A model generated the notes under the pieces. The model was not told where the DNA came from, did not search any database, and saw only the letters and a program-made list of their open reading frames with translations. A stretch of DNA of 64,000 bases, taken from the NCBI RefSeq assembly GCF_020025155.1, contig NZ_CP073751.1, positions 1,798,001 through 1,862,000 of the forward strand. The letters run 5' to 3'. The translations under genes and the position numbers were made by a program. This stretch comes from Halopseudomonas nanhaiensis. GTDB taxonomy: Bacteria; Pseudomonadota; Gammaproteobacteria; Pseudomonadales; Pseudomonadaceae. Below, in pieces: positions 1 to 64,000 of this stretch; position 1 is the first letter of the stretch; every line of letters begins with the position of its first letter.

Positions 1-852
1 ATGCGCGTATCGCTTGCGGAAAACCGCTTGCGCGTGCGAGGCACCATAGCTGTACCCGAAGGCAACATCACCGTACGCGAGCTTCCCGAACAGGCTGTGC
101 GCCTGTCTACTGATGAAGTCATCGTGGGCGAGGAAGAGGAGAGTGTCGCTGGCGATATGCCGATGGAAATCGACGCACGGGTCCGGCTCGTCATCGGCGA
201 CCAGCTGCGGTTTTCCGGCTTCGGTTTGACTGGGCGGCTCAGCGGGCGACTTCAGGTGGACGAAGAACTCACTGCCAATGGTGACCTGAACATTCTCAAC
301 GGCCGGTTCCGTCGATTCGGTCAGAGGTTGACGCTGCGCCGTGCCCAGATCCTGTTTGCCGGTCCGATCAGCCAACCGTTTCTCAATATCGAAGCGGTAC
401 GAGAGGTCGATGACGTCACGGCGGGGTTGCGCCTGACCGGTCGCGCCGAAGCGCCGCAATCGGAAGTCTTCGCCGAGCCGGCCATGCCGCAGGAACAGGC
501 GTTGTCCTACCTGATTCTAGGCCGTCCTCTGGGCAGCGACGGTGGCGACAACAACATGCTCGGCCAGGCCGCCCTGGCTCTCGGCATGGCTGGTAGCGGG
601 CCGGTTACGCAAAACATCGCCAATTCGCTGGGCATACAGAACTTCCAGCTGGAAACCGAGGGCAGCGGTACCGAAACGCAGGTGGTCGCAGCAGGCTATC
701 TTACCGACCGGCTTAGCGTGCGCTATGGTGTAGGCGTGTTCGAACCGGCAAACCAGCTCGCCTTGCGCTACGACCTGAGCAAGCGACTGTATCTTGAAGC
801 AGTCAGCGGCTTGGCGAGTTCGCTGGATTTCTTCTATCGTATCGACTTCTAG
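1..852 (+). CDS. tamB: TamB, C-terminal part (translocation and assembly module), truncated by window start
   Basis: The frame is open from base 1 and encodes 283 residues ending in a typical TamB/DUF490 C-terminus: beta-rich repeats, the [10 protein letters not shown] segment near residue 167, and a final stretch ending in aromatic residues (FFYRIDF). TamB proteins are normally over 1200 residues, so most of the gene lies upstream and the ATG at base 1 is not a real start. TamB is an inner-membrane-anchored periplasmic protein that works with the outer-membrane Omp85 protein TamA in outer-membrane biogenesis and lipid transport. tamA is expected just upstream, outside the window. The product call is secure. 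Confidence 0.9.
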
Positions 853-899
853 CGACACCCAACCCAGTGGCTGCCGAGCAGCCTTCACAAGGAGCAGTT

Positions 900-1400
900 A
901 TGTCGAGCGTTACTCTAAAGGGCAATCCCATCAGTGTCGGTGGCTCCATGCCGCAGGTGGGTGCGCAGGCGCCGGAATTCTCGCTGGTGGCCAAGGATCT
1001 CTCCAACGTCAGCCTGTCCAGCCTGGGCGGCAAGCGCAAGATACTCAATATTTTCCCCAGCGTGGACACACCAACCTGCGCGACTTCCGTGCGTCAGTTC
1101 AACCAGCGCGCTGCCGAACTGAACAACACCGCGGTGCTGTGCATTTCCGCTGATCTGCCGTTCGCGCAGGCGCGCTTCTGCGGCGCCGAAGGGCTCGACA
1201 ATGTGATGACGCTGTCGACCATGCGCGGCGCCGACTTCCTGCGTAATTACGGTGTTGCCATCGAAAACGGTCCACTGGCTGGTGTGGCTGCGCGCGCTGT
1301 CGTGGTGCTCGATGAGAACGACAAGGTGCTGCACAGCGAGCTGGTCTCGGAAATCGCCAACGAGCCGGACTACGAAAAAGCGCTCACAGTATTGAGCTGA
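900..1400 (+). CDS. tpx: Thiol peroxidase (atypical 2-Cys peroxiredoxin)
   Basis: This 166-residue protein reduces hydroperoxides with thioredoxin as electron donor. The peroxidatic cysteine is C60 in [10 protein letters not shown] and the resolving cysteine is C94 in QARFCGAEG, matching the spacing of E. coli Tpx (C61/C95), and the length fits the family. A frame start further left (867) is possible, but ATG at 900 is preferred: AAGGAG lies at 889-894 with five bases of spacing, and [10 protein letters not shown] matches the family N-terminus. It stands alone between tamB and a convergent operon. A weak GGGGCC hairpin (1408-1430) overlaps the stop of the opposing gene and may help end both transcripts. 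Confidence 0.96.
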
Positions 1401-1419
1401 TCACGCAGGGGCCGGATGT

Positions 1420-2820
1420 CTACTGGCCCCACTTTCCGCTTCGTCGCATGGCGCCCCAATGGTGCTTGCGGCGGGCGAACCATTGGTACATCCCTCTGCA
1501 TCGCCACAGGGTGTTGAGCTGGCGGTAGCCGAAGTTCTCCAGAATCGCCATCAGGAACAGCCGCATCACGTCGCGGCGGCGGCTGTATACACGGAAAGAC
1601 ATGGTTTCGAGCAGCAGACCGTTCACCGACAACAGTATGCCCATGCCTACGGCCACCAGCAGGAAGATGGCCATGGCAGTATGCGAAATCCAGCCCATAG
1701 CCAGCCCGACAAACATGAACAGGTAGCCGCCCAGTTCAATAAGCGGGCCGATCCATTCGAACAGTGCCATGAACGGCCACGCCAGCCACCCCGGCGCTCC
1801 CCCTCGTAAACTGAAGCATAGGCGCCAGTGTGCCATGAGGCTCTCCGCCAGGCCGCGCTGCCAGCGACTGCGCTGCCGCCCGAGCGTCCCGAGATCCTCG
1901 GGGGCCTCGGTCCAGCAGATCGGATCTGGCAGATATCGGATGCGATAGGGAATGCGATGCTTTCGATGATGGCGATGCAGCCGAACCACCAGTTCCATGT
2001 CTTCACCGACGGTGTCGGTCCTGTAACCACCTACGGCAATGACCCGTTCGCGGTCGAACAAGCCGAATGCCCCCGAGATGATCAATACGGCGTTGAGTGG
2101 CGACCAGCCCAGCCGGCCAAACAGAAAGGCGCGCAGGTATTCGACAATCTGGAAGCGAGCAATCCAGTTGTCCGGCAGGCCGGCGTTGACCAGAAACCCG
2201 CCACGCACGGTTGAGCCATTGGCGATTCGCACCGTACCTCCGGCGGCTACAGTCCGGGTGTCTTCCAGAAACGGTTGCACCACCCGGAGCAGGCTGTCCC
2301 GCTGCAGGATCGAGTCCGCATCCACCCCGCAAAACAGCCCGTTGCGAGCCGCATTGATCCCCGCGTTCAAGGCGTCAGCCTTGCCTCCGTTTTCCTTGTC
2401 GATGACCTTGAGATTCGGATAGCGACGCGAGCGATAGATACCGATCACCGGTTTGTGCGGTACGGCCTGACGCAGCGGCTCGGGAAAGGCGACCAGATCG
2501 AATTCCTCGCGCAGGACCTCCAATGTCCTGTCGCGCGAACCATCGTTGATTACAACGACCTCAAAGTCCGGGTATTGCAGTTGCAGCATCGACCGCACCG
2601 AGGTGCGAATGGTCGCCTCCTCGTTGAAAGCGGGCATCAGGACCGAAATGGATGGCTCGCCGCCCAAGTAGGGCGCTGCCTCGCCGATCTCGGCGTGGCG
2701 ACGGATGTATTGATGGAGGCTCGCCATGGACAGCAGATTAAGCGAGAGATAGATGCCATTGAGTAGCAGGAAGTACGTGATAACGGCGACCTGCCCCCAC
2801 CAGAGCCAGTCGATCATCAT
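1420..2820 (-). CDS. Membrane GT2 glycosyltransferase (PgaC/BcsA-like processive type)
   Basis: The protein has 466 residues, with an N-terminal membrane segment (about 10-32), a GT2 catalytic domain (about 57-330) and several C-terminal membrane segments. The visible catalytic signature is complete: NDGS at 92-95, DAD at 167-169, the general-base region GEDME near 272-276, and QRSRW at 316-320, the QxxRW motif of processive polysaccharide synthases. The start overlaps the stop of the HEAT-repeat gene as ATGA (2820-2817), so it is translationally coupled and is the last gene of the five-gene operon. It most likely polymerises an exopolysaccharide at the inner membrane; the sugar cannot be told from sequence. 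The longer frame to 2958 is rejected because its extra N-terminus is arginine-rich shadow sequence. Confidence 0.85.
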   Translation of the reverse strand: MMIDWLWWGQVAVITYFLLLNGIYLSLNLLSMASLHQYIRRHAEIGEAAPYLGGEPSISVLMPAFNEEATIRTSVRSMLQLQYPDFEVVVINDGSRDRTLEVLREEFDLVAFPEPLRQAVPHKPVIGIYRSRRYPNLKVIDKENGGKADALNAGINAARNGLFCGVDADSILQRDSLLRVVQPFLEDTRTVAAGGTVRIANGSTVRGGFLVNAGLPDNWIARFQIVEYLRAFLFGRLGWSPLNAVLIISGAFGLFDRERVIAVGGYRTDTVGEDMELVVRLHRHHRKHRIPYRIRYLPDPICWTEAPEDLGTLGRQRSRWQRGLAESLMAHWRLCFSLRGGAPGWLAWPFMALFEWIGPLIELGGYLFMFVGLAMGWISHTAMAIFLLVAVGMGILLSVNGLLLETMSFRVYSRRRDVMRLFLMAILENFGYRQLNTLWRCRGMYQWFARRKHHWGAMRRSGKWGQ

Positions 2821-3944
2821 TCGCGACGTTCTGCCAGTACGCGGCGCAGGGCATCCTTGCCATAACGGTCCTCTACCTGCGCGACGAGCTCGGTCAGTCG
2901 GGCGTCGGTATACCCGGGAAGTGCCGCCACCGCGTCCGCGGCGGCCTGGCGAACCCACCAGCTGCGGTCACCCAGCATGTCGATGAGTCGTGCTTCATCG
3001 TCCCGACCAGCCATATTCTGGAATGCTCGCAAGGCCAGAAGCCTGACGTTGGGATCATCGTGATCGAGATGCTGGAGTACTCTAGGCCGGTCGCGCGGGT
3101 CGTTTATCGCCCCCAGGCAGCGCAACGCTACTTCCAGCAATTCGGTGGTGGACGGCTGCTCAAGCTGCGCCCGTGCCCAGGGCCCGGTCAGTCGGGGTTG
3201 GGCTAGAATCATCAGGCTCCCCAGCCGCTGACGCTCGGCTTCATCGGCCGCATACATCACCGCAAGCAAAGGCGCAGTCACCGCGTCCGGCCCGGCGCTC
3301 TGACACAGCGCCGTCAGGCGTGGCAGCGCCCAGTCCATCCTCTGTCTCGCCATTGGAAGGACTGTTGTCATGGCGCGCGTTGGGTCAATTTCCACCAGGG
3401 TGCGGGCCGCGGCGAGCGCTATGACGGCGTTGCGATGCGAGAGCAGAGCGGCGATCAAATCCCAATGTGCGGCAGTGCCGAAGTAGCGCAACGAGGTCAA
3501 GGCAATCAAGCGCTTGCGTACGCCGCCGCCGAGCAGCCGGAGTACATGGTCTTCCATGCCGAAGGCAACAAGCGTGGCATTCATTCTGATCCGCGCCGAG
3601 CCACGCAATTGCTGCTGCAGGCGGTTCCATTGCAACAGCCACCACAGGCGGTCGCGGGCCTTGAGTGTCGGGGCATCGGTTGGCACAGGGTCGCTGATAC
3701 TGCATAGCGCAAGATAGGGCCGCCAGGTTTCATTGAACGCCTTGCGGCGTCGCGCCCGCCGGTTGCCCAGATCAGAAAGCACTAGTATCTGCAACATCAC
3801 TGCAGTGGTAATCAGCGCCAGCGCTACGGCGGAATAGACCGCCAGCCGCAGCGTCGGCTGTTGCGGCAGCCAGGCGCGCCACAGTGCCGCAAGGTCGCTC
3901 TGGCATACCCATGCCGGACAGATTACCGCTGGCTCAGAAAACAT
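2817..3944 (-). CDS. HEAT-repeat membrane protein
   Basis: The protein has 375 residues. A hydrophobic helix near residues 36-60 (AVYSAVALALITTAVMLQ) anchors it in the inner membrane. After a basic stretch, the rest is alpha-helical with HEAT-like repeats, clearest at the C-terminus (ALRCLGAINDPRDRPRVLQH, then LRAFQNMAG, then DRSWWVRQAAADAV). HEAT repeats are protein-binding scaffolds; no catalytic motif is visible. The start at 3944 overlaps the YaiO-like gene by 11 bases, and the stop overlaps the glycosyltransferase start by four, so it is made with both. Its likely role is a scaffold between the synthase and the periplasmic/outer-membrane part. This is inferred from gene order only. Confidence 0.75.
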   Translation of the reverse strand: MFSEPAVICPAWVCQSDLAALWRAWLPQQPTLRLAVYSAVALALITTAVMLQILVLSDLGNRRARRRKAFNETWRPYLALCSISDPVPTDAPTLKARDRLWWLLQWNRLQQQLRGSARIRMNATLVAFGMEDHVLRLLGGGVRKRLIALTSLRYFGTAAHWDLIAALLSHRNAVIALAAARTLVEIDPTRAMTTVLPMARQRMDWALPRLTALCQSAGPDAVTAPLLAVMYAADEAERQRLGSLMILAQPRLTGPWARAQLEQPSTTELLEVALRCLGAINDPRDRPRVLQHLDHDDPNVRLLALRAFQNMAGRDDEARLIDMLGDRSWWVRQAAADAVAALPGYTDARLTELVAQVEDRYGKDALRRVLAERRE

Positions 3945-5061
3945 GCCGCAGTCCGACCTGCAGCCAGCGGCGCGTGTAGATGTCACCCTGCTCGTGGACG
4001 CCAATTTCCCAGGATGCGGCCCAACCTCGACTTAACCAGTGCCGCCCCTGGACGCCGACGGCGCGGACGCTGCTGGTAAACAACTGAGCACCTTCAACCG
4101 CTTCCTCTTCGCCTGCTGTCAGGCGCAATCCCGCGTAGCTGAGCCCGGAGTAGTAATAGTCCAGCGAGACAGTATGGCCAATGGGCGTACCGGCGTTGGA
4201 TACGTCGCTGATGTTCATGGTGTAACCGGCGCGCCAGCTGTCCCAGTAACGTTCGGCGGTAAGCCCGAGACGGTCGACGCGGCTGTTGGCGTACTCGGTG
4301 CGCCGTACGCTGGCGGCGCCGAGAAATCCGCGGGTCAGGCTTCGCTGCAGACGGAGGTCGGCATACCATTCAGGCAGGAAAAAGGAGGAGAACTGGTAAC
4401 CGACCTCTGGTTGCACGCTCCAGTGCTCATCAAGAGCCCACACTGCACCGGCTTCGACGCCTTCGTCCGATTCGCCGAAGCGCTGCTCACGCAGCAGCGC
4501 GCCGTACCAGGCAACGCCTTCAGCCTGGCTCGAAAAGTAGTCCAGACGCTGTCTTCGCCAGTTGTCGAAACCGTTGTCGAGCCAGTCCTGCCGCACCGAC
4601 AGCTCAAGCTCGTGCCGCCGGGTAGTGGTCCGCTGGGGCAGGGTTATCCGTTGCGCAGGGGCGCTCAGTGCTGTGCGTGCCTGGCGCAGGGCATCATTGA
4701 CAGCAGAATAATCCGGGGCCAGCTCCGCCGCACGTTCAAGCGTTTCAGTTGCCGCGTGAACCCGTCCGGCCCAGAGCTGGGCCTGGCCCAGTGCAAGGAG
4801 ATAATCGGCGTTCTGCGGGGACGCTTCGAGCAGCTGTTCAAGCATGGGGATGGCGGCTGCCGGATCGCCTTGCCAGGCGAGGATACGCGCCAGGAGAAAG
4901 CGGGCTGCAGGGTCCTCCGGCTCGGTGCGAAGATGTGCTTCGAGCAGTGAGCGAGCGCCGGTAAGGTCGCCGGCCTCCACCCGATCTTGCGCCTGTGGTA
5001 CATCGGCTGTGGCAGCCGGAGCGAGCACGCAACAGAGCAAAACAATGCAGCGTATTCTCAA
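3934..5061 (-). CDS. TPR protein with YaiO-type outer-membrane beta-barrel
   Basis: The protein has 375 residues. The signal peptide is residues 1-19 (cleavage near PAATA-DV). Then come TPR-like repeats (about 25-130; repeated A..LLEAHL, A..LEQLLEA, A..TLERAAEL) and a C-terminal barrel (about 150-375) rich in alternating aromatics and ending in phenylalanine, as outer-membrane proteins do. This architecture matches the YaiO family. The start is TTG at 5061, overlapping the stop of the response regulator (TTGA), with a strong GGAGG five bases before it inside the regulator's last codons. TPR plus barrel proteins act in periplasmic handling and export of polymers (compare PgaA, AlgK/AlgE, BcsC), which suits its place beside a GT2 synthase. 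Confidence 0.8.
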   Translation of the reverse strand: MRIRCIVLLCCVLAPAATADVPQAQDRVEAGDLTGARSLLEAHLRTEPEDPAARFLLARILAWQGDPAAAIPMLEQLLEASPQNADYLLALGQAQLWAGRVHAATETLERAAELAPDYSAVNDALRQARTALSAPAQRITLPQRTTTRRHELELSVRQDWLDNGFDNWRRQRLDYFSSQAEGVAWYGALLREQRFGESDEGVEAGAVWALDEHWSVQPEVGYQFSSFFLPEWYADLRLQRSLTRGFLGAASVRRTEYANSRVDRLGLTAERYWDSWRAGYTMNISDVSNAGTPIGHTVSLDYYYSGLSYAGLRLTAGEEEAVEGAQLFTSSVRAVGVQGRHWLSRGWAASWEIGVHEQGDIYTRRWLQVGLRHVF

Positions 5062-5447
5062 CGTGGCCTCCGTATCAGGCGTTTAATGCGGGCCAGCAGT
5101 TCCTCCGGCTGGAAGGGCTTGGTGACGTAATCGTCCGCGCCGAGCTCCAGTGCCTTGACGATGTCGGCCTCCCGGGCTTTGGCCGTAAGCATCAGCACGG
5201 GCAGGCTTTCCCATCCCGGTGTGCCGCGCAGGCGCTGCACGATCTCGATGCCATCGTGGTAAGGGAGCATGATATCGAGCAGTACCAGTTCCGGAGGCGT
5301 CGAATTGGCGATGTAGTCCAGCGCCTGACGTCCATCGGCAGCGTGATCGACCGTGTATTGCTGCCGCTCAAGCATGAAGCGGACGAGAAAGGCAATGTCT
5401 TCCTCGTCCTCAACGACCAGAATGCGAGGTGTATCCGATGTGCTCAT
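5058..5447 (-). CDS. Single-domain response regulator (CheY-like)
   Basis: The 129-residue protein is a receiver domain only. The acidic pocket is VVEDEED (12-18), the phosphoacceptor is D58 (LLDIMLP), T88 is in MLTAKA and K110 in VTKPF, so all receiver residues are present. There is no output domain, so it must act by protein contact, for example on the synthase complex encoded downstream, or as a phosphorelay intermediate. It starts with ATG overlapping the kinase stop (ATGA, 5447-5444) and ends inside the ribosome-binding region of the next gene, so the whole set is translationally coupled. The partner kinase is almost certainly the gene immediately upstream. Confidence 0.92.
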   Translation of the reverse strand: MSTSDTPRILVVEDEEDIAFLVRFMLERQQYTVDHAADGRQALDYIANSTPPELVLLDIMLPYHDGIEIVQRLRGTPGWESLPVLMLTAKAREADIVKALELGADDYVTKPFQPEELLARIKRLIRRPR

Positions 5448-8023
5448 GGGACCTCCTGGTGATCGGATGTGGCCGTTCTTGCAGGCCAGTTGTGCAACAG
5501 TTGCTGAATAAGCTCGGCGAGTTCGGCGCTCTCATGACGCGACTTGACCAGTCGCTTGAGCACCAGCTGGCCTTCGGCAACCGGTGAATCCAGCGCCGAG
5601 AAGATGATGACCGGAGTAGGGGGGCTGGCCATGGCCAACTCGCCTATCAACTCCGAGCCATCGCCGTCGGGCAGCATCAGGTCAAGAATGGCCAGGTCGT
5701 GATGCCTGCGCCCCAGCGCCACGCGCGCTTCGGCCAGGCTGCCCACACCGACTACGTTGACGTCCAGCGGAGCCAGAAGATTGGCGAGAAGGGTGCGCAG
5801 GTCGGCATCGTCTTCCACATGCAGCACGGCTGGGCGCTCCCCGGCAGGGCGAAGGATGGCCTTTACCACATCCAGCACACGCATCGGGTCAATGGGCTTG
5901 TTCAGCCAGTCCATGACGCCCACTGCACTGCCACGCATCAGCTCATTGCGCTCGTTGGTGCCATCAAGAGGCTCGAGACTGACGACCAGAATCGGCAGGT
6001 GGCGGAATGCGCGCTGCTCGCGAAGTGTCTGCAGGAACGCTATGCAGTCTTCATCACGCAGCGTAGGACTCAGTGTCAAGGCATGCACCGGCATGTGGGC
6101 GAGCATCTGGCGGGCTTCGTCAGCAGATTGCGCCCGCTGCACGCTATAGCCCTGCCGCTCAAGCGTCAGAGCGAGAAATGCGGCCGATCGGTCGTCGGGT
6201 TCCAGCATCAGCACCAGCCTTGCCGGGGCTGAAGACGTTTCCGGGGGAACGGCCGCGGAGACCGGGTGTTCAGGAGGGGCGCAGGGGAGGCGTACGTAGA
6301 AGCGCGAGCCCTGGCCCTTCTCCGATTCGAACCCTACCTGGCCATGCATCTGTTCTACCAATGAACGCGTGATTGCCAGACCCAGACCGGTACCGCCCAG
6401 CTGGCGAACGCTTGATGAGTCTGCCTGAGCAAAACGCTCGAAGATGCGGTCGCGGAAATCGTCGGGCACTCCGGCGCCGCGATCGATGACACTGACTTCG
6501 ATGGTCGAACCGGAAACGTCCACATCGATGGTCACCAGACCGCCCCGGGGCGAATGCTTGATAGCGTTGGACAAGAGGTTCGCCATGATCTGGGCGAACC
6601 GGTCAGCGTCCAGCAACACATGGCCAGGATCGGTGCGGGGTGCATTCAGCTGCAGGGTGACATCGAATTCGCGTGCGTAGGGAAGGTTGGTCGCAAGCGA
6701 TTGTTCCACCAGTGGTAACAGCGGCTGCGATACGATATTGAAAACCACCCGACCCGAGGCGAGTTTTTCGATATCCAGGATATCGTTGATCAACCGCACG
6801 AGCCGCTCGCTGTTCTTGTAGGCGATGTCGAGAAGCGGCTTCTGCTGCGTATCGACCGGACCGAGCATGCCCCCGACAAGCATGCCGAGCGCACCACGGA
6901 TCGCGGTAAGCGGCGTTCTCAGCTCATGGCTGACCGTAGAGATGAACTCATTCTTCATCTTCTCCATTTCCCGTCGTACCGAGATGTCGACGGCCACCGT
7001 CAGAACCAGCCGCTGTCCCGCGGTCTGCTCCAGAACGCGCTTGTATATCTGCAAGCAGATGTGCCGGCCGTTGACAGCAATGTCCAGTTCGCCGATGCGC
7101 ATGTCATGTTCGCCATCGAGCACTATCGCATCGTCGTCAAACAAGCGCGACATCGCCTGGGCGTTCGGCAGCTCTGCCAGTGGTCGGCCCTGAAGATCGA
7201 CAGCCCGGCTGCGGCACAGCCCGGCAAAGGCCTCATTGCATAAAAGCAGGCGTCGTCTGGTGTCAGCCACGAAGATGTAGTTGTCGTCCGCGTCTATTAC
7301 GCTGCGCAGAAACGCGCGCTGATCGGCAACACGCCTCTGGCTGAGGGTGACCAACCAGATGGCCCAGCAGAACAGGGCGGCTGCGAAGAGACCGCCGATC
7401 CAGGCTATCCACCGTGCATGCCGCAGACGGTTGTCGACCGCCGTGTTCTGCGCCGCAAGCATGGCCCGCTCGGCCTCTTCGAGTTCGTTGAACAGGGTGC
7501 GCAGTTCGATCATCGTCTGCCGTCCCCCGGCATTGAGCAGCCGGTCGGCTGCACTCACCAGACCGGTCTCCAGACGCGCTTCGATGTTGGCATCGGAAAT
7601 GGCCAGCCGACGGGCGATGAGTCGGTCGAGATCGTTCAGCCAGCCCGGTCGAGGTGTGCCGGACGCACTGAGCAACTCGCCGAGTTGGGCTCTCTGTTCT
7701 GCAAGCTGCGCCTGAGCCGCAAGATGAGGTTCGAGATAACTTTCAACGCCGGTGAGGACATACCCACGCTCGCCGGTCTCGATGTCCTGCAGCAGAGAGA
7801 ACATGCGCTGGGTTGCGGTGATCAGCTCGAGACTGTGCTGCACGGCCTCGTTGGCATCCAGCAGCGAACGCTGGGTCCGGGTGCCCTGCCAGGCGAGCAG
7901 GACGAGAACTATGAACGCGAGGAAAAACGCGATGAGATGCAGGCCAATTTTCGATGGAACGCGCAAACCCGGAGGCTCCTTGGGCAGAATGGGACGATGC
8001 TGTATGCAGGTCCCATTGCGCAT
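5444..8023 (-). CDS. Hybrid sensor histidine kinase: CHASE3-PAS-HisKA-HATPase-REC-REC
   Basis: The protein has 859 residues from ATG 8023. Membrane helix 1 is about 27-45; a CHASE3-like periplasmic domain runs 50-200 (IETGERGYVLTG); helix 2 is about 205-227; PAS 235-345; HisKA with H366 (VSHELRTP); HATPase with the G boxes (GTGLGLA near 544); REC1 600-725; REC2 732-845. REC2 has phosphoacceptor D781 (ILDLMLP). REC1 has serine (S652, ALTLSP) at the aspartate position and is probably a pseudo-receiver. No ribosome-binding site precedes ATG 8023; a TTG at 7966 has AAGGAG eight bases upstream and may be the true start (840 residues), in keeping with TTG use at 5061. First gene of the operon. Confidence 0.88.
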   Translation of the reverse strand: MRNGTCIQHRPILPKEPPGLRVPSKIGLHLIAFFLAFIVLVLLAWQGTRTQRSLLDANEAVQHSLELITATQRMFSLLQDIETGERGYVLTGVESYLEPHLAAQAQLAEQRAQLGELLSASGTPRPGWLNDLDRLIARRLAISDANIEARLETGLVSAADRLLNAGGRQTMIELRTLFNELEEAERAMLAAQNTAVDNRLRHARWIAWIGGLFAAALFCWAIWLVTLSQRRVADQRAFLRSVIDADDNYIFVADTRRRLLLCNEAFAGLCRSRAVDLQGRPLAELPNAQAMSRLFDDDAIVLDGEHDMRIGELDIAVNGRHICLQIYKRVLEQTAGQRLVLTVAVDISVRREMEKMKNEFISTVSHELRTPLTAIRGALGMLVGGMLGPVDTQQKPLLDIAYKNSERLVRLINDILDIEKLASGRVVFNIVSQPLLPLVEQSLATNLPYAREFDVTLQLNAPRTDPGHVLLDADRFAQIMANLLSNAIKHSPRGGLVTIDVDVSGSTIEVSVIDRGAGVPDDFRDRIFERFAQADSSSVRQLGGTGLGLAITRSLVEQMHGQVGFESEKGQGSRFYVRLPCAPPEHPVSAAVPPETSSAPARLVLMLEPDDRSAAFLALTLERQGYSVQRAQSADEARQMLAHMPVHALTLSPTLRDEDCIAFLQTLREQRAFRHLPILVVSLEPLDGTNERNELMRGSAVGVMDWLNKPIDPMRVLDVVKAILRPAGERPAVLHVEDDADLRTLLANLLAPLDVNVVGVGSLAEARVALGRRHHDLAILDLMLPDGDGSELIGELAMASPPTPVIIFSALDSPVAEGQLVLKRLVKSRHESAELAELIQQLLHNWPARTATSDHQEVP

Positions 8024-8227
8024 AGTGTAGATGCTTGGGCGGCGAAACCAGAACCTTTGCTGGATATTCACGCCGAACTGGGTGCCGGAGCCGGGGGGAT
8101 GCCGCTTGGCAGTCCAGCGGTGACAGCTCATCGGCGTAAAGGGCCAACCCCGCTTGTCGAGGCGTGCGACCCTCGGGTTGATGCACCTAGGGGGTAGGCA
8201 CAGGCAAGACGCTAATGACCTGTCTCG

Positions 8228-8273
8228 CCCCGCAATAGTCCGCTGGCGGGGGGCTACGGCTCTAGCCGTAACC
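8228..8273 (-). terminator. Two adjacent hairpins at the end of the 68-residue gene
   Basis: GGCTACGGCT-CT-AGCCGTAACC (8252-8273) is a ten-pair inverted repeat that includes the stop codon. CCCCGC...GCGGGG follows on the minus strand (8228-8251). There is no clear T tract, so this could be a Rho-independent terminator of weak type or an mRNA 3' stabiliser. Confidence 0.4.
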
Positions 8274-8468
8274 GGTGTCCCGGTAATGAACCTTGATTCC
8301 GTGAGCCGCAAGCTCGCCCATGTATGCAGCCGTGCGCCGGTAAAAGTCGCCTGGATCGGGATTGGCGCTCAAGCCAGCGCCTTTGACTGTCGACCAGTGC
8401 CATTCCCCCGGGCGGCGCTGAAACAAGGTCCAGCTACTTTGCTCATCCCGTTCCACCTTCAGTTCCAT
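8262..8468 (-). CDS. Small protein of unknown function, NPDPxDFYRRTA family (copy 1)
   Basis: I do not recognise this 68-residue protein. It starts at ATG 8468 (GAGG about eight bases upstream). No signal peptide or membrane helix is visible. It is clearly homologous to the 69-residue product at 15593-15802: both begin with an ELKVE strand, contain a tryptophan-serine pair, then share NPDPxDFYRRTAxY, a following amphipathic segment, and an AAxGxKxxYxD ending. Conservation between two separate loci in one genome supports a real gene. The strict spacing of charged and aromatic residues suggests a compact alpha/beta fold. It lies downstream of the LysE gene on the same strand, 112 bases away. 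Function unknown. Confidence 0.65.
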   Translation of the reverse strand: MELKVERDEQSSWTLFQRRPGEWHWSTVKGAGLSANPDPGDFYRRTAAYMGELAAHGIKVHYRDTGYG

Positions 8469-8580
8469 GCACCTTGCCTCACTCTGTATCAGTGGTCGCG
8501 GAGTAGGGGGGTGGCTTACTCCAACCGTGGTCATCGCAGGTTCTTCAAAATACGTCGCGCGATGCCTGCGGGTATCTTCG

Positions 8581-9225
8581 TTACCAGTTCGATATGGCAT
8601 ACAGAAGACCCAGAATTGAAATGACGAGCAGTGCGATGCTGGACATGATGGAGATCGACCTCTGATACCGTCTGGCGATGCGGTGCTGCATGAAGAATAT
8701 GTACGTAGTGAGGATTGCCAGATCAATCAATATCCATAGAACGGTCAGGAGCGTAACGCTTCCGCTGAAGGTGCCGGTTATCGATATGAACTGGGGGAAG
8801 AAGGCGACAAAAAATATGATGTCCTTGGGATTTGAAATCGCTACTGCGAAGCCTTTTGCCAGGCAACTGAACGATGCGCCGTTCTTTTTTCTATCGGATA
8901 GGAGGTCGGTATCGGCTTTGGTGTCGGCTTCGCCCGTCAGACTGAGCGATCTCAACGAGTCTATCGCCACATAGGCTATAAATAGACATCCCAGAACGCT
9001 CAGCAACGATATCAATTCTCTGCTTATTGACATCGCACCGCTAAGTATCAATACCGCTGCGGCTATCAGTACGAGAGAAGCCCAGTTGGTGCCAAGCGCC
9101 GTGAATACTGCTTGCTTTGCACCCTGCCTGACGCTGGTATTGATGACCAGTGCTACGACGGGCCCCGGTGTCGCAACCAGCAGCATGACTGACACGACAT
9201 AAGCCGCCAAAATAGAAGTTTCCAT
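8581..9225 (-). CDS. LysE/RhtB-family amino-acid exporter
   Basis: The 214-residue inner-membrane protein has six hydrophobic segments and the family N-terminus (LLVATPGPVVALVINTSVRQG), which carries the conserved PGP motif after helix 1. LysE/RhtB proteins export amino acids such as lysine, threonine or homoserine by proton antiport; the substrate here cannot be told. The start at 9225 lies 15 bases after the YqcI/YcgG-like gene on the same strand, so the two are one transcription unit. The divergent GcvA-like LysR at 10120 is the obvious regulator. The central loop (KADTDLLSDRKKN) is longer and more charged than usual. Confidence 0.88.
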   Translation of the reverse strand: METSILAAYVVSVMLLVATPGPVVALVINTSVRQGAKQAVFTALGTNWASLVLIAAAVLILSGAMSISRELISLLSVLGCLFIAYVAIDSLRSLSLTGEADTKADTDLLSDRKKNGASFSCLAKGFAVAISNPKDIIFFVAFFPQFISITGTFSGSVTLLTVLWILIDLAILTTYIFFMQHRIARRYQRSISIMSSIALLVISILGLLYAISNW

Positions 9226-9240
9226 TTACAGGTCCTTGTT

Positions 9241-9996
9241 TTAATTGGATCGAATCTTGAGAGGGCACGCTGATGCGTACAGACCGCCGGGTTCTTCCAG
9301 CTGGTACTGTCGCCATTCCAGGCTTTCGGCGTCGCCATAGAAGCCCAGCGAGTGCGGGAAAAATCCCTTGTTGAACTGCCTGACTCGGCTTCTAATCTTG
9401 TCCCGTATCTTCAAGCCGCTAACGGTGTCCGCCCCGGCAACATGATCGAAATTTTCTCTGGGGTTCACAACGAAGGTCACCAGATTGCCCAGATTTCGAC
9501 TGCGCATTTGAGAGTGGCTGGGACAACTTATGTTTATAAACAGCTGAACGCCCTGAAAGCAGAAGGTGAACTGTGGAGAGTCGGGCGATACTGCGACGCC
9601 GCTCGGCCATGTGAAGGCATCGTGGTCGTGCAGTTTCTGAATGGCGCGCCAGGAGAAGTCATGCTCGGCCTTGAGGTCATCCTTGGAACTGTTCTCAAAG
9701 AAAATAACCAGGGGCGAGTACAACCTGTTCTTTAGTTCGGTATTTTTTACAAAACTTAGGTACTGCGTCGCGCCTTCGATCAGATCCTCTTCAAGGCAGG
9801 CTTCCCTGACAAAGAGGTATTTGATCGAGTTTTGTTTGAGCGCCTTTTTTGCAAACAAGCAGGGAAACTCCGCTTCATCCAGAATGGACTTGAATGCTTC
9901 CATAGCCTCCAGCATCCAGTTTCCGCGCTTGTTTCTCGCTTTCATCGGGCATTGATTGTTTCGATACAGACCCACCTGTCCAGCATCAATGAGCAT
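9241..9996 (-). CDS. YqcI/YcgG family protein
   Basis: The 251-residue protein matches the YqcI/YcgG family in length and signature: FPCLFAKKA near the N-terminus, a central WPSGVAVSPDSPQFTFCF stretch, then CPSHSQMRSRNLGN and VNPRENFD. The family is soluble and its biochemistry is not established; the conserved Cys-Pro-His-Ser and Arg-Asn residues could form a metal or nucleotide site, but that is inference. The start at 9996 has GGAAG about six bases upstream; an internal ATG at 9945 is weaker. The gene precedes the LysE exporter by 15 bases. The stretch is visibly more A+T-rich than its surroundings, which may mean acquisition by transfer. Confidence 0.75.
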   Translation of the reverse strand: MLIDAGQVGLYRNNQCPMKARNKRGNWMLEAMEAFKSILDEAEFPCLFAKKALKQNSIKYLFVREACLEEDLIEGATQYLSFVKNTELKNRLYSPLVIFFENSSKDDLKAEHDFSWRAIQKLHDHDAFTWPSGVAVSPDSPQFTFCFQGVQLFINISCPSHSQMRSRNLGNLVTFVVNPRENFDHVAGADTVSGLKIRDKIRSRVRQFNKGFFPHSLGFYGDAESLEWRQYQLEEPGGLYASACPLKIRSN

Positions 9997-10060
9997 GACT
10001 TTCTTCCGTGGTGTTGATAGCTTTTTGCCTGCGACGCCATATTCAGCCCAGGGAGCAGGA

Positions 10061-10089
10061 TTGAAAAACGTATAAAGCGAAGGGATACT
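10061..10089 (+). promoter_or_regulatory. Putative sigma70 promoter for the LysR gene
   Basis: TTGAAA (10061-10066), 17-base spacer, GATACT (10084-10089), about 30 bases before the LysR start codon. It lies in the 123-base divergent region shared with the YqcI/LysE unit, where a LysR protein would normally also bind. By eye only. Confidence 0.45.
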
Positions 10090-10119
10090 ATGAGTCTAAG
10101 TCATCATGAGGGGCTCTAG

Positions 10120-11046
10120 ATGTCCGCAAGCCTACCGCCGCTGTACGCCTTGAGAGCGTTTGAAGTTGCGGCCCGCACCGGCTCGTTTACGCGGGCGGGT
10201 GAGGATCTGTCCTTGACACAGGGAGCTGTGAGTCGGCACATCAAGAATCTTGAGTCAGTGCTGGGGTGCAAGCTGTTCGAACGAAAAGGGCCCAAGGTGC
10301 AACTGACAGAGCAGGGCAGGCTTCTATCGCAGGAGTTGAGCGAGGGATTCAGGACGATCGAAAACGCCTGCTATCTGTTCAAGGACATCCGCACACGCGT
10401 CCGCCTCAAGGCGCCCACATCTCTTACCGTACGGTGGCTTCTGAACTGCCTCAGAGACTACAAGAAGGACAATCCATCTGAAGATGTGCACATGAACAGC
10501 GTCTGGATGGATGTCGATACCGTCGACTTTTACGCTGAGCCATACGACTGCGCGATCCTGTTGGGAAATGGGCATTTCGGGAAGAATCTTGGAATGATCA
10601 AGCTGCTCGACGAATGGCTGATCCCCATATGTTCGCCCGGGCTGAGCAGGAACATCGATTCGGAACAGGACTTGATCAATGCGACGATAATTCATCCATC
10701 TCCGGACAGACGCGATTGGAAGCGATGGTCGGCCAGACTCAACGTGAACGGGGCCTTCAATTCACGCGGTGGCCTGGTGTTCGATACTCTTGATCAAGGT
10801 GTACTGGCCGCTATCCAGGGGCATGGGGTGTCGATCGGAGATCTGAGTATGGTCGCGGCCGAGGTGCAGAGCGGCGTTCTGGAGTTGCCCTGCAAGAAAG
10901 CAGTCAGTACCGGCGACGGTTACTACCTGATATGGCCCAAGGGAAGTCCCAAGGAAGCGTATATCAATCGGTTGGGGCGTTTCCTGAAGGACAATGTCCC
11001 TGATATCGAGATACCGGGCGTCTCGTTTCTGAGCATGACCCCATAG
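10120..11046 (+). CDS. LysR-family transcriptional regulator, GcvA-like
   Basis: The 308-residue protein has an N-terminal winged helix-turn-helix (residues about 6-65; LRAFEVAARTGSFTRAGEDL then AVSRHIKNLE) and a C-terminal periplasmic-binding-like effector domain. The start pattern LPPLYALRAFEVAARTGSF is that of the GcvA/AmpR-like branch. The start codon at 10120 has GAGGGG six bases upstream. It is divergent from the YqcI/YcgG-LysE unit, the usual arrangement of a LysR regulator with its target, so it probably switches the exporter on in response to an amino acid or related effector. This role is inferred from position. Confidence 0.9.
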   Translation: MSASLPPLYALRAFEVAARTGSFTRAGEDLSLTQGAVSRHIKNLESVLGCKLFERKGPKVQLTEQGRLLSQELSEGFRTIENACYLFKDIRTRVRLKAPTSLTVRWLLNCLRDYKKDNPSEDVHMNSVWMDVDTVDFYAEPYDCAILLGNGHFGKNLGMIKLLDEWLIPICSPGLSRNIDSEQDLINATIIHPSPDRRDWKRWSARLNVNGAFNSRGGLVFDTLDQGVLAAIQGHGVSIGDLSMVAAEVQSGVLELPCKKAVSTGDGYYLIWPKGSPKEAYINRLGRFLKDNVPDIEIPGVSFLSMTP

Positions 11047-11108
11047 GGACAGGCTCGTCTCGGTCGCCACAGTGGGCGCCAATCTATATGTGCTGCGCTA
11101 GCCTTTAA

Positions 11109-12038
11109 CTACAAACTATCCTGCCAGCGATCCCAGGGAGGAATAGGCGACACCGTCTCGAACAGGTATTCCATAAACGCCTGAACCTTGCGGGTGCTGA
11201 GCCGACGTTCCCGCGTCATCACATACAGCTCGCGGCGGCCGGGCATGACTTCGCATCGCCATGGCTGGAGCACTTCCAGCAGAGTGCCCCTTGCCAGTTC
11301 CCCGGCGACCAGCCATGTCGGAAACAGGATCAGCCCCTGGCCGAGTACCGCCGCTCTCAACAAACTGTCCGCGTCGTTGCTGGCGAGACGGCCGTTCACC
11401 TCAAAAGCGACCTCCGCCGCACCACCCTGCTGGAAATACCAGCGCTGGCGGCCAAATTCTCCCTCATAGATCAGACAATCGTGCTCCAGGAGCGCCTCCG
11501 GTGTCTCGGGTCTTCCTCGTGTTGCCAGATAGCCGGGTGACGCAGCCACAACATAATTCATCGGCGCGAGCCGTCGTGCCACCAGCGACGAGTCGGATAA
11601 ATTACCCACCCGGAAGGTAACGTCATGACCTTCGCGCACCGGATCGACAACACGGTCGTTCAAAAACAGTTCGGCCTTGATGCCGGGATAACGCAGCTGA
11701 AAGTCACAAAGCAAAGGCACGATCTGGTGCTGACCGAACGCGGCCGGAGCGTTGATGCGCAATACACCGCTGGGCTCGGCCTGTGGTTGATCTAGCGCTT
11801 CGGTCGCCATATCGAGACGTTCCAGAATGTCCCGCACTTCTTCGTAATACCGCCTGCCTGCCTCCGTCAAGGTAACTGCGCGCGTGTGTCTGTAGAGGAG
11901 CGGCTGGCCGACCGATTCCTCCAGTGCGCGAATCTGACGCGAGATTGACGACACCGCACGATGGAAGTGGTGCGCGGCAGCTGTAAAGCTTCCGGTAGCA
12001 GCGACACGCTCGAATACAGCCAAGGCATTAAGGTCCAT
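11109..12038 (-). CDS. LysR-family transcriptional regulator
   Basis: The 309-residue protein starts at MDLNALAVF (12038), with AAGGAG ten bases upstream; the frame reaches back to 12104 but that extension has no family match. The helix-turn-helix is residues about 4-62 (FERVAATGSFTAAAHHFHRA, SSISRQIRALE). The effector domain follows, with the LRINAPAAFGQH region typical of the large DhcR/CrgA-like group. It is divergent from the SDR gene at 12183, and a perfect palindrome (12058-12074) sits between them, so this regulator most likely controls the SDR and itself. It is not closely related to the LysR at 10120. Confidence 0.92.
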   Translation of the reverse strand: MDLNALAVFERVAATGSFTAAAHHFHRAVSSISRQIRALEESVGQPLLYRHTRAVTLTEAGRRYYEEVRDILERLDMATEALDQPQAEPSGVLRINAPAAFGQHQIVPLLCDFQLRYPGIKAELFLNDRVVDPVREGHDVTFRVGNLSDSSLVARRLAPMNYVVAASPGYLATRGRPETPEALLEHDCLIYEGEFGRQRWYFQQGGAAEVAFEVNGRLASNDADSLLRAAVLGQGLILFPTWLVAGELARGTLLEVLQPWRCEVMPGRRELYVMTRERRLSTRKVQAFMEYLFETVSPIPPWDRWQDSL

Positions 12039-12057
12039 CAGATCAGGTCTCCTTATG

Positions 12058-12074
12058 ATTGCGTTTGGCGCAAT
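12058..12074. promoter_or_regulatory. Perfect palindrome ATTGCG-N5-CGCAAT, candidate LysR operator
   Basis: Six-base arms ATTGCG and CGCAAT are separated by TTTGG in the 144-base region between the divergent LysR (start 12038) and SDR (start 12183) genes. It contains the T-N11-A core of LysR sites and lies 20-36 bases upstream of the regulator's start, a position fit for autoregulation. Confidence 0.5.
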
Positions 12075-12182
12075 AAAGATTTGCGAAGCTTTCGATTGTA
12101 GCAACAGGTTCTCTCAACCAGACTGCATTCATCGATCTGGCGTGAAGCCGGGTTTTCGTACACTTCAAGAAAGGGCTCGATC

Positions 12183-13241
12183 ATGCGTAAAGGTACAGCG
12201 CTTGTCGTGGGCGCCACCGGAATCACGGGTGGGAATCTGGCTGCTTTTCTGGTTGCCAGCGGGTGGACCGTCTATGGTCTGTCACGCCGGGCCGCGGATC
12301 AGAGCGGGGTTATCCCCGTGACAGTCGACCTGCTGGACAAGCAGGCCGCCAAGCAGGCGCTAACGGGTTTGCCGATAACCCACGTGTTCTATTGCACCTG
12401 GGTTCGACGCGAGAACGAGAAAGCCAACGTCGCGGCGAACAGGGAAATGATGAACAACCTGTTCGAGGCGATGGATAGCGCCACTGTGCAGCATGCCTCG
12501 CTGGTGACCGGTACTAAACAATATCTCGGTTCGTTTGAGGCCTACGGTAGCGGACGTATCGAGACCCCGTTCAGGGAGTCTGAGCCACGGGTACCCGGTG
12601 ATAACTTCTACTACGCGCAGGAAGACGTGCTGTTCGAGGCCGCCAAGCGCTACAACTTTGCCTGGAACGTGCACCGCCCGCATACGGTGATCGGATACGC
12701 CCGTGGCAATGTCATGAACATGGGCACGACACTGGCGGTTTATGCATCGATCTGCAAAGCGAATGGCCAGCCGTTCGTGTTCCCTGGCTCGCAGACGCAG
12801 TGGAATGCGCTCACCGATATGACCGATGCACTGGTACTTGCGCGTCAGATGGAGTGGGCGGCAACTGCCCCGGGCGCAGCGAATCAGGCTTTCAATACAG
12901 TGAATGGAGACGTTTTCCGCTGGCGTCGCATGTGGCGCGAGATCGGCGAGTATTTCGACCTTGAGGTGGCAGACTGCCCCGAGACGCCGCAGCCGCTTGA
13001 GCAGCGTATGGCGGACGCAGGGCCGGTGTGGCGTGAGATAGCGCAAACGCACAGTTTGGTGGAGGCGGACGTCGAACGATTGGCTTCCTGGTGGCATACC
13101 GACGCCGACCTGGGTCGTGAGCAGGAATGTGTGAACGACACCACCAAGTCTCGTGATTTCGGCTTCGACTATTTCCGCGAGACCCGCAGTGCGTTCTTCG
13201 ACCTGTTCGATCGCCTGCGAGCTGAGAAGATCATCCCCTGA
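12183..13241 (+). CDS. Extended SDR of the PRISE (VEP1/5-beta-reductase-like) family
   Basis: The protein has 352 residues. The NAD(P)-binding motif is GATGITGG (residues 10-17), a variant of GxxGxxG. The region VTGTKQYLGSFEAYG and the catalytic-type NFYYAQEDVL (Tyr, no following K at the classic YxxxK position) are those of PRISE enzymes, which reduce activated C=C bonds of enones with NADPH rather than epimerise sugars. The substrate is unknown. A GAAAGGG precedes the ATG. It is divergent from a LysR gene with a palindrome between them, suggesting induction by an effector, perhaps an enone. No partner enzyme sits beside it. Confidence 0.82.
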   Translation: MRKGTALVVGATGITGGNLAAFLVASGWTVYGLSRRAADQSGVIPVTVDLLDKQAAKQALTGLPITHVFYCTWVRRENEKANVAANREMMNNLFEAMDSATVQHASLVTGTKQYLGSFEAYGSGRIETPFRESEPRVPGDNFYYAQEDVLFEAAKRYNFAWNVHRPHTVIGYARGNVMNMGTTLAVYASICKANGQPFVFPGSQTQWNALTDMTDALVLARQMEWAATAPGAANQAFNTVNGDVFRWRRMWREIGEYFDLEVADCPETPQPLEQRMADAGPVWREIAQTHSLVEADVERLASWWHTDADLGREQECVNDTTKSRDFGFDYFRETRSAFFDLFDRLRAEKIIP

Positions 13242-13385
13242 GCCAGCAAGAATGCGCGACGAGCCAGAGCAGCATTAACGCTCTGCCAGACTGATCGAGC
13301 ATCCTGCGGATCGTCGGGTGTTCGTATCCAGGACAGCGAGCCTCTCGGAAGAGGGCACTTGTCCGGTGGCCTCGGCGCCACGCCT

Positions 13386-14657
13386 CTAACAGCAGCGTAC
13401 CCGCCACAGCTCCCCCCAGCGCGTCGTGAAACTCGGGCTCTTCATATCGCGGCGCATTCCCCAACCAGGGGAGGGCGGGACGCTTGCGGGCCGCAGTGTT
13501 CCGCGACCCCAGCGGTGGTTGATCTGGTCGAGCACACTCATTACCCGCTCGGCCGCTTCCGGCTGAACCTCGGCAAAGAGGTCGTCCGTATATTCGCCGC
13601 GTTGTCGCAAATCCAGCAAGAGTATCTCCGCTTTGCTGTATGAATAGCCGTCGCGAAACACGTGCTCCAGCCCGGCTACGGCATAGCGGGTGATCAAACG
13701 GGTATCGTCCGTAGGGTAGGGCAGTTCGCACAGGATGCCTTTGGCGTACTTCGCTTCGTCCGGATTGAACATGCCGGTGCGAATGCTGACCCGTATCCGT
13801 TTGCATAGGGAGCCCTGTGCTCGGAGCTTCTCACAGGCGCGTGCTACGTACGTGGCGACGGCTTCCCGGATCGGCTCGATCGTTTTGAGGCGTGTTCCGA
13901 ACATTCGACTGCAGCAAATTTCCTGGCGTGGCGGCGTGGCTTCTTCCAGGTCCAGACAGGGCGTACCACGCAGCTCGCGCGCGGTCTTTTCGATAACGAC
14001 GCTGTACTGCTCGCGCAGCGTCCAGGCGTCGGCTTGCGCAAGGTCCCAGGCGGTCTTGATGTTCATTGCAGTCAGGTGTGCAGTCATCTTTCGCCCGATG
14101 CCCCACACTTCATCGACCGGCATCACTTTAAGAAGCTTGTCGCGTCGTTCCGGGTCGCAAATATCGACGACGCCGCCAGTTTGTCGCTGCCATTTCTTCG
14201 CTGCAGCATTGGCCAGCTTGGCCAGGGTTTTGGTAGGAGCGATGCCCACCCCGGTGGGGATCCCGGTCAGCTTGAGCACGCGTGCTCGAATTTCACGGCC
14301 AGTCTGAAGCCGATTCTGCAGACCGCTCAGGTCGGCGAACGCTTCGTCGATGCTATACACCTCAAGCGCCGGGACCATGCTTTCGATGACGGACATCACC
14401 CGTTCACTCATGTCGCCGTACAACTCGTAATTGCTTGAGAAGGCCAGGATGCCGTGCTGTCGCAGGACATCCTTGATCTGGAAATACGGAGCACCCATCT
14501 TCACGAACGGCTTGGCATCGGCTGAACGGGCAATGACGCAGCCATCGTTGTTGCTCAGCACCACGATAGGAATCCGAAGCAGATCGGGCCGAAAAACGCG
14601 TTCGCACGAAGCGTAGAACGCGTTGCAGTCAATCAGAGCTATGGCGCGGTCAGGCAT
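13386..14657 (-). CDS. umuC: DNA polymerase V catalytic subunit UmuC
   Basis: The 423-residue Y-family translesion polymerase matches E. coli UmuC in length. It opens with the IALIDCNAFYASCER motif, has SIDEAF carrying the second catalytic acidic pair (about residues 101-106), the GIGRKM helix-hairpin-helix region, and a full C-terminal little-finger domain. It overlaps the umuD stop by eight bases, so the pair is coupled, and the LexA box at 15106-15125 governs both. It copies damaged DNA with low fidelity in the SOS response, in complex with cleaved UmuD'. No truncation or missing catalytic residue is seen, unlike many plasmid-borne copies. Confidence 0.96.
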   Translation of the reverse strand: MPDRAIALIDCNAFYASCERVFRPDLLRIPIVVLSNNDGCVIARSADAKPFVKMGAPYFQIKDVLRQHGILAFSSNYELYGDMSERVMSVIESMVPALEVYSIDEAFADLSGLQNRLQTGREIRARVLKLTGIPTGVGIAPTKTLAKLANAAAKKWQRQTGGVVDICDPERRDKLLKVMPVDEVWGIGRKMTAHLTAMNIKTAWDLAQADAWTLREQYSVVIEKTARELRGTPCLDLEEATPPRQEICCSRMFGTRLKTIEPIREAVATYVARACEKLRAQGSLCKRIRVSIRTGMFNPDEAKYAKGILCELPYPTDDTRLITRYAVAGLEHVFRDGYSYSKAEILLLDLRQRGEYTDDLFAEVQPEAAERVMSVLDQINHRWGRGTLRPASVPPSPGWGMRRDMKSPSFTTRWGELWRVRCC

Positions 14658-15087
14658 GGTTACCGTGCCGGCGGATGCTGTCGGTCACTACACCCCATAC
14701 CAGCAGCTCATCGCCTTCCAGAATAAAGCGGGGTGGGTACCTGGGATTTTCTGAACAGAGTACGACCTGGCCAGATTGAAACGTCAGGCGCTTTACAAAG
14801 GTATCGCCGTTAATGGCTGCGATGATGATATCGCCGTGCTTCGGAGTGGCGGCGCGACTGACGATCAGCACGTCCTCGTCGAAAATGCCCGCGCCCACCA
14901 TGCTGTCACCATGGGCCCGTACCAGATAGGTATGCGGGGCATCGATATCCAGCAACGCATCCAATGAAATCGTCTGCTCCATATGATCCTGGGCAGGGCT
15001 CGGAAACCCGGCGGGAACCCGGGCTGAAAAGAAGGGAAGCTCGATGGTGGAGCTACCAAGGGACGCAAGAATATCTGCAGTGCTCAT
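14650..15087 (-). CDS. umuD: DNA polymerase V accessory subunit / S24-type autoprotease UmuD
   Basis: The protein has 145 residues from ATG 15087. The Ala-Gly cleavage site is A26-G27 (VPAGFPSP), the nucleophile is S62 (GDSMVGAG) and the general base K99 (FVKRL), matching E. coli S60/K97. RecA filaments trigger self-cleavage to UmuD', which activates UmuC. AAAGG precedes the ATG by about eight bases. The longer frame back to 15201 runs through the LexA box and is rejected. Confidence 0.95.
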   Translation of the reverse strand: MSTADILASLGSSTIELPFFSARVPAGFPSPAQDHMEQTISLDALLDIDAPHTYLVRAHGDSMVGAGIFDEDVLIVSRAATPKHGDIIIAAINGDTFVKRLTFQSGQVVLCSENPRYPPRFILEGDELLVWGVVTDSIRRHGNHA

Positions 15088-15105
15088 GACGCATGCCTTT
15101 GCTCG

Positions 15106-15125
15106 TACTGTATGGGTATACAGTA
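15106..15125 (-). promoter_or_regulatory. LexA (SOS) box upstream of umuDC
   Basis: CTGT-ATGGGTAT-ACAG (15108-15123), flanked by TA on both sides, matches the gammaproteobacterial LexA consensus CTGT-N8-ACAG. It lies about 20 bases upstream of the umuD start, overlapping the likely promoter, so LexA would block transcription until DNA damage. Confidence 0.93.
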
Positions 15126-15592
15126 CCTCGCTGCAGCCTTTGTCACAACGGCCTTTGGCGGTCGCCGATGAACGTTTTGAAGGTACTGCCGGTCCGGTCA
15201 TTTTGATGTACTGCGGGTGCTCGGTCCTATGAACCTTTCCACTTCGGCTGCAACGCTACGAGCACCAGACGAGAAAAGCCATGGCCACCTTGAGGATGAC
15301 CTTGCACGGATCGGCAAATGCGTCCGCGAGCTGTCTATGCTCGAGCCCTGGGAGTCTTGCCACCGCTGTGGAGGACATCAGTGTTTGCTTTTGGGCATCC
15401 AAATAGCGTGAGGAGCGCGCCAACCTCGCCATCCATGAGTTCGTATAATCTATATTATGTTAAATAGACTATTATGGTCAGGCGCTTTGAAGAGCCATTG
15501 ATCCAGCCTTTGCTGACAAGCTGGCTCCCCGCTACCCCCGTTCAGTTGATGTTAACGATGCAGGCGCGGCACCCACGGTATGGATCCAACGG
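15126..15592. other. Intergenic region between umuDC and the second small orphan gene
   Basis: After the LexA box the region holds one possible 60-codon plus-strand frame (15229-15411) with no ribosome-binding site and no recognisable motif, which I do not call. An A+T-rich block near 15440-15470 contains TATAAT-like and palindromic AT sequences and could be a promoter, but nothing downstream of it on the plus strand is coding. No repeat or RNA gene is seen. Confidence 0.5.
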
Positions 15593-15802
15593 TCACCTGA
15601 TGACATCGGTATAAAAGATTTTGACACCCTTGGCCGCGATGTCGGCGATATAACCAGCGGTGCGACGATAGAAATCGCTCGGGTCAGGGTTGGCCATGAG
15701 GCCTGCCTCGGCGATCTCGCTCCAGTCGCGTTCGCCGGTGTGACGATGCAGCAATGTACGACGGCCGGTGCCGTTGAGCTCCACTTTCAGTTCGACTGGC
15801 AT
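15593..15802 (-). CDS. Small protein of unknown function, NPDPxDFYRRTA family (copy 2)
   Basis: This 69-residue protein is the paralogue of the product at 8262-8468. It starts at ATG 15802 with AAGGGA about nine bases upstream; a frame extension to 15841 is unlikely. It has the same order of features: an ELKVEL strand, ERDWSE, then MANPDPSDFYRRTAGY and AAKGVKIFYTD. There is no signal peptide, membrane helix or cysteine. Copy 1 ends in an added glycine-rich tail (DTGYG), copy 2 in DVIR. It has no operon partner. Function unknown; the pair is evidence of a conserved family whose ORFs are short enough to be missed. Confidence 0.68.
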   Translation of the reverse strand: MPVELKVELNGTGRRTLLHRHTGERDWSEIAEAGLMANPDPSDFYRRTAGYIADIAAKGVKIFYTDVIR

Positions 15803-15947
15803 GGTCGGGTTTCCCTTGTTGTTGTCACCCGAGTTAACCAAGCTCTGAAGTTGGTTTCAACCTTTGCGAGCCTCTATCTTGCGGCTTCTGCAATCAGGTC
15901 GACAGATTTCCGCTTCTTTCAGCCGGAACGGCTGCCGCTCCACGACG

Positions 15948-16814
15948 TTACACGCGAACGATTTCCGTCTGCAGTCTATGGCTTTGGCCTGGTGCCAGGA
16001 CACGTCCGTCGCTGCCGGCATTGGCCGCCTCGATGCACACCATGGTCTTGTAGCCGTCCGGCGGAAAGTGCCCAAGCCGAGCACTTTTATCTACCCAGGG
16101 GTTCCACACCACTACCGATTGGCTGCCCTGGCGCTGCACGATGAGGTAATGCTCACTGCCGCCCTCGAGTTGGATCGTTGCTGAATGGCCCTGATAAATC
16201 CGGTCGACCTCTCCGGAAAACGTGACTGCGCCCTGCTGACGGACTCGATCGACTCCCGTTAACTGGTCGAGAAATTCAGCGCCTTCGAGCCCCCAGATTC
16301 GAGCTTCCCGGATGTCGCGCACTGGCAGGTAGCTGTGCAGGGCCTGGCTGAGCCGCTGTGGCTTCGAACCTGTATTGACCGTCGTCAGGGACATGCGCAG
16401 GCTCTTGCCGAGGACAAATTCGACCTGGAGACTCCAGTCTTCATCCGGCAATTGTGCTTTGATATCCGAGCGAGGCAGTTCCAGCGTCAGAACAACGTCA
16501 CTGCCGGTATCCAGCACCTTCGCGACGTTCCATCTGCTGGTTCGTGCAATGCCGTGACTGGGCCCGGGCCGCTCGTTGCCAAACCACGGCCAGCAAATGG
16601 GGATGCCGCCCCGTAACGGCGTGCCGGGCTTCTGCTCGTCAACGGGGCTCATCCATAACAGATCGCCCTGCCCCGCGGGTACGCAGGAAATGATGTGCGC
16701 ACCCTCCAGCGCGATACGCGCTTGCACACAGGGATGAAGCACCTCCAGGAATTCGCGCCCATTCGCCGTTAGCAGGCGCTTTACAGTATCTGGAAGCGAC
16801 GTTGCGTCATCCAT
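15948..16814 (-). CDS. D-hexose-6-phosphate mutarotase (YeaD-like)
   Basis: The 288-residue galactose-mutarotase fold protein has LRGGIPICWPWFG (about residues 67-79), the catalytic-type histidine in SQALHSYLPV and the general-base-type glutamate in MVCIEAANAG. These are the marks of the YeaD branch, which interconverts alpha and beta anomers of glucose-6-phosphate and related sugars in the cytoplasm. It is a single gene with no obvious operon partner. The call of mutarotase is firm; the exact hexose phosphate is by family analogy. Confidence 0.9.
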   Translation of the reverse strand: MDDATSLPDTVKRLLTANGREFLEVLHPCVQARIALEGAHIISCVPAGQGDLLWMSPVDEQKPGTPLRGGIPICWPWFGNERPGPSHGIARTSRWNVAKVLDTGSDVVLTLELPRSDIKAQLPDEDWSLQVEFVLGKSLRMSLTTVNTGSKPQRLSQALHSYLPVRDIREARIWGLEGAEFLDQLTGVDRVRQQGAVTFSGEVDRIYQGHSATIQLEGGSEHYLIVQRQGSQSVVVWNPWVDKSARLGHFPPDGYKTMVCIEAANAGSDGRVLAPGQSHRLQTEIVRV

Positions 16815-16991
16815 GATGGGACCCCGATCAGATGGTTTTTGATAAGCAATACGACAGACTGTACCAAGCGAAGTGCCAAGCAGGTCGAGGGGGAGCTGAG
16901 GGTATATGGATGGGTCACGTTGAGGAAGGTGCGCCGGGCGGCTGGTCCGTGTAGCGAATGACGGGAAGCCGAGGGCTCCCCGTTCGAACCA

Positions 16992-17207
16992 TCAGTCGCC
17001 GGAGCCGATGCGGAAGCCGACTTTCAATACCACTTGGAAATGCGCGACCTGGCCGTCTGTGACATGACCGCGGGTTTCCACGACTTCAAACCATTCGACG
17101 TTGTTCACCGTCTGACTGCATTTGGTAATCGCAGTACGGATCGCATCATCAATGCTGGTCGTCGAGGAACCTACGATCTCTATCTTCTTGTACACGTGAT
17201 CTGACAT
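16992..17207 (-). CDS. Dodecin (flavin-binding storage protein)
   Basis: The 71-residue protein starts at MSDHVYKKIE (17207), with GGAG six bases upstream. It has the one-helix, three-strand dodecin pattern: VYKKIEIVGSS, SIDDAIRTAI, then NVEWFEVVETRGHV with the tryptophan that stacks on flavin. Dodecins form hollow dodecamers that bind FMN/riboflavin or CoA and buffer free flavin. It is monocistronic. Confidence 0.93.
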   Translation of the reverse strand: MSDHVYKKIEIVGSSTTSIDDAIRTAITKCSQTVNNVEWFEVVETRGHVTDGQVAHFQVVLKVGFRIGSGD

Positions 17208-17537
17208 GTCTCTCTCCATTTCTCTGGTTTGCCTGACACTAAGGCAGGCACCAGCGGAGATAGTTCAGCCCTCGCCGCCCCTCCCGCCTTCCATGGGGCC
17301 TCCTGTTTCGCGTCGTTTTATCGAACCTCGACGTTCATCGTGCATGGGATGAAGTGAGCTCGGCCTGCGCAACATGCGCCATGTCATGCAGATTGCCTCG
17401 CTGGAGCCTGCCATCTGGGTTGCCGCTTGACTCATCGCTCTCTTCTCCCGCTCTGAATGATGTTTCCCCGAGTATTGATCAGGTCAACCGGTTTGTAAAT
17501 GAGAATGCATCGCATTACATCGTTATGTGCAGTTGTA

Positions 17538-17565
17538 TTGCAAAACGTAAGCCGGTGCCTATAAT
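17538..17565 (+). promoter_or_regulatory. Putative sigma70 promoter of the imelysin operon
   Basis: TTGCAA (17538-17543), 16-base spacer, TATAAT (17560-17565). The -10 is a perfect consensus. It is 41 bases before the ATG at 17607, with a Fur-like site covering the expected transcription start. Confidence 0.65.
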
Positions 17566-17570
17566 CCAGC

Positions 17571-17589
17571 GAGAATAAATATCATTTAC
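17571..17589. promoter_or_regulatory. Candidate Fur box
   Basis: The 19-base sequence beginning GAGAAT and ending CATTTAC matches 13 of 19 positions of the palindromic Fur consensus GATAATGATAATCATTATC, counted by hand. It lies just after the -10 box, where bound Fur-Fe would block transcription. Imelysin-type genes are often iron-regulated, which agrees. Confidence 0.5.
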
Positions 17590-17606
17590 TGCAAAGGACG
17601 CCTCAG

Positions 17607-18974
17607 ATGAATGCTCGTTTTCCGCTGGAATCGCTCGCTCTCGTCGTTTCTGCCAGCATGTTGCTGATTGCCTGCGATCAGAAGGAGCAGGCGCCGCCAG
17701 AGCCACAGGTCAGTCAGGCTGAACCTGACGCGACCGTCGCCCCGGGCGCAGCGCCCTCCCCTGCATCGGAGTCCGACTCCAGCCGCGAAGACGTGGTCAA
17801 AACGTATGCCGACATCGCACACGCTACCTTCCAGGATGCATTGCAGTCTGCCCGGAAGCTCGACGAGGCGGTCGACAAGCTGATTGCCGAGCCCGGCGAG
17901 GAAACCCTCGAGGAGGCCCGCCAGGCATGGATTGCGGCACGCGTCCCCTACCAGCAATCGGAAGTATTCCGCTTCGGTAACCCGGTCGTGGACGAATGGG
18001 AAGGTCAGTTGAACGCGTGGCCGCTGGATGAAGGTCTGATCGACTACGTCGCCGAAAGTGACTACGAACACGAGATGGGCAACGAAGGGGCGAATGCGAA
18101 CATCATCGCGAGCAGGGAAATCAACATCGGCGGGACTACCCACGATGTCAGCACACTCACCCCGGAGCTTCTGGCAGAGCTCAACGAAGTTGGCGGATCA
18201 GAAGCCAACGTCGCCACCGGTTACCACGCTATCGAATTTCTCTTGTGGGGGCAGGATCGTAACGGCTTCCAACGTGGCAACGGCGATCGGTCGTATACCG
18301 ACTATGCGAAGGGCGACGACTGCACCAACGGCAACTGTGACCGCCGCGGCGCCTATATCGATGCAGCGACCGACCTTCTGGTCAACGACCTCGAGTGGAT
18401 GGTGCAGCAATGGGCTCCGGATCAGCCGGGCAACTACCGGGCGGAGCTGGTTGGCCTGCAGCCGGAGGAAGCCTATCAGCGCATGCTGTTCGGTATGGGG
18501 TCGCTGTCACTCGGGGAATTGGCCGGCGAGCGCATGAAGGTGGCGCTGGAGGCCAACTCGTACGAGGACGAGCATGACTGCTTCAGCGACAACACGCACA
18601 ATTCCCACTACTACAACGGGCTCGGCATTCAGAACGTCTACCTTGGCCGGTACAAGCGTGTCGACGGCGATGTGGTCGAGGGTGCCTCACTGGCAGATCT
18701 GGTTGCCGAGTCGGACCCGGACCTGGACAAGAGCCTTCGTGCCGAGCTGGAAAGTTCAATGAAGGCACTGGCGGACATAAAGCAGACGGCGGAGGCCGAA
18801 AGCGAGCCGATGCCATTCGACATGATGATCGCTCCAGACAATGAGCAAGGACACGCGTTGATCAACGCGGCGATCGATGCGCTGGTTGCCCAGACCGGTT
18901 CGATCGAAACCGTGGCAGCAAAGGTCGGCGTGGATTCGCTCGAACCGGATGATGCAGGGCATTCATTCCAGTAG
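17607..18974 (+). CDS. Imelysin-family lipoprotein (IcmP/IrpA-like, M75)
   Basis: The 455-residue protein has a lipoprotein signal with lipobox LLIAC-D (about 19-24), a proline-rich linker, and a long imelysin domain (about 63-440). The family GxHxxE metal motif is present as GYHAIEFLLWGQD. Cysteine pairs (DDCTNGNCD; HDCFSD) suggest disulfides or a metal site. Family members act at the cell envelope in iron handling; P. aeruginosa IcmP was reported as an insulin-cleaving metalloprotease, but peptidase activity in the family is disputed. First gene of a four-gene unit with a di-heme protein, a second imelysin and a DUF1513 protein. A Fur-like site precedes it. The start ATG is 17607. Confidence 0.9.
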   Translation: MNARFPLESLALVVSASMLLIACDQKEQAPPEPQVSQAEPDATVAPGAAPSPASESDSSREDVVKTYADIAHATFQDALQSARKLDEAVDKLIAEPGEETLEEARQAWIAARVPYQQSEVFRFGNPVVDEWEGQLNAWPLDEGLIDYVAESDYEHEMGNEGANANIIASREINIGGTTHDVSTLTPELLAELNEVGGSEANVATGYHAIEFLLWGQDRNGFQRGNGDRSYTDYAKGDDCTNGNCDRRGAYIDAATDLLVNDLEWMVQQWAPDQPGNYRAELVGLQPEEAYQRMLFGMGSLSLGELAGERMKVALEANSYEDEHDCFSDNTHNSHYYNGLGIQNVYLGRYKRVDGDVVEGASLADLVAESDPDLDKSLRAELESSMKALADIKQTAEAESEPMPFDMMIAPDNEQGHALINAAIDALVAQTGSIETVAAKVGVDSLEPDDAGHSFQ

Positions 18975-18991
18975 GCCGCCGGACGCCCGAG

Positions 18992-19020
18992 GTGTGACGA
19001 CCTGCCGCGGGTCGTCACAC
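18992..19020. repeat. Perfect 11-bp inverted repeat between imelysin and di-heme genes
   Basis: GTGTGACGACC and GGTCGTCACAC are separated by seven bases, 18 bases after the imelysin stop. No T run follows, so it is more likely an mRNA-stability or processing hairpin, or a partial attenuator, than a full terminator. It could let the lipoprotein be made in excess of the downstream proteins. Confidence 0.6.
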
Positions 19021-19105
19021 GCAGTTGCTTCAGTTTGCCGCAGCTCATGGTTTTAGCCAGCGGAACGGTTACCATCAGCATTCGAATCAGCGGGTCGATA
19101 CTCCA

Positions 19106-20503
19106 ATGAATACGTTGCAATGGCTGACCGGTCTGCTCGTGCTGGCTGTGGTAAGCCCTACGATGGCCAATCCTCCGATTCAACAGAACCCACGCTCCGG
19201 TGGCGACGGGAGTATCGGCCTGTCGAACCAAAATGCCTTTTCCCTTCCGCAGGCTAACCTGCCGATGACCAAACGGCTGGATTTCAGCGTCGGCAACAGT
19301 TTTTTTCGCAATCCCTGGGTCGTTGCTCCTGCCAGCACCGATGCGCGGGATGGTCTGGGCCCCCTGTTCAACACCAATTCGTGCCAGGGCTGTCATGTAA
19401 AGGACGGGCGTGGAAATCCGCCCGGCGACGGTGCACCGTCCGTATCGCTTTTCCTGCGCCTCGCAGTGCCGCCGCAGAGCGATGCGGACAGCGCGTTGCT
19501 GAAACGGCACGGCTTTGTACCAGAGCCGGTTTATGGCAGCCAACTGCAGACCGCCGCGATACCCGGCTCCCGGCCGGAAGCCGATCTGGTTGTCGAATGG
19601 GAACGATTCCAGGAAGAGCTGGCGGATGGTACACGCGTGCCGATGCGTCGCCCGCTCTACACCATCGCCAATCCCAATTACGGGCCACTGGCCGAGAACG
19701 TCCAGATCTCGCCGCGCGTAGCGCCACCGATGATCGGGTTGGGCCTGCTCGCCGCGATTCCCGAACAGGACCTGCTTGCTGCCTCCGATGCTGATGACGC
19801 CGACGGCAATGGTGTCTCCGGCAGAGTGAATCGCGTCTGGGATCGCGCCGTCGAGCAGACCGTAGTCGGCCGTTTCGGTTGGAAGGCCGGTGAGCCCAAC
19901 GTGCTGCAGCAAAGCATGGGCGCCTTCGCCGGCGACATGGGCATCACCTCTTCGCTGGTGCCGGCTACCGACTGCACGCCACAACAGGGTTGTGACAGCT
20001 TTGCGCACGGGGGTGAGTTCGAAGTAAGCGACGAAGTCGCCAGTTTCGTTGCCTTCTATGCCAGTAGTCTGGCTGTGCCCATGCGCCGGGACATGGACAA
20101 GCAGGAGGTCAGGCAAGGGGCGGAGCTGTTCAATGATTCGGGCTGTGCGGCCTGCCATACACCCCGGCATGTCACCGGGGTCATTGAGGGGCGCCCGGAC
20201 CTGTCGGCCCAGGAAATCTGGCCGTACTCCGATCTGCTGCTGCACGATATGGGCGCTGGCCTGGCCGATGGTCGCGGGGAGTTTCTGGCCGATGGCAACG
20301 AATGGCGAACCCCGCCCCTGTGGGGGCTGGGTCTGACCCACACCATCAATCCGTTGGCAGGCTACCTGCACGACGGTCGCGCGGAGACGCTTGAGCAGGC
20401 GATTCTCTGGCATGACGGCGAGGCATTGGCAGCGAAGGATGCCTACCGTCACCTGGAAGCATCGCAGCGCAATGCCCTGTTGCGCTTTCTTGAATCGCTG
20501 TGA
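19106..20503 (+). CDS. Di-heme c-type oxidoreductase (DUF1111 / thiol oxidoreductase-like)
   Basis: The protein has 465 residues from ATG 19106. The signal peptide is about 1-22 (cleavage near TMA-NP). Two CxxCH haem c sites are visible: CQGCH about residue 95 and CAACH about 349. The family is distantly related to MauG/cytochrome c peroxidase and is periplasmic. It follows the imelysin lipoprotein by 131 bases including a hairpin, and its TGA overlaps a GTG at 20500, so the next imelysin is coupled or nearly so. In iron-related operons such di-haem proteins are thought to oxidise or reduce iron during uptake; that role is inferred here. The RBS for 19106 is weak. Confidence 0.87.
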   Translation: MNTLQWLTGLLVLAVVSPTMANPPIQQNPRSGGDGSIGLSNQNAFSLPQANLPMTKRLDFSVGNSFFRNPWVVAPASTDARDGLGPLFNTNSCQGCHVKDGRGNPPGDGAPSVSLFLRLAVPPQSDADSALLKRHGFVPEPVYGSQLQTAAIPGSRPEADLVVEWERFQEELADGTRVPMRRPLYTIANPNYGPLAENVQISPRVAPPMIGLGLLAAIPEQDLLAASDADDADGNGVSGRVNRVWDRAVEQTVVGRFGWKAGEPNVLQQSMGAFAGDMGITSSLVPATDCTPQQGCDSFAHGGEFEVSDEVASFVAFYASSLAVPMRRDMDKQEVRQGAELFNDSGCAACHTPRHVTGVIEGRPDLSAQEIWPYSDLLLHDMGAGLADGRGEFLADGNEWRTPPLWGLGLTHTINPLAGYLHDGRAETLEQAILWHDGEALAAKDAYRHLEASQRNALLRFLESL

Positions 20504-20514
20504 GGAACCATCGC

Positions 20515-21561
20515 GTGTACGCCTTATTTGATCGTCCACGACTCAGCTCGCTGCTGATCGGTGTCACGACCTGCCTCCTGAGTCCGTTCGCCCTGGCCGA
20601 CACAGCGTCCGCACGATGGTACGCCGGCATTGCCGGCGGTTACGAGGCGCTGGCAGACTCTTCGCGGAATCTGGAGCAGGCTGCCGATCGCTTTTGCGCC
20701 GCGCCATCAGCAAACCCGCATGAGCGGGCACGCCTGGAGTCGGCCTGGGCGGATGCGTTCTTCGACTGGCAACGCGTCCGCTTCGTCGATTTCGGTCCCG
20801 TCAAGCAGGACAGCCTGTCCTGGCAGTTGCAGTTCTGGCCAGACCCCAAGAATCTGGTGGGCAAGAAAGTGCGGGCCCGATTTGACGGTGATCAGCCGAT
20901 CAGTGCCGAATCGATCGCTGGCGACAGTGTCGCGATCAAAGGTTTCCCGGCAGTGGAATACCTGCTGTTCGACGAGCAATTCGAGCAAAGCCCGAACGCG
21001 TTGCCCGCCAGTCGCTCCTGCGCCCTCCTTACTGCTATAACCGCCCATATTCGCGCCAATTCGGGCCGTCTGGTGGCCGACTGGGCCAGATTCCGTCCGC
21101 ACTTTGTCGAACAGGACCGTTACGCTGACGATACTGTTCTGGCGGCCATGCATGCCCTGGAATTGATGAAGGATCGGCGCCTGGGCGCGCCGATGGGCGC
21201 GGCGGGCAAAGGCCGACGCAACCCGTATCTGAGCGATGCCTGGCGCAGCGGGCAGTCGATGACGTCGTTGAAGGCTTCCCTGGAAGGAATACGCGACATG
21301 TTTCTGCCCGGACTGGCCTTGCGCCTCGATAGCGAGCAGGGACAGACCCTGTACCAGCGCTTCAGCAGACAGCTGGCTGCCGCGATCGAGCGGCTGGACT
21401 CCCTTTCGCATGACATCTCACCACTGCTTGATGACACCGCAGGCTATCGACAACTACAGCTCCTGCTGCTGGATATCGAGCGCCTGAATACGCAGCTCTC
21501 CGGCTCCATCGCGCCCGAACTCGGTGTGGTGAAAGGCTTCAACTCCAGCGACGGAGATTGA
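20515..21561 (+). CDS. Second imelysin-family protein, metal histidine replaced
   Basis: The protein has 348 residues from GTG 20515, which has GAGGAA seven bases upstream; GTG 20500, overlapping the previous stop, is less likely. A signal peptide runs to about FALA-DT. The imelysin fold is recognisable (FFDWQRVRFVDFGPV; KGFPAVEYLLFDE), but the GxHxxE motif reads G-F-P-A-V-E, so the histidine is proline. The first imelysin of the operon keeps the histidine. This copy may thus have lost or changed metal binding and serve as a structural partner. The next gene starts two bases after its stop. Confidence 0.85.
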   Translation: MYALFDRPRLSSLLIGVTTCLLSPFALADTASARWYAGIAGGYEALADSSRNLEQAADRFCAAPSANPHERARLESAWADAFFDWQRVRFVDFGPVKQDSLSWQLQFWPDPKNLVGKKVRARFDGDQPISAESIAGDSVAIKGFPAVEYLLFDEQFEQSPNALPASRSCALLTAITAHIRANSGRLVADWARFRPHFVEQDRYADDTVLAAMHALELMKDRRLGAPMGAAGKGRRNPYLSDAWRSGQSMTSLKASLEGIRDMFLPGLALRLDSEQGQTLYQRFSRQLAAAIERLDSLSHDISPLLDDTAGYRQLQLLLLDIERLNTQLSGSIAPELGVVKGFNSSDGD

Positions 21562-21562
21562 G

Positions 21563-22669
21563 ATGGCGACACGCCGTGCCGTGCTGCAGGGATTATTGGC
21601 GAGCTTGGCGCTGAGCAACCTGCCGTGGACGGCGCGTTGGGCCAGCGCTTCCACGTCGTCTTCGACCTTGCTGAGTGCCATGACCAACCTGGCGGGAGAT
21701 CATTTCATCTGCCTTGAACCGGTCGGTGACTCTGCAGGTGACACGCTAGCGGTATCGAACCGCTGCCACGGTGGCTGCCAACGACCAGGATCGGATGAGG
21801 CCGTCGTTGTCGAACGCAGGCCGGGTCGATCCTTCCACGTTATTCAGACCTGCGCGGGGCGTATCATTCGCGCCGTACACGCCGGCGAAGAACATCATTT
21901 TTTTGGACATGCGGTGTTCAGCCATGATGGAAGGCGGCTCTACGTTACCGCCAATCATGTGCCGAGCGGTGAAGGTCAGTTGCACGTCTACGACGCGACT
22001 GCGGGGTACACGCTGGCCGCTATATTTCCCGTCGGAGGGATCGACCCGCACGAAATTCGCTTGCTCCCGGATGGATCCAGACTGGTGATCGCCATGGGGG
22101 GCATTCTCACGCATCCGGACTATGACCGCATCAAGCTGAACCTCGACACCATGCAGCCGGCGGTGATTGTCATGGACCGGCACGAGGGACGCATTCTGCA
22201 ACGTCACAGCCCGTCACACCACCAACTCAGCGCGCATCATCTGGACGTCGATCGCCATGGAATGGTGGTCGTGGGATACCAGTACGAAGGCCCGGAATGG
22301 GAGGCGCCCCCTCTGATCGGTGTGCTCGACAGTCGGGACGGCACCTATCGAGAGATCGCTTTCAACGCGGACGAACAGCTGCGGCTACGCAATTACATCG
22401 CCAGTGTGGCCGTTGATCCTGCCTCAGGCATTGCAGCGGTCACCGCGCCCCGCGGCAATGTCGTGGCCCTCTTCGATTATCGGACGGGAGAGCTGAAACG
22501 CCTGGTGGAGGTGCAGGATGTAGCAGGTGTCGTGAGCGAGGGCACTGGCTTCATCGTGTCGTCCGGGCGGGGTGGTCTGTATCGGGTCGATGCGAGTCAC
22601 GACAAGGCGACGTTGCTGAACGATTCAGATCGGCGTTGGGATAACCATCTGACCTGGCTGAGCCGCTGA
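21563..22669 (+). CDS. DUF1513 beta-propeller-like periplasmic protein, Tat-type signal
   Basis: This 368-residue protein begins TRRAVLQGLLASLAL, a twin-arginine-type signal peptide, suggesting folded export, often with a cofactor. The rest has repeated beta-rich segments with HDGRRLYVTAN, DPHEIRLLPDG and LDVDRHGMVV, like a WD-type propeller, and fits DUF1513. Several histidines (HHFFGH; HHQLSAHH) could bind metal. GGAG is six bases before the ATG, and the start is two bases after the imelysin-2 stop. Last gene of the operon; its exact job is unknown but the four families travel together, as I recall for the icmP region of P. aeruginosa. Confidence 0.85.
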   Translation: MATRRAVLQGLLASLALSNLPWTARWASASTSSSTLLSAMTNLAGDHFICLEPVGDSAGDTLAVSNRCHGGCQRPGSDEAVVVERRPGRSFHVIQTCAGRIIRAVHAGEEHHFFGHAVFSHDGRRLYVTANHVPSGEGQLHVYDATAGYTLAAIFPVGGIDPHEIRLLPDGSRLVIAMGGILTHPDYDRIKLNLDTMQPAVIVMDRHEGRILQRHSPSHHQLSAHHLDVDRHGMVVVGYQYEGPEWEAPPLIGVLDSRDGTYREIAFNADEQLRLRNYIASVAVDPASGIAAVTAPRGNVVALFDYRTGELKRLVEVQDVAGVVSEGTGFIVSSGRGGLYRVDASHDKATLLNDSDRRWDNHLTWLSR

Positions 22670-22679
22670 TTCAGCGGCT
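22661..22679. terminator. Palindromic stem covering the stop codons of two convergent genes
   Basis: AGCCGCTGA-T-TCAGCGGCT is a perfect nine-pair inverted repeat with a one-base centre. Its arms hold the last codons and stops of both the DUF1513 gene (TGA 22667-22669) and the PilZ gene (TGA read from 22673-22671). There is no T tract. Confidence 0.5.
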
Positions 22680-23003
22680 GGCCACCATTCGCTCGATGCA
22701 CCCGCGAGAATCCTCGGGGACGTTGGTAAACTGCAAACCGGTCCAGAACTGCCCTCCCCCAATGCTCTCGCGATTCCACAGACTTTCGGCATCAAGGCAG
22801 AATTCGGTCACCCCGTTCAAGGTCATCGGCAGGTTGATCTGCAGAGCATAGGACTTGAACATCTCGATGGGTTTTTCGCTCAACAACATCAAACCTTCAA
22901 CGTGCAGGTCGACCACCCGGCCCAGCAGAGTTCCGGTGTCCAGATCGTATACTTCGAGGCTGCTGCTCACGCTGTGACGCTCCAATTTTCGTCTTTCGTT
23001 CAT
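22671..23003 (-). CDS. PilZ-domain protein
   Basis: The 110-residue protein is a single PilZ domain, the cyclic-di-GMP receptor fold. The RxxxR motif is present (R5-KLE-R9), followed by a beta-barrel. The second motif, normally (D/N)xSxxG, reads D32-L-H-V-E-G37, with histidine in place of serine. This change may weaken or alter c-di-GMP binding. It stands alone, convergent with DUF1513. Confidence 0.85.
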   Translation of the reverse strand: MNERRKLERHSVSSSLEVYDLDTGTLLGRVVDLHVEGLMLLSEKPIEMFKSYALQINLPMTLNGVTEFCLDAESLWNRESIGGGQFWTGLQFTNVPEDSRGCIERMVASR

Positions 23004-23321
23004 GTCTCACTCGTCGACTCGGAATGCGTCCCTGACCTAACAACCAAGCTGTCCCTCGAGTGCACAGTGTGCTGCATTTGCATGCTGGCGAACAGCCATG
23101 ACTCAACAGTTTTTTAGTCAACCGCCTCACATCTTCGTTCATTGCAACGAGTCCGCAGTCAGCCAGCCTTTCGGCCTGGCTGTGTTTACAGACCTATGAC
23201 AAAACATTTGATTCGCGACGGGTAGCGGCATATTTCAAAAGCAAGACGTGGTTCAAAGATTGCTGTTCGCCGCCGCCCTGGGCCGGTAATCTTTCGCAAC
23301 CGTCATCCACCGGAGTTGCCT
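23004..23321. other. Divergent intergenic region between PilZ and copper-chaperone genes
   Basis: 318 bases. At 23160-23187 a hairpin CAGCCAG...CTGGCTG with an inner CC-TTTC-GG is followed by TGTTT on the plus strand, resembling a terminator for an unseen plus-strand transcript. I see no ORF with a ribosome-binding site in 23004-23160, so any such transcript would be noncoding. No clear promoter by eye. Confidence 0.4.
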
Positions 23322-23804
23322 ATGATTCGCTCGATCCTGGCCCTTTCGTTGTTACTGTTCAGCACCCATTCCCTCTCGGGCGATGCCCAGACCGGGTCCG
23401 TTCATGTCGCCGACGCCTGGTCGCGGGCCCTGCCCCCGGTTTCGCCAACAGGCGCAATCTACCTGAAAATCGAGAACCGCGGCGAGGAGTCCGAGCGCCT
23501 GGTTGGGGTGTCGACTACCGTGGCACAACGCGCCGAGATTCACGAACATGTTCACGCCGACGGCGTGATGCGCATGCAGCGGGTTGAGAATGTGCTCATT
23601 GAGCCAGGCCAACGCGCCACCTTCGCTCCCGGCGGACACCACATCATGCTGTTCGGACTCAAGGAGCCACTGGTCGCCGGCCGACAGTACCCGATCACGC
23701 TGCGTTTCGAGAACGCCGACGAAGTGGAGGTCGAGGTTGACGTCCTGACGGATGCGCCTGAGGAGCCTCATCATCAGCATTCGGCAAGCGAGCATCATCA
23801 CTGA
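23322..23804 (+). CDS. PCu(A)C-type periplasmic copper chaperone
   Basis: The 160-residue protein has a signal peptide (to about LSG-DA) and the PCu(A)C copper site: HEHVHADGVMRM, then HHIM, the H(M)x10Mx21HxM pattern. A His-rich tail (EEPHHQHSASEHHH) could bind more copper. It delivers Cu(I) to cytochrome oxidase in related bacteria. ATG 23322 has GGAG six bases upstream. It is convergent with, and directly abuts, the TRIC-type channel gene (shared TGATCA at the stops). Confidence 0.9.
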   Translation: MIRSILALSLLLFSTHSLSGDAQTGSVHVADAWSRALPPVSPTGAIYLKIENRGEESERLVGVSTTVAQRAEIHEHVHADGVMRMQRVENVLIEPGQRATFAPGGHHIMLFGLKEPLVAGRQYPITLRFENADEVEVEVDVLTDAPEEPHHQHSASEHHH

Positions 23805-24437
23805 TCAGTCGTCGTGCCGCTCGCGATCGAGCAGGTGGAAGCGCGGAAGCTGCAGGTGCCAGCGAATGGCAGCCAGGCGAATCAGCAGTACGGCCAGCAT
23901 GGCAACGCTGACATCGAGCCCCGGCGGGCTGGGCAACGAATGCAGGACGATATATACCAGTGAACCGGCGATGCAGGCAGTGGCGTAGACTTCCTTGTGA
24001 AAGATCAGCGGAATCTCGTTGCAGATGATGTCGCGAATGACCCCGCCGGCCACCCCGGTCATGACGCCCATGATAACCGCCGCGCTGACTGGCACATTCT
24101 GTTGTAACGCCACCTGGGTGCCGATGACGGTAAACACCGCGAGACCGAAGGCATCCGCCACCAACAGCCCAAGCTCCGGTATCGGTCGAGTCAGTCGCAC
24201 CCAGGCGATGGTACCGAGCGCCGCCAGGACCGCCACGACGATATACCATTCGTCACGGATCCAGCTCACCGGATGGTTGTCGAGAATGGCATCGCGCAGC
24301 GTGCCGCCACCAAGCGCCGTAATCAGTGCGATCACCAGCACACCGAACAGATCCATGGACTTGCGTCCGGCCATCAGCGCGCCGGTTATGGCAAATACCG
24401 CCACGCCGAACAGATCGAATGCATAGAACCAAGTCAT
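23805..24437 (-). CDS. TRIC-type / UPF0126 (YicG) inner-membrane channel
   Basis: The 210-residue protein has seven membrane segments in two related halves, each with the family G-rich motif: GGGTLRDAIL (about 44-53) and AGGVIRDIIC (about 133-142). Bacterial members are trimeric potassium-permeable channels; some YicG proteins are linked to glycine uptake. The substrate here is not predictable. It lies 36 bases downstream of gor on the same strand and may be cotranscribed. Confidence 0.9.
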   Translation of the reverse strand: MTWFYAFDLFGVAVFAITGALMAGRKSMDLFGVLVIALITALGGGTLRDAILDNHPVSWIRDEWYIVVAVLAALGTIAWVRLTRPIPELGLLVADAFGLAVFTVIGTQVALQQNVPVSAAVIMGVMTGVAGGVIRDIICNEIPLIFHKEVYATACIAGSLVYIVLHSLPSPPGLDVSVAMLAVLLIRLAAIRWHLQLPRFHLLDRERHDD

Positions 24438-24473
24438 GGGTGTACTCCGCCGGAAACAGGGCCGGCGGGAAGC

Positions 24474-25838
24474 TCAGTCGACCCTCGCCGGGGTGCGCAT
24501 GGTAACGAATTCTTCAGCTGCGGTGGGATGAATTCCCAGAGTCGCGTCGAATACCGACTTGGTCGCTCCGGCCTTCACCGCAACGGCAAGCCCCTGAATG
24601 ATCTCGCCGGCTTCAGGCCCCACCATGTGCACGCCCAGGATACGGTCGCTGTCCTTGTCGACCAGCAATTTCATGAAGCTTTGCTCCGGCCTGTGGGCAA
24701 GCGTGTTGCGCATCGGCCTGAAGCGGCTTTCGAACACCTTGAGCTTGTGGCCCTTGGCGCGCGCCTCTTCTTCGGTCATCCCCAGTGTGCCGATATTGGG
24801 GATGCAGAACACCGCCGTGGCGATGCCGTCGTAGTCCACGGGGTGATAGTCCTCCGGCTTGTACAGACGGCGCGCCAGGGCCATACCTTCGGCCAGCGCA
24901 ACCGGGGTCAGCTGCACGGTGTGCGTTACGTCCCCGATCGCAAAGATCGCTGCGTCATTGGTTTGATACTCGTCATCAACTTTGACAAAGCCCTTCTCAT
25001 CGAGCTGCACATCCGTATTCTCCAGACCCAGGCCCGCCAGATTGGGCCGCCGCCCGGTGGCGTACAACACCAGGTCGGCCTGGATCGAGCCACCACCCTT
25101 CAGGGCTACGTCCAGGCTGCCATCGGCCTGCTTCTCGATACGTTGCACGTCCGTCTCGAAACGCAGATCGAGTCCCTTGGCGCGCAGTGTCAATGCGACA
25201 TGCTCCCGGATGCCCAGGTCGAAGCCGCGCAGGAACAAATCGCCGCGATACAGTTGAGTCACGTTACAACCGAGGCCGTGAAAGATGCTGGCGAACTCGG
25301 TGGCTATATAGCCGCCGCCGACGACGAGCGTGCGCTTCGGGAGTTGCTTGAGATAGAACACGTCGTTCGAGCTGATGACATGTTCGTTGCCGGGAAAGTC
25401 CGGAATGTGCGGCCAGCCGCCGGTCGCGATTAGGACCCGCTCGGCAGTGTAGGTCTGATCGCCCACAGCCACGGTATGCGAGTCGACGAAGCGCGCCCGG
25501 CCGTTGATGACCTGAACGCCCGCAGAGGTCAGCAGGTTGTGGTAGATACCATTGAGCCGCGTGATCTCGGCATTCTTGTTCTCCACCAGACGTTGCCAGG
25601 TGAAACCGGCCTTTGGCAGGTCCCAGCCATAGCCACGCGCATCCTCGAAGTCTTCGGCGAAGTGAGCGGCGTAGGCGAACAGCTTCTTCGGCACACACCC
25701 GACGTTGACACAAGTGCCCCCGAGGTAGAGGTCTTCCGCGACAGCTACGCGCGCGCCGTACGAGGCGGCGGTCCGGCTCGCCCTTACGCCGCCCGAGCCT
25801 GCGCCGATAACAAAAAGGTCGAAATCATAATCTGCCAT
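24474..25838 (-). CDS. gor: Glutathione-disulfide reductase
   Basis: The protein has 454 residues from ATG 25838; the frame to 25874 has no support. FAD motif [14 protein letters not shown] (about residues 11-24), redox-active disulfide [13 protein letters not shown] (C43/C48), NADPH motif [12 protein letters not shown], and the C-terminal HPTAAEE with the proton-relay histidine are all present. It reduces glutathione disulfide with NADPH in the cytoplasm. The lack of a trypanothione-type insertion and standard length support Gor over lipoamide dehydrogenase. Confidence 0.96.
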
Positions 25839-25920
25839 GTTCGGTTTCCGCTGCTGAGCCATGGCCGCAAGCATACCGCATTGCCCGACCGTTTTTCAGG
25901 TGAGCGACGCTGACGACGAC

Positions 25921-26796
25921 TCAGGCAGTGCTCTCCTTCTGCCCACGATTCTTGCCCTCTACCGAGGCATGCTCGATTACCGCATTCATCTCGACGCCGA
26001 GCAGCAATACAGCGGAGGAGATATAGAAATAGAACAGCAGAATGATGATCGCACCGATGCTGCCGTAGGTGGCGTCGTAGTTCCCGAAGTTGCGCACATA
26101 CAGACCGAAGCCGATCGATGCTGCGATCCAGACGATCACTGCAACCGCCGCTCCCGGCGTGATGAAACGAAACTCCTGCTCCACGTCGGGCATGAAATAG
26201 TTGATCACCGCGACGATCAGCATCAGCAACAGGACGATCGCTGGCCAGCGCACCCATGTCCAGATAGTCACGAACAAGTTGCCGAAACCGATCTGATCCG
26301 CGAGCCATTGCATCACCTGCGGCCCGAGGATCATCAGCCCGGCGACAGCGAGCAGCATGATCGCAATCCCGAGCGTGTAGACAAGCGATACGATGTACAA
26401 CTTCCAGACCGGACGACCCTCCTGGACGCCATAGGCCTTGTTCATCGCGTTGATCAGCGAGCGAACCCCGACCGAGGCAGTCCAGAGCGCAATCAGGACA
26501 CCTATGGACATGACCCCACCGTTATCGGATTGCAGCTGATCGATGACCGGATTGACCTGGTCCATCGCCTCGCCTGGCAGTGCCATGGCCGCCTGCTCGC
26601 GGAGCCAGTCAAAGAACTGGGGAACGTGGAGAAAGCCCAGTAAGGCGATCAGGAACAGCAGAAAGGGGAACAGCGCGAACAGGCCGCGGTAGGCAAGCGC
26701 CGCTGCATAGGTAGACATGTCATCATCACCGAACGCCTTGAATGTCCGTTTCGATAGCTCAATGAACCCTACCCCGCGCGTATCGAACATGCCCAT
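25921..26796 (-). CDS. YihY/BrkB-family membrane protein (copy 1)
   Basis: The 291-residue protein has six to seven membrane helices and the family signatures RTFKAFGDDDMSTYAAALAY and TYGSIGAIIILLFYFY. ATG 26796 has GGGAGG a few bases upstream; ATG 26790 is also possible. The family is unassigned biochemically despite the old RNase BN label. It is closely similar to the product at 27977-28852, with the Ca2+/cation exchanger between them. Its start is 71 bases past the exchanger stop. Confidence 0.88.
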   Translation of the reverse strand: MGMFDTRGVGFIELSKRTFKAFGDDDMSTYAAALAYRGLFALFPFLLFLIALLGFLHVPQFFDWLREQAAMALPGEAMDQVNPVIDQLQSDNGGVMSIGVLIALWTASVGVRSLINAMNKAYGVQEGRPVWKLYIVSLVYTLGIAIMLLAVAGLMILGPQVMQWLADQIGFGNLFVTIWTWVRWPAIVLLLMLIVAVINYFMPDVEQEFRFITPGAAVAVIVWIAASIGFGLYVRNFGNYDATYGSIGAIIILLFYFYISSAVLLLGVEMNAVIEHASVEGKNRGQKESTA

Positions 26797-26866
26797 GCTG
26801 CCCTCCCGATTGAATGGTCTGCAAACTGTGACGGTACTTGTACAAAAGAGTTCGTCTCCAGATTGT

Positions 26867-27907
26867 TCAAGACAGATCACGAGCCAGGACAATGACCACA
26901 CCGACGACGTAGATGACGATCAAGCTGACGCTTTCGAAGCCTATCTTCCCTAGCCCCTGTTTTTCCCGCCTGATCAACCCCATGAGAAGTACGGCGGTCA
27001 TTGCGACAGCGAGGGACACCCATAGCAGGACCGAGTCGGAGATCGCGTGATAAATCGAGCCCTCTCGGTAGGCTACGTCGGACGCTGCCGCGAACAGCGT
27101 ATCGAACGCATTGCCCCCGATGATGCCTCCCACCGCAAGCGTTAAGGCACCGCGTCGTGCTGCAGCCACCGTAGTCACCAGTTCGGGCAGCGAAGTGACG
27201 ACAGAGGTGAGCAGAATGCCAACAGCGGCTTCGCCCACTTCCGTCTGCTCGGAGATGACCGTAGCGACCTGATGCAGGAGCCAGCCCGACAGTCCAAGCG
27301 TTCCTGCAAGTACCAGAAAAAGCATCCATAAAGCAGTCAGCGACGTCTTGCTGGGTTCTTCGTCGGGTAGGTCTTCGATGGTTTCAGCTGTCTGCCTGGG
27401 CTGCCACATATCGTCAGCCTGGCCGGCTCGGATAACGCGCAATCCGTAGAGGTAAGCGCCGAACAGAACGAAGGTCGCCGGATGAATCGACCAGATAGTG
27501 TAGTCAGGTGAGAAAGTACCAACGAGGATGATCGCCAGCAGACACAACAGGAGCGCGCCTTGAAGCATGTTCCCCAGCGATGCCGCCGCATGCTCCAGGT
27601 TCACTCGCCTGACACTCATGTCAGCTGCGGTGAGGAACAATGTCTGAACGGCAATACCGCCTACGGCGTTGCTCATCGCCAGCTCCGGCTGACCTCGATA
27701 CGCAGCAGTGACCGACAGCACGATGCCTGAGAGTGATGTCGCCATGCCCAGCAGGACTGCGCCTGCCATCGCCTCGCCCATCCCGGTGCGGTCCGCCAGT
27801 TCATCGACCACTGCGGCGAGCTTCACCCCCGCCAGGCCAATCACCGCGGCACAGCCCGCGACAACCAGGAAACTTACGGTGAGCGTCATATCCGTAAACA
27901 GGCTCAT
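26867..27907 (-). CDS. Ca2+/cation antiporter (CaCA family, YrbG-like)
   Basis: The 346-residue protein has about ten membrane helices in two inverted halves. Each half has an alpha-repeat: MAGAVLLGMATSLSGIVL (first) and VGILLTSVVTSLPELVTT with GGIIGGNAFDT (second). The second repeat has the acidic SLPE glutamate; the first has SLSG, so the usual glutamate there is missing, which could change ion choice. It is flanked by two BrkB paralogues on the same strand. Confidence 0.85.
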   Translation of the reverse strand: MSLFTDMTLTVSFLVVAGCAAVIGLAGVKLAAVVDELADRTGMGEAMAGAVLLGMATSLSGIVLSVTAAYRGQPELAMSNAVGGIAVQTLFLTAADMSVRRVNLEHAAASLGNMLQGALLLCLLAIILVGTFSPDYTIWSIHPATFVLFGAYLYGLRVIRAGQADDMWQPRQTAETIEDLPDEEPSKTSLTALWMLFLVLAGTLGLSGWLLHQVATVISEQTEVGEAAVGILLTSVVTSLPELVTTVAAARRGALTLAVGGIIGGNAFDTLFAAASDVAYREGSIYHAISDSVLLWVSLAVAMTAVLLMGLIRREKQGLGKIGFESVSLIVIYVVGVVIVLARDLS

Positions 27908-27976
27908 GGGCACCGCCGGACGCAATTGTAGACGAGCTTCCCCTGCGTGCGGACGCCGCCGGGGGAGAAAGGTGAG

Positions 27977-28852
27977 TCATCGACCCGCAGATCGCGCGCC
28001 ATCTGGCTTTCCTCCTTTTGAACAGTGCTCGATCACTGCGTTGACCTCCGCGCCGAGTAGCAGCACAAGCGAGGACACGTAGAAGTACAAGAGCAGCATG
28101 ATTATGGCGCCCAGCCCGCCGTAGACGGCTCCATAGTCGGCAAAATTGCGCATGTAGAAGCTGAACCCAATGGACGCCCCTATCCACACCGGGACCGCAA
28201 TCAGTGAGCCTGGTGTCACGAAGCGAAAGCGCTGCTTGACGTCCGGGGTGACGTAGTACAACAGAGCAGCGATGAAGAAGAGCATCGTGACAATGACTGG
28301 CCATCTCAACCATCCCCACACCCAGGCGATGCGTTCGCCTGGGTCCAGCTGATCGGACAACCACTGGGTCGCGTCGGGACCGAGCAGCATCAGTCCGGCG
28401 GTCAGCAACAACATGGCGGTAATCGCCAGCGTTGTGCCAACCGTGATGCCGACAATTTTCCAAAGCGGGCGACTCTCTTCCACTTCGTAAGCGTTGTTCA
28501 TCGCCAGCATCAGGTCCCGCACGGCCAGCGCAGCGGTCCATAACGACACGATGACGCCCCCCACCAGCGCGCCGCCGCGGCGTGTCTTCAACTCTTCAAT
28601 GACCGGATTGAGCTGCTCGACAATAGCCTCAGGCAGCACGACTTCGGCTTGCTGCCGCAGCCAGGTGAAGAATTCCGGAATGCCAAGAAAGCCCAGAATC
28701 GCGATCAGAAAGAGGAAAAACGGAAATACGGCGAATATCGTACGAAAGGCCAGCGCAGCTGCGTACGTCTGCATGCGATCACGCGCATACGCTTTGAATG
28801 TCCGCCTGGTCAGGTCGGCCCAGCCAAGCCCGTGAGTGTTGAACAACCTCAT
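27977..28852 (-). CDS. YihY/BrkB-family membrane protein (copy 2)
   Basis: The 291-residue protein is the paralogue of the product at 25921-26796: shared RRTFKAYARDRMQTYAAALAF, LGFLGIPEFFTWLRQQA and VYGGLGAIIMLLLYFYVSS. Equal length and gene order suggest a tandem duplication that was later split by, or carried with, the exchanger gene. The C-terminal tail (CSKGGKPDGARSAGR) is basic and diverged. Start at 28852; 34 bases after the duplicated periplasmic protein gene, so likely in one transcript with it. Confidence 0.88.
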   Translation of the reverse strand: MRLFNTHGLGWADLTRRTFKAYARDRMQTYAAALAFRTIFAVFPFFLFLIAILGFLGIPEFFTWLRQQAEVVLPEAIVEQLNPVIEELKTRRGGALVGGVIVSLWTAALAVRDLMLAMNNAYEVEESRPLWKIVGITVGTTLAITAMLLLTAGLMLLGPDATQWLSDQLDPGERIAWVWGWLRWPVIVTMLFFIAALLYYVTPDVKQRFRFVTPGSLIAVPVWIGASIGFSFYMRNFADYGAVYGGLGAIIMLLLYFYVSSLVLLLGAEVNAVIEHCSKGGKPDGARSAGR

Positions 28853-28886
28853 CGGAGCGGCTCTAACAGGTCAGCGTCATCCTCGC

Positions 28887-29654
28887 TCATTCCCCGTCGG
28901 TCTTCTGCTTGTCTGCATGCAGGATATTGCTGAGGATGTCTGCGATCGTCTGGACGTTCTCGTGGGCCAGCGTGTGATATTGCTGTTCCTGCATGAAAAT
29001 GAGCAGATCCGCGTCCCCCCCTTCCCGCTTGCGGTTAAGGTTCTGCTCGAGTCGATCGAGAGCCTGGCGGGCGTCGTCGTGCTGCGCGGTGTTATATCTC
29101 CACCCATAATCGGAGCCGGCTTCGCTAAGCGCGCCAAGCAAGTCGCCCGTCGTCTCGCGTAGCTCGTCGAGCTGGTCCAGCACCTCATGTCCGACAACTA
29201 CCTGCATGTTGCTGGTATCCCAACCGCCGCCGAGAACGGAAGACAGCTCGTCCAAATGATCGCCCAGAGCTCGAATCTGCCGGGTCACGGTTACAGTGTA
29301 ATCGTCGTCCTCCAACCAGCTTAGCCATGACGCATCAGTCGCGTCTGCCTTCTGGTCGAGCTCATCTTCCATGTCCTGCAACGCGTTCTGCATCGCTTGC
29401 AACCTGGACTGTTGCTGCTCCCAGTTCGGTATCCCCAACCGCTCACCGCCCTCCAGTAGCGACGCGACCAGACCCGCCGTAGCGCCTCGAACGTCATCGA
29501 CTGCATCAACGATAGTGTGACCCGCAATGATGGAGGTCGGCCCGGGTTCGCCGGGCTGGCCAGGTTGCTGTGCGAAAGATGCGCTGGGGGCGCCTAGCGC
29601 CAGCGTTGCAGCGAGGACCGCTGTAGGCAGAGACCACCTGGAAATGCCGCTCAT
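28887..29654 (-). CDS. Periplasmic protein of unknown function with two internal repeats
   Basis: The 255-residue protein has a signal peptide (cleavage near SFA-QQ, residue 28) and a short Pro/Gly linker. The rest is two homologous helical units, about 41-141 and 151-247. They align from AGHTIVDAVDDVRGATAGLL-type (copy 1) to VGHEVLDQLDELRETTGDLL-type (copy 2), and again in the LxxLE/DxELDQK and DxxxxVTRQIRAL/YHTLAHENVQT helices. I recognise no named family. The product is acidic and probably forms a helical bundle. It opens a same-strand run with BrkB2, the exchanger and BrkB1. It could sense or assist that membrane system, but this is only positional. Confidence 0.75.
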   Translation of the reverse strand: MSGISRWSLPTAVLAATLALGAPSASFAQQPGQPGEPGPTSIIAGHTIVDAVDDVRGATAGLVASLLEGGERLGIPNWEQQQSRLQAMQNALQDMEDELDQKADATDASWLSWLEDDDYTVTVTRQIRALGDHLDELSSVLGGGWDTSNMQVVVGHEVLDQLDELRETTGDLLGALSEAGSDYGWRYNTAQHDDARQALDRLEQNLNRKREGGDADLLIFMQEQQYHTLAHENVQTIADILSNILHADKQKTDGE

Positions 29655-29885
29655 TGATTACCTCCTCGGGACGTTTTGGCGAAGCCTCGAATGGCAGTGC
29701 ATGAATGTTCGGCAGGCATACGCCCCAAGGGTTCCTTGGTTCGTGGAGAGGTGCTACAGGCGGATCAAGGTTCTACAGGCCAACTGGAGCCAATCCGCGG
29801 ATGCGGGCGAAGCACACTGGAAGCCGCAAAAAGAGACGAGGGAAGCCCAACGAGGTGGCACTGCGAGTATGAGGAAACCAGCGGA

Positions 29886-29972
29886 TGGTGCCCGGAGCCG
29901 GAATCGAACCGGCACGGGGTTACCCCCGAGGGATTTTAAGTCCCTTGCGTCTACCAGTTTCGCCATCCGGGC
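29886..29972 (-). tRNA. tRNA-Leu (anticodon TAA)
   Basis: 87 bases including the encoded CCA. The acceptor stem begins GCCCGGA and pairs with the 3' end before CCA. The anticodon loop is CTTAAAA inside a GGGA/TCCC stem. A class II variable arm (CGGGGGTAACCCCG) and GGTTCGATTCC T-loop are visible. Confidence 0.96.
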
Positions 29973-29997
29973 TGACAGGTACCGTAACGCTGAATAA

Positions 29998-30071
29998 TGG
30001 AGGCCGAGGTCGGAATCGAACCGGCGTACACGGATTTGCAATCCGCTGCATGACCACTCTGCCACCCGGCC
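29998..30071 (-). tRNA. tRNA-Cys (anticodon GCA)
   Basis: 74 bases including CCA. Acceptor GGCCGGG, D arm, GGATTTGCAATCC anticodon stem-loop with GCA, and GGTTCGATTCC T arm. It is 25 bases upstream of tRNA-Leu in the direction of transcription. Confidence 0.96.
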
Positions 30072-30082
30072 TCTAAGGGGGC

Positions 30083-30109
30083 TGTCAGACCGGTGACACC
30101 GGTCTGACA
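30083..30109. repeat. Near-perfect 27-base palindrome between tRNA-Gly and tRNA-Cys
   Basis: TGTCAGACCGGTG and CACCGGTCTGACA (13-base arms) are separated by one base. It lies in the 44-base spacer of the tRNA cluster. In RNA it would form a tight hairpin and may guide tRNA processing, or mark a partial terminator; no T tract follows. Confidence 0.7.
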
Positions 30110-30115
30110 CAATAC

Positions 30116-30191
<76 letters not shown>

Positions 30192-30253
30192 TTTGGAACG
30201 GCGCCCATTCTATCCTGCCAAGGCGCTCTGTCAAGTCATTGATTCAGAAAAAG

Positions 30254-30823
30254 TTATTTGTCGCTTTTTTGAGCAGTTTCCATGCTCATGTACGGCCAGG
30301 CAGCATGTAGATAGACGTACATCGACCACAGCGTCAGCACGGCCGAGATCATCAGCAGCACATAGCCCAGGGTCACCCAGCCGGTCATGATCGGCGGATT
30401 GGCCAGCAGCACCACCAGAGCGACCATCTGGGCGGCAGTCTTGTACTTGCCCAGCCGGGAGACCGCCACCTTGCCACGCGCCCCGATCTCCGCCATCCAC
30501 TCGCGCAGCGCCGAAATGACGATCTCGCGACCGATCACCACTGCCGCCGGTGCCGTCACCCAGAAATTGCCGTGACTCTGCACCAGCAGCACCAATGCCA
30601 CCGCGACCATCAGTTTATCGGCTACCGGATCGAGAAACGCGCCGAAGGGCGTGCTCTGCTCCCACTTGCGTGCCAGATAGCCGTCCAGCCAGTCGGTGAT
30701 GCTGGCAAACGTGAATACGATCGAGGCTGCCAGATAGCTCCAGTCATACGGCAGGTAATACAGCAGGATGAAGATAGGGATCAGCGCAACCCGCAGGAGC
30801 GTGAGTAGATTGGGAATGTTCAT
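30254..30823 (-). CDS. pgsA: CDP-diacylglycerol--glycerol-3-phosphate 3-phosphatidyltransferase
   Basis: The 189-residue inner-membrane protein makes phosphatidylglycerophosphate from CDP-diacylglycerol and glycerol-3-phosphate, the committed step to phosphatidylglycerol. The full CDP-alcohol phosphotransferase motif DGx2ARx8Gx3Dx3D is present within [13 protein letters not shown] and [11 protein letters not shown]. Length, helices and gene order (gacA-uvrC-pgsA-tRNAs) match other pseudomonads. Confidence 0.96.
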
Positions 30824-30853
30824 GTAGTCTCGACTATCGGCTTTGTAACCATT

Positions 30854-32680
30854 CTAGTCGCTATGCAGTACCGCATAAATCTGCTCGGCGAGTTTTTTGC
30901 TTACACCCGGCACCTTGGCGATCTCGATCACGCTGGCTCTGCACAGCTCCTGCAGCCCGCCGAAGTGCTTGAGCAGCTCGCGTCGGCGCTTGGGTCCAAC
31001 GCCTTCGATGCCCTCCAGCGTCGAGGTATTGCGCGTCTTGCCCCGGCGCTGGCGGTGCCCGGTGATGGCAAAGCGGTGCGCTTCGTCGCGAATCTGCTGG
31101 ATCAGGTGCAGCGCTGGCGAATGCCCCGGTAGGACCAGTTCGTTGTTCGTTTCGTTCAGATACAGGGTTTCCATCCCGGCTTTGCGCGTCACGCCCTTGG
31201 CTACCCCGACTACTGTCAGGTCATGGATCATGAGCTCGCCGAGTACTTCCAGCGCCATGCCCATCTGGCCCTTGCCACCGTCGATGAGAAGAATGTCAGG
31301 CAGCTTGCCCTCGCCCTCCTTGATCTTGTTGAAGCGTCTACTCAACGCCTGACGCATCGCCGCATAATCATCGCCTGCGGTCACGCCCTCGATGTTGTAG
31401 CGACGGTAGTCGCTCTTCAGTGGCCCCTCGGGCCCGAAGACCACGCAGGAAGCCACGGTGGCTTCACCGCTCGAGTGGCTGATATCGAAACACTCCAGCC
31501 GCGTTGGCGCCTCATCCAGGCCAAGCGCCTCCTGCAGCATGTCAAACCGGGTCTGCATGTTCTGGCGGTTGGCCAACAGTCCCGTCAGCGCCGCCTCGGC
31601 GTTGGTGACAGCCATCTGCTGCCAGCGGCTTCGGGTTCCGCGCACACGGTGACTGATGGTGACGCCAAAACCGCGGGCGACGGCGAGCGCCTCGGCGATG
31701 ACCTCCAGATCTTCGTGCACGGCATTGACGATGATTTCACCTGGTAGCTCGCGCTCGGCTCCGCCCAGGTAATACTGCGGAAGAAACGCCGCGACCACCT
31801 CGCCCGGGGTGTGCTCGATGCCAATGCGCGGAAAATGGTTCTTGCTCCCCAGCACTCTCCCCTGCCTGACCATGACCACATGAACACAAGCGCCACCGGG
31901 CGAAACGGCGGCGGCAACGATATCCACGTTGCCTTGTTCGGTGTCCATGCTCTGTTGATCCTGAACCCGACGGAGAATGCCGATCTGGTCACGGACTTCG
32001 GCTGCCCGTTCGAAATCGAGATTCGCCGCGGCGCTTTCCATGGTCCGTGTCAGTTCGCCGGCCAGCGCGTTGCTCCGGCCCTCGAGAAACATGACCGAGT
32101 GGCGCACATCTTCAGCGTACTCCTGCGGATCGACCAGCCCCACGCAGGGCCCCTTGCAGCGCTTGATCTGATACTGGAGGCAGGGTCTGGTCCTGTTCCG
32201 ATAGTAGCTGTCTTCGCACTGACGGACCTTGAACGCTTTTTGCAGCAGGCTCAGGCTTTCCCGGATGGCGCCCGCGCTGGGATAGGGGCCGAAGTAGCGC
32301 CCTTTGGCTTTCTTCGTGCCACGGTGCAAGCCGAGACGGGGAAAGTCGTCCTGGCTGAGAAACACGTAGGGGTAGGACTTGTCGTCCCGCAGCAGGATGT
32401 TGTACGGCGGGCGGGATGCCTTGATCAGGCTCTGTTCAAGCAGCAGGGCTTCGGTTTCGTTGCCGGTGATAGTGGTGTCTATGGCGCGGATGCGCGACAC
32501 CAGTGCCTCGGTCTTGGGGCTCAATCCGGTCTTGCGGAAGTAACTGGCCAGCCGCTTCTTGAGGTTGCGGGCCTTGCCGACGTAGAGCAGTTCGCCCGCT
32601 TCGTCGAGCATGCGATACACACCGGGCTTGCTGCTTGCGGTGGAGAGAAATGCCTGGGGATCGAAAACGCTGTGATTCAT
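30854..32680 (-). CDS. uvrC: Excinuclease ABC subunit C
   Basis: The protein has 608 residues from ATG 32680, two bases after the gacA stop; the TTG at 32686 that overlaps that stop is less likely. The order of parts is normal: N-terminal GIY-YIG nuclease ([20 protein letters not shown]), UVR/UvrB-binding helix ([14 protein letters not shown]), RNase H-like second nuclease domain (LECFDISH and [10 protein letters not shown]), and C-terminal helix-hairpin-helix pair ([20 protein letters not shown]). It cuts both sides of lesions in nucleotide excision repair with UvrAB. Confidence 0.97.
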
Positions 32681-32682
32681 GC

Positions 32683-33327
32683 TCAATTGGGTGCGGCGTC
32701 AACCATGCCGTGTCGCACGGCCAGCAAGGTGAGCTCTACGTCGCTGGTAATGCCCAATTTCTCGAAAATGCGATAGCGGTAGGTGTTGACGGTCTTGGGG
32801 CTCAGACACAGCTTGTCCGAAATGCTCTGGACCTTCTCGCAGCCAACGATCATCAGCGCGATCTGCATTTCGCGGTCGGACAGCGCATCGAACGGGCAAT
32901 CGCTGGAGGAGTCGTAGAGTTTGGATATCAGCAGCTGCGCGACGTCGGGACTGATGTAGCGCTGACCGGCCGCCACCTTGCGAATGGCGGTGACCATTTC
33001 GTCAAGGGCTGCGCCCTTGGTCACATAGCCCGACGCGCCGGCCTGCATCAAGCGGGTCGGAAAGGGTTCTTCGTCGCAGACGGTGACGGCGATAATCTTG
33101 ACGTGCTTGTCGTGCAGCGAGATCTTGCGTGTCGCTTCCAGTCCACCGATGCCGGGCATCCGGACATCCATCAGCACCACGTCTGGCTTGAGCTTGCGCA
33201 CCTGGTCGAGAGCCGATTCCCCGCAATCAGCCTCGCCGACGACGGTCAGGCCCGGCACATCGCTCAACATGCGGGAGATGCCCATGCGCACCAGATCATG
33301 GTCATCAACCACGAGTACCTTGATCAA
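32683..33327 (-). CDS. gacA: Response regulator GacA (UvrY family)
   Basis: The 214-residue LuxR-type regulator has D54-type phosphoacceptor in [12 protein letters not shown] receiver residues (VTVCDEE; VTKGA) and a C-terminal helix-turn-helix ([18 protein letters not shown]). It is very like P. aeruginosa GacA from end to end. The start is taken as TTG 33327: AAGGGG lies six bases upstream, and the product then begins at [10 protein letters not shown] as in GacA. Another TTG at 33345 would place that Shine-Dalgarno inside the gene. Phosphorylated by GacS, GacA switches on small RNAs that titrate RsmA/CsrA. A likely target RNA is at 60985-61170. Confidence 0.95.
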
Positions 33328-33493
33328 ATCGGACCCCTTCGCCAATACCGAATGCTTCTTCTGCTCCCGTCGTCGCAGACGACCACAGCAGGAATATGTA
33401 AAAGCATATTCCGTTACGCAATGCAGGCCACCTTAGCAAATCGGTGCAGGTTGTGGAACGACCAACCGTAGCCGCGCGCCGGGTATCGGACGA

Positions 33494-35392
33494 TCAGCCT
33501 GCGGCGTTGAGCCGCACTGACCGTAGCTGGGCGGCGAGCTCATCAAGGCATGCCGGGTCGTCGATCGTCGACGGTACGGCAAAGGATTCTCCGGCTGCCA
33601 TCTGCCGCATGATCCGCCTGAGAATCTTGCCGGAACGCGTCTTCGGCAGCCGCCGCACCACCAATGCCCGCTGGAAGCAGGCCACTGCACCGATTTCCTG
33701 GCGTACCAGCCGAACAAGCTCCTCGCTCAGCGACGACACCTCCCCCTCGACGCCATCCTTGAGTACTACCAGCCCCACCGGCAGCTCACCCTTCAGCTCG
33801 TCAGGCACGCCTATCACTGCGCACTCGGCTACCGCCGGATGCGCGCCGAGAACCTCTTCCATTTCGCCGGTGGACAGGCGATGTCCGTCAACGTTGATGA
33901 TGTCGTCGGTGCGGCCCATGACGAACAGATAGCCGTCATCATCCAGGTAGCCGGCATCGCCAGATTGATAGTAGCCAGGGAAACGTGACAGATAACCATC
34001 GTGAAAGCGTTGCGCATTACCCCAGATGCCGATCAGACATCCCGGCGGCATCGGCAGGCGCAGACAGATGTTGCCTTGCATCCCGGGCGCCAGGGGCTGA
34101 CCTTCGTCGTCCAGTATCGCCACTTCGAAGCCCGGCATCGGGTGCGTAGCCGATCCCGGTCGGGTCGGCTGCAGCTCATACCCTGCAGGATTGGCTGCGA
34201 TCGCCCAGCCGGTCTCGGTTTGCCACCAATGATCGATGACCGGGCGCTGGAAATAGGTGTTCAGCCACTGCCAGGTCGGCGGGTCGAGACGCTCGCCCGC
34301 CAGATACAGTCTTTCCAGCCGACTGAGATCGTATTGGCCGGCCAGATGCGCGTCGGGGTCCTCCTTGCGGATCGCGCGGAAAGCCGTGGGCGCTGCGAAC
34401 AGGGCCTTGACCCGGTGCTCGGCGCAGACTCGCCAGAAACTCCCGGCATCCGGCGTGCGCACCGGCTTGCCCTCGTACAACACGGTGGTGCAACCGGCCA
34501 GCAGCGGTCCGTAAACGATATAGGAATGGCCGACCACCCAGCCAACATCCGATGCTGCCCAGAAAACGTCTCCGGGGCCGACATCGTAGACTGCTTCCAT
34601 GCTGAAGCGCATTGCCACCGCATGACCGCCATGATCGCGCACCACGCCCTTGGGCTTGCCGGTCGTCCCGGAGGTATAGAGGATATACAACGGGTCGGTG
34701 GCCCGGACCGGAACCGCATCGGCCGGCTTCGCTGCGGCCATGGCGGTAGACCAGTCGAGGTCCCGTTCTGCGTGCATCTGCGCAAGGCAGCGTTGACGTT
34801 GCAGCACCACGCAATGACGTACCGGGTGGTGCGCCTTGGCGATGGCGGCATCAACCAGCGGCTTGTAGGCGATCGTGCGATCGACCTCGATGCCGCACGA
34901 TGCAGTGATCAGTACGTCGGCTCCGGCATCGTCTATGCGCACGGCCAGTTCATGCGCGGCAAAGCCGCCGAACACCACGCAGTGCACGGCACCGAGGCGC
35001 GCGCAGCCCAGCATCGCGATAACCGCCTCGGGCACCATGGGCATATATACCACCACCCGGTCGCCGCGTTTCACGCCGAGGGCACGCAGCATCCCGGCAC
35101 AACGGGCAACGTCGTCGGTCAGTTCGGCGTAGCTGATAGAGCGTTTGCTTCCGGTCACCGGTGAGTCGTAGATGATTGCCGTATGCGCTCCCCTGCCCGC
35201 CTCGACATGGCTGTCGAGTGCCAGATACGAGGTGTTGAGCAATCCATCGGCAAACCAGCGAAAATGCCCGTCCTCCTGCGTCAATACCTGCGTTGGCGCC
35301 GTGTGCCAATCGATTCGTTCGGCCTGTTCGGCCCAGAAATGGCCCGGCTGTCGGCAGGATTGCAGGTAATCTTCAGCGTAGGTGCGGTTCAT
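33494..35392 (-). CDS. prpE: Propionate--CoA ligase (AMP-forming)
   Basis: The 632-residue acyl-CoA synthetase has the AMP-binding motif YTSGTTGKPKGVV (about 240-252), the TETGWA loop, the GRTDDIINVDGHR hinge, and the acetylatable lysine in LPKTRSGKILRR near the C-terminus. The N-terminal pattern (FWAEQAERIDWHTAPTQVL) is that of PrpE rather than AcsA. It activates propionate (and probably acetate and others) to the CoA ester. The neighbours ActP, FadL and the DUF294 pair suggest a carboxylate-use region. It is divergent from the DUF294 gene. Confidence 0.88.
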   Translation of the reverse strand: MNRTYAEDYLQSCRQPGHFWAEQAERIDWHTAPTQVLTQEDGHFRWFADGLLNTSYLALDSHVEAGRGAHTAIIYDSPVTGSKRSISYAELTDDVARCAGMLRALGVKRGDRVVVYMPMVPEAVIAMLGCARLGAVHCVVFGGFAAHELAVRIDDAGADVLITASCGIEVDRTIAYKPLVDAAIAKAHHPVRHCVVLQRQRCLAQMHAERDLDWSTAMAAAKPADAVPVRATDPLYILYTSGTTGKPKGVVRDHGGHAVAMRFSMEAVYDVGPGDVFWAASDVGWVVGHSYIVYGPLLAGCTTVLYEGKPVRTPDAGSFWRVCAEHRVKALFAAPTAFRAIRKEDPDAHLAGQYDLSRLERLYLAGERLDPPTWQWLNTYFQRPVIDHWWQTETGWAIAANPAGYELQPTRPGSATHPMPGFEVAILDDEGQPLAPGMQGNICLRLPMPPGCLIGIWGNAQRFHDGYLSRFPGYYQSGDAGYLDDDGYLFVMGRTDDIINVDGHRLSTGEMEEVLGAHPAVAECAVIGVPDELKGELPVGLVVLKDGVEGEVSSLSEELVRLVRQEIGAVACFQRALVVRRLPKTRSGKILRRIMRQMAAGESFAVPSTIDDPACLDELAAQLRSVRLNAAG

Positions 35393-35518
35393 GGGAGGCG
35401 TCTCCTTGTTATCTCCTCAGACTAGACCCTACAAAGTGAAAGGGAACTAGACTTACGTCGGATGGGAGCGTGCGGCACAGGTACGCACACTGTCGCCACT
35501 CACAATAAGGTCTTGCCC

Positions 35519-37453
35519 ATGAGTAAAGACGACGCCTTCGCCCAGGCCGGCAAAACAGCCGTGATGCAGAACGTGCACGGTACGATGACGTTCCTGCTCA
35601 ACTATCCGCCGTTCAATCAGATGGAAACGGCGCATCTGGCCTGGCTGGTGGAACACTGCCAGCTCCGCTTCTACGCGCAGGGCGATACGATCATTCGTCC
35701 GCAGGAAGGCCCGGTGCAGTACTTCTACATCGTCAAGCAGGGGCTGGTGCGTGGCGAACGGCTGCTGGCCGGGCAGGAGGAGCCGGACACTACCTTTGAA
35801 ATCAGCGCAGGAGAATGTTTTCCGCTGGCCGCCTTGATCGGCGAGCGGGCTACGCGAACCGAACATCTCGCGGGCGACGACACCTTCTGCCTGCTGTTGT
35901 CGCGAAAGGACTTCGCCAGGTTGTTCGGTATGTCCCTGCCGTTCCGCGACTTCGCCCTGCGCGGGGTCAGCAGCCTGCTTGATCAGGTCAATCAGCAGGC
36001 TCAGGCGCAGGCTGCCGAAACGCTGGGCGCGCAGTATTCGCTCGATACCCGCCTCGCTGAACTGGCCGTCCGCAACCCCGTTACGTGCATGCCCTATACC
36101 TCGGTGCGCCAGGCGGTGCGGGAGATGAACGAAGCGAGTGTCGGAAGTATTGTTATCGTTGACTCAGAGCAGCGGCCTCAGGGGATATTTACGCTGCGAG
36201 ACCTGCGGGGCGTCATTGCCGATGATGCCATCGATCTCGACGGCGCGGTCGACTCGGTCATGACCCCGAAGCCCTTCCACCTGCCCCCGTCCGCCTCGGC
36301 CTTCGATGCCGCCATCGCCATGACCAGCCGGCACATTGCGCACATTTGCGTGGTGGAGCAGGAGCGGCTGGTCGGGGTCGTCTCGGAGCGTGATCTGTTT
36401 TCCCTGCAACGCGTGGACCTGGTCCATCTGGCACGTACGGTCCGCCAGGCCGGACAGGTCAGCACGCTCGCGGCCCTGCGTACAGACATTCGTCGTCTGG
36501 TCGACAGCATGCTGGCCCACGGCGCCTCCACTGCGCAGATCACGCACATCATCACGCTCTTGAACGATCACACGGTCTGCCGGGTCATCGAACTGTGTCT
36601 CGAAGAATCAGGCGATCCGGGCATACCCTTTACCTGGTTGTGCTTCGGTAGCGAAGGACGCAGGGAGCAGACATTGCATACCGATCAGGACAACGGAATT
36701 CTGTTCGAAGCACAATCGCCGGAGCAGGCAGAGGCATACCGAGCACGGCTGTTGCCCTTGGCGCAACGTATCAACCAGGCGCTGGCCGAGTGCGGATTCA
36801 CGCTGTGCAAGGGCAACATCATGGCGGGCAATCCCAAGCTGTGTCTGTCGGTGGCGGAGTGGCAGCAGCGCTTCGAGCAGTTTGTCCGCACCACCACGCC
36901 TGCGAACCTGCTCAACTCGTCGATCTTCTTCGATTTTCGCGTGATCTGGGGGGACTCGGGTGCTGCCGAAAGCATGTTCGGACGAATACTCGACCAGACC
37001 AGAAGCAACTCCTTGTTCCAGCGCATGCTGGCTCAGACCGCCCTCACCCATCGCCCGCCCATTGGCCGATTCCGTGATTTCGTCGTGGCCCGCAGCGGTG
37101 CCGAAAAGGATACCCTTGATCTCAAGACCCAGGGACTAACGCCTTTCGTCGATGGTGCGCGCGTTCTGGCTCTGGCCAACGGCATCGCCGAATGCAACAC
37201 GCTTGAGCGGTTGCGGCGGCTACGCGCAGCGGGAATCATCGAGCCACTCGATGCCGATGCCTATGAAGAGGCCTACCATTTCATTCAACTGATCCGCATG
37301 CAGCAGCATCAGTTGCAGGACCGGGACAATGCCCCCTTCAGTAACCGCATAGATCCGGACACCCTGAACCACCTGGACCGTCGCATCCTGCGCGAATCGT
37401 TTCGACAGGCCCGTCGACTGCAGGCCAGTCTGGCCTTGAGGTATCAGTTGTGA
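35519..37453 (+). CDS. Cyclic-nucleotide-binding / CBS / DUF294 nucleotidyltransferase-like protein
   Basis: The 644-residue soluble protein has, in order, a cNMP-binding-type domain (about 30-150), a CBS pair (about 185-305), the DUF294 putative nucleotidyltransferase (about 330-480, with GSEGRREQTLHTDQDNGIL, the GSxxRxE...DxD pattern), and the DUF294 C-terminal substrate domain. Start ATG 35519 has AAGG upstream. The family resembles GlnD-type signal transducers and is often next to a DnaQ-like exonuclease and the ActP symporter, as here. It probably regulates acetate or carboxylate use, but its target protein is unknown. The next gene starts as GTGA on its stop. Confidence 0.88.
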   Translation: MSKDDAFAQAGKTAVMQNVHGTMTFLLNYPPFNQMETAHLAWLVEHCQLRFYAQGDTIIRPQEGPVQYFYIVKQGLVRGERLLAGQEEPDTTFEISAGECFPLAALIGERATRTEHLAGDDTFCLLLSRKDFARLFGMSLPFRDFALRGVSSLLDQVNQQAQAQAAETLGAQYSLDTRLAELAVRNPVTCMPYTSVRQAVREMNEASVGSIVIVDSEQRPQGIFTLRDLRGVIADDAIDLDGAVDSVMTPKPFHLPPSASAFDAAIAMTSRHIAHICVVEQERLVGVVSERDLFSLQRVDLVHLARTVRQAGQVSTLAALRTDIRRLVDSMLAHGASTAQITHIITLLNDHTVCRVIELCLEESGDPGIPFTWLCFGSEGRREQTLHTDQDNGILFEAQSPEQAEAYRARLLPLAQRINQALAECGFTLCKGNIMAGNPKLCLSVAEWQQRFEQFVRTTTPANLLNSSIFFDFRVIWGDSGAAESMFGRILDQTRSNSLFQRMLAQTALTHRPPIGRFRDFVVARSGAEKDTLDLKTQGLTPFVDGARVLALANGIAECNTLERLRRLRAAGIIEPLDADAYEEAYHFIQLIRMQQHQLQDRDNAPFSNRIDPDTLNHLDRRILRESFRQARRLQASLALRYQL

Positions 37454-38166
37454 GTCCGCTTTCGTGGATGTCGGGCTTTCGCTCCGGCAAGCTCAGCGAT
37501 GCCCAGCGGCTGCGTCGCGACGAGTTGCCCGCTCCGCAACCGCTGGACGAGACGCCGCTGGACGACCTGCGCCTGGTTGTAGTCGATCTGGAGACCAGTG
37601 GACTCAATACCCAGCGCGATCAGGTGCTGTCGATCGGCGCCGTGGTAATAGAGGACGGCGCGATTGACCTTGGCAGTCAATACGAATGTACGCTGTACCG
37701 GGCCGATCAGCGGGTCACCGAATCGATCCTGATTCACGGTATTGCGCCGAGCGAGCTGGCACGCGGCACCGCTCCGCAGGATGCCCTGCTGGACTTCATG
37801 GAGTTCGCCGATCACTGTATTTTCCTGGCTTTTCATGCGCCGTTCGACCAGCGCATGCTTGCGCGAAGCCTGCGGCAGGAGCTCGGAGTACGCTTGCAGC
37901 ACCACTTCATCGATGTGGCCGAACTCGCGCCGATGCTGTGCCCTGAAGCGGAGGTCGGCCGCGGGGGGCTTGATGATTGGCTGGGATATTTCAGACTGAA
38001 CAACAGCCAGCGTCACCACGCAGCAGCCGATGCACTGGCGACTGCCGAGATCGGGCTTATTCTGCTTAGCCGCGCTCGCATCCAGGGCATTTTCACGCTG
38101 GCGGACATGTCCACCCGCCTGTCCGATTGGCGCAAGATTCAGCGCAGCCGATCCAATACCCTCTAG
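37450..38166 (+). CDS. DnaQ-like 3'-5' exonuclease (DEDDh)
   Basis: The protein has 238 residues and starts with GTG 37450 overlapping the DUF294 stop (GTGA). The three Exo motifs are present: VVVDLETSGL, FHAPFDQRML and HHAAADALAT (DEDDh histidine and aspartate). It is shorter and diverged from the Pol III epsilon subunit; a role in nucleic-acid turnover is possible, but stable pairing with DUF294 suggests it acts on a nucleotide or RNA in the same pathway. Biochemistry unknown. Confidence 0.85.
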   Translation: MSPLSWMSGFRSGKLSDAQRLRRDELPAPQPLDETPLDDLRLVVVDLETSGLNTQRDQVLSIGAVVIEDGAIDLGSQYECTLYRADQRVTESILIHGIAPSELARGTAPQDALLDFMEFADHCIFLAFHAPFDQRMLARSLRQELGVRLQHHFIDVAELAPMLCPEAEVGRGGLDDWLGYFRLNNSQRHHAAADALATAEIGLILLSRARIQGIFTLADMSTRLSDWRKIQRSRSNTL

Positions 38167-38288
38167 GTCGTTCTGCCCGCTGGTCCAGCGGTTGCGCCGG
38201 GTCACGTTTGTCGACTTTCACACGGCGCCGCTGGCCTGCCTTCGAACAATTTGCTACCGTCCGCGCCCTCGACAATGTGGAGCTCCGG

Positions 38289-39542
38289 ATGATTCGACGT
38301 ATGTGGTTCAAGACAACGCTCGCTGCCGCTATTGCGGCGGTCTCTTCCCCTGTTATCGCCAATGGCCTGGCCATCAACGAACAGAGCGCGAGCAGCATGG
38401 GTACAGGATTTGCGGGGCGGTCCTCGGCCGTGCTCGATGCCAGTACCGTCTATGGGAACCCGGCCGGTATGTCTCGCCTCGATCGGACGGAAATCAGCGG
38501 TGGTCTGGCGCTGATCGACGCCAGTACCGACATTCGCGACGCCCGCGGCGCGCTGCCAGGCAGCAATGACGGTGACATGGTTCCCTTCACTCCCGTGCCG
38601 TTTGGCTATTTCGTCACGCCGCTCAATGACCGTTGGCATGCCGGATTTGGCGTTTATGTGCCGTTCGGGGTAATCAGCGATTACGAGAACGCATCCCAGG
38701 GTCGTTACTACGGTGAGTACAGTTCCGTGCGTGTGGTCACCTTCCAGCCCACTCTCAGCTACAGGATCAATGACCGGGTCAGCGTAGGCTTCGGACCGAC
38801 GATCAACCGCATCGATGGCAAGTTGACCCGCGCGGTTGCGTTCGTCCCGCCGACCACCCCGGTGGCGTTACCGGACGGACGTGTCAGCATCCTTGGCGAC
38901 GACATCGGGTATGGATTCAACGCCGGTGTGCTGGTCGACCTTAATGAAGATCTGAGTTGGGGCCTGACCTATCGGTCCAAGGTGGATTACACCCTCGAAG
39001 GCCGTACCAAGGCATCGGGCTTCCCCGGGCCACTCGCCGCCGCCAACGGCCAGTATGATGCGCAGCTCGACTTCACTTCGCCGGAATCTGTCGACACGTC
39101 GCTGACCTACAAACTCGATGACTACTGGACACTCTACGGTGGTCTGACCTGGACTCGCTGGAGCCGTCTGCAGGAAATCGTGGTGGAGAACGAGGCCGCT
39201 CCAGCGAACCTTGCGAGAATCCAGGAAGAGCAGAACTGGTCGGATACCTGGTCGTTCGCAGTTGGCGCGTCCTATCAGCTCAATCCGAGCTGGGTGCTGC
39301 GCAGCGGTTTTGCCTGGGATCGCTCGCCGACCACCGACGCGGACCGTACCGTGCGCATTCCCGTGGGTAATCGCAAGGTTCTTTCTCTGGGTGCAGGCTG
39401 GCGTCTGAGCGACGACATCACCATCGATGCAGCGTATGCCTATCTTCACGAGGATGCGGCCGAGGTCAACGAGCCAGCCTATCAGGCCGAATACCGTAAC
39501 AGCGCTCATGGAGTGTCGACGCAGCTGACCTACCGCTTCTGA
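38289..39542 (+). CDS. OmpP1/FadL-family outer-membrane transporter
   Basis: The protein has 417 residues from ATG 38289 (GGAG six bases before). A signal peptide ends at ANG-LA or near it, then the family's N-terminal hatch (NEQSASSMGTGFAGRSS and YGNPAGMSRL), a 14-strand barrel and a terminal phenylalanine (YRF). FadL proteins let hydrophobic compounds such as long-chain fatty acids cross the outer membrane. The substrate here is not certain. It ends 48 bases before a strong bidirectional terminator. Confidence 0.9.
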   Translation: MIRRMWFKTTLAAAIAAVSSPVIANGLAINEQSASSMGTGFAGRSSAVLDASTVYGNPAGMSRLDRTEISGGLALIDASTDIRDARGALPGSNDGDMVPFTPVPFGYFVTPLNDRWHAGFGVYVPFGVISDYENASQGRYYGEYSSVRVVTFQPTLSYRINDRVSVGFGPTINRIDGKLTRAVAFVPPTTPVALPDGRVSILGDDIGYGFNAGVLVDLNEDLSWGLTYRSKVDYTLEGRTKASGFPGPLAAANGQYDAQLDFTSPESVDTSLTYKLDDYWTLYGGLTWTRWSRLQEIVVENEAAPANLARIQEEQNWSDTWSFAVGASYQLNPSWVLRSGFAWDRSPTTDADRTVRIPVGNRKVLSLGAGWRLSDDITIDAAYAYLHEDAAEVNEPAYQAEYRNSAHGVSTQLTYRF

Positions 39543-39590
39543 CGCAGCCGATCGCACATCGCCCCTCGCGGATGATGTGACGCGCACAAA

Positions 39591-39619
39591 AAAACGCCCC
39601 GATCAGATCGGGGCGTTTT
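39591..39619. terminator. Bidirectional Rho-independent terminator
   Basis: AAAACGCCCCGATC and GATCGGGGCGTTTT form a perfect 14-base inverted repeat around one A, with A tracts on one side and T on the other. It ends both the fadL-like gene and the convergent actP operon. Confidence 0.93.
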
Positions 39620-39637
39620 CGTTACAGCGGGTAAGGC

Positions 39638-41407
39638 TCAGTGGTCGACGGCAGCGCCGGCACCGCGCGGGACACGAATGTCCTCGATCAGGTGCTGGAT
39701 GCGCTCCGGCGGAGCCTTGGTGAAGCTGGCTACTGCCACGGCAGCGATGAAGTTGAAGATCATGCCCAGGGTGCCGATGCCTTCCGGCGACACGCCCAGC
39801 CACCAATGTTCAGCGTTGTCCATTTCCGGGCTGATGAACTTGAAGAACACGATGTAGCAGAAAGTGAAGGTCAGGCCCACGATCATGCCGGCGATGGCGC
39901 CTTCCTTGTTCATCTTCTTGGAGAAGATCCCCATGACGATGACCGGGAAGAACGATGCCGCAGCGAGACCGAAGGCAAAGGCCACCACCTGAGCCACGAA
40001 CGCTGGCGGATAGATACCGAAAATGCCCGCGATCACGATAGCCACCCCCGCCGCTATACGTGCTGCAAGCAACTCCTGCTTCTCGCTGATGTTCGGCATC
40101 ATGTTGCTCTTGAGCAGGTCATGCGACACCGAGGTTGAAATCACCAGCAACAGACCTGCCGCAGTAGACAGCGCCGCAGCCAGACCGCCCGCTGCGATCA
40201 ATGCCACTACCCAGCCGGGTAGCTCAGCGATCTCCGGATTAGCCAGAACCATGATGTCGCGGTCGACGTACAGTTCGTTGGCATTGTCCGTAGGCGCGTT
40301 GGTCACAGCGCGCTGGCCATACTCGCCTGGCTCACCGGCAAAGTTGGGTGCGCCTGCGAACGGTGCACCAGGCCCGTACTGCACGATCCCGTCGTCGTTC
40401 TTGTCCAGCCAGGCAATCAGGCCTGCAGTCTCCCAGGTAGAAAACCAGTCCGGAATCTCCTGATATGCAGTATTGGGAACACTGGTCAGCAGGTTGGTGC
40501 GTGCAAACGCGGCTACAGCAGGAGCGGTAGTGTACAGAATCGCGATGAAGAGTAGCGCGTAACCTGCTGATTTACGGGCGTCGCGCACTGTCGGAGTGGT
40601 GAAGAAGCGAACGATTACGTGGGGCAAGCCGGCGGTACCGACCATCAACGCCATGGTGATGAAGAACACGTCGATGGTCGACTTGCTGCCATCGGTGTAC
40701 TCGCTGAAGCCAAGCTCTGCCCCCAGTCCGTTCAGTCGCTCCAGCACCGACGTGTCGGTTCCTACCACATTGCTACCGAAGCCCAGCTGCGGGATGGGGT
40801 TGCCTGTGATCATCAGCGAGATGTAAATCGCCGGGACCATATAGGCGAAGATCATCACGCAGTACTGCGCCACCTGCGTGTAGGTAATGCCCTTCATACC
40901 GCCTAGCACGGCGTAGAAGAAGACAATCGCCATACCGATGAGCACGCCGAGGTTGATGTCCACTTCCAGATAGCGGGAGAACACGATGCCGACACCGCGC
41001 ATCTGACCTGCTACATAGGTAAAGGACACGAAGATCACACAGATGACCGCAACCACCCGTGCAGTCTGCGAGTAGTACCGCTCTCCGACGAATTCCGGCA
41101 CGGTGAACTTGCCGAACTTGCGCAGGTACGGCGCCAGACACATGGCCAGAAGCACATAGCCACCGGTCCAGCCCATCAGATACACACTGCCATCGTACCC
41201 GGTGAACGAGATGATGCCGGCCATGGAGATGAAAGAAGCCGCTGACATCCAGTCAGCGCCGGTAGCCATACCGTTGGCGACTGGATGTACACCCTTGCTG
41301 GCTACGTAGTATTCACTGGTGCTACCGGCTCGCGACCAGATGGCGATCCCGATGTACAGCGCAAACGTCGCGCCGACCACCAGGTAGATAAGGGTTTGGG
41401 TATCCAT
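39638..41407 (-). CDS. actP: Sodium:solute symporter, cation/acetate (ActP-like, VC_2705 subfamily)
   Basis: The 589-residue inner-membrane protein has about 13 helices, with SSS signatures: GATYYxxSKGVHPVANGMATGADWMSAASF-type start, and GGLAAALSTAAGLLLVIS. A large loop near 340-400 (KNDDGIVQYGPGAP) marks the VC_2705-like branch, which pairs with a DUF4212 small subunit, as here. It takes up acetate or a related carboxylate with Na+. Start ATG 41407, 17 bases after the DUF4212 stop; they are one operon. Confidence 0.9.
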   Translation of the reverse strand: MDTQTLIYLVVGATFALYIGIAIWSRAGSTSEYYVASKGVHPVANGMATGADWMSAASFISMAGIISFTGYDGSVYLMGWTGGYVLLAMCLAPYLRKFGKFTVPEFVGERYYSQTARVVAVICVIFVSFTYVAGQMRGVGIVFSRYLEVDINLGVLIGMAIVFFYAVLGGMKGITYTQVAQYCVMIFAYMVPAIYISLMITGNPIPQLGFGSNVVGTDTSVLERLNGLGAELGFSEYTDGSKSTIDVFFITMALMVGTAGLPHVIVRFFTTPTVRDARKSAGYALLFIAILYTTAPAVAAFARTNLLTSVPNTAYQEIPDWFSTWETAGLIAWLDKNDDGIVQYGPGAPFAGAPNFAGEPGEYGQRAVTNAPTDNANELYVDRDIMVLANPEIAELPGWVVALIAAGGLAAALSTAAGLLLVISTSVSHDLLKSNMMPNISEKQELLAARIAAGVAIVIAGIFGIYPPAFVAQVVAFAFGLAAASFFPVIVMGIFSKKMNKEGAIAGMIVGLTFTFCYIVFFKFISPEMDNAEHWWLGVSPEGIGTLGMIFNFIAAVAVASFTKAPPERIQHLIEDIRVPRGAGAAVDH

Positions 41408-41424
41408 TGCAGAGCTCCTTTTTA

Positions 41425-41691
41425 TTATTCTTCGTGGAAGTCGTATTTACGATCCAGGGTATTCATCTTCACAACGTAAACGAAGATGAGCACCACGAAG
41501 GTGTAAATGGAGCCCTGCTGAGCGAACCAGAATCCCAGCGGGAAGCCAAAGAACTGGATGTTATCAAGCAGGTCGACGAACAGTATTCCGGCGCCGAAAG
41601 ATACCGCGAACCAGATGATCAGCAAGATCAGCATGAGCCGCAGGTTTTCCTTCCAGTAGCCGCGCGCTGCGTCTTCTTTAGATAAGGACAT
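41425..41691 (-). CDS. DUF4212 small subunit of the carboxylate symporter
   Basis: The 88-residue membrane protein has two helices (about 20-42 and 50-75) and the family ending NTLDRKYDFHEE. It starts at ATG 41691 with GGAG six bases upstream. Such small proteins are always upstream of an ActP-like symporter and may be needed for its assembly or activity. Confidence 0.9.
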   Translation of the reverse strand: MSLSKEDAARGYWKENLRLMLILLIIWFAVSFGAGILFVDLLDNIQFFGFPLGFWFAQQGSIYTFVVLIFVYVVKMNTLDRKYDFHEE

Positions 41692-41888
41692 AACCATCTC
41701 CGATTGTTGTTTTTATCGCATGTTCACGTTAGCACCGGGATGGTCGATACGAGACTAAGACTTTCGTCTGAAGAATGGAGGCCAACTCTCATGAACTACA
41801 TTACGTACAGATCGTAACGCCATGATAGATATGGTTTGATGATAAAAAGAGGCTTCGGCCGCGTCCGTGCGACCAAGGTCTGAGAGCG

Positions 41889-44414
41889 CTACTGCGGCAG
41901 CGCGTAGCCGATGATGTAGTCGCCTGCGGCGGTGCCGGTCGATCCGTGGCCGCCAGCGACAACTACCAGATACTGTCGACCGTCCTCACCTCGATAAGTA
42001 GCAGGCGTTGCCTGGCCGCCGGCTGGCAGTCGGGACTTCCAGCGCTCTTCCCCCGTGGCGAGGTCGTATCCACGCACGTAGTAATCGAGCGTGCCGCTGA
42101 GGAATGCAACACCACCCCCGGTCACGATCGGGCCACCGATGCCCGGCACTCCCATCTCGAAGGGCAGCGGAACAGGCGCAAGGTCACGTACCGTACCGTT
42201 GACGTGCTGATACACAGTCTCCCCCGTTGCGAGGTCCACCGCCGCGATATAGCCCCACGGCGGCTGGTGGCAGGGCAAGCCGATTGGCGAGGTAAACGCG
42301 CCCAGTTTCATCGCATAGGGCGCGCCAAAGTTCTCGTTGATGACCGGTTCACCTTCTCCGGTCACGACGCGTTCCACGGCATCAGGTCTGCGCTCGAACT
42401 GCGAGGTGAATGCAAGATATACGGGCATGGCGAACGCGATCTGGCGATGCGGATCGACCGCGAGCGACCCCCAGTTGAAGGTTCCGAAGTTGCCGGGATA
42501 GACCAGCGTGCCGTTTTCCGAAGGCGGCGTGAAAATGCCTTCGTAATTCAGTTCGCGAAAACTGATGCGGCACATCAACTGATCGAGCAAGGTGGCGCCC
42601 CACATGTCTTTCTCTTGCAGCGGCTCAGGCCGGAAGGATACCGCCGAAGCTGGCTGGGTGGGAGCCGTCCAGTCGCCCTCCACCGCGCCCGCAGGTGCCG
42701 GGCGCTCCTCTACGGCGTAAACCGGTTCGCCTGTCTCCCGGTTGAGCACGAATATATCGCCCTGCTTGGTCGGAATCACGAGCGCCGGCACGCGCTGGCC
42801 GTTGAGCGTCAGATCGACAAGCGACGGCTGGGCCGGCATGTCGTAGTCCCAGAGGTCATGATGTACGCCCTGGAATTCCCAGGCGACCTCACCGGTATCG
42901 GCATCGAGTGCCAGCACCGTGTTGGCGAAGCGTTCCTGATTCTCGGTGCGATTGGCTCCATATTGATCTGGCGAAGGTACGCCCATCGGCAGATAGACCA
43001 TGCGCAGATCCGGGTCGTAACTGGAAATGCTCCAGCTGTTCGGAGAGTTGGGCGTGTAGGTTTCACCTTCAGCGATAGGGTCTGTCGACTCGGGGTTACC
43101 GGCATCGAAATTCCAGACAAGCTCGCCGGTATTGACGTCGTAGGCGCGGATCACGCCCGACGGCGAGGTGACAGACACGTTGTCGTTGATCGCGCCGCCG
43201 ATGATCACAACCCGGTCGGTCACTACCGGCGGAGACGTCGAATAGACCGAACCCGGCGTGATGTTAGGCATGTTAGCCCATAGGTTCACCGTACCGTCTT
43301 CGCCTCCAAAGCCCGGGCAGATCTCCCCGGTCTCGGCGCTAAGCGAAATCAGCCGGCCGTCTGGCGTCGAATAGTACAGTCGACGGGTGCACTGCGGCAG
43401 TGTCGCAATGGGCGACTGGGCGGGCTCGCGTGCGACCTGTGGGTTGGGTTCGTCGCGCTGCGCCTGCCCGGCTGCAACGTTCTGCGGCACACCCGCCGCA
43501 TCGCTGGTGACGCTCTCGGCGCTCTGCTGGATACGTTCCTCCGGATCCAACGCAGGCGCAGTGCTGGTGTCGGACTCGGAAGCGGCGGTTCCGTCGTAAT
43601 ACGAGACCCCACGGCAGCTCATGTGCTGGGTGGTCTCCCTCGGCGGTTTGCGCAGCTGAGGATCGAATTTCCAGAGCTCTTCGCCACTGCCGGCATCCAG
43701 CGCAATGACGGTGCCGAACGGGGTGCACACGTAAAGGCGGTTTTCCACGATCAGCGGCGTCGCTTCGTATGTGGTTTCAACCGGATCATCCTCCGGGTCA
43801 CGCACCTCTCCGGTCTGATAGCGCCAGACTTCCTCCAGCTCATCAACGTTCTCGGCGGTAATCTGATCGAGAGGCGAATAGCGCTGCCCTGCCGATGTTC
43901 GGCCGTACGCATGCCATTCACCATCGGGGACGTCGTCAGCCACTTGCGCTCCCGGCTGGGCATTCATCCGTTCGTTGGAGAACCGACCTTCACGATCATG
44001 CGGATTCTGCAGCAGCGCATAGGCGCCGACCACCAGCGACGCAACCACCGACGCCCCCAGGATGGCAGAATGTTTTCCATAGCCCGCTCGCGCGTTGCCG
44101 TGATCGAGATCGCGGACCAACGGTGGCAGAAGCAGCAGTACACCCAGGAGAATCAGCAAGCCCCCTCGCGGCGCCAGTGCCCACCAGTCAGCACCGACCT
44201 CCCACAGGGACCAGATCAGGGTAATCAGGATAGCGGCCGCAAAGACCGACAGCGCGATGGGACGATGGCCCAGCAGCAACAGCGCCGAAGCCAGCACAAC
44301 CAGTCCGAGCAGGACGAAGAACCAGGAGCCTCCCAGCCAACCGAGCCAGCCCCCGCCGATGATCAGTGCCCCGCCCAGCAGTAGCACGAGGAACGCGAGA
44401 ATAATCCGGTACAT
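41889..44414 (-). CDS. gcd: Membrane-bound PQQ-dependent glucose dehydrogenase family
   Basis: The 841-residue protein starts at MYRIILAF (44414; GAGG eight bases upstream). It has about five N-terminal helices (1-145) and a periplasmic PQQ beta-propeller with DGEWHAYGRTSAGQRYSPLDQ, GSGEELWKFDP and repeated W-motifs. It oxidises glucose (or quinate/shikimate) on the periplasmic side and passes electrons to ubiquinone. It is longer than E. coli Gcd (796); an extra 55-60-residue Ala/Gln/Glu-rich insert near 285-345 (region AASESDTSTAP... to ...VAREPAQSP) sits after the CRGVSYYD segment. Substrate is not fixed by sequence. Confidence 0.88.
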   Translation of the reverse strand: MYRIILAFLVLLLGGALIIGGGWLGWLGGSWFFVLLGLVVLASALLLLGHRPIALSVFAAAILITLIWSLWEVGADWWALAPRGGLLILLGVLLLLPPLVRDLDHGNARAGYGKHSAILGASVVASLVVGAYALLQNPHDREGRFSNERMNAQPGAQVADDVPDGEWHAYGRTSAGQRYSPLDQITAENVDELEEVWRYQTGEVRDPEDDPVETTYEATPLIVENRLYVCTPFGTVIALDAGSGEELWKFDPQLRKPPRETTQHMSCRGVSYYDGTAASESDTSTAPALDPEERIQQSAESVTSDAAGVPQNVAAGQAQRDEPNPQVAREPAQSPIATLPQCTRRLYYSTPDGRLISLSAETGEICPGFGGEDGTVNLWANMPNITPGSVYSTSPPVVTDRVVIIGGAINDNVSVTSPSGVIRAYDVNTGELVWNFDAGNPESTDPIAEGETYTPNSPNSWSISSYDPDLRMVYLPMGVPSPDQYGANRTENQERFANTVLALDADTGEVAWEFQGVHHDLWDYDMPAQPSLVDLTLNGQRVPALVIPTKQGDIFVLNRETGEPVYAVEERPAPAGAVEGDWTAPTQPASAVSFRPEPLQEKDMWGATLLDQLMCRISFRELNYEGIFTPPSENGTLVYPGNFGTFNWGSLAVDPHRQIAFAMPVYLAFTSQFERRPDAVERVVTGEGEPVINENFGAPYAMKLGAFTSPIGLPCHQPPWGYIAAVDLATGETVYQHVNGTVRDLAPVPLPFEMGVPGIGGPIVTGGGVAFLSGTLDYYVRGYDLATGEERWKSRLPAGGQATPATYRGEDGRQYLVVVAGGHGSTGTAAGDYIIGYALPQ

Positions 44415-44475
44415 GAGCCCAACCTCTGCCATGCACGCGCCAAAGTGGGACGCGCGTGCTATTGCGTCAGAGTTT

Positions 44476-45669
44476 TCAGGCCGGCTTCGGTTCCCCTTTG
44501 ACAGACACCGTCCGGCCCACCCGGCAGGCGTCCATCACGGAAAACACTTCGCTCCACATTTCGCGCGACCGCTCCTTGAGCATCGCGGAATGCTCCGACA
44601 GCTGAGACGCCAGCTGCGCATGGCGTTGCGGGTCGGTGATGGTGTCCAGCGCTGCTGCGAGCTCGGCGTCCGAGATATTGATGTCCAATACCCCCTCCTC
44701 GAATCCGTAATCGGCAAACAGCATCCGGTACTTGTGACTCCATCCGGTTGCCAGCGACGGCACGCCCTGTGAGAGCGCGCTGACCAGACCATGGAAGCGG
44801 CTCCCCACAGTGCCCTGGCACTGCCCGAGGATCCCCTTGATCTTCAGCGGGTCGGCCTCGGTAAGAATCGGCAGGCCGCCCGCCGCTTCGGCAATCTCCC
44901 GCGCCAGGCGATGATCATCTTCCCCTTCGTGCACCAGCAGGAACGGTTTTGCGCCGCGCTCGTCAAGCATCTTCGCTGCCCGCTGCATGAACGGAACATA
45001 CCCGCCGGCGACCGAACCGGTGGTCTTGTCGAGCATGCGGTAATTGGGAACAAGACATACTCGATGAAGCTCGGCATCGAAGCTGTCCGGCACTACACCT
45101 TCAACCAGGTTGGTAAAGTCCGGGCACAGGCGAATCTTGTCCATCTCGCCGACCACGCCGGTCAGATGCTGATAGGAGATAGTCTCGCGTGCGTAGATCA
45201 GGTCGCACTGGTCGACAAACGCCTTCACCGCCTCTCTGCTGCGCTGACTCTCGAACGGACCAAACGCCTGAGGCAAGAGGATCACCTTGGTGCCGCGCGC
45301 TTTCCAGCGGCGAGATGAACGTGCCAGCTCTTCGGACAGCTCAGGGCCCCATTGATCGCTGTAGGCGAAACCGGCCGCGTCGAGTACCACGTCGATCTCG
45401 CTGTCCAGCACCACCCCGTACTGCTCCCGCAGGCCGGTTGGCACGAAACGCGCCAGGTCACCGAAGGCGATGCCTTTGCGCCATAGCCAGGCCTTCTGAT
45501 ACAGGCCCAGCTCGGAGCGCTTCGCGTAAGGATAGGGGCTGCCCGGACGGCCAGGCTCCATGACGCGCTTGGCGGCTGGATAGCGCTTGGCCAGTTGCTG
45601 CAATACGGCGTGGAGCATCAGCTCCGCCCCCTTGTTGACGAATCCGGCCTTTCTGATCTCTACATACAT
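44476..45669 (-). CDS. Polysaccharide pyruvyl transferase family protein
   Basis: The 397-residue protein (ATG 45669, AGGAG eight bases upstream) matches the CsaB/WcaK pyruvyl transferase family: FVNKGAELMLHAVLQQL near the N-terminus, VLPQAFGPF, and the C-terminal VGSRFHGLVSALSQGVPSLATGWSHKY motif. Members add pyruvate ketals from phosphoenolpyruvate to surface-polymer sugars, or act like glycosyltransferases. It starts just past the flippase stop on the same strand. Confidence 0.85.
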   Translation of the reverse strand: MYVEIRKAGFVNKGAELMLHAVLQQLAKRYPAAKRVMEPGRPGSPYPYAKRSELGLYQKAWLWRKGIAFGDLARFVPTGLREQYGVVLDSEIDVVLDAAGFAYSDQWGPELSEELARSSRRWKARGTKVILLPQAFGPFESQRSREAVKAFVDQCDLIYARETISYQHLTGVVGEMDKIRLCPDFTNLVEGVVPDSFDAELHRVCLVPNYRMLDKTTGSVAGGYVPFMQRAAKMLDERGAKPFLLVHEGEDDHRLAREIAEAAGGLPILTEADPLKIKGILGQCQGTVGSRFHGLVSALSQGVPSLATGWSHKYRMLFADYGFEEGVLDINISDAELAAALDTITDPQRHAQLASQLSEHSAMLKERSREMWSEVFSVMDACRVGRTVSVKGEPKPA

Positions 45670-45670
45670 A

Positions 45671-46987
45671 TTATCCACTCCTGAATCGTCGAATTTGTGC
45701 GGGCACGCTTATCACAGCGTGTAGACAGATGCTGCGCGTCATCATCCTGAATACTTCACGGGTTTTCGCAGAAAGCAGCAGACTGAAATAACTGGCGATC
45801 GAGTATGAAATGAGCGTCGCGAGCGCGGCACCGACGATGCCGTGCGACTGAATGAGCCAGTAGTTCAAGGCGATATTGCTCAGAGCACCCAGACCCTGGG
45901 TGATCAGAGAGAAGATGAACACCTCTTCCAGAATGATCCACTTGCTGAACAGCGCCCGCATGAACACGAAGATCGACGCGAATATGTGGATCGACAGCAC
46001 GGCGGCGGCCGGTGAATAGGCGTCCCCGTACAAGACTGCGATGATAATGTCGGAGAAGAACCAGACGAATACCGAGAGACACAGGGCGCTGAAGAACAAC
46101 AGATCAAACAGGAGCTGGAGGAAACTGTTGAACTTGCTTTTATCACCATGGCTCACATCGATAATCTTGGGAAAGATGGAGGCCATCACCACCTGAGGAA
46201 GTATGTACCAGGCTTCAGACAGCTTGGCTGCAGCGGCGTATTGACCGACCGCTTCGTCGCCCAACATGTGCTGCAGCATGATCTGATCGACCTTGAGGTA
46301 GATCACCGCAGAGAGCGAGCCAAGAAAAATCAGGAAGCTTTTGCCCAGCAGCTCCTTGCTGAGCTGCCATGAAAAGTCGAATCGAAAGTCACGCTTCAAT
46401 TGAAAGGCGAAAAACAACAACAGGACGACCGTTATGACAATGATCGACACGTGGGCAGCTGCCACCGCCACCAGACCAAACCCTGCGACGGCCAAGCCGA
46501 TTTTCAACAGTGCGCCGCTGAGCTGGCCGATCATTCCAGCCACGGCCGCGTATTTGGCTTTGACCTTCGACTGGAACCAGTCGTTAAGCATCTCGAATGG
46601 TGTGAACAGCAGCATGATGCCCACGAGCGGCAGCACCGCCATTCGATGATCCTCGCCACTGAGCCAGACAACCAGCATCACGCCATAGGCGAGCAGCGCA
46701 GAACAGACTTTCACGACGAACACGGACGATAAAATGCGGTTCTCTATTTCGGGCCGCACACGCAACTCTTTGACCAGCAAGCCGGTCATGCCCATGTGGC
46801 AGACGATCTGCAGCAGCGCCACCAGCGAAAGCGCGTAATTCAGATAGCCGAAATCGCCAGGGCCGAGGTATCGAGCGACGACCATGGTTGCCGTCAAGCC
46901 GGCGGCGAGCATCAACACTTTATCGAGCAACAGCCAGCCGGAGTTGAAAACGTACCGACGTACTTCGCTGATCTTTCCTTTACTCAT
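45671..46987 (-). CDS. Lipid-linked oligosaccharide flippase (Wzx-like, MOP superfamily)
   Basis: The 438-residue protein has about 12 membrane helices, an N-terminal YVFNSGWLLLDKVLMLAAGLTATMVVARYLGPGDFGYL pattern (polysaccharide biosynthesis/MATE-like) and no soluble domain. Wzx proteins flip undecaprenyl-linked units across the inner membrane. Its stop lies one base before the pyruvyl transferase ATG. The low GC of the gene (many Phe, Ile and Leu codons) is typical for flippases. Confidence 0.88.
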   Translation of the reverse strand: MSKGKISEVRRYVFNSGWLLLDKVLMLAAGLTATMVVARYLGPGDFGYLNYALSLVALLQIVCHMGMTGLLVKELRVRPEIENRILSSVFVVKVCSALLAYGVMLVVWLSGEDHRMAVLPLVGIMLLFTPFEMLNDWFQSKVKAKYAAVAGMIGQLSGALLKIGLAVAGFGLVAVAAAHVSIIVITVVLLLFFAFQLKRDFRFDFSWQLSKELLGKSFLIFLGSLSAVIYLKVDQIMLQHMLGDEAVGQYAAAAKLSEAWYILPQVVMASIFPKIIDVSHGDKSKFNSFLQLLFDLLFFSALCLSVFVWFFSDIIIAVLYGDAYSPAAAVLSIHIFASIFVFMRALFSKWIILEEVFIFSLITQGLGALSNIALNYWLIQSHGIVGAALATLISYSIASYFSLLLSAKTREVFRMMTRSICLHAVISVPAQIRRFRSG

Positions 46988-47259
46988 GCTTCATCCGTAG
47001 CAAGTGCGCTCGTGACCCTGTTGTTCAGGCCACATCACGTGATATGCACGCGTTGCTCCGCGGGCTCGACCCTCGCAACGCTCTGCACGGGCACCAATGA
47101 GAGACGCTGATTCACCGTGCGGCAGCTGTTGTGCTTTCCCAGCCCAGCACTTGCAGACAGGGTCGAGCGGGCAAAAGTTCAACCAGGCAGTGACCATCGC
47201 GCCGCACCGAGGCTCAAGAAATTCGCACCGGTACGGCCCAGGACGGCAAAGGCGGTGCT

Positions 47260-48363
47260 TCACACCGAACTGGATTCTGGCCTGCCGTAGGCACGCACCT
47301 GTTCCAGCGAGAGCTTCTGGGAAAAGGGAATCATGCCCTCACCGGCGGCGTATCCCAGCGAGATGAACATGACGATGCGCTCATCTGCTGCGAGGTTCAG
47401 TTCCCTAGCGGCTGCGGCTTCTCTTTCCGGGATATCAGGCCAATTGATCGAACAGGAGGAGATGCCCTGGGTCTGCAGGGCGAACATGAACGACATCGCG
47501 GCCAGCGCGCCGTCGATATAGATGACGTGCCGATCTCGGACATGCGGATAGGCGCGGAGCTGGCCTACTACAGCGACGATAGCCGGAAAATTGTGGTTGA
47601 AGCCGGCAACGCCCATTGGCAGCTCTGAAACCCGAGCAATGTCGTCAGGCTCGTCGAAGATCATGAAACGGTAGGGCTGGCGGTTGCACGCACTCGGCGA
47701 CTGAACGGCCGACAGCACCGCGTTATCGATGAGATCCCGCGGTACGGGACGTGGCTGATACCAACGTACCGAGCGGCGCTGCATGGCCAGCGAATGAAAA
47801 TCCTCATAGCTGATGGCCGGCGCCGAGTCCCCTGCCGCAAACGGCACAAGCTCGGCGTCGGTCTGGCGAACGTTTTCGCAACGAACCGGAGGCGGCCCCG
47901 CACGCTCGAAGCGTTGCCGAGCGGCGTCGATCACTGGATGGCTGGCAGTGGCTTCGAAATATGCAGCCAGCACATCGTGCGCCCAGCAAACCTCGTCCGC
48001 GCTCCCCGTCGTCCGCGAGCATTCGTACGCCACCACCGCGTCATCGACATAGTCCAGCGCGAAGACATCCTTGCGCGGCTGCATGATCAGACCCTTCTCC
48101 AGGCGGTGCACTGCACGCCTCAGAAAGTAATTGGTGGCGTCGGCCCCCTGCCGATTTTCGACATGGCGTAGATGACCCACTACAACCGCCCGAGCTTCGC
48201 GGTCGAAGGCATCGGAGAAGAACGCGAAATGAACTCTGCGCAAAAAACTCGACGCAGTCAGCGCACGCAGCAACTGGACGGAAGACCTGTCGCGTGCGCG
48301 TTTCAGATGCTCAATGGCTTGCCCGGGGAGTAGCCGACGGGCCAACGATTTGAATTTGCTCAT
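47260..48363 (-). CDS. Nitroreductase-family protein with N-terminal extension
   Basis: The 367-residue protein has a C-terminal FMN nitroreductase fold (about 185-350): QRRSVRWYQPRPVP, VQSPSACNRQPYRF and HVIYIDGALAAMSF. The N-terminal half (1-180) is helical, basic at first and unassigned. Proteins like this occur in surface-polysaccharide loci beside pyruvyl transferases and flippases, where they probably do redox chemistry on sugar or lipid; this is inferred from neighbours. It is 272 bases upstream of the flippase gene on the same strand. Confidence 0.85.
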   Translation of the reverse strand: MSKFKSLARRLLPGQAIEHLKRARDRSSVQLLRALTASSFLRRVHFAFFSDAFDREARAVVVGHLRHVENRQGADATNYFLRRAVHRLEKGLIMQPRKDVFALDYVDDAVVAYECSRTTGSADEVCWAHDVLAAYFEATASHPVIDAARQRFERAGPPPVRCENVRQTDAELVPFAAGDSAPAISYEDFHSLAMQRRSVRWYQPRPVPRDLIDNAVLSAVQSPSACNRQPYRFMIFDEPDDIARVSELPMGVAGFNHNFPAIVAVVGQLRAYPHVRDRHVIYIDGALAAMSFMFALQTQGISSCSINWPDIPEREAAAARELNLAADERIVMFISLGYAAGEGMIPFSQKLSLEQVRAYGRPESSSV

Positions 48364-48653
48364 GGATTCCTGTTTCCACTACCGCCATGCGACCGCCCTA
48401 CCCGCCGCGGGGTAGGAGTTGATCTTGATTGCAACGCCGTAGATGGCGGGTAGGCGCATCAATTTATGCGAGGCGATACCCTGTTCAAACAATGACTTAT
48501 GTGACGACTCGGACCACTTCTGATGGAAATGATTCCTCCCCATCACCGTCCGCTGGACCAAGCGTGATGGGCGTCACATTTCCAGCCGGCGACGCTGGGG
48601 GCCGCTGAGTGCCCTCATCGGCCCCAGGCAGCGACGTCAGGGCTGCACGACGC
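48364..48653. other. Intergenic region between molybdenum operon and nitroreductase
   Basis: 290 bases holding the 3' end region of the molybdenum operon and upstream sequence of the nitroreductase gene on the minus strand. I see no ORF with support, repeat or RNA gene. A promoter for the nitroreductase is expected here. Confidence 0.4.
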
Positions 48654-50858
48654 TCAGAGCAGCTTGTCCATAGTGATCGGCAGATCTCGCACCCGCTTGC
48701 CAGTGGCGTGGTAGACCGCGTTGGCGACCGCGGCTGCCACCCCGACGATCCCGATCTCCCCTACCCCCTTGGATCCGAGTGCATTGACCACCTCGTCATG
48801 TTCTTCGACGAACAGCACATCCAGCTCACCGATATCGGCATTGACCGGCACGTGGTATTCGGCAAAGTTGTGATTCATGTAACGACCTAGCTGGTGGTCT
48901 ATCTGGGTTTCCTCGTGCAGCGCCATGCCGATACCCCATACCAGGCCACCAACAATCTGATTGCCGGCGGTCTTCGGGTTGACGACCCGCCCCGCTGCCA
49001 CGGCGCTGACGGCCCGACTGACCTTGACCGTGCCGAGCAGCTCGTCAACGCGTACCTCGACGAAGACGGCCGAATGAGTGGCGGTTGAATACCCGTCACG
49101 CTCCTTGCCCGGCTCGGCATCGACTTCCGCTTCAAGCGCGCCGCTGGCGGCTATGATCTGCTCGAGAGAAATGGCCGCGTCCGGCCGGCCTTTGGCACGC
49201 ATCATGCCATCGCTGAATTCCAGTTCGTCCAGCGGGACGCCGGCAAACGGCGAGGCCGGCGACTGCTGCGCGGCATCGAGCAGCTTCTGATGGAGCGCCT
49301 CGCAGGCCTGCTGCACAGCAGTGCCGACTGACGACACGGTAGCCGAGCCGCCTTCAAGTGGCGCCTTGGACAGACTGGAATCACCCAGACGGAAGTCGAC
49401 CTGTTCCATCGGCAGACCCATAGCCGCAGCGGCGATCTGCGTCATGACCGTGTAGGTACCGGTACCGATGTCAGCCGTTGCACTGCTCACCACCAGCTTG
49501 CCACCGGGCTCCAGCCTGGCCTTCGCGCTGGCCGGCATCTGCATCGCCTCCCACACGCCTGTACACATGCCCCAGCCGATCAGTTTGTCGCCGTCGCGCA
49601 TGCTGCGCGGTTCCTGCGAGCGGCTGTACCAGCCGAAGCGTTCGGCGCCCTGTTCATAGCATTCGCGCAGCGCCTTGCTGGAGAACGGCTTGTCTTCGTT
49701 CTGATTGCGCTCTGCATAATTCTTCAGGCGAAACGCCAGCGGATCCATCCCGACCGCGTAGGCCATCTCGTCCATGGCGCACTCCAGCGCGAACACGCCT
49801 ATGGCCGCCCCAGGGGCACGCATATCAAGCGGCGTGTACACATCCAGAGGCACCAGCCGGTAGTCCAATGACACGTTGGGACATTGATAAAGCATCCCGG
49901 ACCACTCGACTTCGTGTTCTGTAAAATCCTCGAAACGCGAGGTCTGTCCGATGGCCTGATGGGTCAATGCCTGAAGCGTCCCGTCTGCGGCAGCTCCGAG
50001 CGACAGCCGCTGAACCGTCCGCGGGCGATAACCGAAGGTGAACATCTGCTGCCGCTTCAGCGTAACCCGCACCGAACGCTTGAGCTTGAGGGCAGCCATC
50101 ACCGCCATCGGCAGTTGATATTGCGGTCGCAATCCAGAGCCGAAGGCTCCCCCCACGAAGGGCGAAATGATGCGTATGCGGCCCTGCATACCAAAAACCC
50201 CTTCGAGATAGTGCATACAGTTCTGCACACCCTGGGTCTTGTCATAGATTTCCAGCGCGCCATCGCCCAGGTAATGCACCGTCGATGCATGCGGCTCCAT
50301 CGGATTGTGATGTTCGACCGGCGTGCTGTATTGCACATCCACACGGAACGCGGCGCTGCCCAGCGCTGCAGCTGCATCACCCCTGGGATCGGGCAGCTCG
50401 GCGGGAGCCGGATGACTCTGCTCGAGTGCGGCCATGAGGTCGGTCTGATGCGCTTCGGCTTCGTAGCGCACCTGAATCAGGCTGCCAGCGTAGCGGGCCA
50501 GCTCCAGATCATCGGCGACGACCAGGGCAATCGGCTGCCCGCTGTAGAGGACGCGATCATCGAACAGAGGACGGAATGGCGAGCCTTCCGCGGCGTCTTC
50601 GTCCTCGTAAGGTTCGTCATAGCTGGCAACAGGCGGTCGGTTTTCATGCGTCAACACCAGTTGCACGCCCGGTACGGCTTCGGCTGCACTGGCATCGATG
50701 GACAGAATGCGACCGCGAGCGATCGTGCTGTTGACTACGCCGCCGTACAGCAGATCGGGCAGATGAAACTCGCCCGCATAGCGGGCCTGGCCGGTAACCT
50801 TGAGCGGGCCGTCCACCCGGCAGACAGGCTGCCCGAAGGGCGATGTCGAAGTGGTCAT
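48654..50858 (-). CDS. Molybdenum aldehyde dehydrogenase large subunit (PaoC/YagR-like)
   Basis: The 734-residue xanthine-dehydrogenase-family protein has the CO/aldehyde dehydrogenase N-terminal domain (GPLKVTGQARYAGEF) and Mo-binding domain with GAFGSGLRPQ and the active-site glutamate in GVGEIGIVG (about 697-705). It binds molybdenum cofactor (likely with MCD) and oxidises aldehydes to acids by hydroxylation. ATG overlaps the FAD-subunit stop (ATGA). It forms a heterotrimer with the next two products. Confidence 0.9.
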   Translation of the reverse strand: MTTSTSPFGQPVCRVDGPLKVTGQARYAGEFHLPDLLYGGVVNSTIARGRILSIDASAAEAVPGVQLVLTHENRPPVASYDEPYEDEDAAEGSPFRPLFDDRVLYSGQPIALVVADDLELARYAGSLIQVRYEAEAHQTDLMAALEQSHPAPAELPDPRGDAAAALGSAAFRVDVQYSTPVEHHNPMEPHASTVHYLGDGALEIYDKTQGVQNCMHYLEGVFGMQGRIRIISPFVGGAFGSGLRPQYQLPMAVMAALKLKRSVRVTLKRQQMFTFGYRPRTVQRLSLGAAADGTLQALTHQAIGQTSRFEDFTEHEVEWSGMLYQCPNVSLDYRLVPLDVYTPLDMRAPGAAIGVFALECAMDEMAYAVGMDPLAFRLKNYAERNQNEDKPFSSKALRECYEQGAERFGWYSRSQEPRSMRDGDKLIGWGMCTGVWEAMQMPASAKARLEPGGKLVVSSATADIGTGTYTVMTQIAAAAMGLPMEQVDFRLGDSSLSKAPLEGGSATVSSVGTAVQQACEALHQKLLDAAQQSPASPFAGVPLDELEFSDGMMRAKGRPDAAISLEQIIAASGALEAEVDAEPGKERDGYSTATHSAVFVEVRVDELLGTVKVSRAVSAVAAGRVVNPKTAGNQIVGGLVWGIGMALHEETQIDHQLGRYMNHNFAEYHVPVNADIGELDVLFVEEHDEVVNALGSKGVGEIGIVGVAAAVANAVYHATGKRVRDLPITMDKLL

Positions 50859-51841
50859 TTAGCGCCTCCCTTGGCCGCGTCGTTCAGCGCACGGACGATG
50901 GCTCGGCGAGCCAGATCGATCTTGAAGGTGTTGTCAGCAAATCCGACCGCCCCCTGCAACAGGATGTCGGCGGCAGCTTCGAATGACGCATCGCCAGCGC
51001 GCTTGCCCACCAGGGCCGCTTCGGCCTGTGGATCACGCCAGGGTTTGTGCGCTACGCCGCCCAGAGCGATACGTGCACCGCGAATGCTGTCGCCGTCAAG
51101 GTCCAGCGCAGCGGCGGCTGAGACGATAGCGAACGCATAGGAGGCGCGGTCGCGCACCTTCAGATACGCACTGTGATTCGAAAAGTCCTCGGGCGGCAGC
51201 TCAATCGCGGTGATCAGCTCGCCGTCGAGCAGAGTATTGTCACGCTCGGGATGTTCGCCCGGCAGGCGGTGAAACCCACCCATCGGGAGCGTGCGTTTGC
51301 CTTGGGGACCCTGTACATGGACCGTGGCTTCCAGCGCGGCCAGCGCAACGCACATGTCGGAGGGATGCACGGCGATGCATTCCTCGCTGTGTCCGAGAAT
51401 GGCGTGCATGCGATTGAGCCCCTTACGTGCGCCGCAGCCGGTACCCGGCTCGCGCTTGTTGCACGGCGCGGTGCTGTCATAGAAATAGTAGCAACGCGTG
51501 CGTTGCAGCAGATTGCCCCCGGTAGTAGCCATGTTGCGCAGCTGCGCGGAGGCACCGGCCAGAATCGCCTGGGAGAGCAGCGGATAGCGCTCTTCGACAG
51601 CCGGATGCCAGGCCAGATCCGAATTACTCACCAGCGCTCCAATGAGCAGCCCGCCTGCGGCCGTCTCCTCGATGCCTCGAAGCGGCAACCGAGTGATATC
51701 GATCAGCTGTGTCGGCCTCTCGACGTTTTCTTTCATCAGGTCGAGAAGATTGGTGCCGCCAGCGATGTACCGGCTGTCCGGGTGAAACAGGCGAATGGCT
51801 TCGTCGACCTGCTCCGGACGTGCGTAGCTGAACGGGTTCAT
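50855..51841 (-). CDS. Molybdenum aldehyde dehydrogenase FAD subunit (PaoB/YagS-like)
   Basis: The 328-residue FAD-binding subunit has the PCMH/FAD motif AGGTNLLDLMKENVERP and ATTGGNLLQRTRCYYFYD, then a cysteine-rich CNKREPGTGCGARKG insert, which in PaoB binds an extra [4Fe-4S] cluster. It moves electrons from the Mo site to the acceptor. The start overlaps the iron-sulfur subunit stop as ATGA. Confidence 0.9.
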   Translation of the reverse strand: MNPFSYARPEQVDEAIRLFHPDSRYIAGGTNLLDLMKENVERPTQLIDITRLPLRGIEETAAGGLLIGALVSNSDLAWHPAVEERYPLLSQAILAGASAQLRNMATTGGNLLQRTRCYYFYDSTAPCNKREPGTGCGARKGLNRMHAILGHSEECIAVHPSDMCVALAALEATVHVQGPQGKRTLPMGGFHRLPGEHPERDNTLLDGELITAIELPPEDFSNHSAYLKVRDRASYAFAIVSAAAALDLDGDSIRGARIALGGVAHKPWRDPQAEAALVGKRAGDASFEAAADILLQGAVGFADNTFKIDLARRAIVRALNDAAKGGAK

Positions 51842-52386
51842 CGATTCACCTCCCGGTCCGATCCGGCGGTTTTAGCGGCGAGTCTCGCTCGGGTCTCGGG
51901 CATTGCTGACTCGATGGCGCTGAGAATGTTCGGGTAGGCACCGCAGCGGCAAAGATTGCCACTCATCTGCTCGCGGATCGCGTCGGAGTCATGTGCACGA
52001 TCTTCGTTGACCATGCCGACCGCAGAACAGATCTGACCTGGCGTGCAATATCCGCACTGGAATGCATCGTGCGACACGAAGGCTGCCTGCATGGGATGCA
52101 ACGCGTCTCCTTCAGCCAGTCCTTCGATCGTGGTGACGGTCGCGCCGTCAACCATCACAGCCAGTGTCAGGCAGGCGTTGATGCGCACCCCATCGCGCAA
52201 CACCGTACAGGCGCCACACTGACCGTGGTCGCAGCCCTTCTTGGTGCCGGTGAGTGCCAGCTGTTCGCGCAGCAGATCGAGTAACGTGGTCCAGGGCAGG
52301 ACGTCGAGCTCTCGGCGTTCGCCGTTCAGATCGAACGCGATGGAGCAGGCGGAAGCGTCCGTCCCGCTTGGTTGGTGTTTCATCAT
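51838..52386 (-). CDS. Molybdenum aldehyde dehydrogenase [2Fe-2S] subunit (PaoA/YagT-like)
   Basis: The 182-residue subunit has the plant-ferredoxin cluster (KKGCDHGQCGACTV and later C) and the second [2Fe-2S] domain (CGYCTPGQ, MSGNLCRCGAYPNI). ATG 52386 has GAGG five bases upstream. E. coli PaoA has a Tat signal and is periplasmic; here the N-terminus (MMKHQPSGTDASA) has none, so the enzyme is probably cytoplasmic. First of the three structural genes; 80 bases after the MocA-like gene. Confidence 0.88.
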   Translation of the reverse strand: MMKHQPSGTDASACSIAFDLNGERRELDVLPWTTLLDLLREQLALTGTKKGCDHGQCGACTVLRDGVRINACLTLAVMVDGATVTTIEGLAEGDALHPMQAAFVSHDAFQCGYCTPGQICSAVGMVNEDRAHDSDAIREQMSGNLCRCGAYPNILSAIESAMPETRARLAAKTAGSDREVNR

Positions 52387-52466
52387 GACGGCCTCACGGT
52401 TGGCTTTAGCTGTTTTGCCTTCCCTGGGCTGACTAAGGGCTAGGACCCCTGGGGTGTCCGGTATGT

Positions 52467-53093
52467 TCAACCGGCGCCGTTGCTCGCTGGCATGCTGCGG
52501 CGGTCATCGGGCGTGTCCACGTCCTGCACTATGCCGGGATCATCCACAGCCAGCTCCACGACCTGCTCGGCATTGGCAAACAGCGCCTGCGCCCCGGTGT
52601 CGCCATGCAATTCCAGGAGCGCAGCCCAATGCACGGTCCCGATCCCGCGCGGATGACCCGCCTGCCCGCCGAATGTCGGCACCACCAGACTGGTCTCATC
52701 TATCGCACCGGCCACCTTCGACAGCGTGCTCTCTTTCACGTAAGGCATATCACCCAGTGCGACCAGCCAGCCCCGGCGCGCCGGATAGCGCTCGACTGCC
52801 TGAGCCAGACTATCGCCAAGCCCGTTGCTGTGTACCGCGAAGACTTCTGCTTTCAGCGCAGGAGCATAGGTGTCCAGCCAGTCACGCAGCGGACGGTTGT
52901 CCGCACGGACCACCACGATTGTCCGCTCTGCTACGCCGCGCAGGGCGCTGAGCGTGGCAGCCAGTACTGGCGGCGAGGCGATATCGTCGAAACAGGGGGC
53001 CAGCAGTTTGTCTTCGCCTGCCTCGGCGCGATAACGGCTACCCTGGCCTGCAGAAAGCACCAGTGCGCACACACCTTCGCTGGAGTCAGGCAC
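52467..53093 (-). CDS. MocA-like molybdopterin cytidylyltransferase
   Basis: The 208-residue nucleotidyltransferase has the MobA/MocA start LVLSAGQGSRYRAEAGEDK and the magnesium site region LVALGDMPYV. MocA adds CMP to Mo-molybdopterin for xanthine-oxidase-type enzymes. The start is taken as GTG 53093, overlapping xdhC by eight bases; the RBS is weak. It lies between xdhC and paoABC, so it very likely serves that enzyme. Confidence 0.83.
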   Translation of the reverse strand: MPDSSEGVCALVLSAGQGSRYRAEAGEDKLLAPCFDDIASPPVLAATLSALRGVAERTIVVVRADNRPLRDWLDTYAPALKAEVFAVHSNGLGDSLAQAVERYPARRGWLVALGDMPYVKESTLSKVAGAIDETSLVVPTFGGQAGHPRGIGTVHWAALLELHGDTGAQALFANAEQVVELAVDDPGIVQDVDTPDDRRSMPASNGAG

Positions 53094-54063
53094 ACTGCAA
53101 CGCCTGCGTAGAGACCTGACGCAGGCCATTGCGTACCGCCACCACTTCGGCCATCAGCGACAACGCAATCTCGGCAGGCGTGCGACTTCCGATGGGCAGG
53201 CCGATTGGGCCATGCAGGCGGCCTACCTGAGCTACGCTCAGGCCAAGCTCGACCAGCCGCGCGCGCCGCTTGTCGTTGTTGCGACGCGACCCCAGTGCGC
53301 CCACGTACAACGCGTCGGAGCGAAGCGCATTCAACAGCGCGAGATCATCCAGGACCGGATCATGCGTCAGTGCGACAACAGCCGTGCTGGCGTCCGGATG
53401 AAAACGATCGACCACATCGTCGGGCATCCCCTCGATGAACTGCACGTTTTCAGTTGTCCAGTCGTGCTCATAGCCCGGCCGGGGATCGCACACGAATACC
53501 TCGAATCCGAGGCCGCCCGCCAGGCTCGCCACGTAACGCGACAGTTGCCCTGCCCCGATCAATAGCAGGCGCCAGGACGGACCGAAGGGGGCGAATAGCG
53601 TGGTGCCGTCAAAGTGCAGCGTCTGACTGCGCAGAGCCGACGTGAGCGTCACCTCACCCGTAGCGACGTTGACCCTGCGCATGACACGTTCGTGCCGTTT
53701 GCACCGGGACAGCAGATCGTCCAGCCAATCGGTATCGGTAATGGACTCACGCAACAGACGCACCGTGCCCCCGCATGGCAAACCGAACCTGGCGGACTCT
53801 TCCTGGCTGACGCCATAGCTGATAAGACGGCTGCCGCCCGCAAGGGTCTCGGTGCTACGCAGCAAATCGTCTTCAATGCACCCGCCGGACACCGACCCTT
53901 CGACCAGGCCGTCACCGCGCAGCGCGAGCATGGAACCGGGCGGCCTCGGTGCGCTACCCCAGGTATCGATAACCGTGAAAAGATGGACGTCATGGCCGTC
54001 ATGACGCCAGTCACGGGCGCGGCGTAGAACGGTTAGGTCGAGATGGTCCAAAGGGCGCCCCAT
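53086..54063 (-). CDS. XdhC-family molybdenum-enzyme maturation factor
   Basis: The 325-residue protein has the N-terminal XdhC/CoxI domain (APRPPGSMLALRGDGLVEGSVSGGC) and C-terminal Rossmann-like domain (LLIGAGQLSRYVASLA; ALGSRRNNDKRRARL). XdhC proteins bind and protect Mo cofactor during its sulfuration and insert it into the apoenzyme. First gene of the xdhC-mocA-paoABC run on the minus strand. Confidence 0.92.
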   Translation of the reverse strand: MGRPLDHLDLTVLRRARDWRHDGHDVHLFTVIDTWGSAPRPPGSMLALRGDGLVEGSVSGGCIEDDLLRSTETLAGGSRLISYGVSQEESARFGLPCGGTVRLLRESITDTDWLDDLLSRCKRHERVMRRVNVATGEVTLTSALRSQTLHFDGTTLFAPFGPSWRLLLIGAGQLSRYVASLAGGLGFEVFVCDPRPGYEHDWTTENVQFIEGMPDDVVDRFHPDASTAVVALTHDPVLDDLALLNALRSDALYVGALGSRRNNDKRRARLVELGLSVAQVGRLHGPIGLPIGSRTPAEIALSLMAEVVAVRNGLRQVSTQALQCA

Positions 54064-54332
54064 AGCTGCAAGTGAACGTCAGTAGATCCTGTGACTGGAA
54101 TGCATCGGCTGAGTTCGTATCCCACAGCCGCATCCGGATCCAGCAGCTATTCCGCCCGGGGTTGCCTTGGAGGAAGCGGTGTACGCCCGAAGAACCGGCG
54201 GTCGCCAGCGCAGGCAACCGGCACATTCACGCAATGGCGCGTGCCGGCCCGCATTCGCCGACGATCTATCGCTGGAAGCCGGAGTCGCTTTTGCGGCGGC
54301 GGGTGCGGTTGAGCGTCGGTATTGCACCCGGT
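54064..54332. other. Intergenic region between xdhC and the cardiolipin-synthase-like gene
   Basis: 269 bases. It must hold the promoter for xdhC on the minus strand, but I can pick no clear -35/-10 pair. Short open frames occur on both strands but none has a good start or family signature. No repeat or RNA gene seen. Confidence 0.4.
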
Positions 54333-55514
54333 TCAACGAACGGGACGACGGACCAGCAATGAGCCAATCGTGCGCCCGGCGAAATACAAGGCAGATTGTT
54401 CGACACGCTCGATGGTCGACCTTGACTGCCAGTCCGGAGCGGTCACCTGGCGAAAGGTCGTGCGGTAGGTGGCGAAAAGCTGGAGAAACTGGTCAAGGCA
54501 CTCGCCATCATAGACCTGGATGTTTGCTTCCAGATTCCGGTTGGCGCCCCATACATCGAAGTTACAGGATCCGACGCTCACCCAATCGTCTATCACGGTA
54601 GCCTTGGCATGGAGCCTCTTGCTGTCGAGCTCATAAATCGTCACGCCCAGCTCAAGCGATGCGCCATACGCGCCACGCCCTGCTTCGCGTATGGAAACAT
54701 GATCGGTCTTGGCCCCAGGCAGGAAGAGCTGGACATCAACCCCTCGAGAGGCGGCGCCGCGGAGCGCATCGAATACCGCTTTGACTGGAAGGAAATAGGG
54801 GGTAACCAACCACGCCCGTTCACGGGCTGCTTCGAGCCTTCGCACTACGTCGACGATCAGGCCACGGTGGGTTGAGCCAGAGGTATACGACAACTTTGCC
54901 CACCCTTCGCGGGTGTCGGGAATAAACCTAGCGCGGCAGTCCGGTTCAGGATGGACTGCACCACCTTCGAAGCGACGCCAGCGAAAATCAAACAGCGCTA
55001 CGATGTCGGACACCACTGGACCAGTCACCCGGAGCATCAGATCGTGCCACTGCGAGCGGTTCTCGACCGGGTCCCAGAACCCGTCGGTGATGCAGGCACC
55101 GCCGATATAGGCGAGCCGCTCGTCAACGACGATTATCTTGCGGTGATCGCGCTTGAAATCATCCAGGCCCGGATTGGGAAACAGTTTATTGAAGATCCGC
55201 AGAGCGACCCCGCCGCGTTCCAGCCGCGCACGATCCTCCGCACACAGGTGCTGACTGCCGACGGCATCGAAAAGCAGTTCGACGCGGACCGATCTGGCCG
55301 CGGCATCACATAGTGCATTGATGAACCGGGTAGCATTGCGCCCGGACTCGACCAGATAGAGCTCGATCCTTACAGAATGAATCGCGGTCTCGATGTGTTG
55401 CAGCACGTCCGGAAAGAATTCGGTCCCCTCCTTCAAGAGCTGAAACGCATTGTCGCTCCGCCAGGGGAAGCGCCCTTCGGATGTTTCTGCGTTTTGGGCG
55501 GCGTGCGGCACCAT
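54333..55514 (-). CDS. Phospholipase-D-type cardiolipin synthase (ClsB-like)
   Basis: The 393-residue protein has two HKD motifs: HRKIIVVDERLAYIGG (about 142-157) and LHAKATVIDDWVSVGSCNFD (about 300-319). There is no N-terminal membrane pair, as in ClsB rather than ClsA. It condenses two phospholipids, probably to cardiolipin, or transfers phosphatidyl groups to other alcohols. The ATG at 55514 overlaps the stop of the 28-codon gene upstream (TGATG), so translation is coupled. Confidence 0.87.
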   Translation of the reverse strand: MVPHAAQNAETSEGRFPWRSDNAFQLLKEGTEFFPDVLQHIETAIHSVRIELYLVESGRNATRFINALCDAAARSVRVELLFDAVGSQHLCAEDRARLERGGVALRIFNKLFPNPGLDDFKRDHRKIIVVDERLAYIGGACITDGFWDPVENRSQWHDLMLRVTGPVVSDIVALFDFRWRRFEGGAVHPEPDCRARFIPDTREGWAKLSYTSGSTHRGLIVDVVRRLEAARERAWLVTPYFLPVKAVFDALRGAASRGVDVQLFLPGAKTDHVSIREAGRGAYGASLELGVTIYELDSKRLHAKATVIDDWVSVGSCNFDVWGANRNLEANIQVYDGECLDQFLQLFATYRTTFRQVTAPDWQSRSTIERVEQSALYFAGRTIGSLLVRRPVR

Positions 55515-55600
55515 CAGAAGATCAACATGAGCAATCCGATGATCACCAAAAGGCCTACGAGGAAGATAATGCCCACGGTGCTTGCGAGGAATTTCAACAT
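55514..55600 (-). CDS. 28-residue hydrophobic membrane peptide, coupled to cardiolipin-synthase gene
   Basis: This gene is below usual ORF limits. It starts at ATG 55600, with GGAG nine bases upstream, and encodes MLKFLASTVG then IIFLVGLLVIIGLLMLIF: one membrane helix with a short basic head. Its TGA shares a base with the ATG of the next gene (TGATG). The good ribosome-binding site and perfect coupling argue for real expression. It may anchor or regulate the phospholipid enzyme, or simply work as a translated leader. Not recognised as a named family. Confidence 0.65.
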   Translation of the reverse strand: MLKFLASTVGIIFLVGLLVIIGLLMLIF

Positions 55601-55665
55601 TGTCTGGTCTCCAGGTGAATCATGCGAACTTGCGGCGTGCGCAGGACCGCATTCCTTCTCCCACG

Positions 55666-55699
55666 TCAACGAGCCGGGATGGCTTCCCTGGCTCGTTGA
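55666..55699 (-). terminator. Stem-loop after the PepSY gene
   Basis: TCAACGAGCC and GGCTCGTTGA (ten pairs) with inner GGGA/TCCC and a bulged T. It lies 25 bases past the PepSY stop and upstream of the 28-codon gene on the same strand. The absence of a T tract suggests partial termination or RNA stabilisation. Confidence 0.55.
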
Positions 55700-55723
55700 T
55701 CAGGGCCTTACAGCGAGGGACGC

Positions 55724-55987
55724 TCAGTCCTCCTCGTCTTTCTCCACTTCGCCAGTCTTGCCGTTCAGGCGAAATTCGTAGTCCTTGCCGTCAGCCTTCT
55801 TCCCCTGACCTTCCCAGTTCTCGTCATCCGCTTCGATCTCGCGGATTTCCGTATAGCCGAGGCTGCGAGCCTTCTCGATAGCGTCTTCGATGGATATCCA
55901 GTCCTTACCTCCACCATCGGCAAACGCCTGACCGCCGCCGACGAGAAAGGCTGAACCCAGCACCGCAGTGAGAATTTGCTTTTTCAT
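55724..55987 (-). CDS. PepSY-domain periplasmic protein
   Basis: The 87-residue protein starts at MKKQILTAVLG (55987; GAGG about eight bases upstream). A signal peptide runs to QAFA-DG. One PepSY-like domain follows (ISIEDAIEKARSLGYTEIREIEADD, YEFRLNGKTGEVEKDEED). Such small exported PepSY proteins are common next to two-component or membrane-stress genes and may inhibit proteases or sense cations. Acidic C-terminus. The frame back to 56176 is rejected. Confidence 0.83.
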   Translation of the reverse strand: MKKQILTAVLGSAFLVGGGQAFADGGGKDWISIEDAIEKARSLGYTEIREIEADDENWEGQGKKADGKDYEFRLNGKTGEVEKDEED

Positions 55988-56224
55988 ATCTAGTCCTCTT
56001 TTCAGTGGATACCCCCGGTAGAGTCCCTGACGGCAGGTGGGTTCACTCAATGACCGGGGATCCGTGTGAAGACCGCGGAACATCGCAGCATTCCGGCCAT
56101 CGAAGAGATGCCACAGCGGCAGGCCAAGTGAGCTGTTGCAACCTTTTGGCAGTCCCCGTAACCAAAGCTTAACCATGCAGGCCTTATGGTGGCCGGTCCT
56201 TTGATCAATGCAGTTCAGGAATTC

Positions 56225-57187
56225 ATGACTCGATCCCGCAAGCTCCTAATCGCCGTGCCCTGTCTCGCTCTGATTGTCATCATCGCTGCCGCCTTTGTGC
56301 GGCATCTGCATTGGGATCAACGCGTCTTCTACTGGTTCAGCACCATCAGCTTCGCGCCGTCTACGCCTTCCGAAGCCGTGGGGTTGGGTGACTTTGGCGC
56401 GACGATCGAAGCGAAGCGTATCGACGGCGTCGACGATAATCTGTCGGGCATCACGTTCGACCCGGAGCGTCAGCAATTGTGGGCAGTGGTCAACGCTCCG
56501 AGTCTGCTGCTGGGCATCAGCCTGGAGGGTGAGCTGTTGAGTCGCCACACCCTGGAGGGCTTTCATGACGTCGAAGGCGTGACGTACCTCGGCAACGATC
56601 GCCTCGCCCTGGTGGAAGAACGGCGCCAGACCATCATCGTCATGCCGGTTCCTGCGCTGTCAGGCGCGTTGAAGCGGGACGACTTCATTGACCTCCGGTT
56701 CGATCTCCACCCGGAAGAAAACAACGAATATGAGGGGCTGACGTACGACGCGATCGCCGACCGGCTGCTCATCGCAAAGGAGCGGGACCCGCTTCTGCTC
56801 TATCAGATCGGAGATTTCGCCGGGAAGGAACAGGATCGATTTGCTCTCGATGTGAAGGATGTGACGCACACCCAGGGTGGCGGAATCTTTCTCGATGATG
56901 TGGCAGGGCTAGCGTTTGATCCGCACACCTCGCACCTGCTCGCGCTCAGCCATGAATCGAGACTACTGGTAGAGCTTGACGGGCAAGGCGATGTCATCAG
57001 CTATCTGCTACTCGAAGCAGGTCATGCAAATCTGACTGCGGACGTACCCCAGGGAGAAGGTGTGACCCTGGACGATCAGGGGCGCCTGTATCTGGTGAGC
57101 GAACCGAACCTGTTCTACCGCTTCGAAAGGCCGCGTGCGGATGATAAAAACAGCACCAACGGCGCCGCGGCGGGTTCAGCTCGGTGA
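56225..57187 (+). CDS. SdiA-regulated-type beta-propeller protein, membrane-anchored
   Basis: The 320-residue protein has one N-terminal membrane helix (about 7-24) and a periplasmic six-bladed propeller of the SdiA-regulated family: DNLSGITFDPERQQLWAV, GFHDVEGVTYLGNDRLAL, ENNEYEGLTYDA and DDVAGLAFDPHTSHLLAL, each an NHL/YjiK-like blade with an acidic loop. Start ATG 56225 with AGGA upstream. Role unknown; related E. coli yjiK is quorum-sensor regulated. It is divergent from the PepSY gene, convergent with the kinase. Confidence 0.83.
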   Translation: MTRSRKLLIAVPCLALIVIIAAAFVRHLHWDQRVFYWFSTISFAPSTPSEAVGLGDFGATIEAKRIDGVDDNLSGITFDPERQQLWAVVNAPSLLLGISLEGELLSRHTLEGFHDVEGVTYLGNDRLALVEERRQTIIVMPVPALSGALKRDDFIDLRFDLHPEENNEYEGLTYDAIADRLLIAKERDPLLLYQIGDFAGKEQDRFALDVKDVTHTQGGGIFLDDVAGLAFDPHTSHLLALSHESRLLVELDGQGDVISYLLLEAGHANLTADVPQGEGVTLDDQGRLYLVSEPNLFYRFERPRADDKNSTNGAAAGSAR

Positions 57188-57202
57188 CCCCCGCCTTGCC
57201 CG

Positions 57203-59308
57203 CTATCCGGTGCGACGGTCCGACTCGGTCGCGCCTGGACTGCTCTGATCGAGCATCTGCGCCACCCTGTTCGCCAGCACATCAAGGCTGAAGGGCTTGG
57301 TCAGGAGCTGCATGTGAGGCCCCAAAAAATCGGCCTGGGCGCGGGCACTTTCGGCATAGCCGGTGAGGAAGAGTACCGGCAGCCTTGGCCGCAACTGCTG
57401 GATGACTTCCGCCAATTGCCGACCGTTCATGCCTGGCAGGCCCACATCGGTGACAAGCAGATCGACCCGCTTCAGCGCGTGAAAGCATTCCAGCGCCTCA
57501 TCGCCATCACGCGCTGCACACACTTCATAGCCCAGCTCTTCGAGTACTTCCTGATTAATCAAACGCACCGAGTCGTCGTCTTCGACCAACAGAATCGACT
57601 GTCCCTTGCCGGAGACCGTGATGTCTCCCGCCAGTCGCGTGGCGACTTCGAGCTTGGCATGCACCGGGAGGGACATCGACACAGTGGTCCCGACGTCCGG
57701 CACACTTTCGATGGAGAGTCGCCCGTTGCTCTGCTGAGCAAAGCCGTAGACCATGGACAGGCCAAGGCCCGTACCCTGGCCGATCGGCTTGGTCGTGAAG
57801 AACGGCTCCATTACCTTGTTCAGCACCTGCTCGGGAATGCCGCAGCCGGTGTCCTCGACATCAATACGGACTTCGCCCGGCGCCTCTGCGCCTGATAGCG
57901 GCGGGCTCAGCAGACGCGTTCGCACTACCAGGGTGCCGCCATCGGGCATGGCGTCGCGCGCGTTGATGACCAGATTGAGTACGGCATTTTCCAGCTGATT
58001 GGCGTCCGCCAGAATCCAGGGATCGTCCGGACACAGATCGAGCCGGAGGACGATCTGCTCAGACACGGTCCGCTGCAGCAGGTCTTTCAATGATGCGACG
58101 AGATGATTGATTGCCAGCGGCTTGGCATCCAGCGGCTGGCGCCTTGAAAAGGCGAGCAGCCGTTGAGTGAGTCCTGCGGCACGCTGGGCTGAGCTTGTCG
58201 CGGCGTCCATGAAGCGCTCGACGTCATCGGGCTTGCCACTGGCAAGGCGCATCCTGATCAGGTCCAGCGCGCTGATGACGCCGGTGAGCATGTTGTTGAA
58301 GTCATGAGCAATCCCGCCGGTCAACTGCCCCACCGCCTCCATTTTCATCGACTGGCGCAGCTGCGCTTCGGCACGGGCGCGTTCGTCGCTTTCGGTCCTC
58401 AACTTCTCAATGGCTTCATTGAGCTGGCGGGTACGCGCCTCGACCTGAATCTCAAGCTCCTCGTTGAAGCGGCGCAGAGACAGTTCTGCCCGCTTCTCCT
58501 CGTTGATGTCGAGCATGACCGAAGCCGCACCAATGATCTGACGCTCCTCGTCGTACAGAGGAACCGCGCTTACTCGCATCCACGATTCTCCACCGTCTTC
58601 CAACATGTGGCAGAAATCAACGCCGTTCGAGGGCTCACCCCGCAGCGCACGAGCCCCCGGAAACATGTGGGGCTCGAGCCTCTTGCCCGCCGAGTCCAGC
58701 GCAACCCAACGAGCGCTGATTTCCGGCTCGCTGGAGGGAATGCGATCGCTGGGCAGATACCGTCGATAGAGCGGGTTACTGATGACCGAGCGCCCATCGG
58801 CATCCATGAAACTGATGCCAACGGGGACGTTCTCCAACAGGATACGCAGCCTGCCTCGCTCCTCTGCGAGTTCGGCCAGACGGTCACGCATGTCGAACTG
58901 GCGTTCCCGGGAACCCCACGCAGCGGCCACCGCGCTGAGCAGGGATGCCGAGCTCAGCGGCCGTTCCAGCACGATGACGTAGCCAGCGGATCGTGGCAGC
59001 CGGCGCCGAGCTGTTTCGGTATCGCGCCCGGAACGGCCGTTGTTGGAAGCCAGCAAAATGATCGGGATGTCAGACCAGCTCGGTTGCCGAGCCAAGGCCT
59101 CACCCAGAACGCCGACGTCACCGAGCAGGGCTTCTTCGGTCAGCATTATCAGCCCGGTTCCGGCGCCGAGGGCAGCTGCCAGCGAAGAAAGGTCGGGGTG
59201 GATTTGCAGCGAGTACTTGTCCCCGAAAAGCTTGGAAAGACTCTCCACGTCTCCCTTGAAAGGCGCAACGACCGACAGCGTTTTCGCTTCTGCTTGTCGC
59301 TCAGCCAC
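57203..59308 (-). CDS. PAS hybrid histidine kinase coupled to KaiC-like ATPase
   Basis: The protein has 701 residues: an N-terminal receiver-like domain without a clear phospho-Asp (about 8-130), PAS/PAC (150-275), coiled coil (275-325), HisKA with GGIAHDFNNML (H about 337), HATPase (GQGTGLGLSMVYGFAQQ) and a C-terminal REC with LLVTDVGLPGMNG and TKPFS. There are no membrane helices, so it is cytoplasmic. It overlaps the kaiC-like stop by eight bases, so the two are made together; the KaiC protein probably feeds signal or nucleotide state into the kinase. Confidence 0.88.
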   Translation of the reverse strand: MAERQAEAKTLSVVAPFKGDVESLSKLFGDKYSLQIHPDLSSLAAALGAGTGLIMLTEEALLGDVGVLGEALARQPSWSDIPIILLASNNGRSGRDTETARRRLPRSAGYVIVLERPLSSASLLSAVAAAWGSRERQFDMRDRLAELAEERGRLRILLENVPVGISFMDADGRSVISNPLYRRYLPSDRIPSSEPEISARWVALDSAGKRLEPHMFPGARALRGEPSNGVDFCHMLEDGGESWMRVSAVPLYDEERQIIGAASVMLDINEEKRAELSLRRFNEELEIQVEARTRQLNEAIEKLRTESDERARAEAQLRQSMKMEAVGQLTGGIAHDFNNMLTGVISALDLIRMRLASGKPDDVERFMDAATSSAQRAAGLTQRLLAFSRRQPLDAKPLAINHLVASLKDLLQRTVSEQIVLRLDLCPDDPWILADANQLENAVLNLVINARDAMPDGGTLVVRTRLLSPPLSGAEAPGEVRIDVEDTGCGIPEQVLNKVMEPFFTTKPIGQGTGLGLSMVYGFAQQSNGRLSIESVPDVGTTVSMSLPVHAKLEVATRLAGDITVSGKGQSILLVEDDDSVRLINQEVLEELGYEVCAARDGDEALECFHALKRVDLLVTDVGLPGMNGRQLAEVIQQLRPRLPVLFLTGYAESARAQADFLGPHMQLLTKPFSLDVLANRVAQMLDQSSPGATESDRRTG

Positions 59309-60797
59309 GCTGCCGCTCTTCCATCAGCGGGCGCTCCGCCCCGAAGTATTCGGGCGTTCCGGTCAGTACACCGCGGAAGTTCACCAGCGGCTCCCCGACA
59401 CGCACACCCTGAGAGTCGATGCGCAACTCCCGGATACCGTCTTCGTGCGCTCCCGCACGGTGCTTGAGCACCGATATGGCCTTGCGCAACCGACCCTGCG
59501 CTTCGAAAAAGCGTATCAACACTACGGAATCGGCGACGTAGGAGATTTCCAGATTGGTAATCATCGAGCCCAGCAGACCATGTTGAGGGTTGATCAGAAA
59601 GGTGACCACCCCCCGCTGACTTAGGTACGACAGCAACTCGTGCATTTGCAGAATGAGTTGTTGTTCCTGCGGCATGGCTGCCATGTAGCCATTGAGGCTG
59701 TCCACGACGATCATGGCGCACTGACGCTTTTCTACCTCGGAGCGTACCCGCCATGCGAACTCCCCGGGCGAGATCTCTGCAGGGTCGATCTGCTGGATGG
59801 TCAGGTGGCCAGACTCCAGAAACTCGCTGAATCTCAAGCCCATGCTGTCAGCTCGGGCAATCAGCGTAGTGACACGCTCGTCGAACTCGTAAATCGTGCA
59901 GTTTTCGCCTCGAGCACACGCCGCTGCTACATAAACCAGCGAAAGCGTGGTCTTGCCTGCGCCAGCGGGACCGGTCAACAGCGTGCTGGTACCACGCATC
60001 GGGCCGCCGACCAGCAGGTCATCGAGTTCCTCGATGCCGCTCTTCACGGCTTCACCGGTAAACACCCCATGCTGACCGGCGGCGACCAGCCGCGGGTACA
60101 CTTCGAGGCCGCCAGGGCGGATGGTGAAATCGTGGTACCCGGCGACGAAGTCGACGCCACGCAGCTTCTGTACCTGCAAGCGTCGCCGCGCTGCGCCGAA
60201 ATCCAGCGTGAGCCGTTCGAGCGTTACCACGCCGTGACAGAGACTGTGGAGATGATTGTCGCGTTCGCCACCCGAGCCGGTGAGGTCATCGACCAGTAGA
60301 ACCGTGATGTCCCGTCCGGCAAAATACTGTTTGAGGGCGAGCACCTGGCGCCGATAGCGCAATGGATCCTGAGACAGCAGACGCATTTCTGACAGGCTGT
60401 CGAACACTAGCCGCTTTGGCTGGAGGGCATCGACTCGCTCCTGGATGAGCTTGATCGTGTTGCCCAGCTCGGCTTCCCAGGGATGCAGAATCGACTGCTC
60501 GTAGATTTCGCCGAGCGCCTCGTTCGTGGAAGCGAACTCGAAGAGGTTGATGCCGTCCAGGGTCCAGCCGTGGGAGGCAGCGACGCTCTCGAGCTCCTCT
60601 GCAGTTTCCGAGAGAGTGATATATAGAACCGGCTCGCCGGCGGCGACGCCCGTCATCAGGAACTGCAGTCCTAACGTCGTCTTGCCCGAACCTGGCGTTC
60701 CTTCAAGCAGATAGAGTCTGTTGCTGGGAAGTCCTCCTTTGAGGATTGTGTCAAAACCAGCATTACCTGTCGAAACGATCGGGCGCGATGAAACCAT
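59301..60797 (-). CDS. KaiC-family double RecA-type ATPase
   Basis: The 498-residue protein has two KaiC/RecA domains with Walker A motifs GTPGSGKTT (33-41) and GPAGAGKTT (276-284) and Walker B-like LVFDSLSE and MIVVDSLNG. In Synechococcus KaiC the autophosphorylated pair is S431-T432; the equivalent segment here reads EISYVADSV, keeping Ser but with Tyr for Thr. No kaiA or kaiB is in the window. Such KaiC proteins in non-cyanobacteria are linked to stress or biofilm signalling through a cognate kinase, which is the next gene. Start ATG 60797. Confidence 0.9.
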   Translation of the reverse strand: MVSSRPIVSTGNAGFDTILKGGLPSNRLYLLEGTPGSGKTTLGLQFLMTGVAAGEPVLYITLSETAEELESVAASHGWTLDGINLFEFASTNEALGEIYEQSILHPWEAELGNTIKLIQERVDALQPKRLVFDSLSEMRLLSQDPLRYRRQVLALKQYFAGRDITVLLVDDLTGSGGERDNHLHSLCHGVVTLERLTLDFGAARRRLQVQKLRGVDFVAGYHDFTIRPGGLEVYPRLVAAGQHGVFTGEAVKSGIEELDDLLVGGPMRGTSTLLTGPAGAGKTTLSLVYVAAACARGENCTIYEFDERVTTLIARADSMGLRFSEFLESGHLTIQQIDPAEISPGEFAWRVRSEVEKRQCAMIVVDSLNGYMAAMPQEQQLILQMHELLSYLSQRGVVTFLINPQHGLLGSMITNLEISYVADSVVLIRFFEAQGRLRKAISVLKHRAGAHEDGIRELRIDSQGVRVGEPLVNFRGVLTGTPEYFGAERPLMEERQRG

Positions 60798-60984
60798 GTA
60801 CTACCTCGTGCAGGAAATTTCGTACCGCCGGGGCGGTGACTCCTTTGAGTCAGTATGAATCGGAGAATCCTGCCTCGCCACCGAATTTTCGGTTGGACGG
60901 CTTCGAGCTGGACGCTACCCATGCGCTCCAACGGACCAATCAGCAGCGGACGGTGCACCGGTGGAACGCTATTTCGAACACCAG

Positions 60985-61013
60985 AAAAGAAAAAACCCCG
61001 CCGAAGCGAGGTT
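60985..61013 (-). terminator. Rho-independent terminator with UUCG loop
   Basis: On the minus strand, AACCTCGC-TTCG-GCGGGGTT (one T-G pair) is followed by TTTTCTTTT. This is a strong intrinsic terminator with a stabilising UUCG tetraloop. There is no coding gene upstream on this strand before 61383; it ends the RNA called at 60985-61170. Confidence 0.92.
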
Positions 61014-61170
61014 CTTTCAATATCTTGTTCATCCCTGAGGCTCGTCCATGACGCCCTGGCCAATCCCTGAACCAGCTTTACTGCTTCGTCCCTGATCATC
61101 CATGATGGGCATGCTCCCTGCCGCCCCCGCTTCGATCCATCTCCGCCGGCATCCTGCCTTGCTCCTGCAT
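60985..61170 (-). ncRNA. Probable Gac/Rsm regulatory RNA (RsmX/Y/Z-type CsrA/RsmA sponge)
   Basis: A minus-strand transcript of about 186 bases. It carries ten GGA motifs (complement positions 61163, 61152, 61142, 61136, 61115, 61099, 61089, 61064, 61045, 61032), most as CAGGA, CAGGGA or TGGA. Several would sit in hairpin loops: GGC-AGGAT-GCC, ATCAT-GG-ATGAT and CGTC-ATG-GACG. It ends in a UUCG-loop terminator. A -10 box TAATAT lies at 61181-61176, seven bases before the start. A GacA upstream box is centred about 65 bases upstream. Such RNAs bind RsmA/CsrA and release target mRNAs from repression. It lies on the same strand as, and 188 bases before, the KaiC operon. The family is clear by motif; the member (X, Y, Z or new) is not. 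Confidence 0.82.
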
Positions 61171-61225
61171 GACCAATATTAGGCAGTCCCCTGGTTCGGC
61201 AAAAGAGTCGTTTGCCGTCACGCCG

Positions 61226-61243
61226 TGTAAGCGATTGCCTACA
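61226..61243 (-). promoter_or_regulatory. GacA upstream activating sequence
   Basis: TGTAAG-CGATTG-CCTACA matches the GacA site TGTAAG-N6-CTTACA in 11 of 12 fixed positions, read on the plus strand (equivalently TGTAGG-N6-CTTACA on the minus strand). It is centred at 61234.5, about 65 bases before the predicted sRNA start (61170), where GacA boxes lie in rsm genes of pseudomonads. Confidence 0.88.
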
Positions 61244-61382
61244 GCGCGCTCGACCGATGGAAAGAACCACGCATAGTTGATGCCGTTGGTCGAACTCCCG
61301 CCCCGAGACATTGTCTTTGTGATAAGCGCGCACGGTTCGCACTGAACCGTTTCGCTTCGTGAAACCAATATGGGAGTCGCAC

Positions 61383-61637
61383 ATGATCGGACTAAAAAAA
61401 TGGATTGCCCCTGCCGCTATCGTGCTTGGCGCGCTGAGCATCGCTGCATGCGATGTGGAACAGACTGAGGAAGGCAGCATGCCCGAAGTGGATGTTTCGG
61501 CAGAAGGTGGCAACATGCCGGAGTATGACGTTGAAACCGCCGATGTTGACGTAGGTACCAAAGAAAAGACTGTTGAGGTCCCCGACGTAGACGTCACCAT
61601 GCCGGATGAGCAGGAAGAGCGGCCCGAACAACCCTGA
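61383..61637 (+). CDS. Small acidic lipoprotein with VDV repeats
   Basis: The 84-residue protein starts at ATG 61383 (GGGAG six bases upstream). A lipoprotein signal ends LSIAAC-D (about residue 23). The mature part is acidic and built from repeated short units PEVDV, PEYDV, TADVDV, PDVDV spaced 10-15 residues apart. I know no function for it. It is divergent from the sRNA; the GacA box lies 140 bases upstream of its start, so the two share the intergenic region. Confidence 0.8.
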   Translation: MIGLKKWIAPAAIVLGALSIAACDVEQTEEGSMPEVDVSAEGGNMPEYDVETADVDVGTKEKTVEVPDVDVTMPDEQEERPEQP

Positions 61638-61648
61638 TCGCTCTCGCT

Positions 61649-61673
61649 TCGGGCGCCATCGTCAGGCGCCCGA
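61649..61673 (+). terminator. Terminator-like hairpin after the lipoprotein gene
   Basis: TCGGGCGCC-ATCGTCA-GGCGCCCGA, nine perfect pairs, 12 bases past the stop. The T run after it is short (GGCGTTCTCT). It probably ends the lipoprotein transcript. Confidence 0.7.
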
Positions 61674-61713
61674 GGCGTTCTCTCCAGGCACCCTCCCCGC
61701 CCAATGAGCCCCT

Positions 61714-62031
61714 CTACCACGCGGATGTGAGCGATATAGGCACACGTAACGGTTCGACCGGACCCTGCCGCACACCGCACATCTCATCATGCACCACATG
61801 CTGTACCAGTACGCAGCGGAGCTCCGGTACAGAATCTGGAATGTCCCTCAGTAGATCGCGCAGTTGGGTAGCAGAACGTAGATGCATTGGCTTGCCACGC
61901 TCATCGAGCAAGGTATGAAAGCGGTCCTGCGTCCGCGCTCGTACTAGATAGATGCCCCCTTCGAGCGACAACAGTTCCAGCTCCGATATCTGCCTTGCCA
62001 AGGCCTGGCGGATGAGTTCCTTGATCTTCAT
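61714..62031 (-). CDS. DUF6482-like small protein
   Basis: The 105-residue protein starts at MKIKELIRQ (62031; GAGG about nine bases upstream). It shows the ISELELLSLEGGIYLVRA segment (about 15-32) that I associate with DUF6482 proteins of pseudomonads, then RFHTLLDERGKPMHLRSATQLRDLL. No signal peptide or helix bundle. Function is unknown. It begins 16 bases after the SDR stop, so it is likely cotranscribed with that gene. Confidence 0.7.
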   Translation of the reverse strand: MKIKELIRQALARQISELELLSLEGGIYLVRARTQDRFHTLLDERGKPMHLRSATQLRDLLRDIPDSVPELRCVLVQHVVHDEMCGVRQGPVEPLRVPISLTSAW

Positions 62032-62047
62032 GACATATGTCCTCGAT

Positions 62048-62749
62048 TCACCAGGGCAGGCGTTCGCCGCTGTAGGAGAAAAAACCGCCACTGTCCTCGA
62101 CTGAACAGCCGTCGACCACCGCGAGCAACTCGGCTGCCGCCTGCGCAGCAGGACGTGCGTTCGCCGCCCCCCGAAAGGGCTCCGAGAGTTTCGACACTAC
62201 CGTACCCGGGTGCAGGCACAGCAATCTGGCTTGCGGCCGCTGCCTGGCCAGCTCGATGGCCGCCGTTTTCACCAGCATATTCAATGCCGCCTTGGACGCT
62301 CGATAGGCATACCATCCGCCGAGACGGTTGTCCTCGATGCTGCCCACTTTTGCAGACAGCAGCGCCATGACGCCTGCCGGATGTAGTAACGGCAGGCAGT
62401 GCCTGAGTATCATCGCCGGACCGAGCGCGTTGATCTGAAACACTTTCTGCAGGGTCTCGGGGTCAACTGCAGAGAGCGATTTCTCAGGCCGCACACCGTC
62501 CCCATGAAGGATGCCTGTGGCGAGGATGATCAGATCATAGGGCGCCTGCGCGCGCAGACTCTGCGCCAACGAAGCGATACTCTCGGGGCGCTCCAGGTCG
62601 AAATCCGGATAAGTCCGCCGGTCGACCTTCGTCACCCCCGTGCATGCCGGGTCACGGTCAAGCTGATCACAAAACGCCCCGCCCAACGCGCCGCTTCCGC
62701 CGATCACCAGCGCTCTGTAGGCGTCGCCAAACGATCTCAGTTGAACCAT
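62048..62749 (-). CDS. Short-chain dehydrogenase/reductase
   Basis: The 233-residue protein (from MVQLRSFGD, 62749; MYRM at 62758 is an alternative) has the nucleotide motif VIGGSGALGGAF (about 15-26), NALGP, and catalytic S-Y-x3-K (SAKVGS... then YAYRASKAAL). The CsgA/YciK-like branch fits length. Substrate is unknown. The longer frame to 62986 is not supported. First gene of a pair with the DUF6482-like gene; divergent from the GT2 gene at 63040. Confidence 0.85.
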   Translation of the reverse strand: MVQLRSFGDAYRALVIGGSGALGGAFCDQLDRDPACTGVTKVDRRTYPDFDLERPESIASLAQSLRAQAPYDLIILATGILHGDGVRPEKSLSAVDPETLQKVFQINALGPAMILRHCLPLLHPAGVMALLSAKVGSIEDNRLGGWYAYRASKAALNMLVKTAAIELARQRPQARLLCLHPGTVVSKLSEPFRGAANARPAAQAAAELLAVVDGCSVEDSGGFFSYSGERLPW

Positions 62750-63039
62750 GCGATACATCACCTCAAATGGCCTGCGAAGTGCCATGGACCAGTCCAGGCG
62801 AAGCAGACCGGCAGGCGATGAGCATCCGCAATTTTCTGCCGGAGCACAAGCGAGCGCGGAAGGGTAAATGTATCGGGGTTTCGCCGGTGTCAGCCAAGAC
62901 GGCCAGTCATACGGTTGACGATTTATTGAACCAAGGCGGGAACCGCCCGCGGTGTGGCGTGATCTGAGCGATGTTTGAAAATACATCGACAGCCGGAAGC
63001 CGCCTTGTCGTCAAGGATATCTCTGCAAGGAATATGGGC

Positions 63040-64000
63040 ATGAGCAAAGTGTTCGCTGTAGTACTCACCTACAACCGCAAGGAATTGCTGAAGCGCTGCC
63101 TCGACGCGATTTATGCTCAAACGCGCCCATGCGACGGAGTCATAGTCATCGACAATGCCAGCACGGACGGCACCGAGGACATGCTTCGACAGGAGCATTC
63201 TCCTTTTTTGAAAGTCTATGCGCTTTCAAAGAATATCGGCGCTTCGGGTGGCTTTAATGCCGGCTTCAGGATTGCTTACAAAAACGGCGCAGACTTCGTC
63301 TGGATGATGGACGACGACGTGATTCCCGAGCCGGACGCGTTGCTGCGGCTGGAAGAGGCAGACGCGTTACTCCAGCGTGAAGAGATTGATCGGGCGTTTC
63401 TGGTATCGACCGCGTTTACCGAAACCGGCTTGATAACCAACACGCCGGATGTCGATGACCGCGCCAACTCGATCGGCTACCCGGCCTGGCCACAGCTTGT
63501 ACAACACGGCCTGCTACCTGTGCGCAGAGCCACCTTCGTATCCATCCTGGTACCACGCCAAACACTACAGGAGCATGGCCTGCCTCTGGCTTCGATGTTC
63601 ATCTGGGGCGAGGATACAGAGTACACGCTGCGGGTGACCCGGCAGGTGCCCGGCTTCATGGTCGGGGCGAGTCGTGTGCAGCATCTGCGCCAGGAAAGCG
63701 GCTCGATCAATATCTTCGCCGAAAGCAATCCCAACCGCATCCGCTATCATCGCCACCTGATCCGCAATGAAATGTTCGTCACGCGCAAGTACGCCAAACG
63801 CCGCCGGGCGTTCATGACGACGCTGCGCCAGTGGAAGGTCATGACGAAACTGCTGTGCCTTCGCGAATTCGAAAAGGCAGCAGTGGTTTTTCGTGGTGTA
63901 TGGGAAAGTCGTGGATTCCGCCCGAGAAAGGAAGCGGCAGACGCTCCTATCGAAACACTGGGCGTTTCTGTGCGTTACTTCTCCCCTGCCGCAGATCCTC
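63040..64000 (+). CDS. GT2 glycosyltransferase, cut by window end
   Basis: The frame is open from ATG 63040 (AAGGAA ending six bases upstream) to base 64000, 320 codons with no stop, so the 3' end is missing. It encodes a rhamnosyltransferase-like GT2: VFAVVLTYNRKELLKRCLDAI, VIDNASTDGT (nucleotide Asp), NIGASGGFNAGF, and the metal motif WMMDDDVIPEPDAL. Then follow FIWGEDTEY and a basic C-terminal part. It likely adds a sugar to a surface polysaccharide; downstream genes outside the window may form a cluster. Confidence 0.88.
   Translation, partial: MSKVFAVVLTYNRKELLKRCLDAIYAQTRPCDGVIVIDNASTDGTEDMLRQEHSPFLKVYALSKNIGASGGFNAGFRIAYKNGADFVWMMDDDVIPEPDALLRLEEADALLQREEIDRAFLVSTAFTETGLITNTPDVDDRANSIGYPAWPQLVQHGLLPVRRATFVSILVPRQTLQEHGLPLASMFIWGEDTEYTLRVTRQVPGFMVGASRVQHLRQESGSINIFAESNPNRIRYHRHLIRNEMFVTRKYAKRRRAFMTTLRQWKVMTKLLCLREFEKAAVVFRGVWESRGFRPRKEAADAPIETLGVSVRYFSPAADP

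Follow-up and report, generated by a model that had tools for sequence, protein, structure and literature searches.

Does the DNA between a kaiC-like gene and a divergent lipoprotein-like gene of Halopseudomonas nanhaiensis encode a regulatory RNA of the Gac/Rsm type, and if so, how did it come to lie there? The window, i.e., the whole stretch of DNA analyzed, comprises 64 kb (positions 1798001-1862000) of a 3.65-Mb single-contig genome (G000) and was compared with a set of 37 genomes of Halopseudomonas, the former P. pertucinogena lineage, which contains G000 itself and its sister genome, G011. An earlier note had described a minus-strand region of 186 bases with ten GGA motifs, a terminator with a UUCG loop, a TAATAT -10 box and a GacA box with 11 of 12 fixed bases about 65 bases upstream of the predicted start, and had read it as an RNA of the Gac/Rsm type, perhaps a separate family member. 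In the reading that we prefer, with a probability of roughly 0.87, the region codes for a sponge RNA of the Gac/Rsm type derived from a duplicated rsmY; the duplication probably dates to an ancestor shared by G000 and G011. The relevant features are compiled in Table 1.

Table 1. Features of the candidate sRNA gene, its neighbors and gacA (window positions)
Feature	Position	Strand	Remarks
GacA box (upstream activating sequence), TGTAGG-N6-CTTACA	61226..61243	-	11 of 12 fixed bases; aligns with those of 18 other copies
-10 element TAATAT	61176..61181	-	aligns with the -10 of relatives
Predicted sRNA, ~186 nt	60984..61169	-	10 GGA; 5' end placed from the -10
Intrinsic terminator	60984..61018 (stem 61018-60989)	-	13-pair stem, TTCG loop, T-rich tail
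kaiC-like ATPase gene	59301..60797	-	~190 bases downstream of the sRNA; neighbor in G011 too
PAS/hybrid histidine kinase gene	57203..59308	-	after kaiC
Small acidic lipoprotein-like gene	61383..61637	+	divergent; lipoprotein by eye; matched in 4 of the 37 genomes
gacA, UvrY/SirA/GacA family response regulator	32692..33327	-	303 bits (cut-off 280); expected activator
tRNA-Leu, -Cys and -Gly genes	29886-30191	-	~2.5 kb downstream of gacA

All parts named in the earlier note were recovered at these positions, as was the setting between a kaiC/kinase operon and the gene for an acidic lipoprotein. Read on the minus strand from 61243 to 60984, the GacA box is followed by 44 bases, TAATAT, the GGA-rich stretch and the UUCG terminator, and the ~65 bases from the center of the box to the predicted start are the usual distance for Gac/Rsm sponge RNAs. 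The box (TGTAAGCGATTGCCTACA; TGTAGGCAATCGCTTACA on the minus strand) is the single site in the window with at most one mismatch to what we take to be the GacA box consensus, while 0.01 such sites are expected from shuffles; 18 other copies match the same consensus with at most one mismatch. The open reading frames listed across the sRNA region look spurious, and the region was taken as intergenic.

Could GGA-rich intergenic DNA simply lie between a box that arose by chance and a terminator that has nothing to do with it? Several of the parts, taken singly, are indeed within the reach of chance. One terminator was found where 0.9 are expected in shuffles, so that the terminator alone is unsurprising. 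The 150-nt core contains 10 GGA motifs against a shuffled mean of 7.1, a count reached by 88 of 1000 shuffles, and windows of 186 nt with at least 10 GGA form five clusters on the two strands, the sRNA region included and two of them mutually overlapping; the GGA count as sole evidence for an sRNA was therefore rejected. Furthermore, a simple sigma-70 scan did not list the sRNA promoter and found no -35 match, its sole site lying at 60773-60745. The arrangement of the motifs is more telling. Nine GGA can be placed in the loop of a hairpin with a stem of at least three pairs (mean 3.2; 0 of 1000 shuffles), and four in the loop of one with at least four pairs (mean 1.3; 35 of 1000 shuffles). The RNA folds with a z of -1.9 (6 of 200 shuffles fold equally well), and the minimum-energy fold does not bury all the motifs, as six of the ten GGA have at least two of their three bases unpaired, but only one lies inside a hairpin loop. 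It is the combination of the parts at the right spacing, together with homology, that leads us to judge the sRNA gene as real.

This homology was assessed with two promoter models. R1 was built from 19 copies, the window copy among them, and was applied to the genus at E ≤0.01. R2, designed to be less circular, is a leave-out model of 14 sequences, all from genomes other than G000 and G011; its scan covered eight sources, two of which duplicate places in others. The window copy is the sole match of R2 in the window at E ≤1 and reaches 49.2 bits (E 3.9e-14) with a model that is independent in sequence, its selection not being blind because the loci were first picked by similarity to the window region, many via the terminator. 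R2 scored 41.7 bits for a copy next to kaiC in G011 and 18.5 bits (E 1.5e-4), over the first 66 of 97 positions, for a further unit of G000, the island copy. Given the scarcity of the box, the R2 result and the related copy in front of kaiC in G011, we regard a chance assembly of the parts as extremely improbable.

At the gathering cut-offs of the Rfam models (57 bits for RsmY, RF00195; 56 bits for rsmX, RF02144; 44 bits for RsmZ, RF00166), only three tRNAs were found in the whole window. When the scan was run with an E-value setting, the window copy scored 29.7 bits with RsmY and 28.0 bits with rsmX, both below the cut-off; istR and other matches seen at this setting were set aside as they match chiefly via the terminator. 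At a loose E-value of 10, matches also appear in control genomes, in 13 of 14 for RsmY and in 11 of 14 for rsmX, all of them below cut-off; what counts is therefore the ranking rather than a match as such. In the genome of H. nanhaiensis, the first three ranks for RsmY are held by three Gac-type units (42.3, 33.7 and 29.7 bits, the window copy being third; next place 22.7), and the same three lead with rsmX (36.2, 28.0 and 25.9 bits), where the margin of the window copy, here second, over an unrelated place at 24.7 bits is small. Searching the genome with the window region returned three further places, 814504, 384630 and 2704155. The first is a terminator just behind a coding stretch; 384630 and 2704155, the island copy, are full units with box, GGA motifs and terminator. 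By its homologous promoter and 5' region, the window copy belongs to the RsmY lineage, and the ranking together with the leave-out homology supports the assignment to the Gac/Rsm type.

The distribution of rsmY in the genus shows which of the three units holds the conserved locus. An rsmY-type gene is present in 37 of 37 genomes. With R1, 35 of them have a single match each, while G000 has three and G011 two; extra copies are thus confined to these two. That R1 detects rsmY follows from the loci that pass the Rfam RsmY cut-off, 11 of 20 within and 6 of 9 outside the genus. The former come from a scan of 20 conserved-locus genes out of 37. Nine stay below the cut-off, namely all seven long genes scanned, among them those of G000 (42.3 bits) and G011, and 2 of the 13 short ones; Rfam's RsmY threshold hence misses the longer genes of this genus and a few short genes. 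The latter derive from a scan of 390 genomes of the order with R1 at a threshold of 1e-4, where filters lose weak matches and 12 genomes, G000 among them, gave a match; the six RsmY loci scored 90.7-128.8 bits, and the other three loci matched no Rsm family. In 36 of the 37 genomes, a relative of an acyl-CoA dehydrogenase gene lies beside the rsmY locus, which in G001, G033 and G005 is a 91-residue match only, ~1.2 kb off; in G021, none was found within the stretch examined around rsmY. Since this conserved place is occupied in H. nanhaiensis by G000:C1:384630, the window copy is a paralogue. It shares with RsmY (RF00195) the homologous promoter, an equal spacing of GacA box and -10, a similar 5' start and the UUCG terminator, but it lies before kaiC instead of beside the acyl-CoA dehydrogenase gene, its ~186 nt with 10 GGA exceed the 117-137 nt with 6-8 GGA of 24 of the 37 genus rsmY genes, and its Rfam score stays below the cut-off.

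RsmZ was found in 36 of the 37 genomes; in 34 of these it exceeds the cut-off. In G000, the cut-off is passed once, at 2765226-2765354, and hence not by the window copy; judged by their first residues, the flanking genes look like mutS and groEL, the mutS side presumably matching the rsmZ neighborhood of P. aeruginosa. As both RsmZ and the conserved-locus rsmY are found elsewhere in the genome, the suggestion of a separate member is borne out insofar as this is a gene of its own, whereas a new family is less apt than an RsmY-derived paralogue. In another genome of the genus, two over-cut-off RsmZ matches lie ~270 bases apart on one strand (G007:C1:487927-488464), likely a tandem duplication of rsmZ.

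The genome thus holds a unit whose parts and spacing are those of a sponge RNA gene and whose promoter is homologous to that of rsmY, along with gacA, one csrA gene (CsrA by NCBIfam), rsmZ and rsmY. From the parts of the gene and the established Gac/Rsm pathway, we infer that phosphorylated GacA would act at the box and elicit transcription from the TAATAT promoter, that the sRNA would end at the UUCG terminator and that its exposed GGA sites would bind CsrA/RsmA, taking the protein off its mRNA targets. The window RNA would then raise the titration capacity beyond that provided by RsmY and RsmZ. In this way, the gene would extend a global regulatory system of Halopseudomonas by an unannotated member.

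Its position raises the question whether the RNA is mainly a leader or a local regulator for the downstream kaiC-kinase operon. It lies on the same strand, ~190 bases ahead of kaiC in G000, and adjoins kaiC in G011 as well; however, the terminator intervenes before kaiC. In addition, kaiC is present in 8 of the 37 genomes (E ≤1e-100), and a box with at most three mismatches precedes it in G000 and G011 only. At kaiC of the remaining six genomes, R1 matched nothing; the G019 locus ends 624 bases before the gene. A general linkage of RNA and kaiC was rejected, as it is confined to two sisters, and a primary role in the control of the operon appears very unlikely to us. The kaiC loci of G023, G015 and G022 are 100% identical to records of Pseudomonas profundi M5, Pseudomonas saliphila and Halopseudomonas laoshanensis Y22, respectively, and that of G019 to a Pseudomonas metagenome assembly record. 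On the other side of the sRNA gene, the box is nearly palindromic and lies 140 bases before the divergent lipoprotein-like gene, for which no Pfam match was obtained; we propose that GacA might act on that gene also.

Most likely, then, the window copy is a duplicated and diverged rsmY. G000 and G011 are sisters with a support of 100/100 in an acyl-CoA dehydrogenase tree that includes 33 of the 37 genomes, and the simplest account would be a duplication of rsmY to the place before kaiC in their common ancestor, followed by rearrangement. The gene next upstream of the extra copy is the lipoprotein-like gene in G000 and a histidine kinase gene in G011, where the lipoprotein gene sits elsewhere in the genome; in P. 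profundi the lipoprotein gene precedes kaiC and the RNA is absent there. BLAST finds the window copy 67-68% identical to both G011 copies from box to terminator, with equal scores (64.4 bits) for the kaiC-linked copy and rsmY; for the 3' end of the window copy, the best match is the island copy (87% over 47 bases). Two separate insertions may therefore have taken place instead.

A descendant of rsmY may also be a decaying duplicate that has lost its expression or its relevance. The kaiC-linked copies have diverged faster than rsmY (75.5% vs. 92.3% whole-gene identity between G000 and G011, the alignment of the RNA body being uncertain), and extras occur in just two of 37 genomes. A neutral simulation was not rejected: it revealed no significant selection on GGA number (P 0.098) and none on GGA position (5 kept, 4.5 expected). 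On the other hand, box, -10, spacing, 10 GGA and terminator are all kept in the kaiC-linked copies of both G000 and G011. We consider decay unlikely, though less so than the alternatives weighed above, and favor a duplicate that would still serve as a sponge RNA.

Extra Rsm copies are precedented in P. brassicacearum, P. syringae and Azotobacter; the kind is thus known, and the window gene is new within it. A close parallel is rsmX (RF02144), in particular rsmX-2 of P. brassicacearum, according to the excerpts of the source an extra copy with a mutated box and lower expression that still depends on GacA (PMC7911923). Like it, the window copy would be an additional GacA-controlled sponge RNA made by duplication, with a few mutations in the box; it differs in scoring lower with rsmX than with RsmY (28.0 vs. 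29.7 bits) and in not being in tandem with its parent. Up to five rsmX genes are mentioned for P. syringae (PMC7911923, PMC7366521). A table names RsmY1-2 and RsmZ1-7 of Azotobacter vinelandii (PMC7366521), likened here by description only as a case of multiple RsmY and RsmZ copies per genome. Equally by description, the csrB duplications of Vibrio tasmaniensis (PMC6262261) resemble our case as sibling sponge RNAs, although genus and RNA family are others. In the open-licence literature, which lacks most subscription papers, we found no paper on Halopseudomonas and rsmZ, and in the matches listed there the words Halopseudomonas and GacA co-occur only once or a few times.

While the window copy is a largely familiar kind of gene, the self-repeating rsmY of some relatives is more unusual. 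Forty units were considered, the 37 conserved-locus genes and the three extras, with approximate lengths that assume a constant distance from the box; 34 were measured by script, and the remaining six, whose terminators the script missed, are short by eye, with a T-run within ~250 bases of the box start. The seven long conserved-locus genes measure 194 nt in G000 and 195 nt in G011 (11 GGA each), 268 nt in G030 and 284 nt in G013 (18 GGA each), 353 nt in G023 (L176; 22 GGA, 2.3 module copies), 433 nt in G015 (L173; 28 GGA, 3.3 copies) and 511 nt in G020 (L008; 36 GGA, 4.3 copies). For comparison, excerpts of PMC11882849 count 22 GGA in CsrB of E. coli and 25 in the Pf1 RNA of Pseudoalteromonas. 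For G023, G015 and G020, which group together with a support of 99/99 in the acyl-CoA dehydrogenase tree, Tandem Repeats Finder reports a period of 80-81 among other rows. As read from its repeats, rsmY is here a tandem array of ~80-nt GGA-hairpin modules in which relatives differ by one module; the G020 assembly is a single contig, whereas those of G015 and G023 consist of several dozen each. Nine modules were read by hand; all of them can fold into three hairpins, and 26 of the 27 loops carry GGA. In a covariation analysis, 135 of 135 pair cells were paired, compared to at most 54.5% when slid, for a structure drawn from the same sequences; no pair had changed on both sides and all shuffles equaled the observed values. 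Among the listed matches in the open-licence literature, judged mostly from the listing itself, we found no description of tandem rsmY arrays.

Taken together with the extra copies, the arrays invite the tentative idea, to which we give slightly less than even odds, that rsmY of this genus may be a plastic dosage device that is copied to new places and, in G023, G015 and G020, lengthened by modules of ~80 nt, with tandem duplication setting the number of RsmA sites per transcript and the window copy as one outcome. More GGA sites would be expected to mean more RsmA bound, and the stepwise series would allow a direct test of RsmA sites per RNA against the response.

The third unit of H. nanhaiensis (G000:C1:2704155; L148:3656-3870) is ~136 nt long and has 10 GGA. 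Plasmid records contained no match to either the window copy or the island copy, and phage records yielded seven matches to the latter, all inside its terminator. The island copy is located among four integrase-family genes and umuD/umuC-like genes, surroundings that suggest a mobile island carrying an Rsm RNA.
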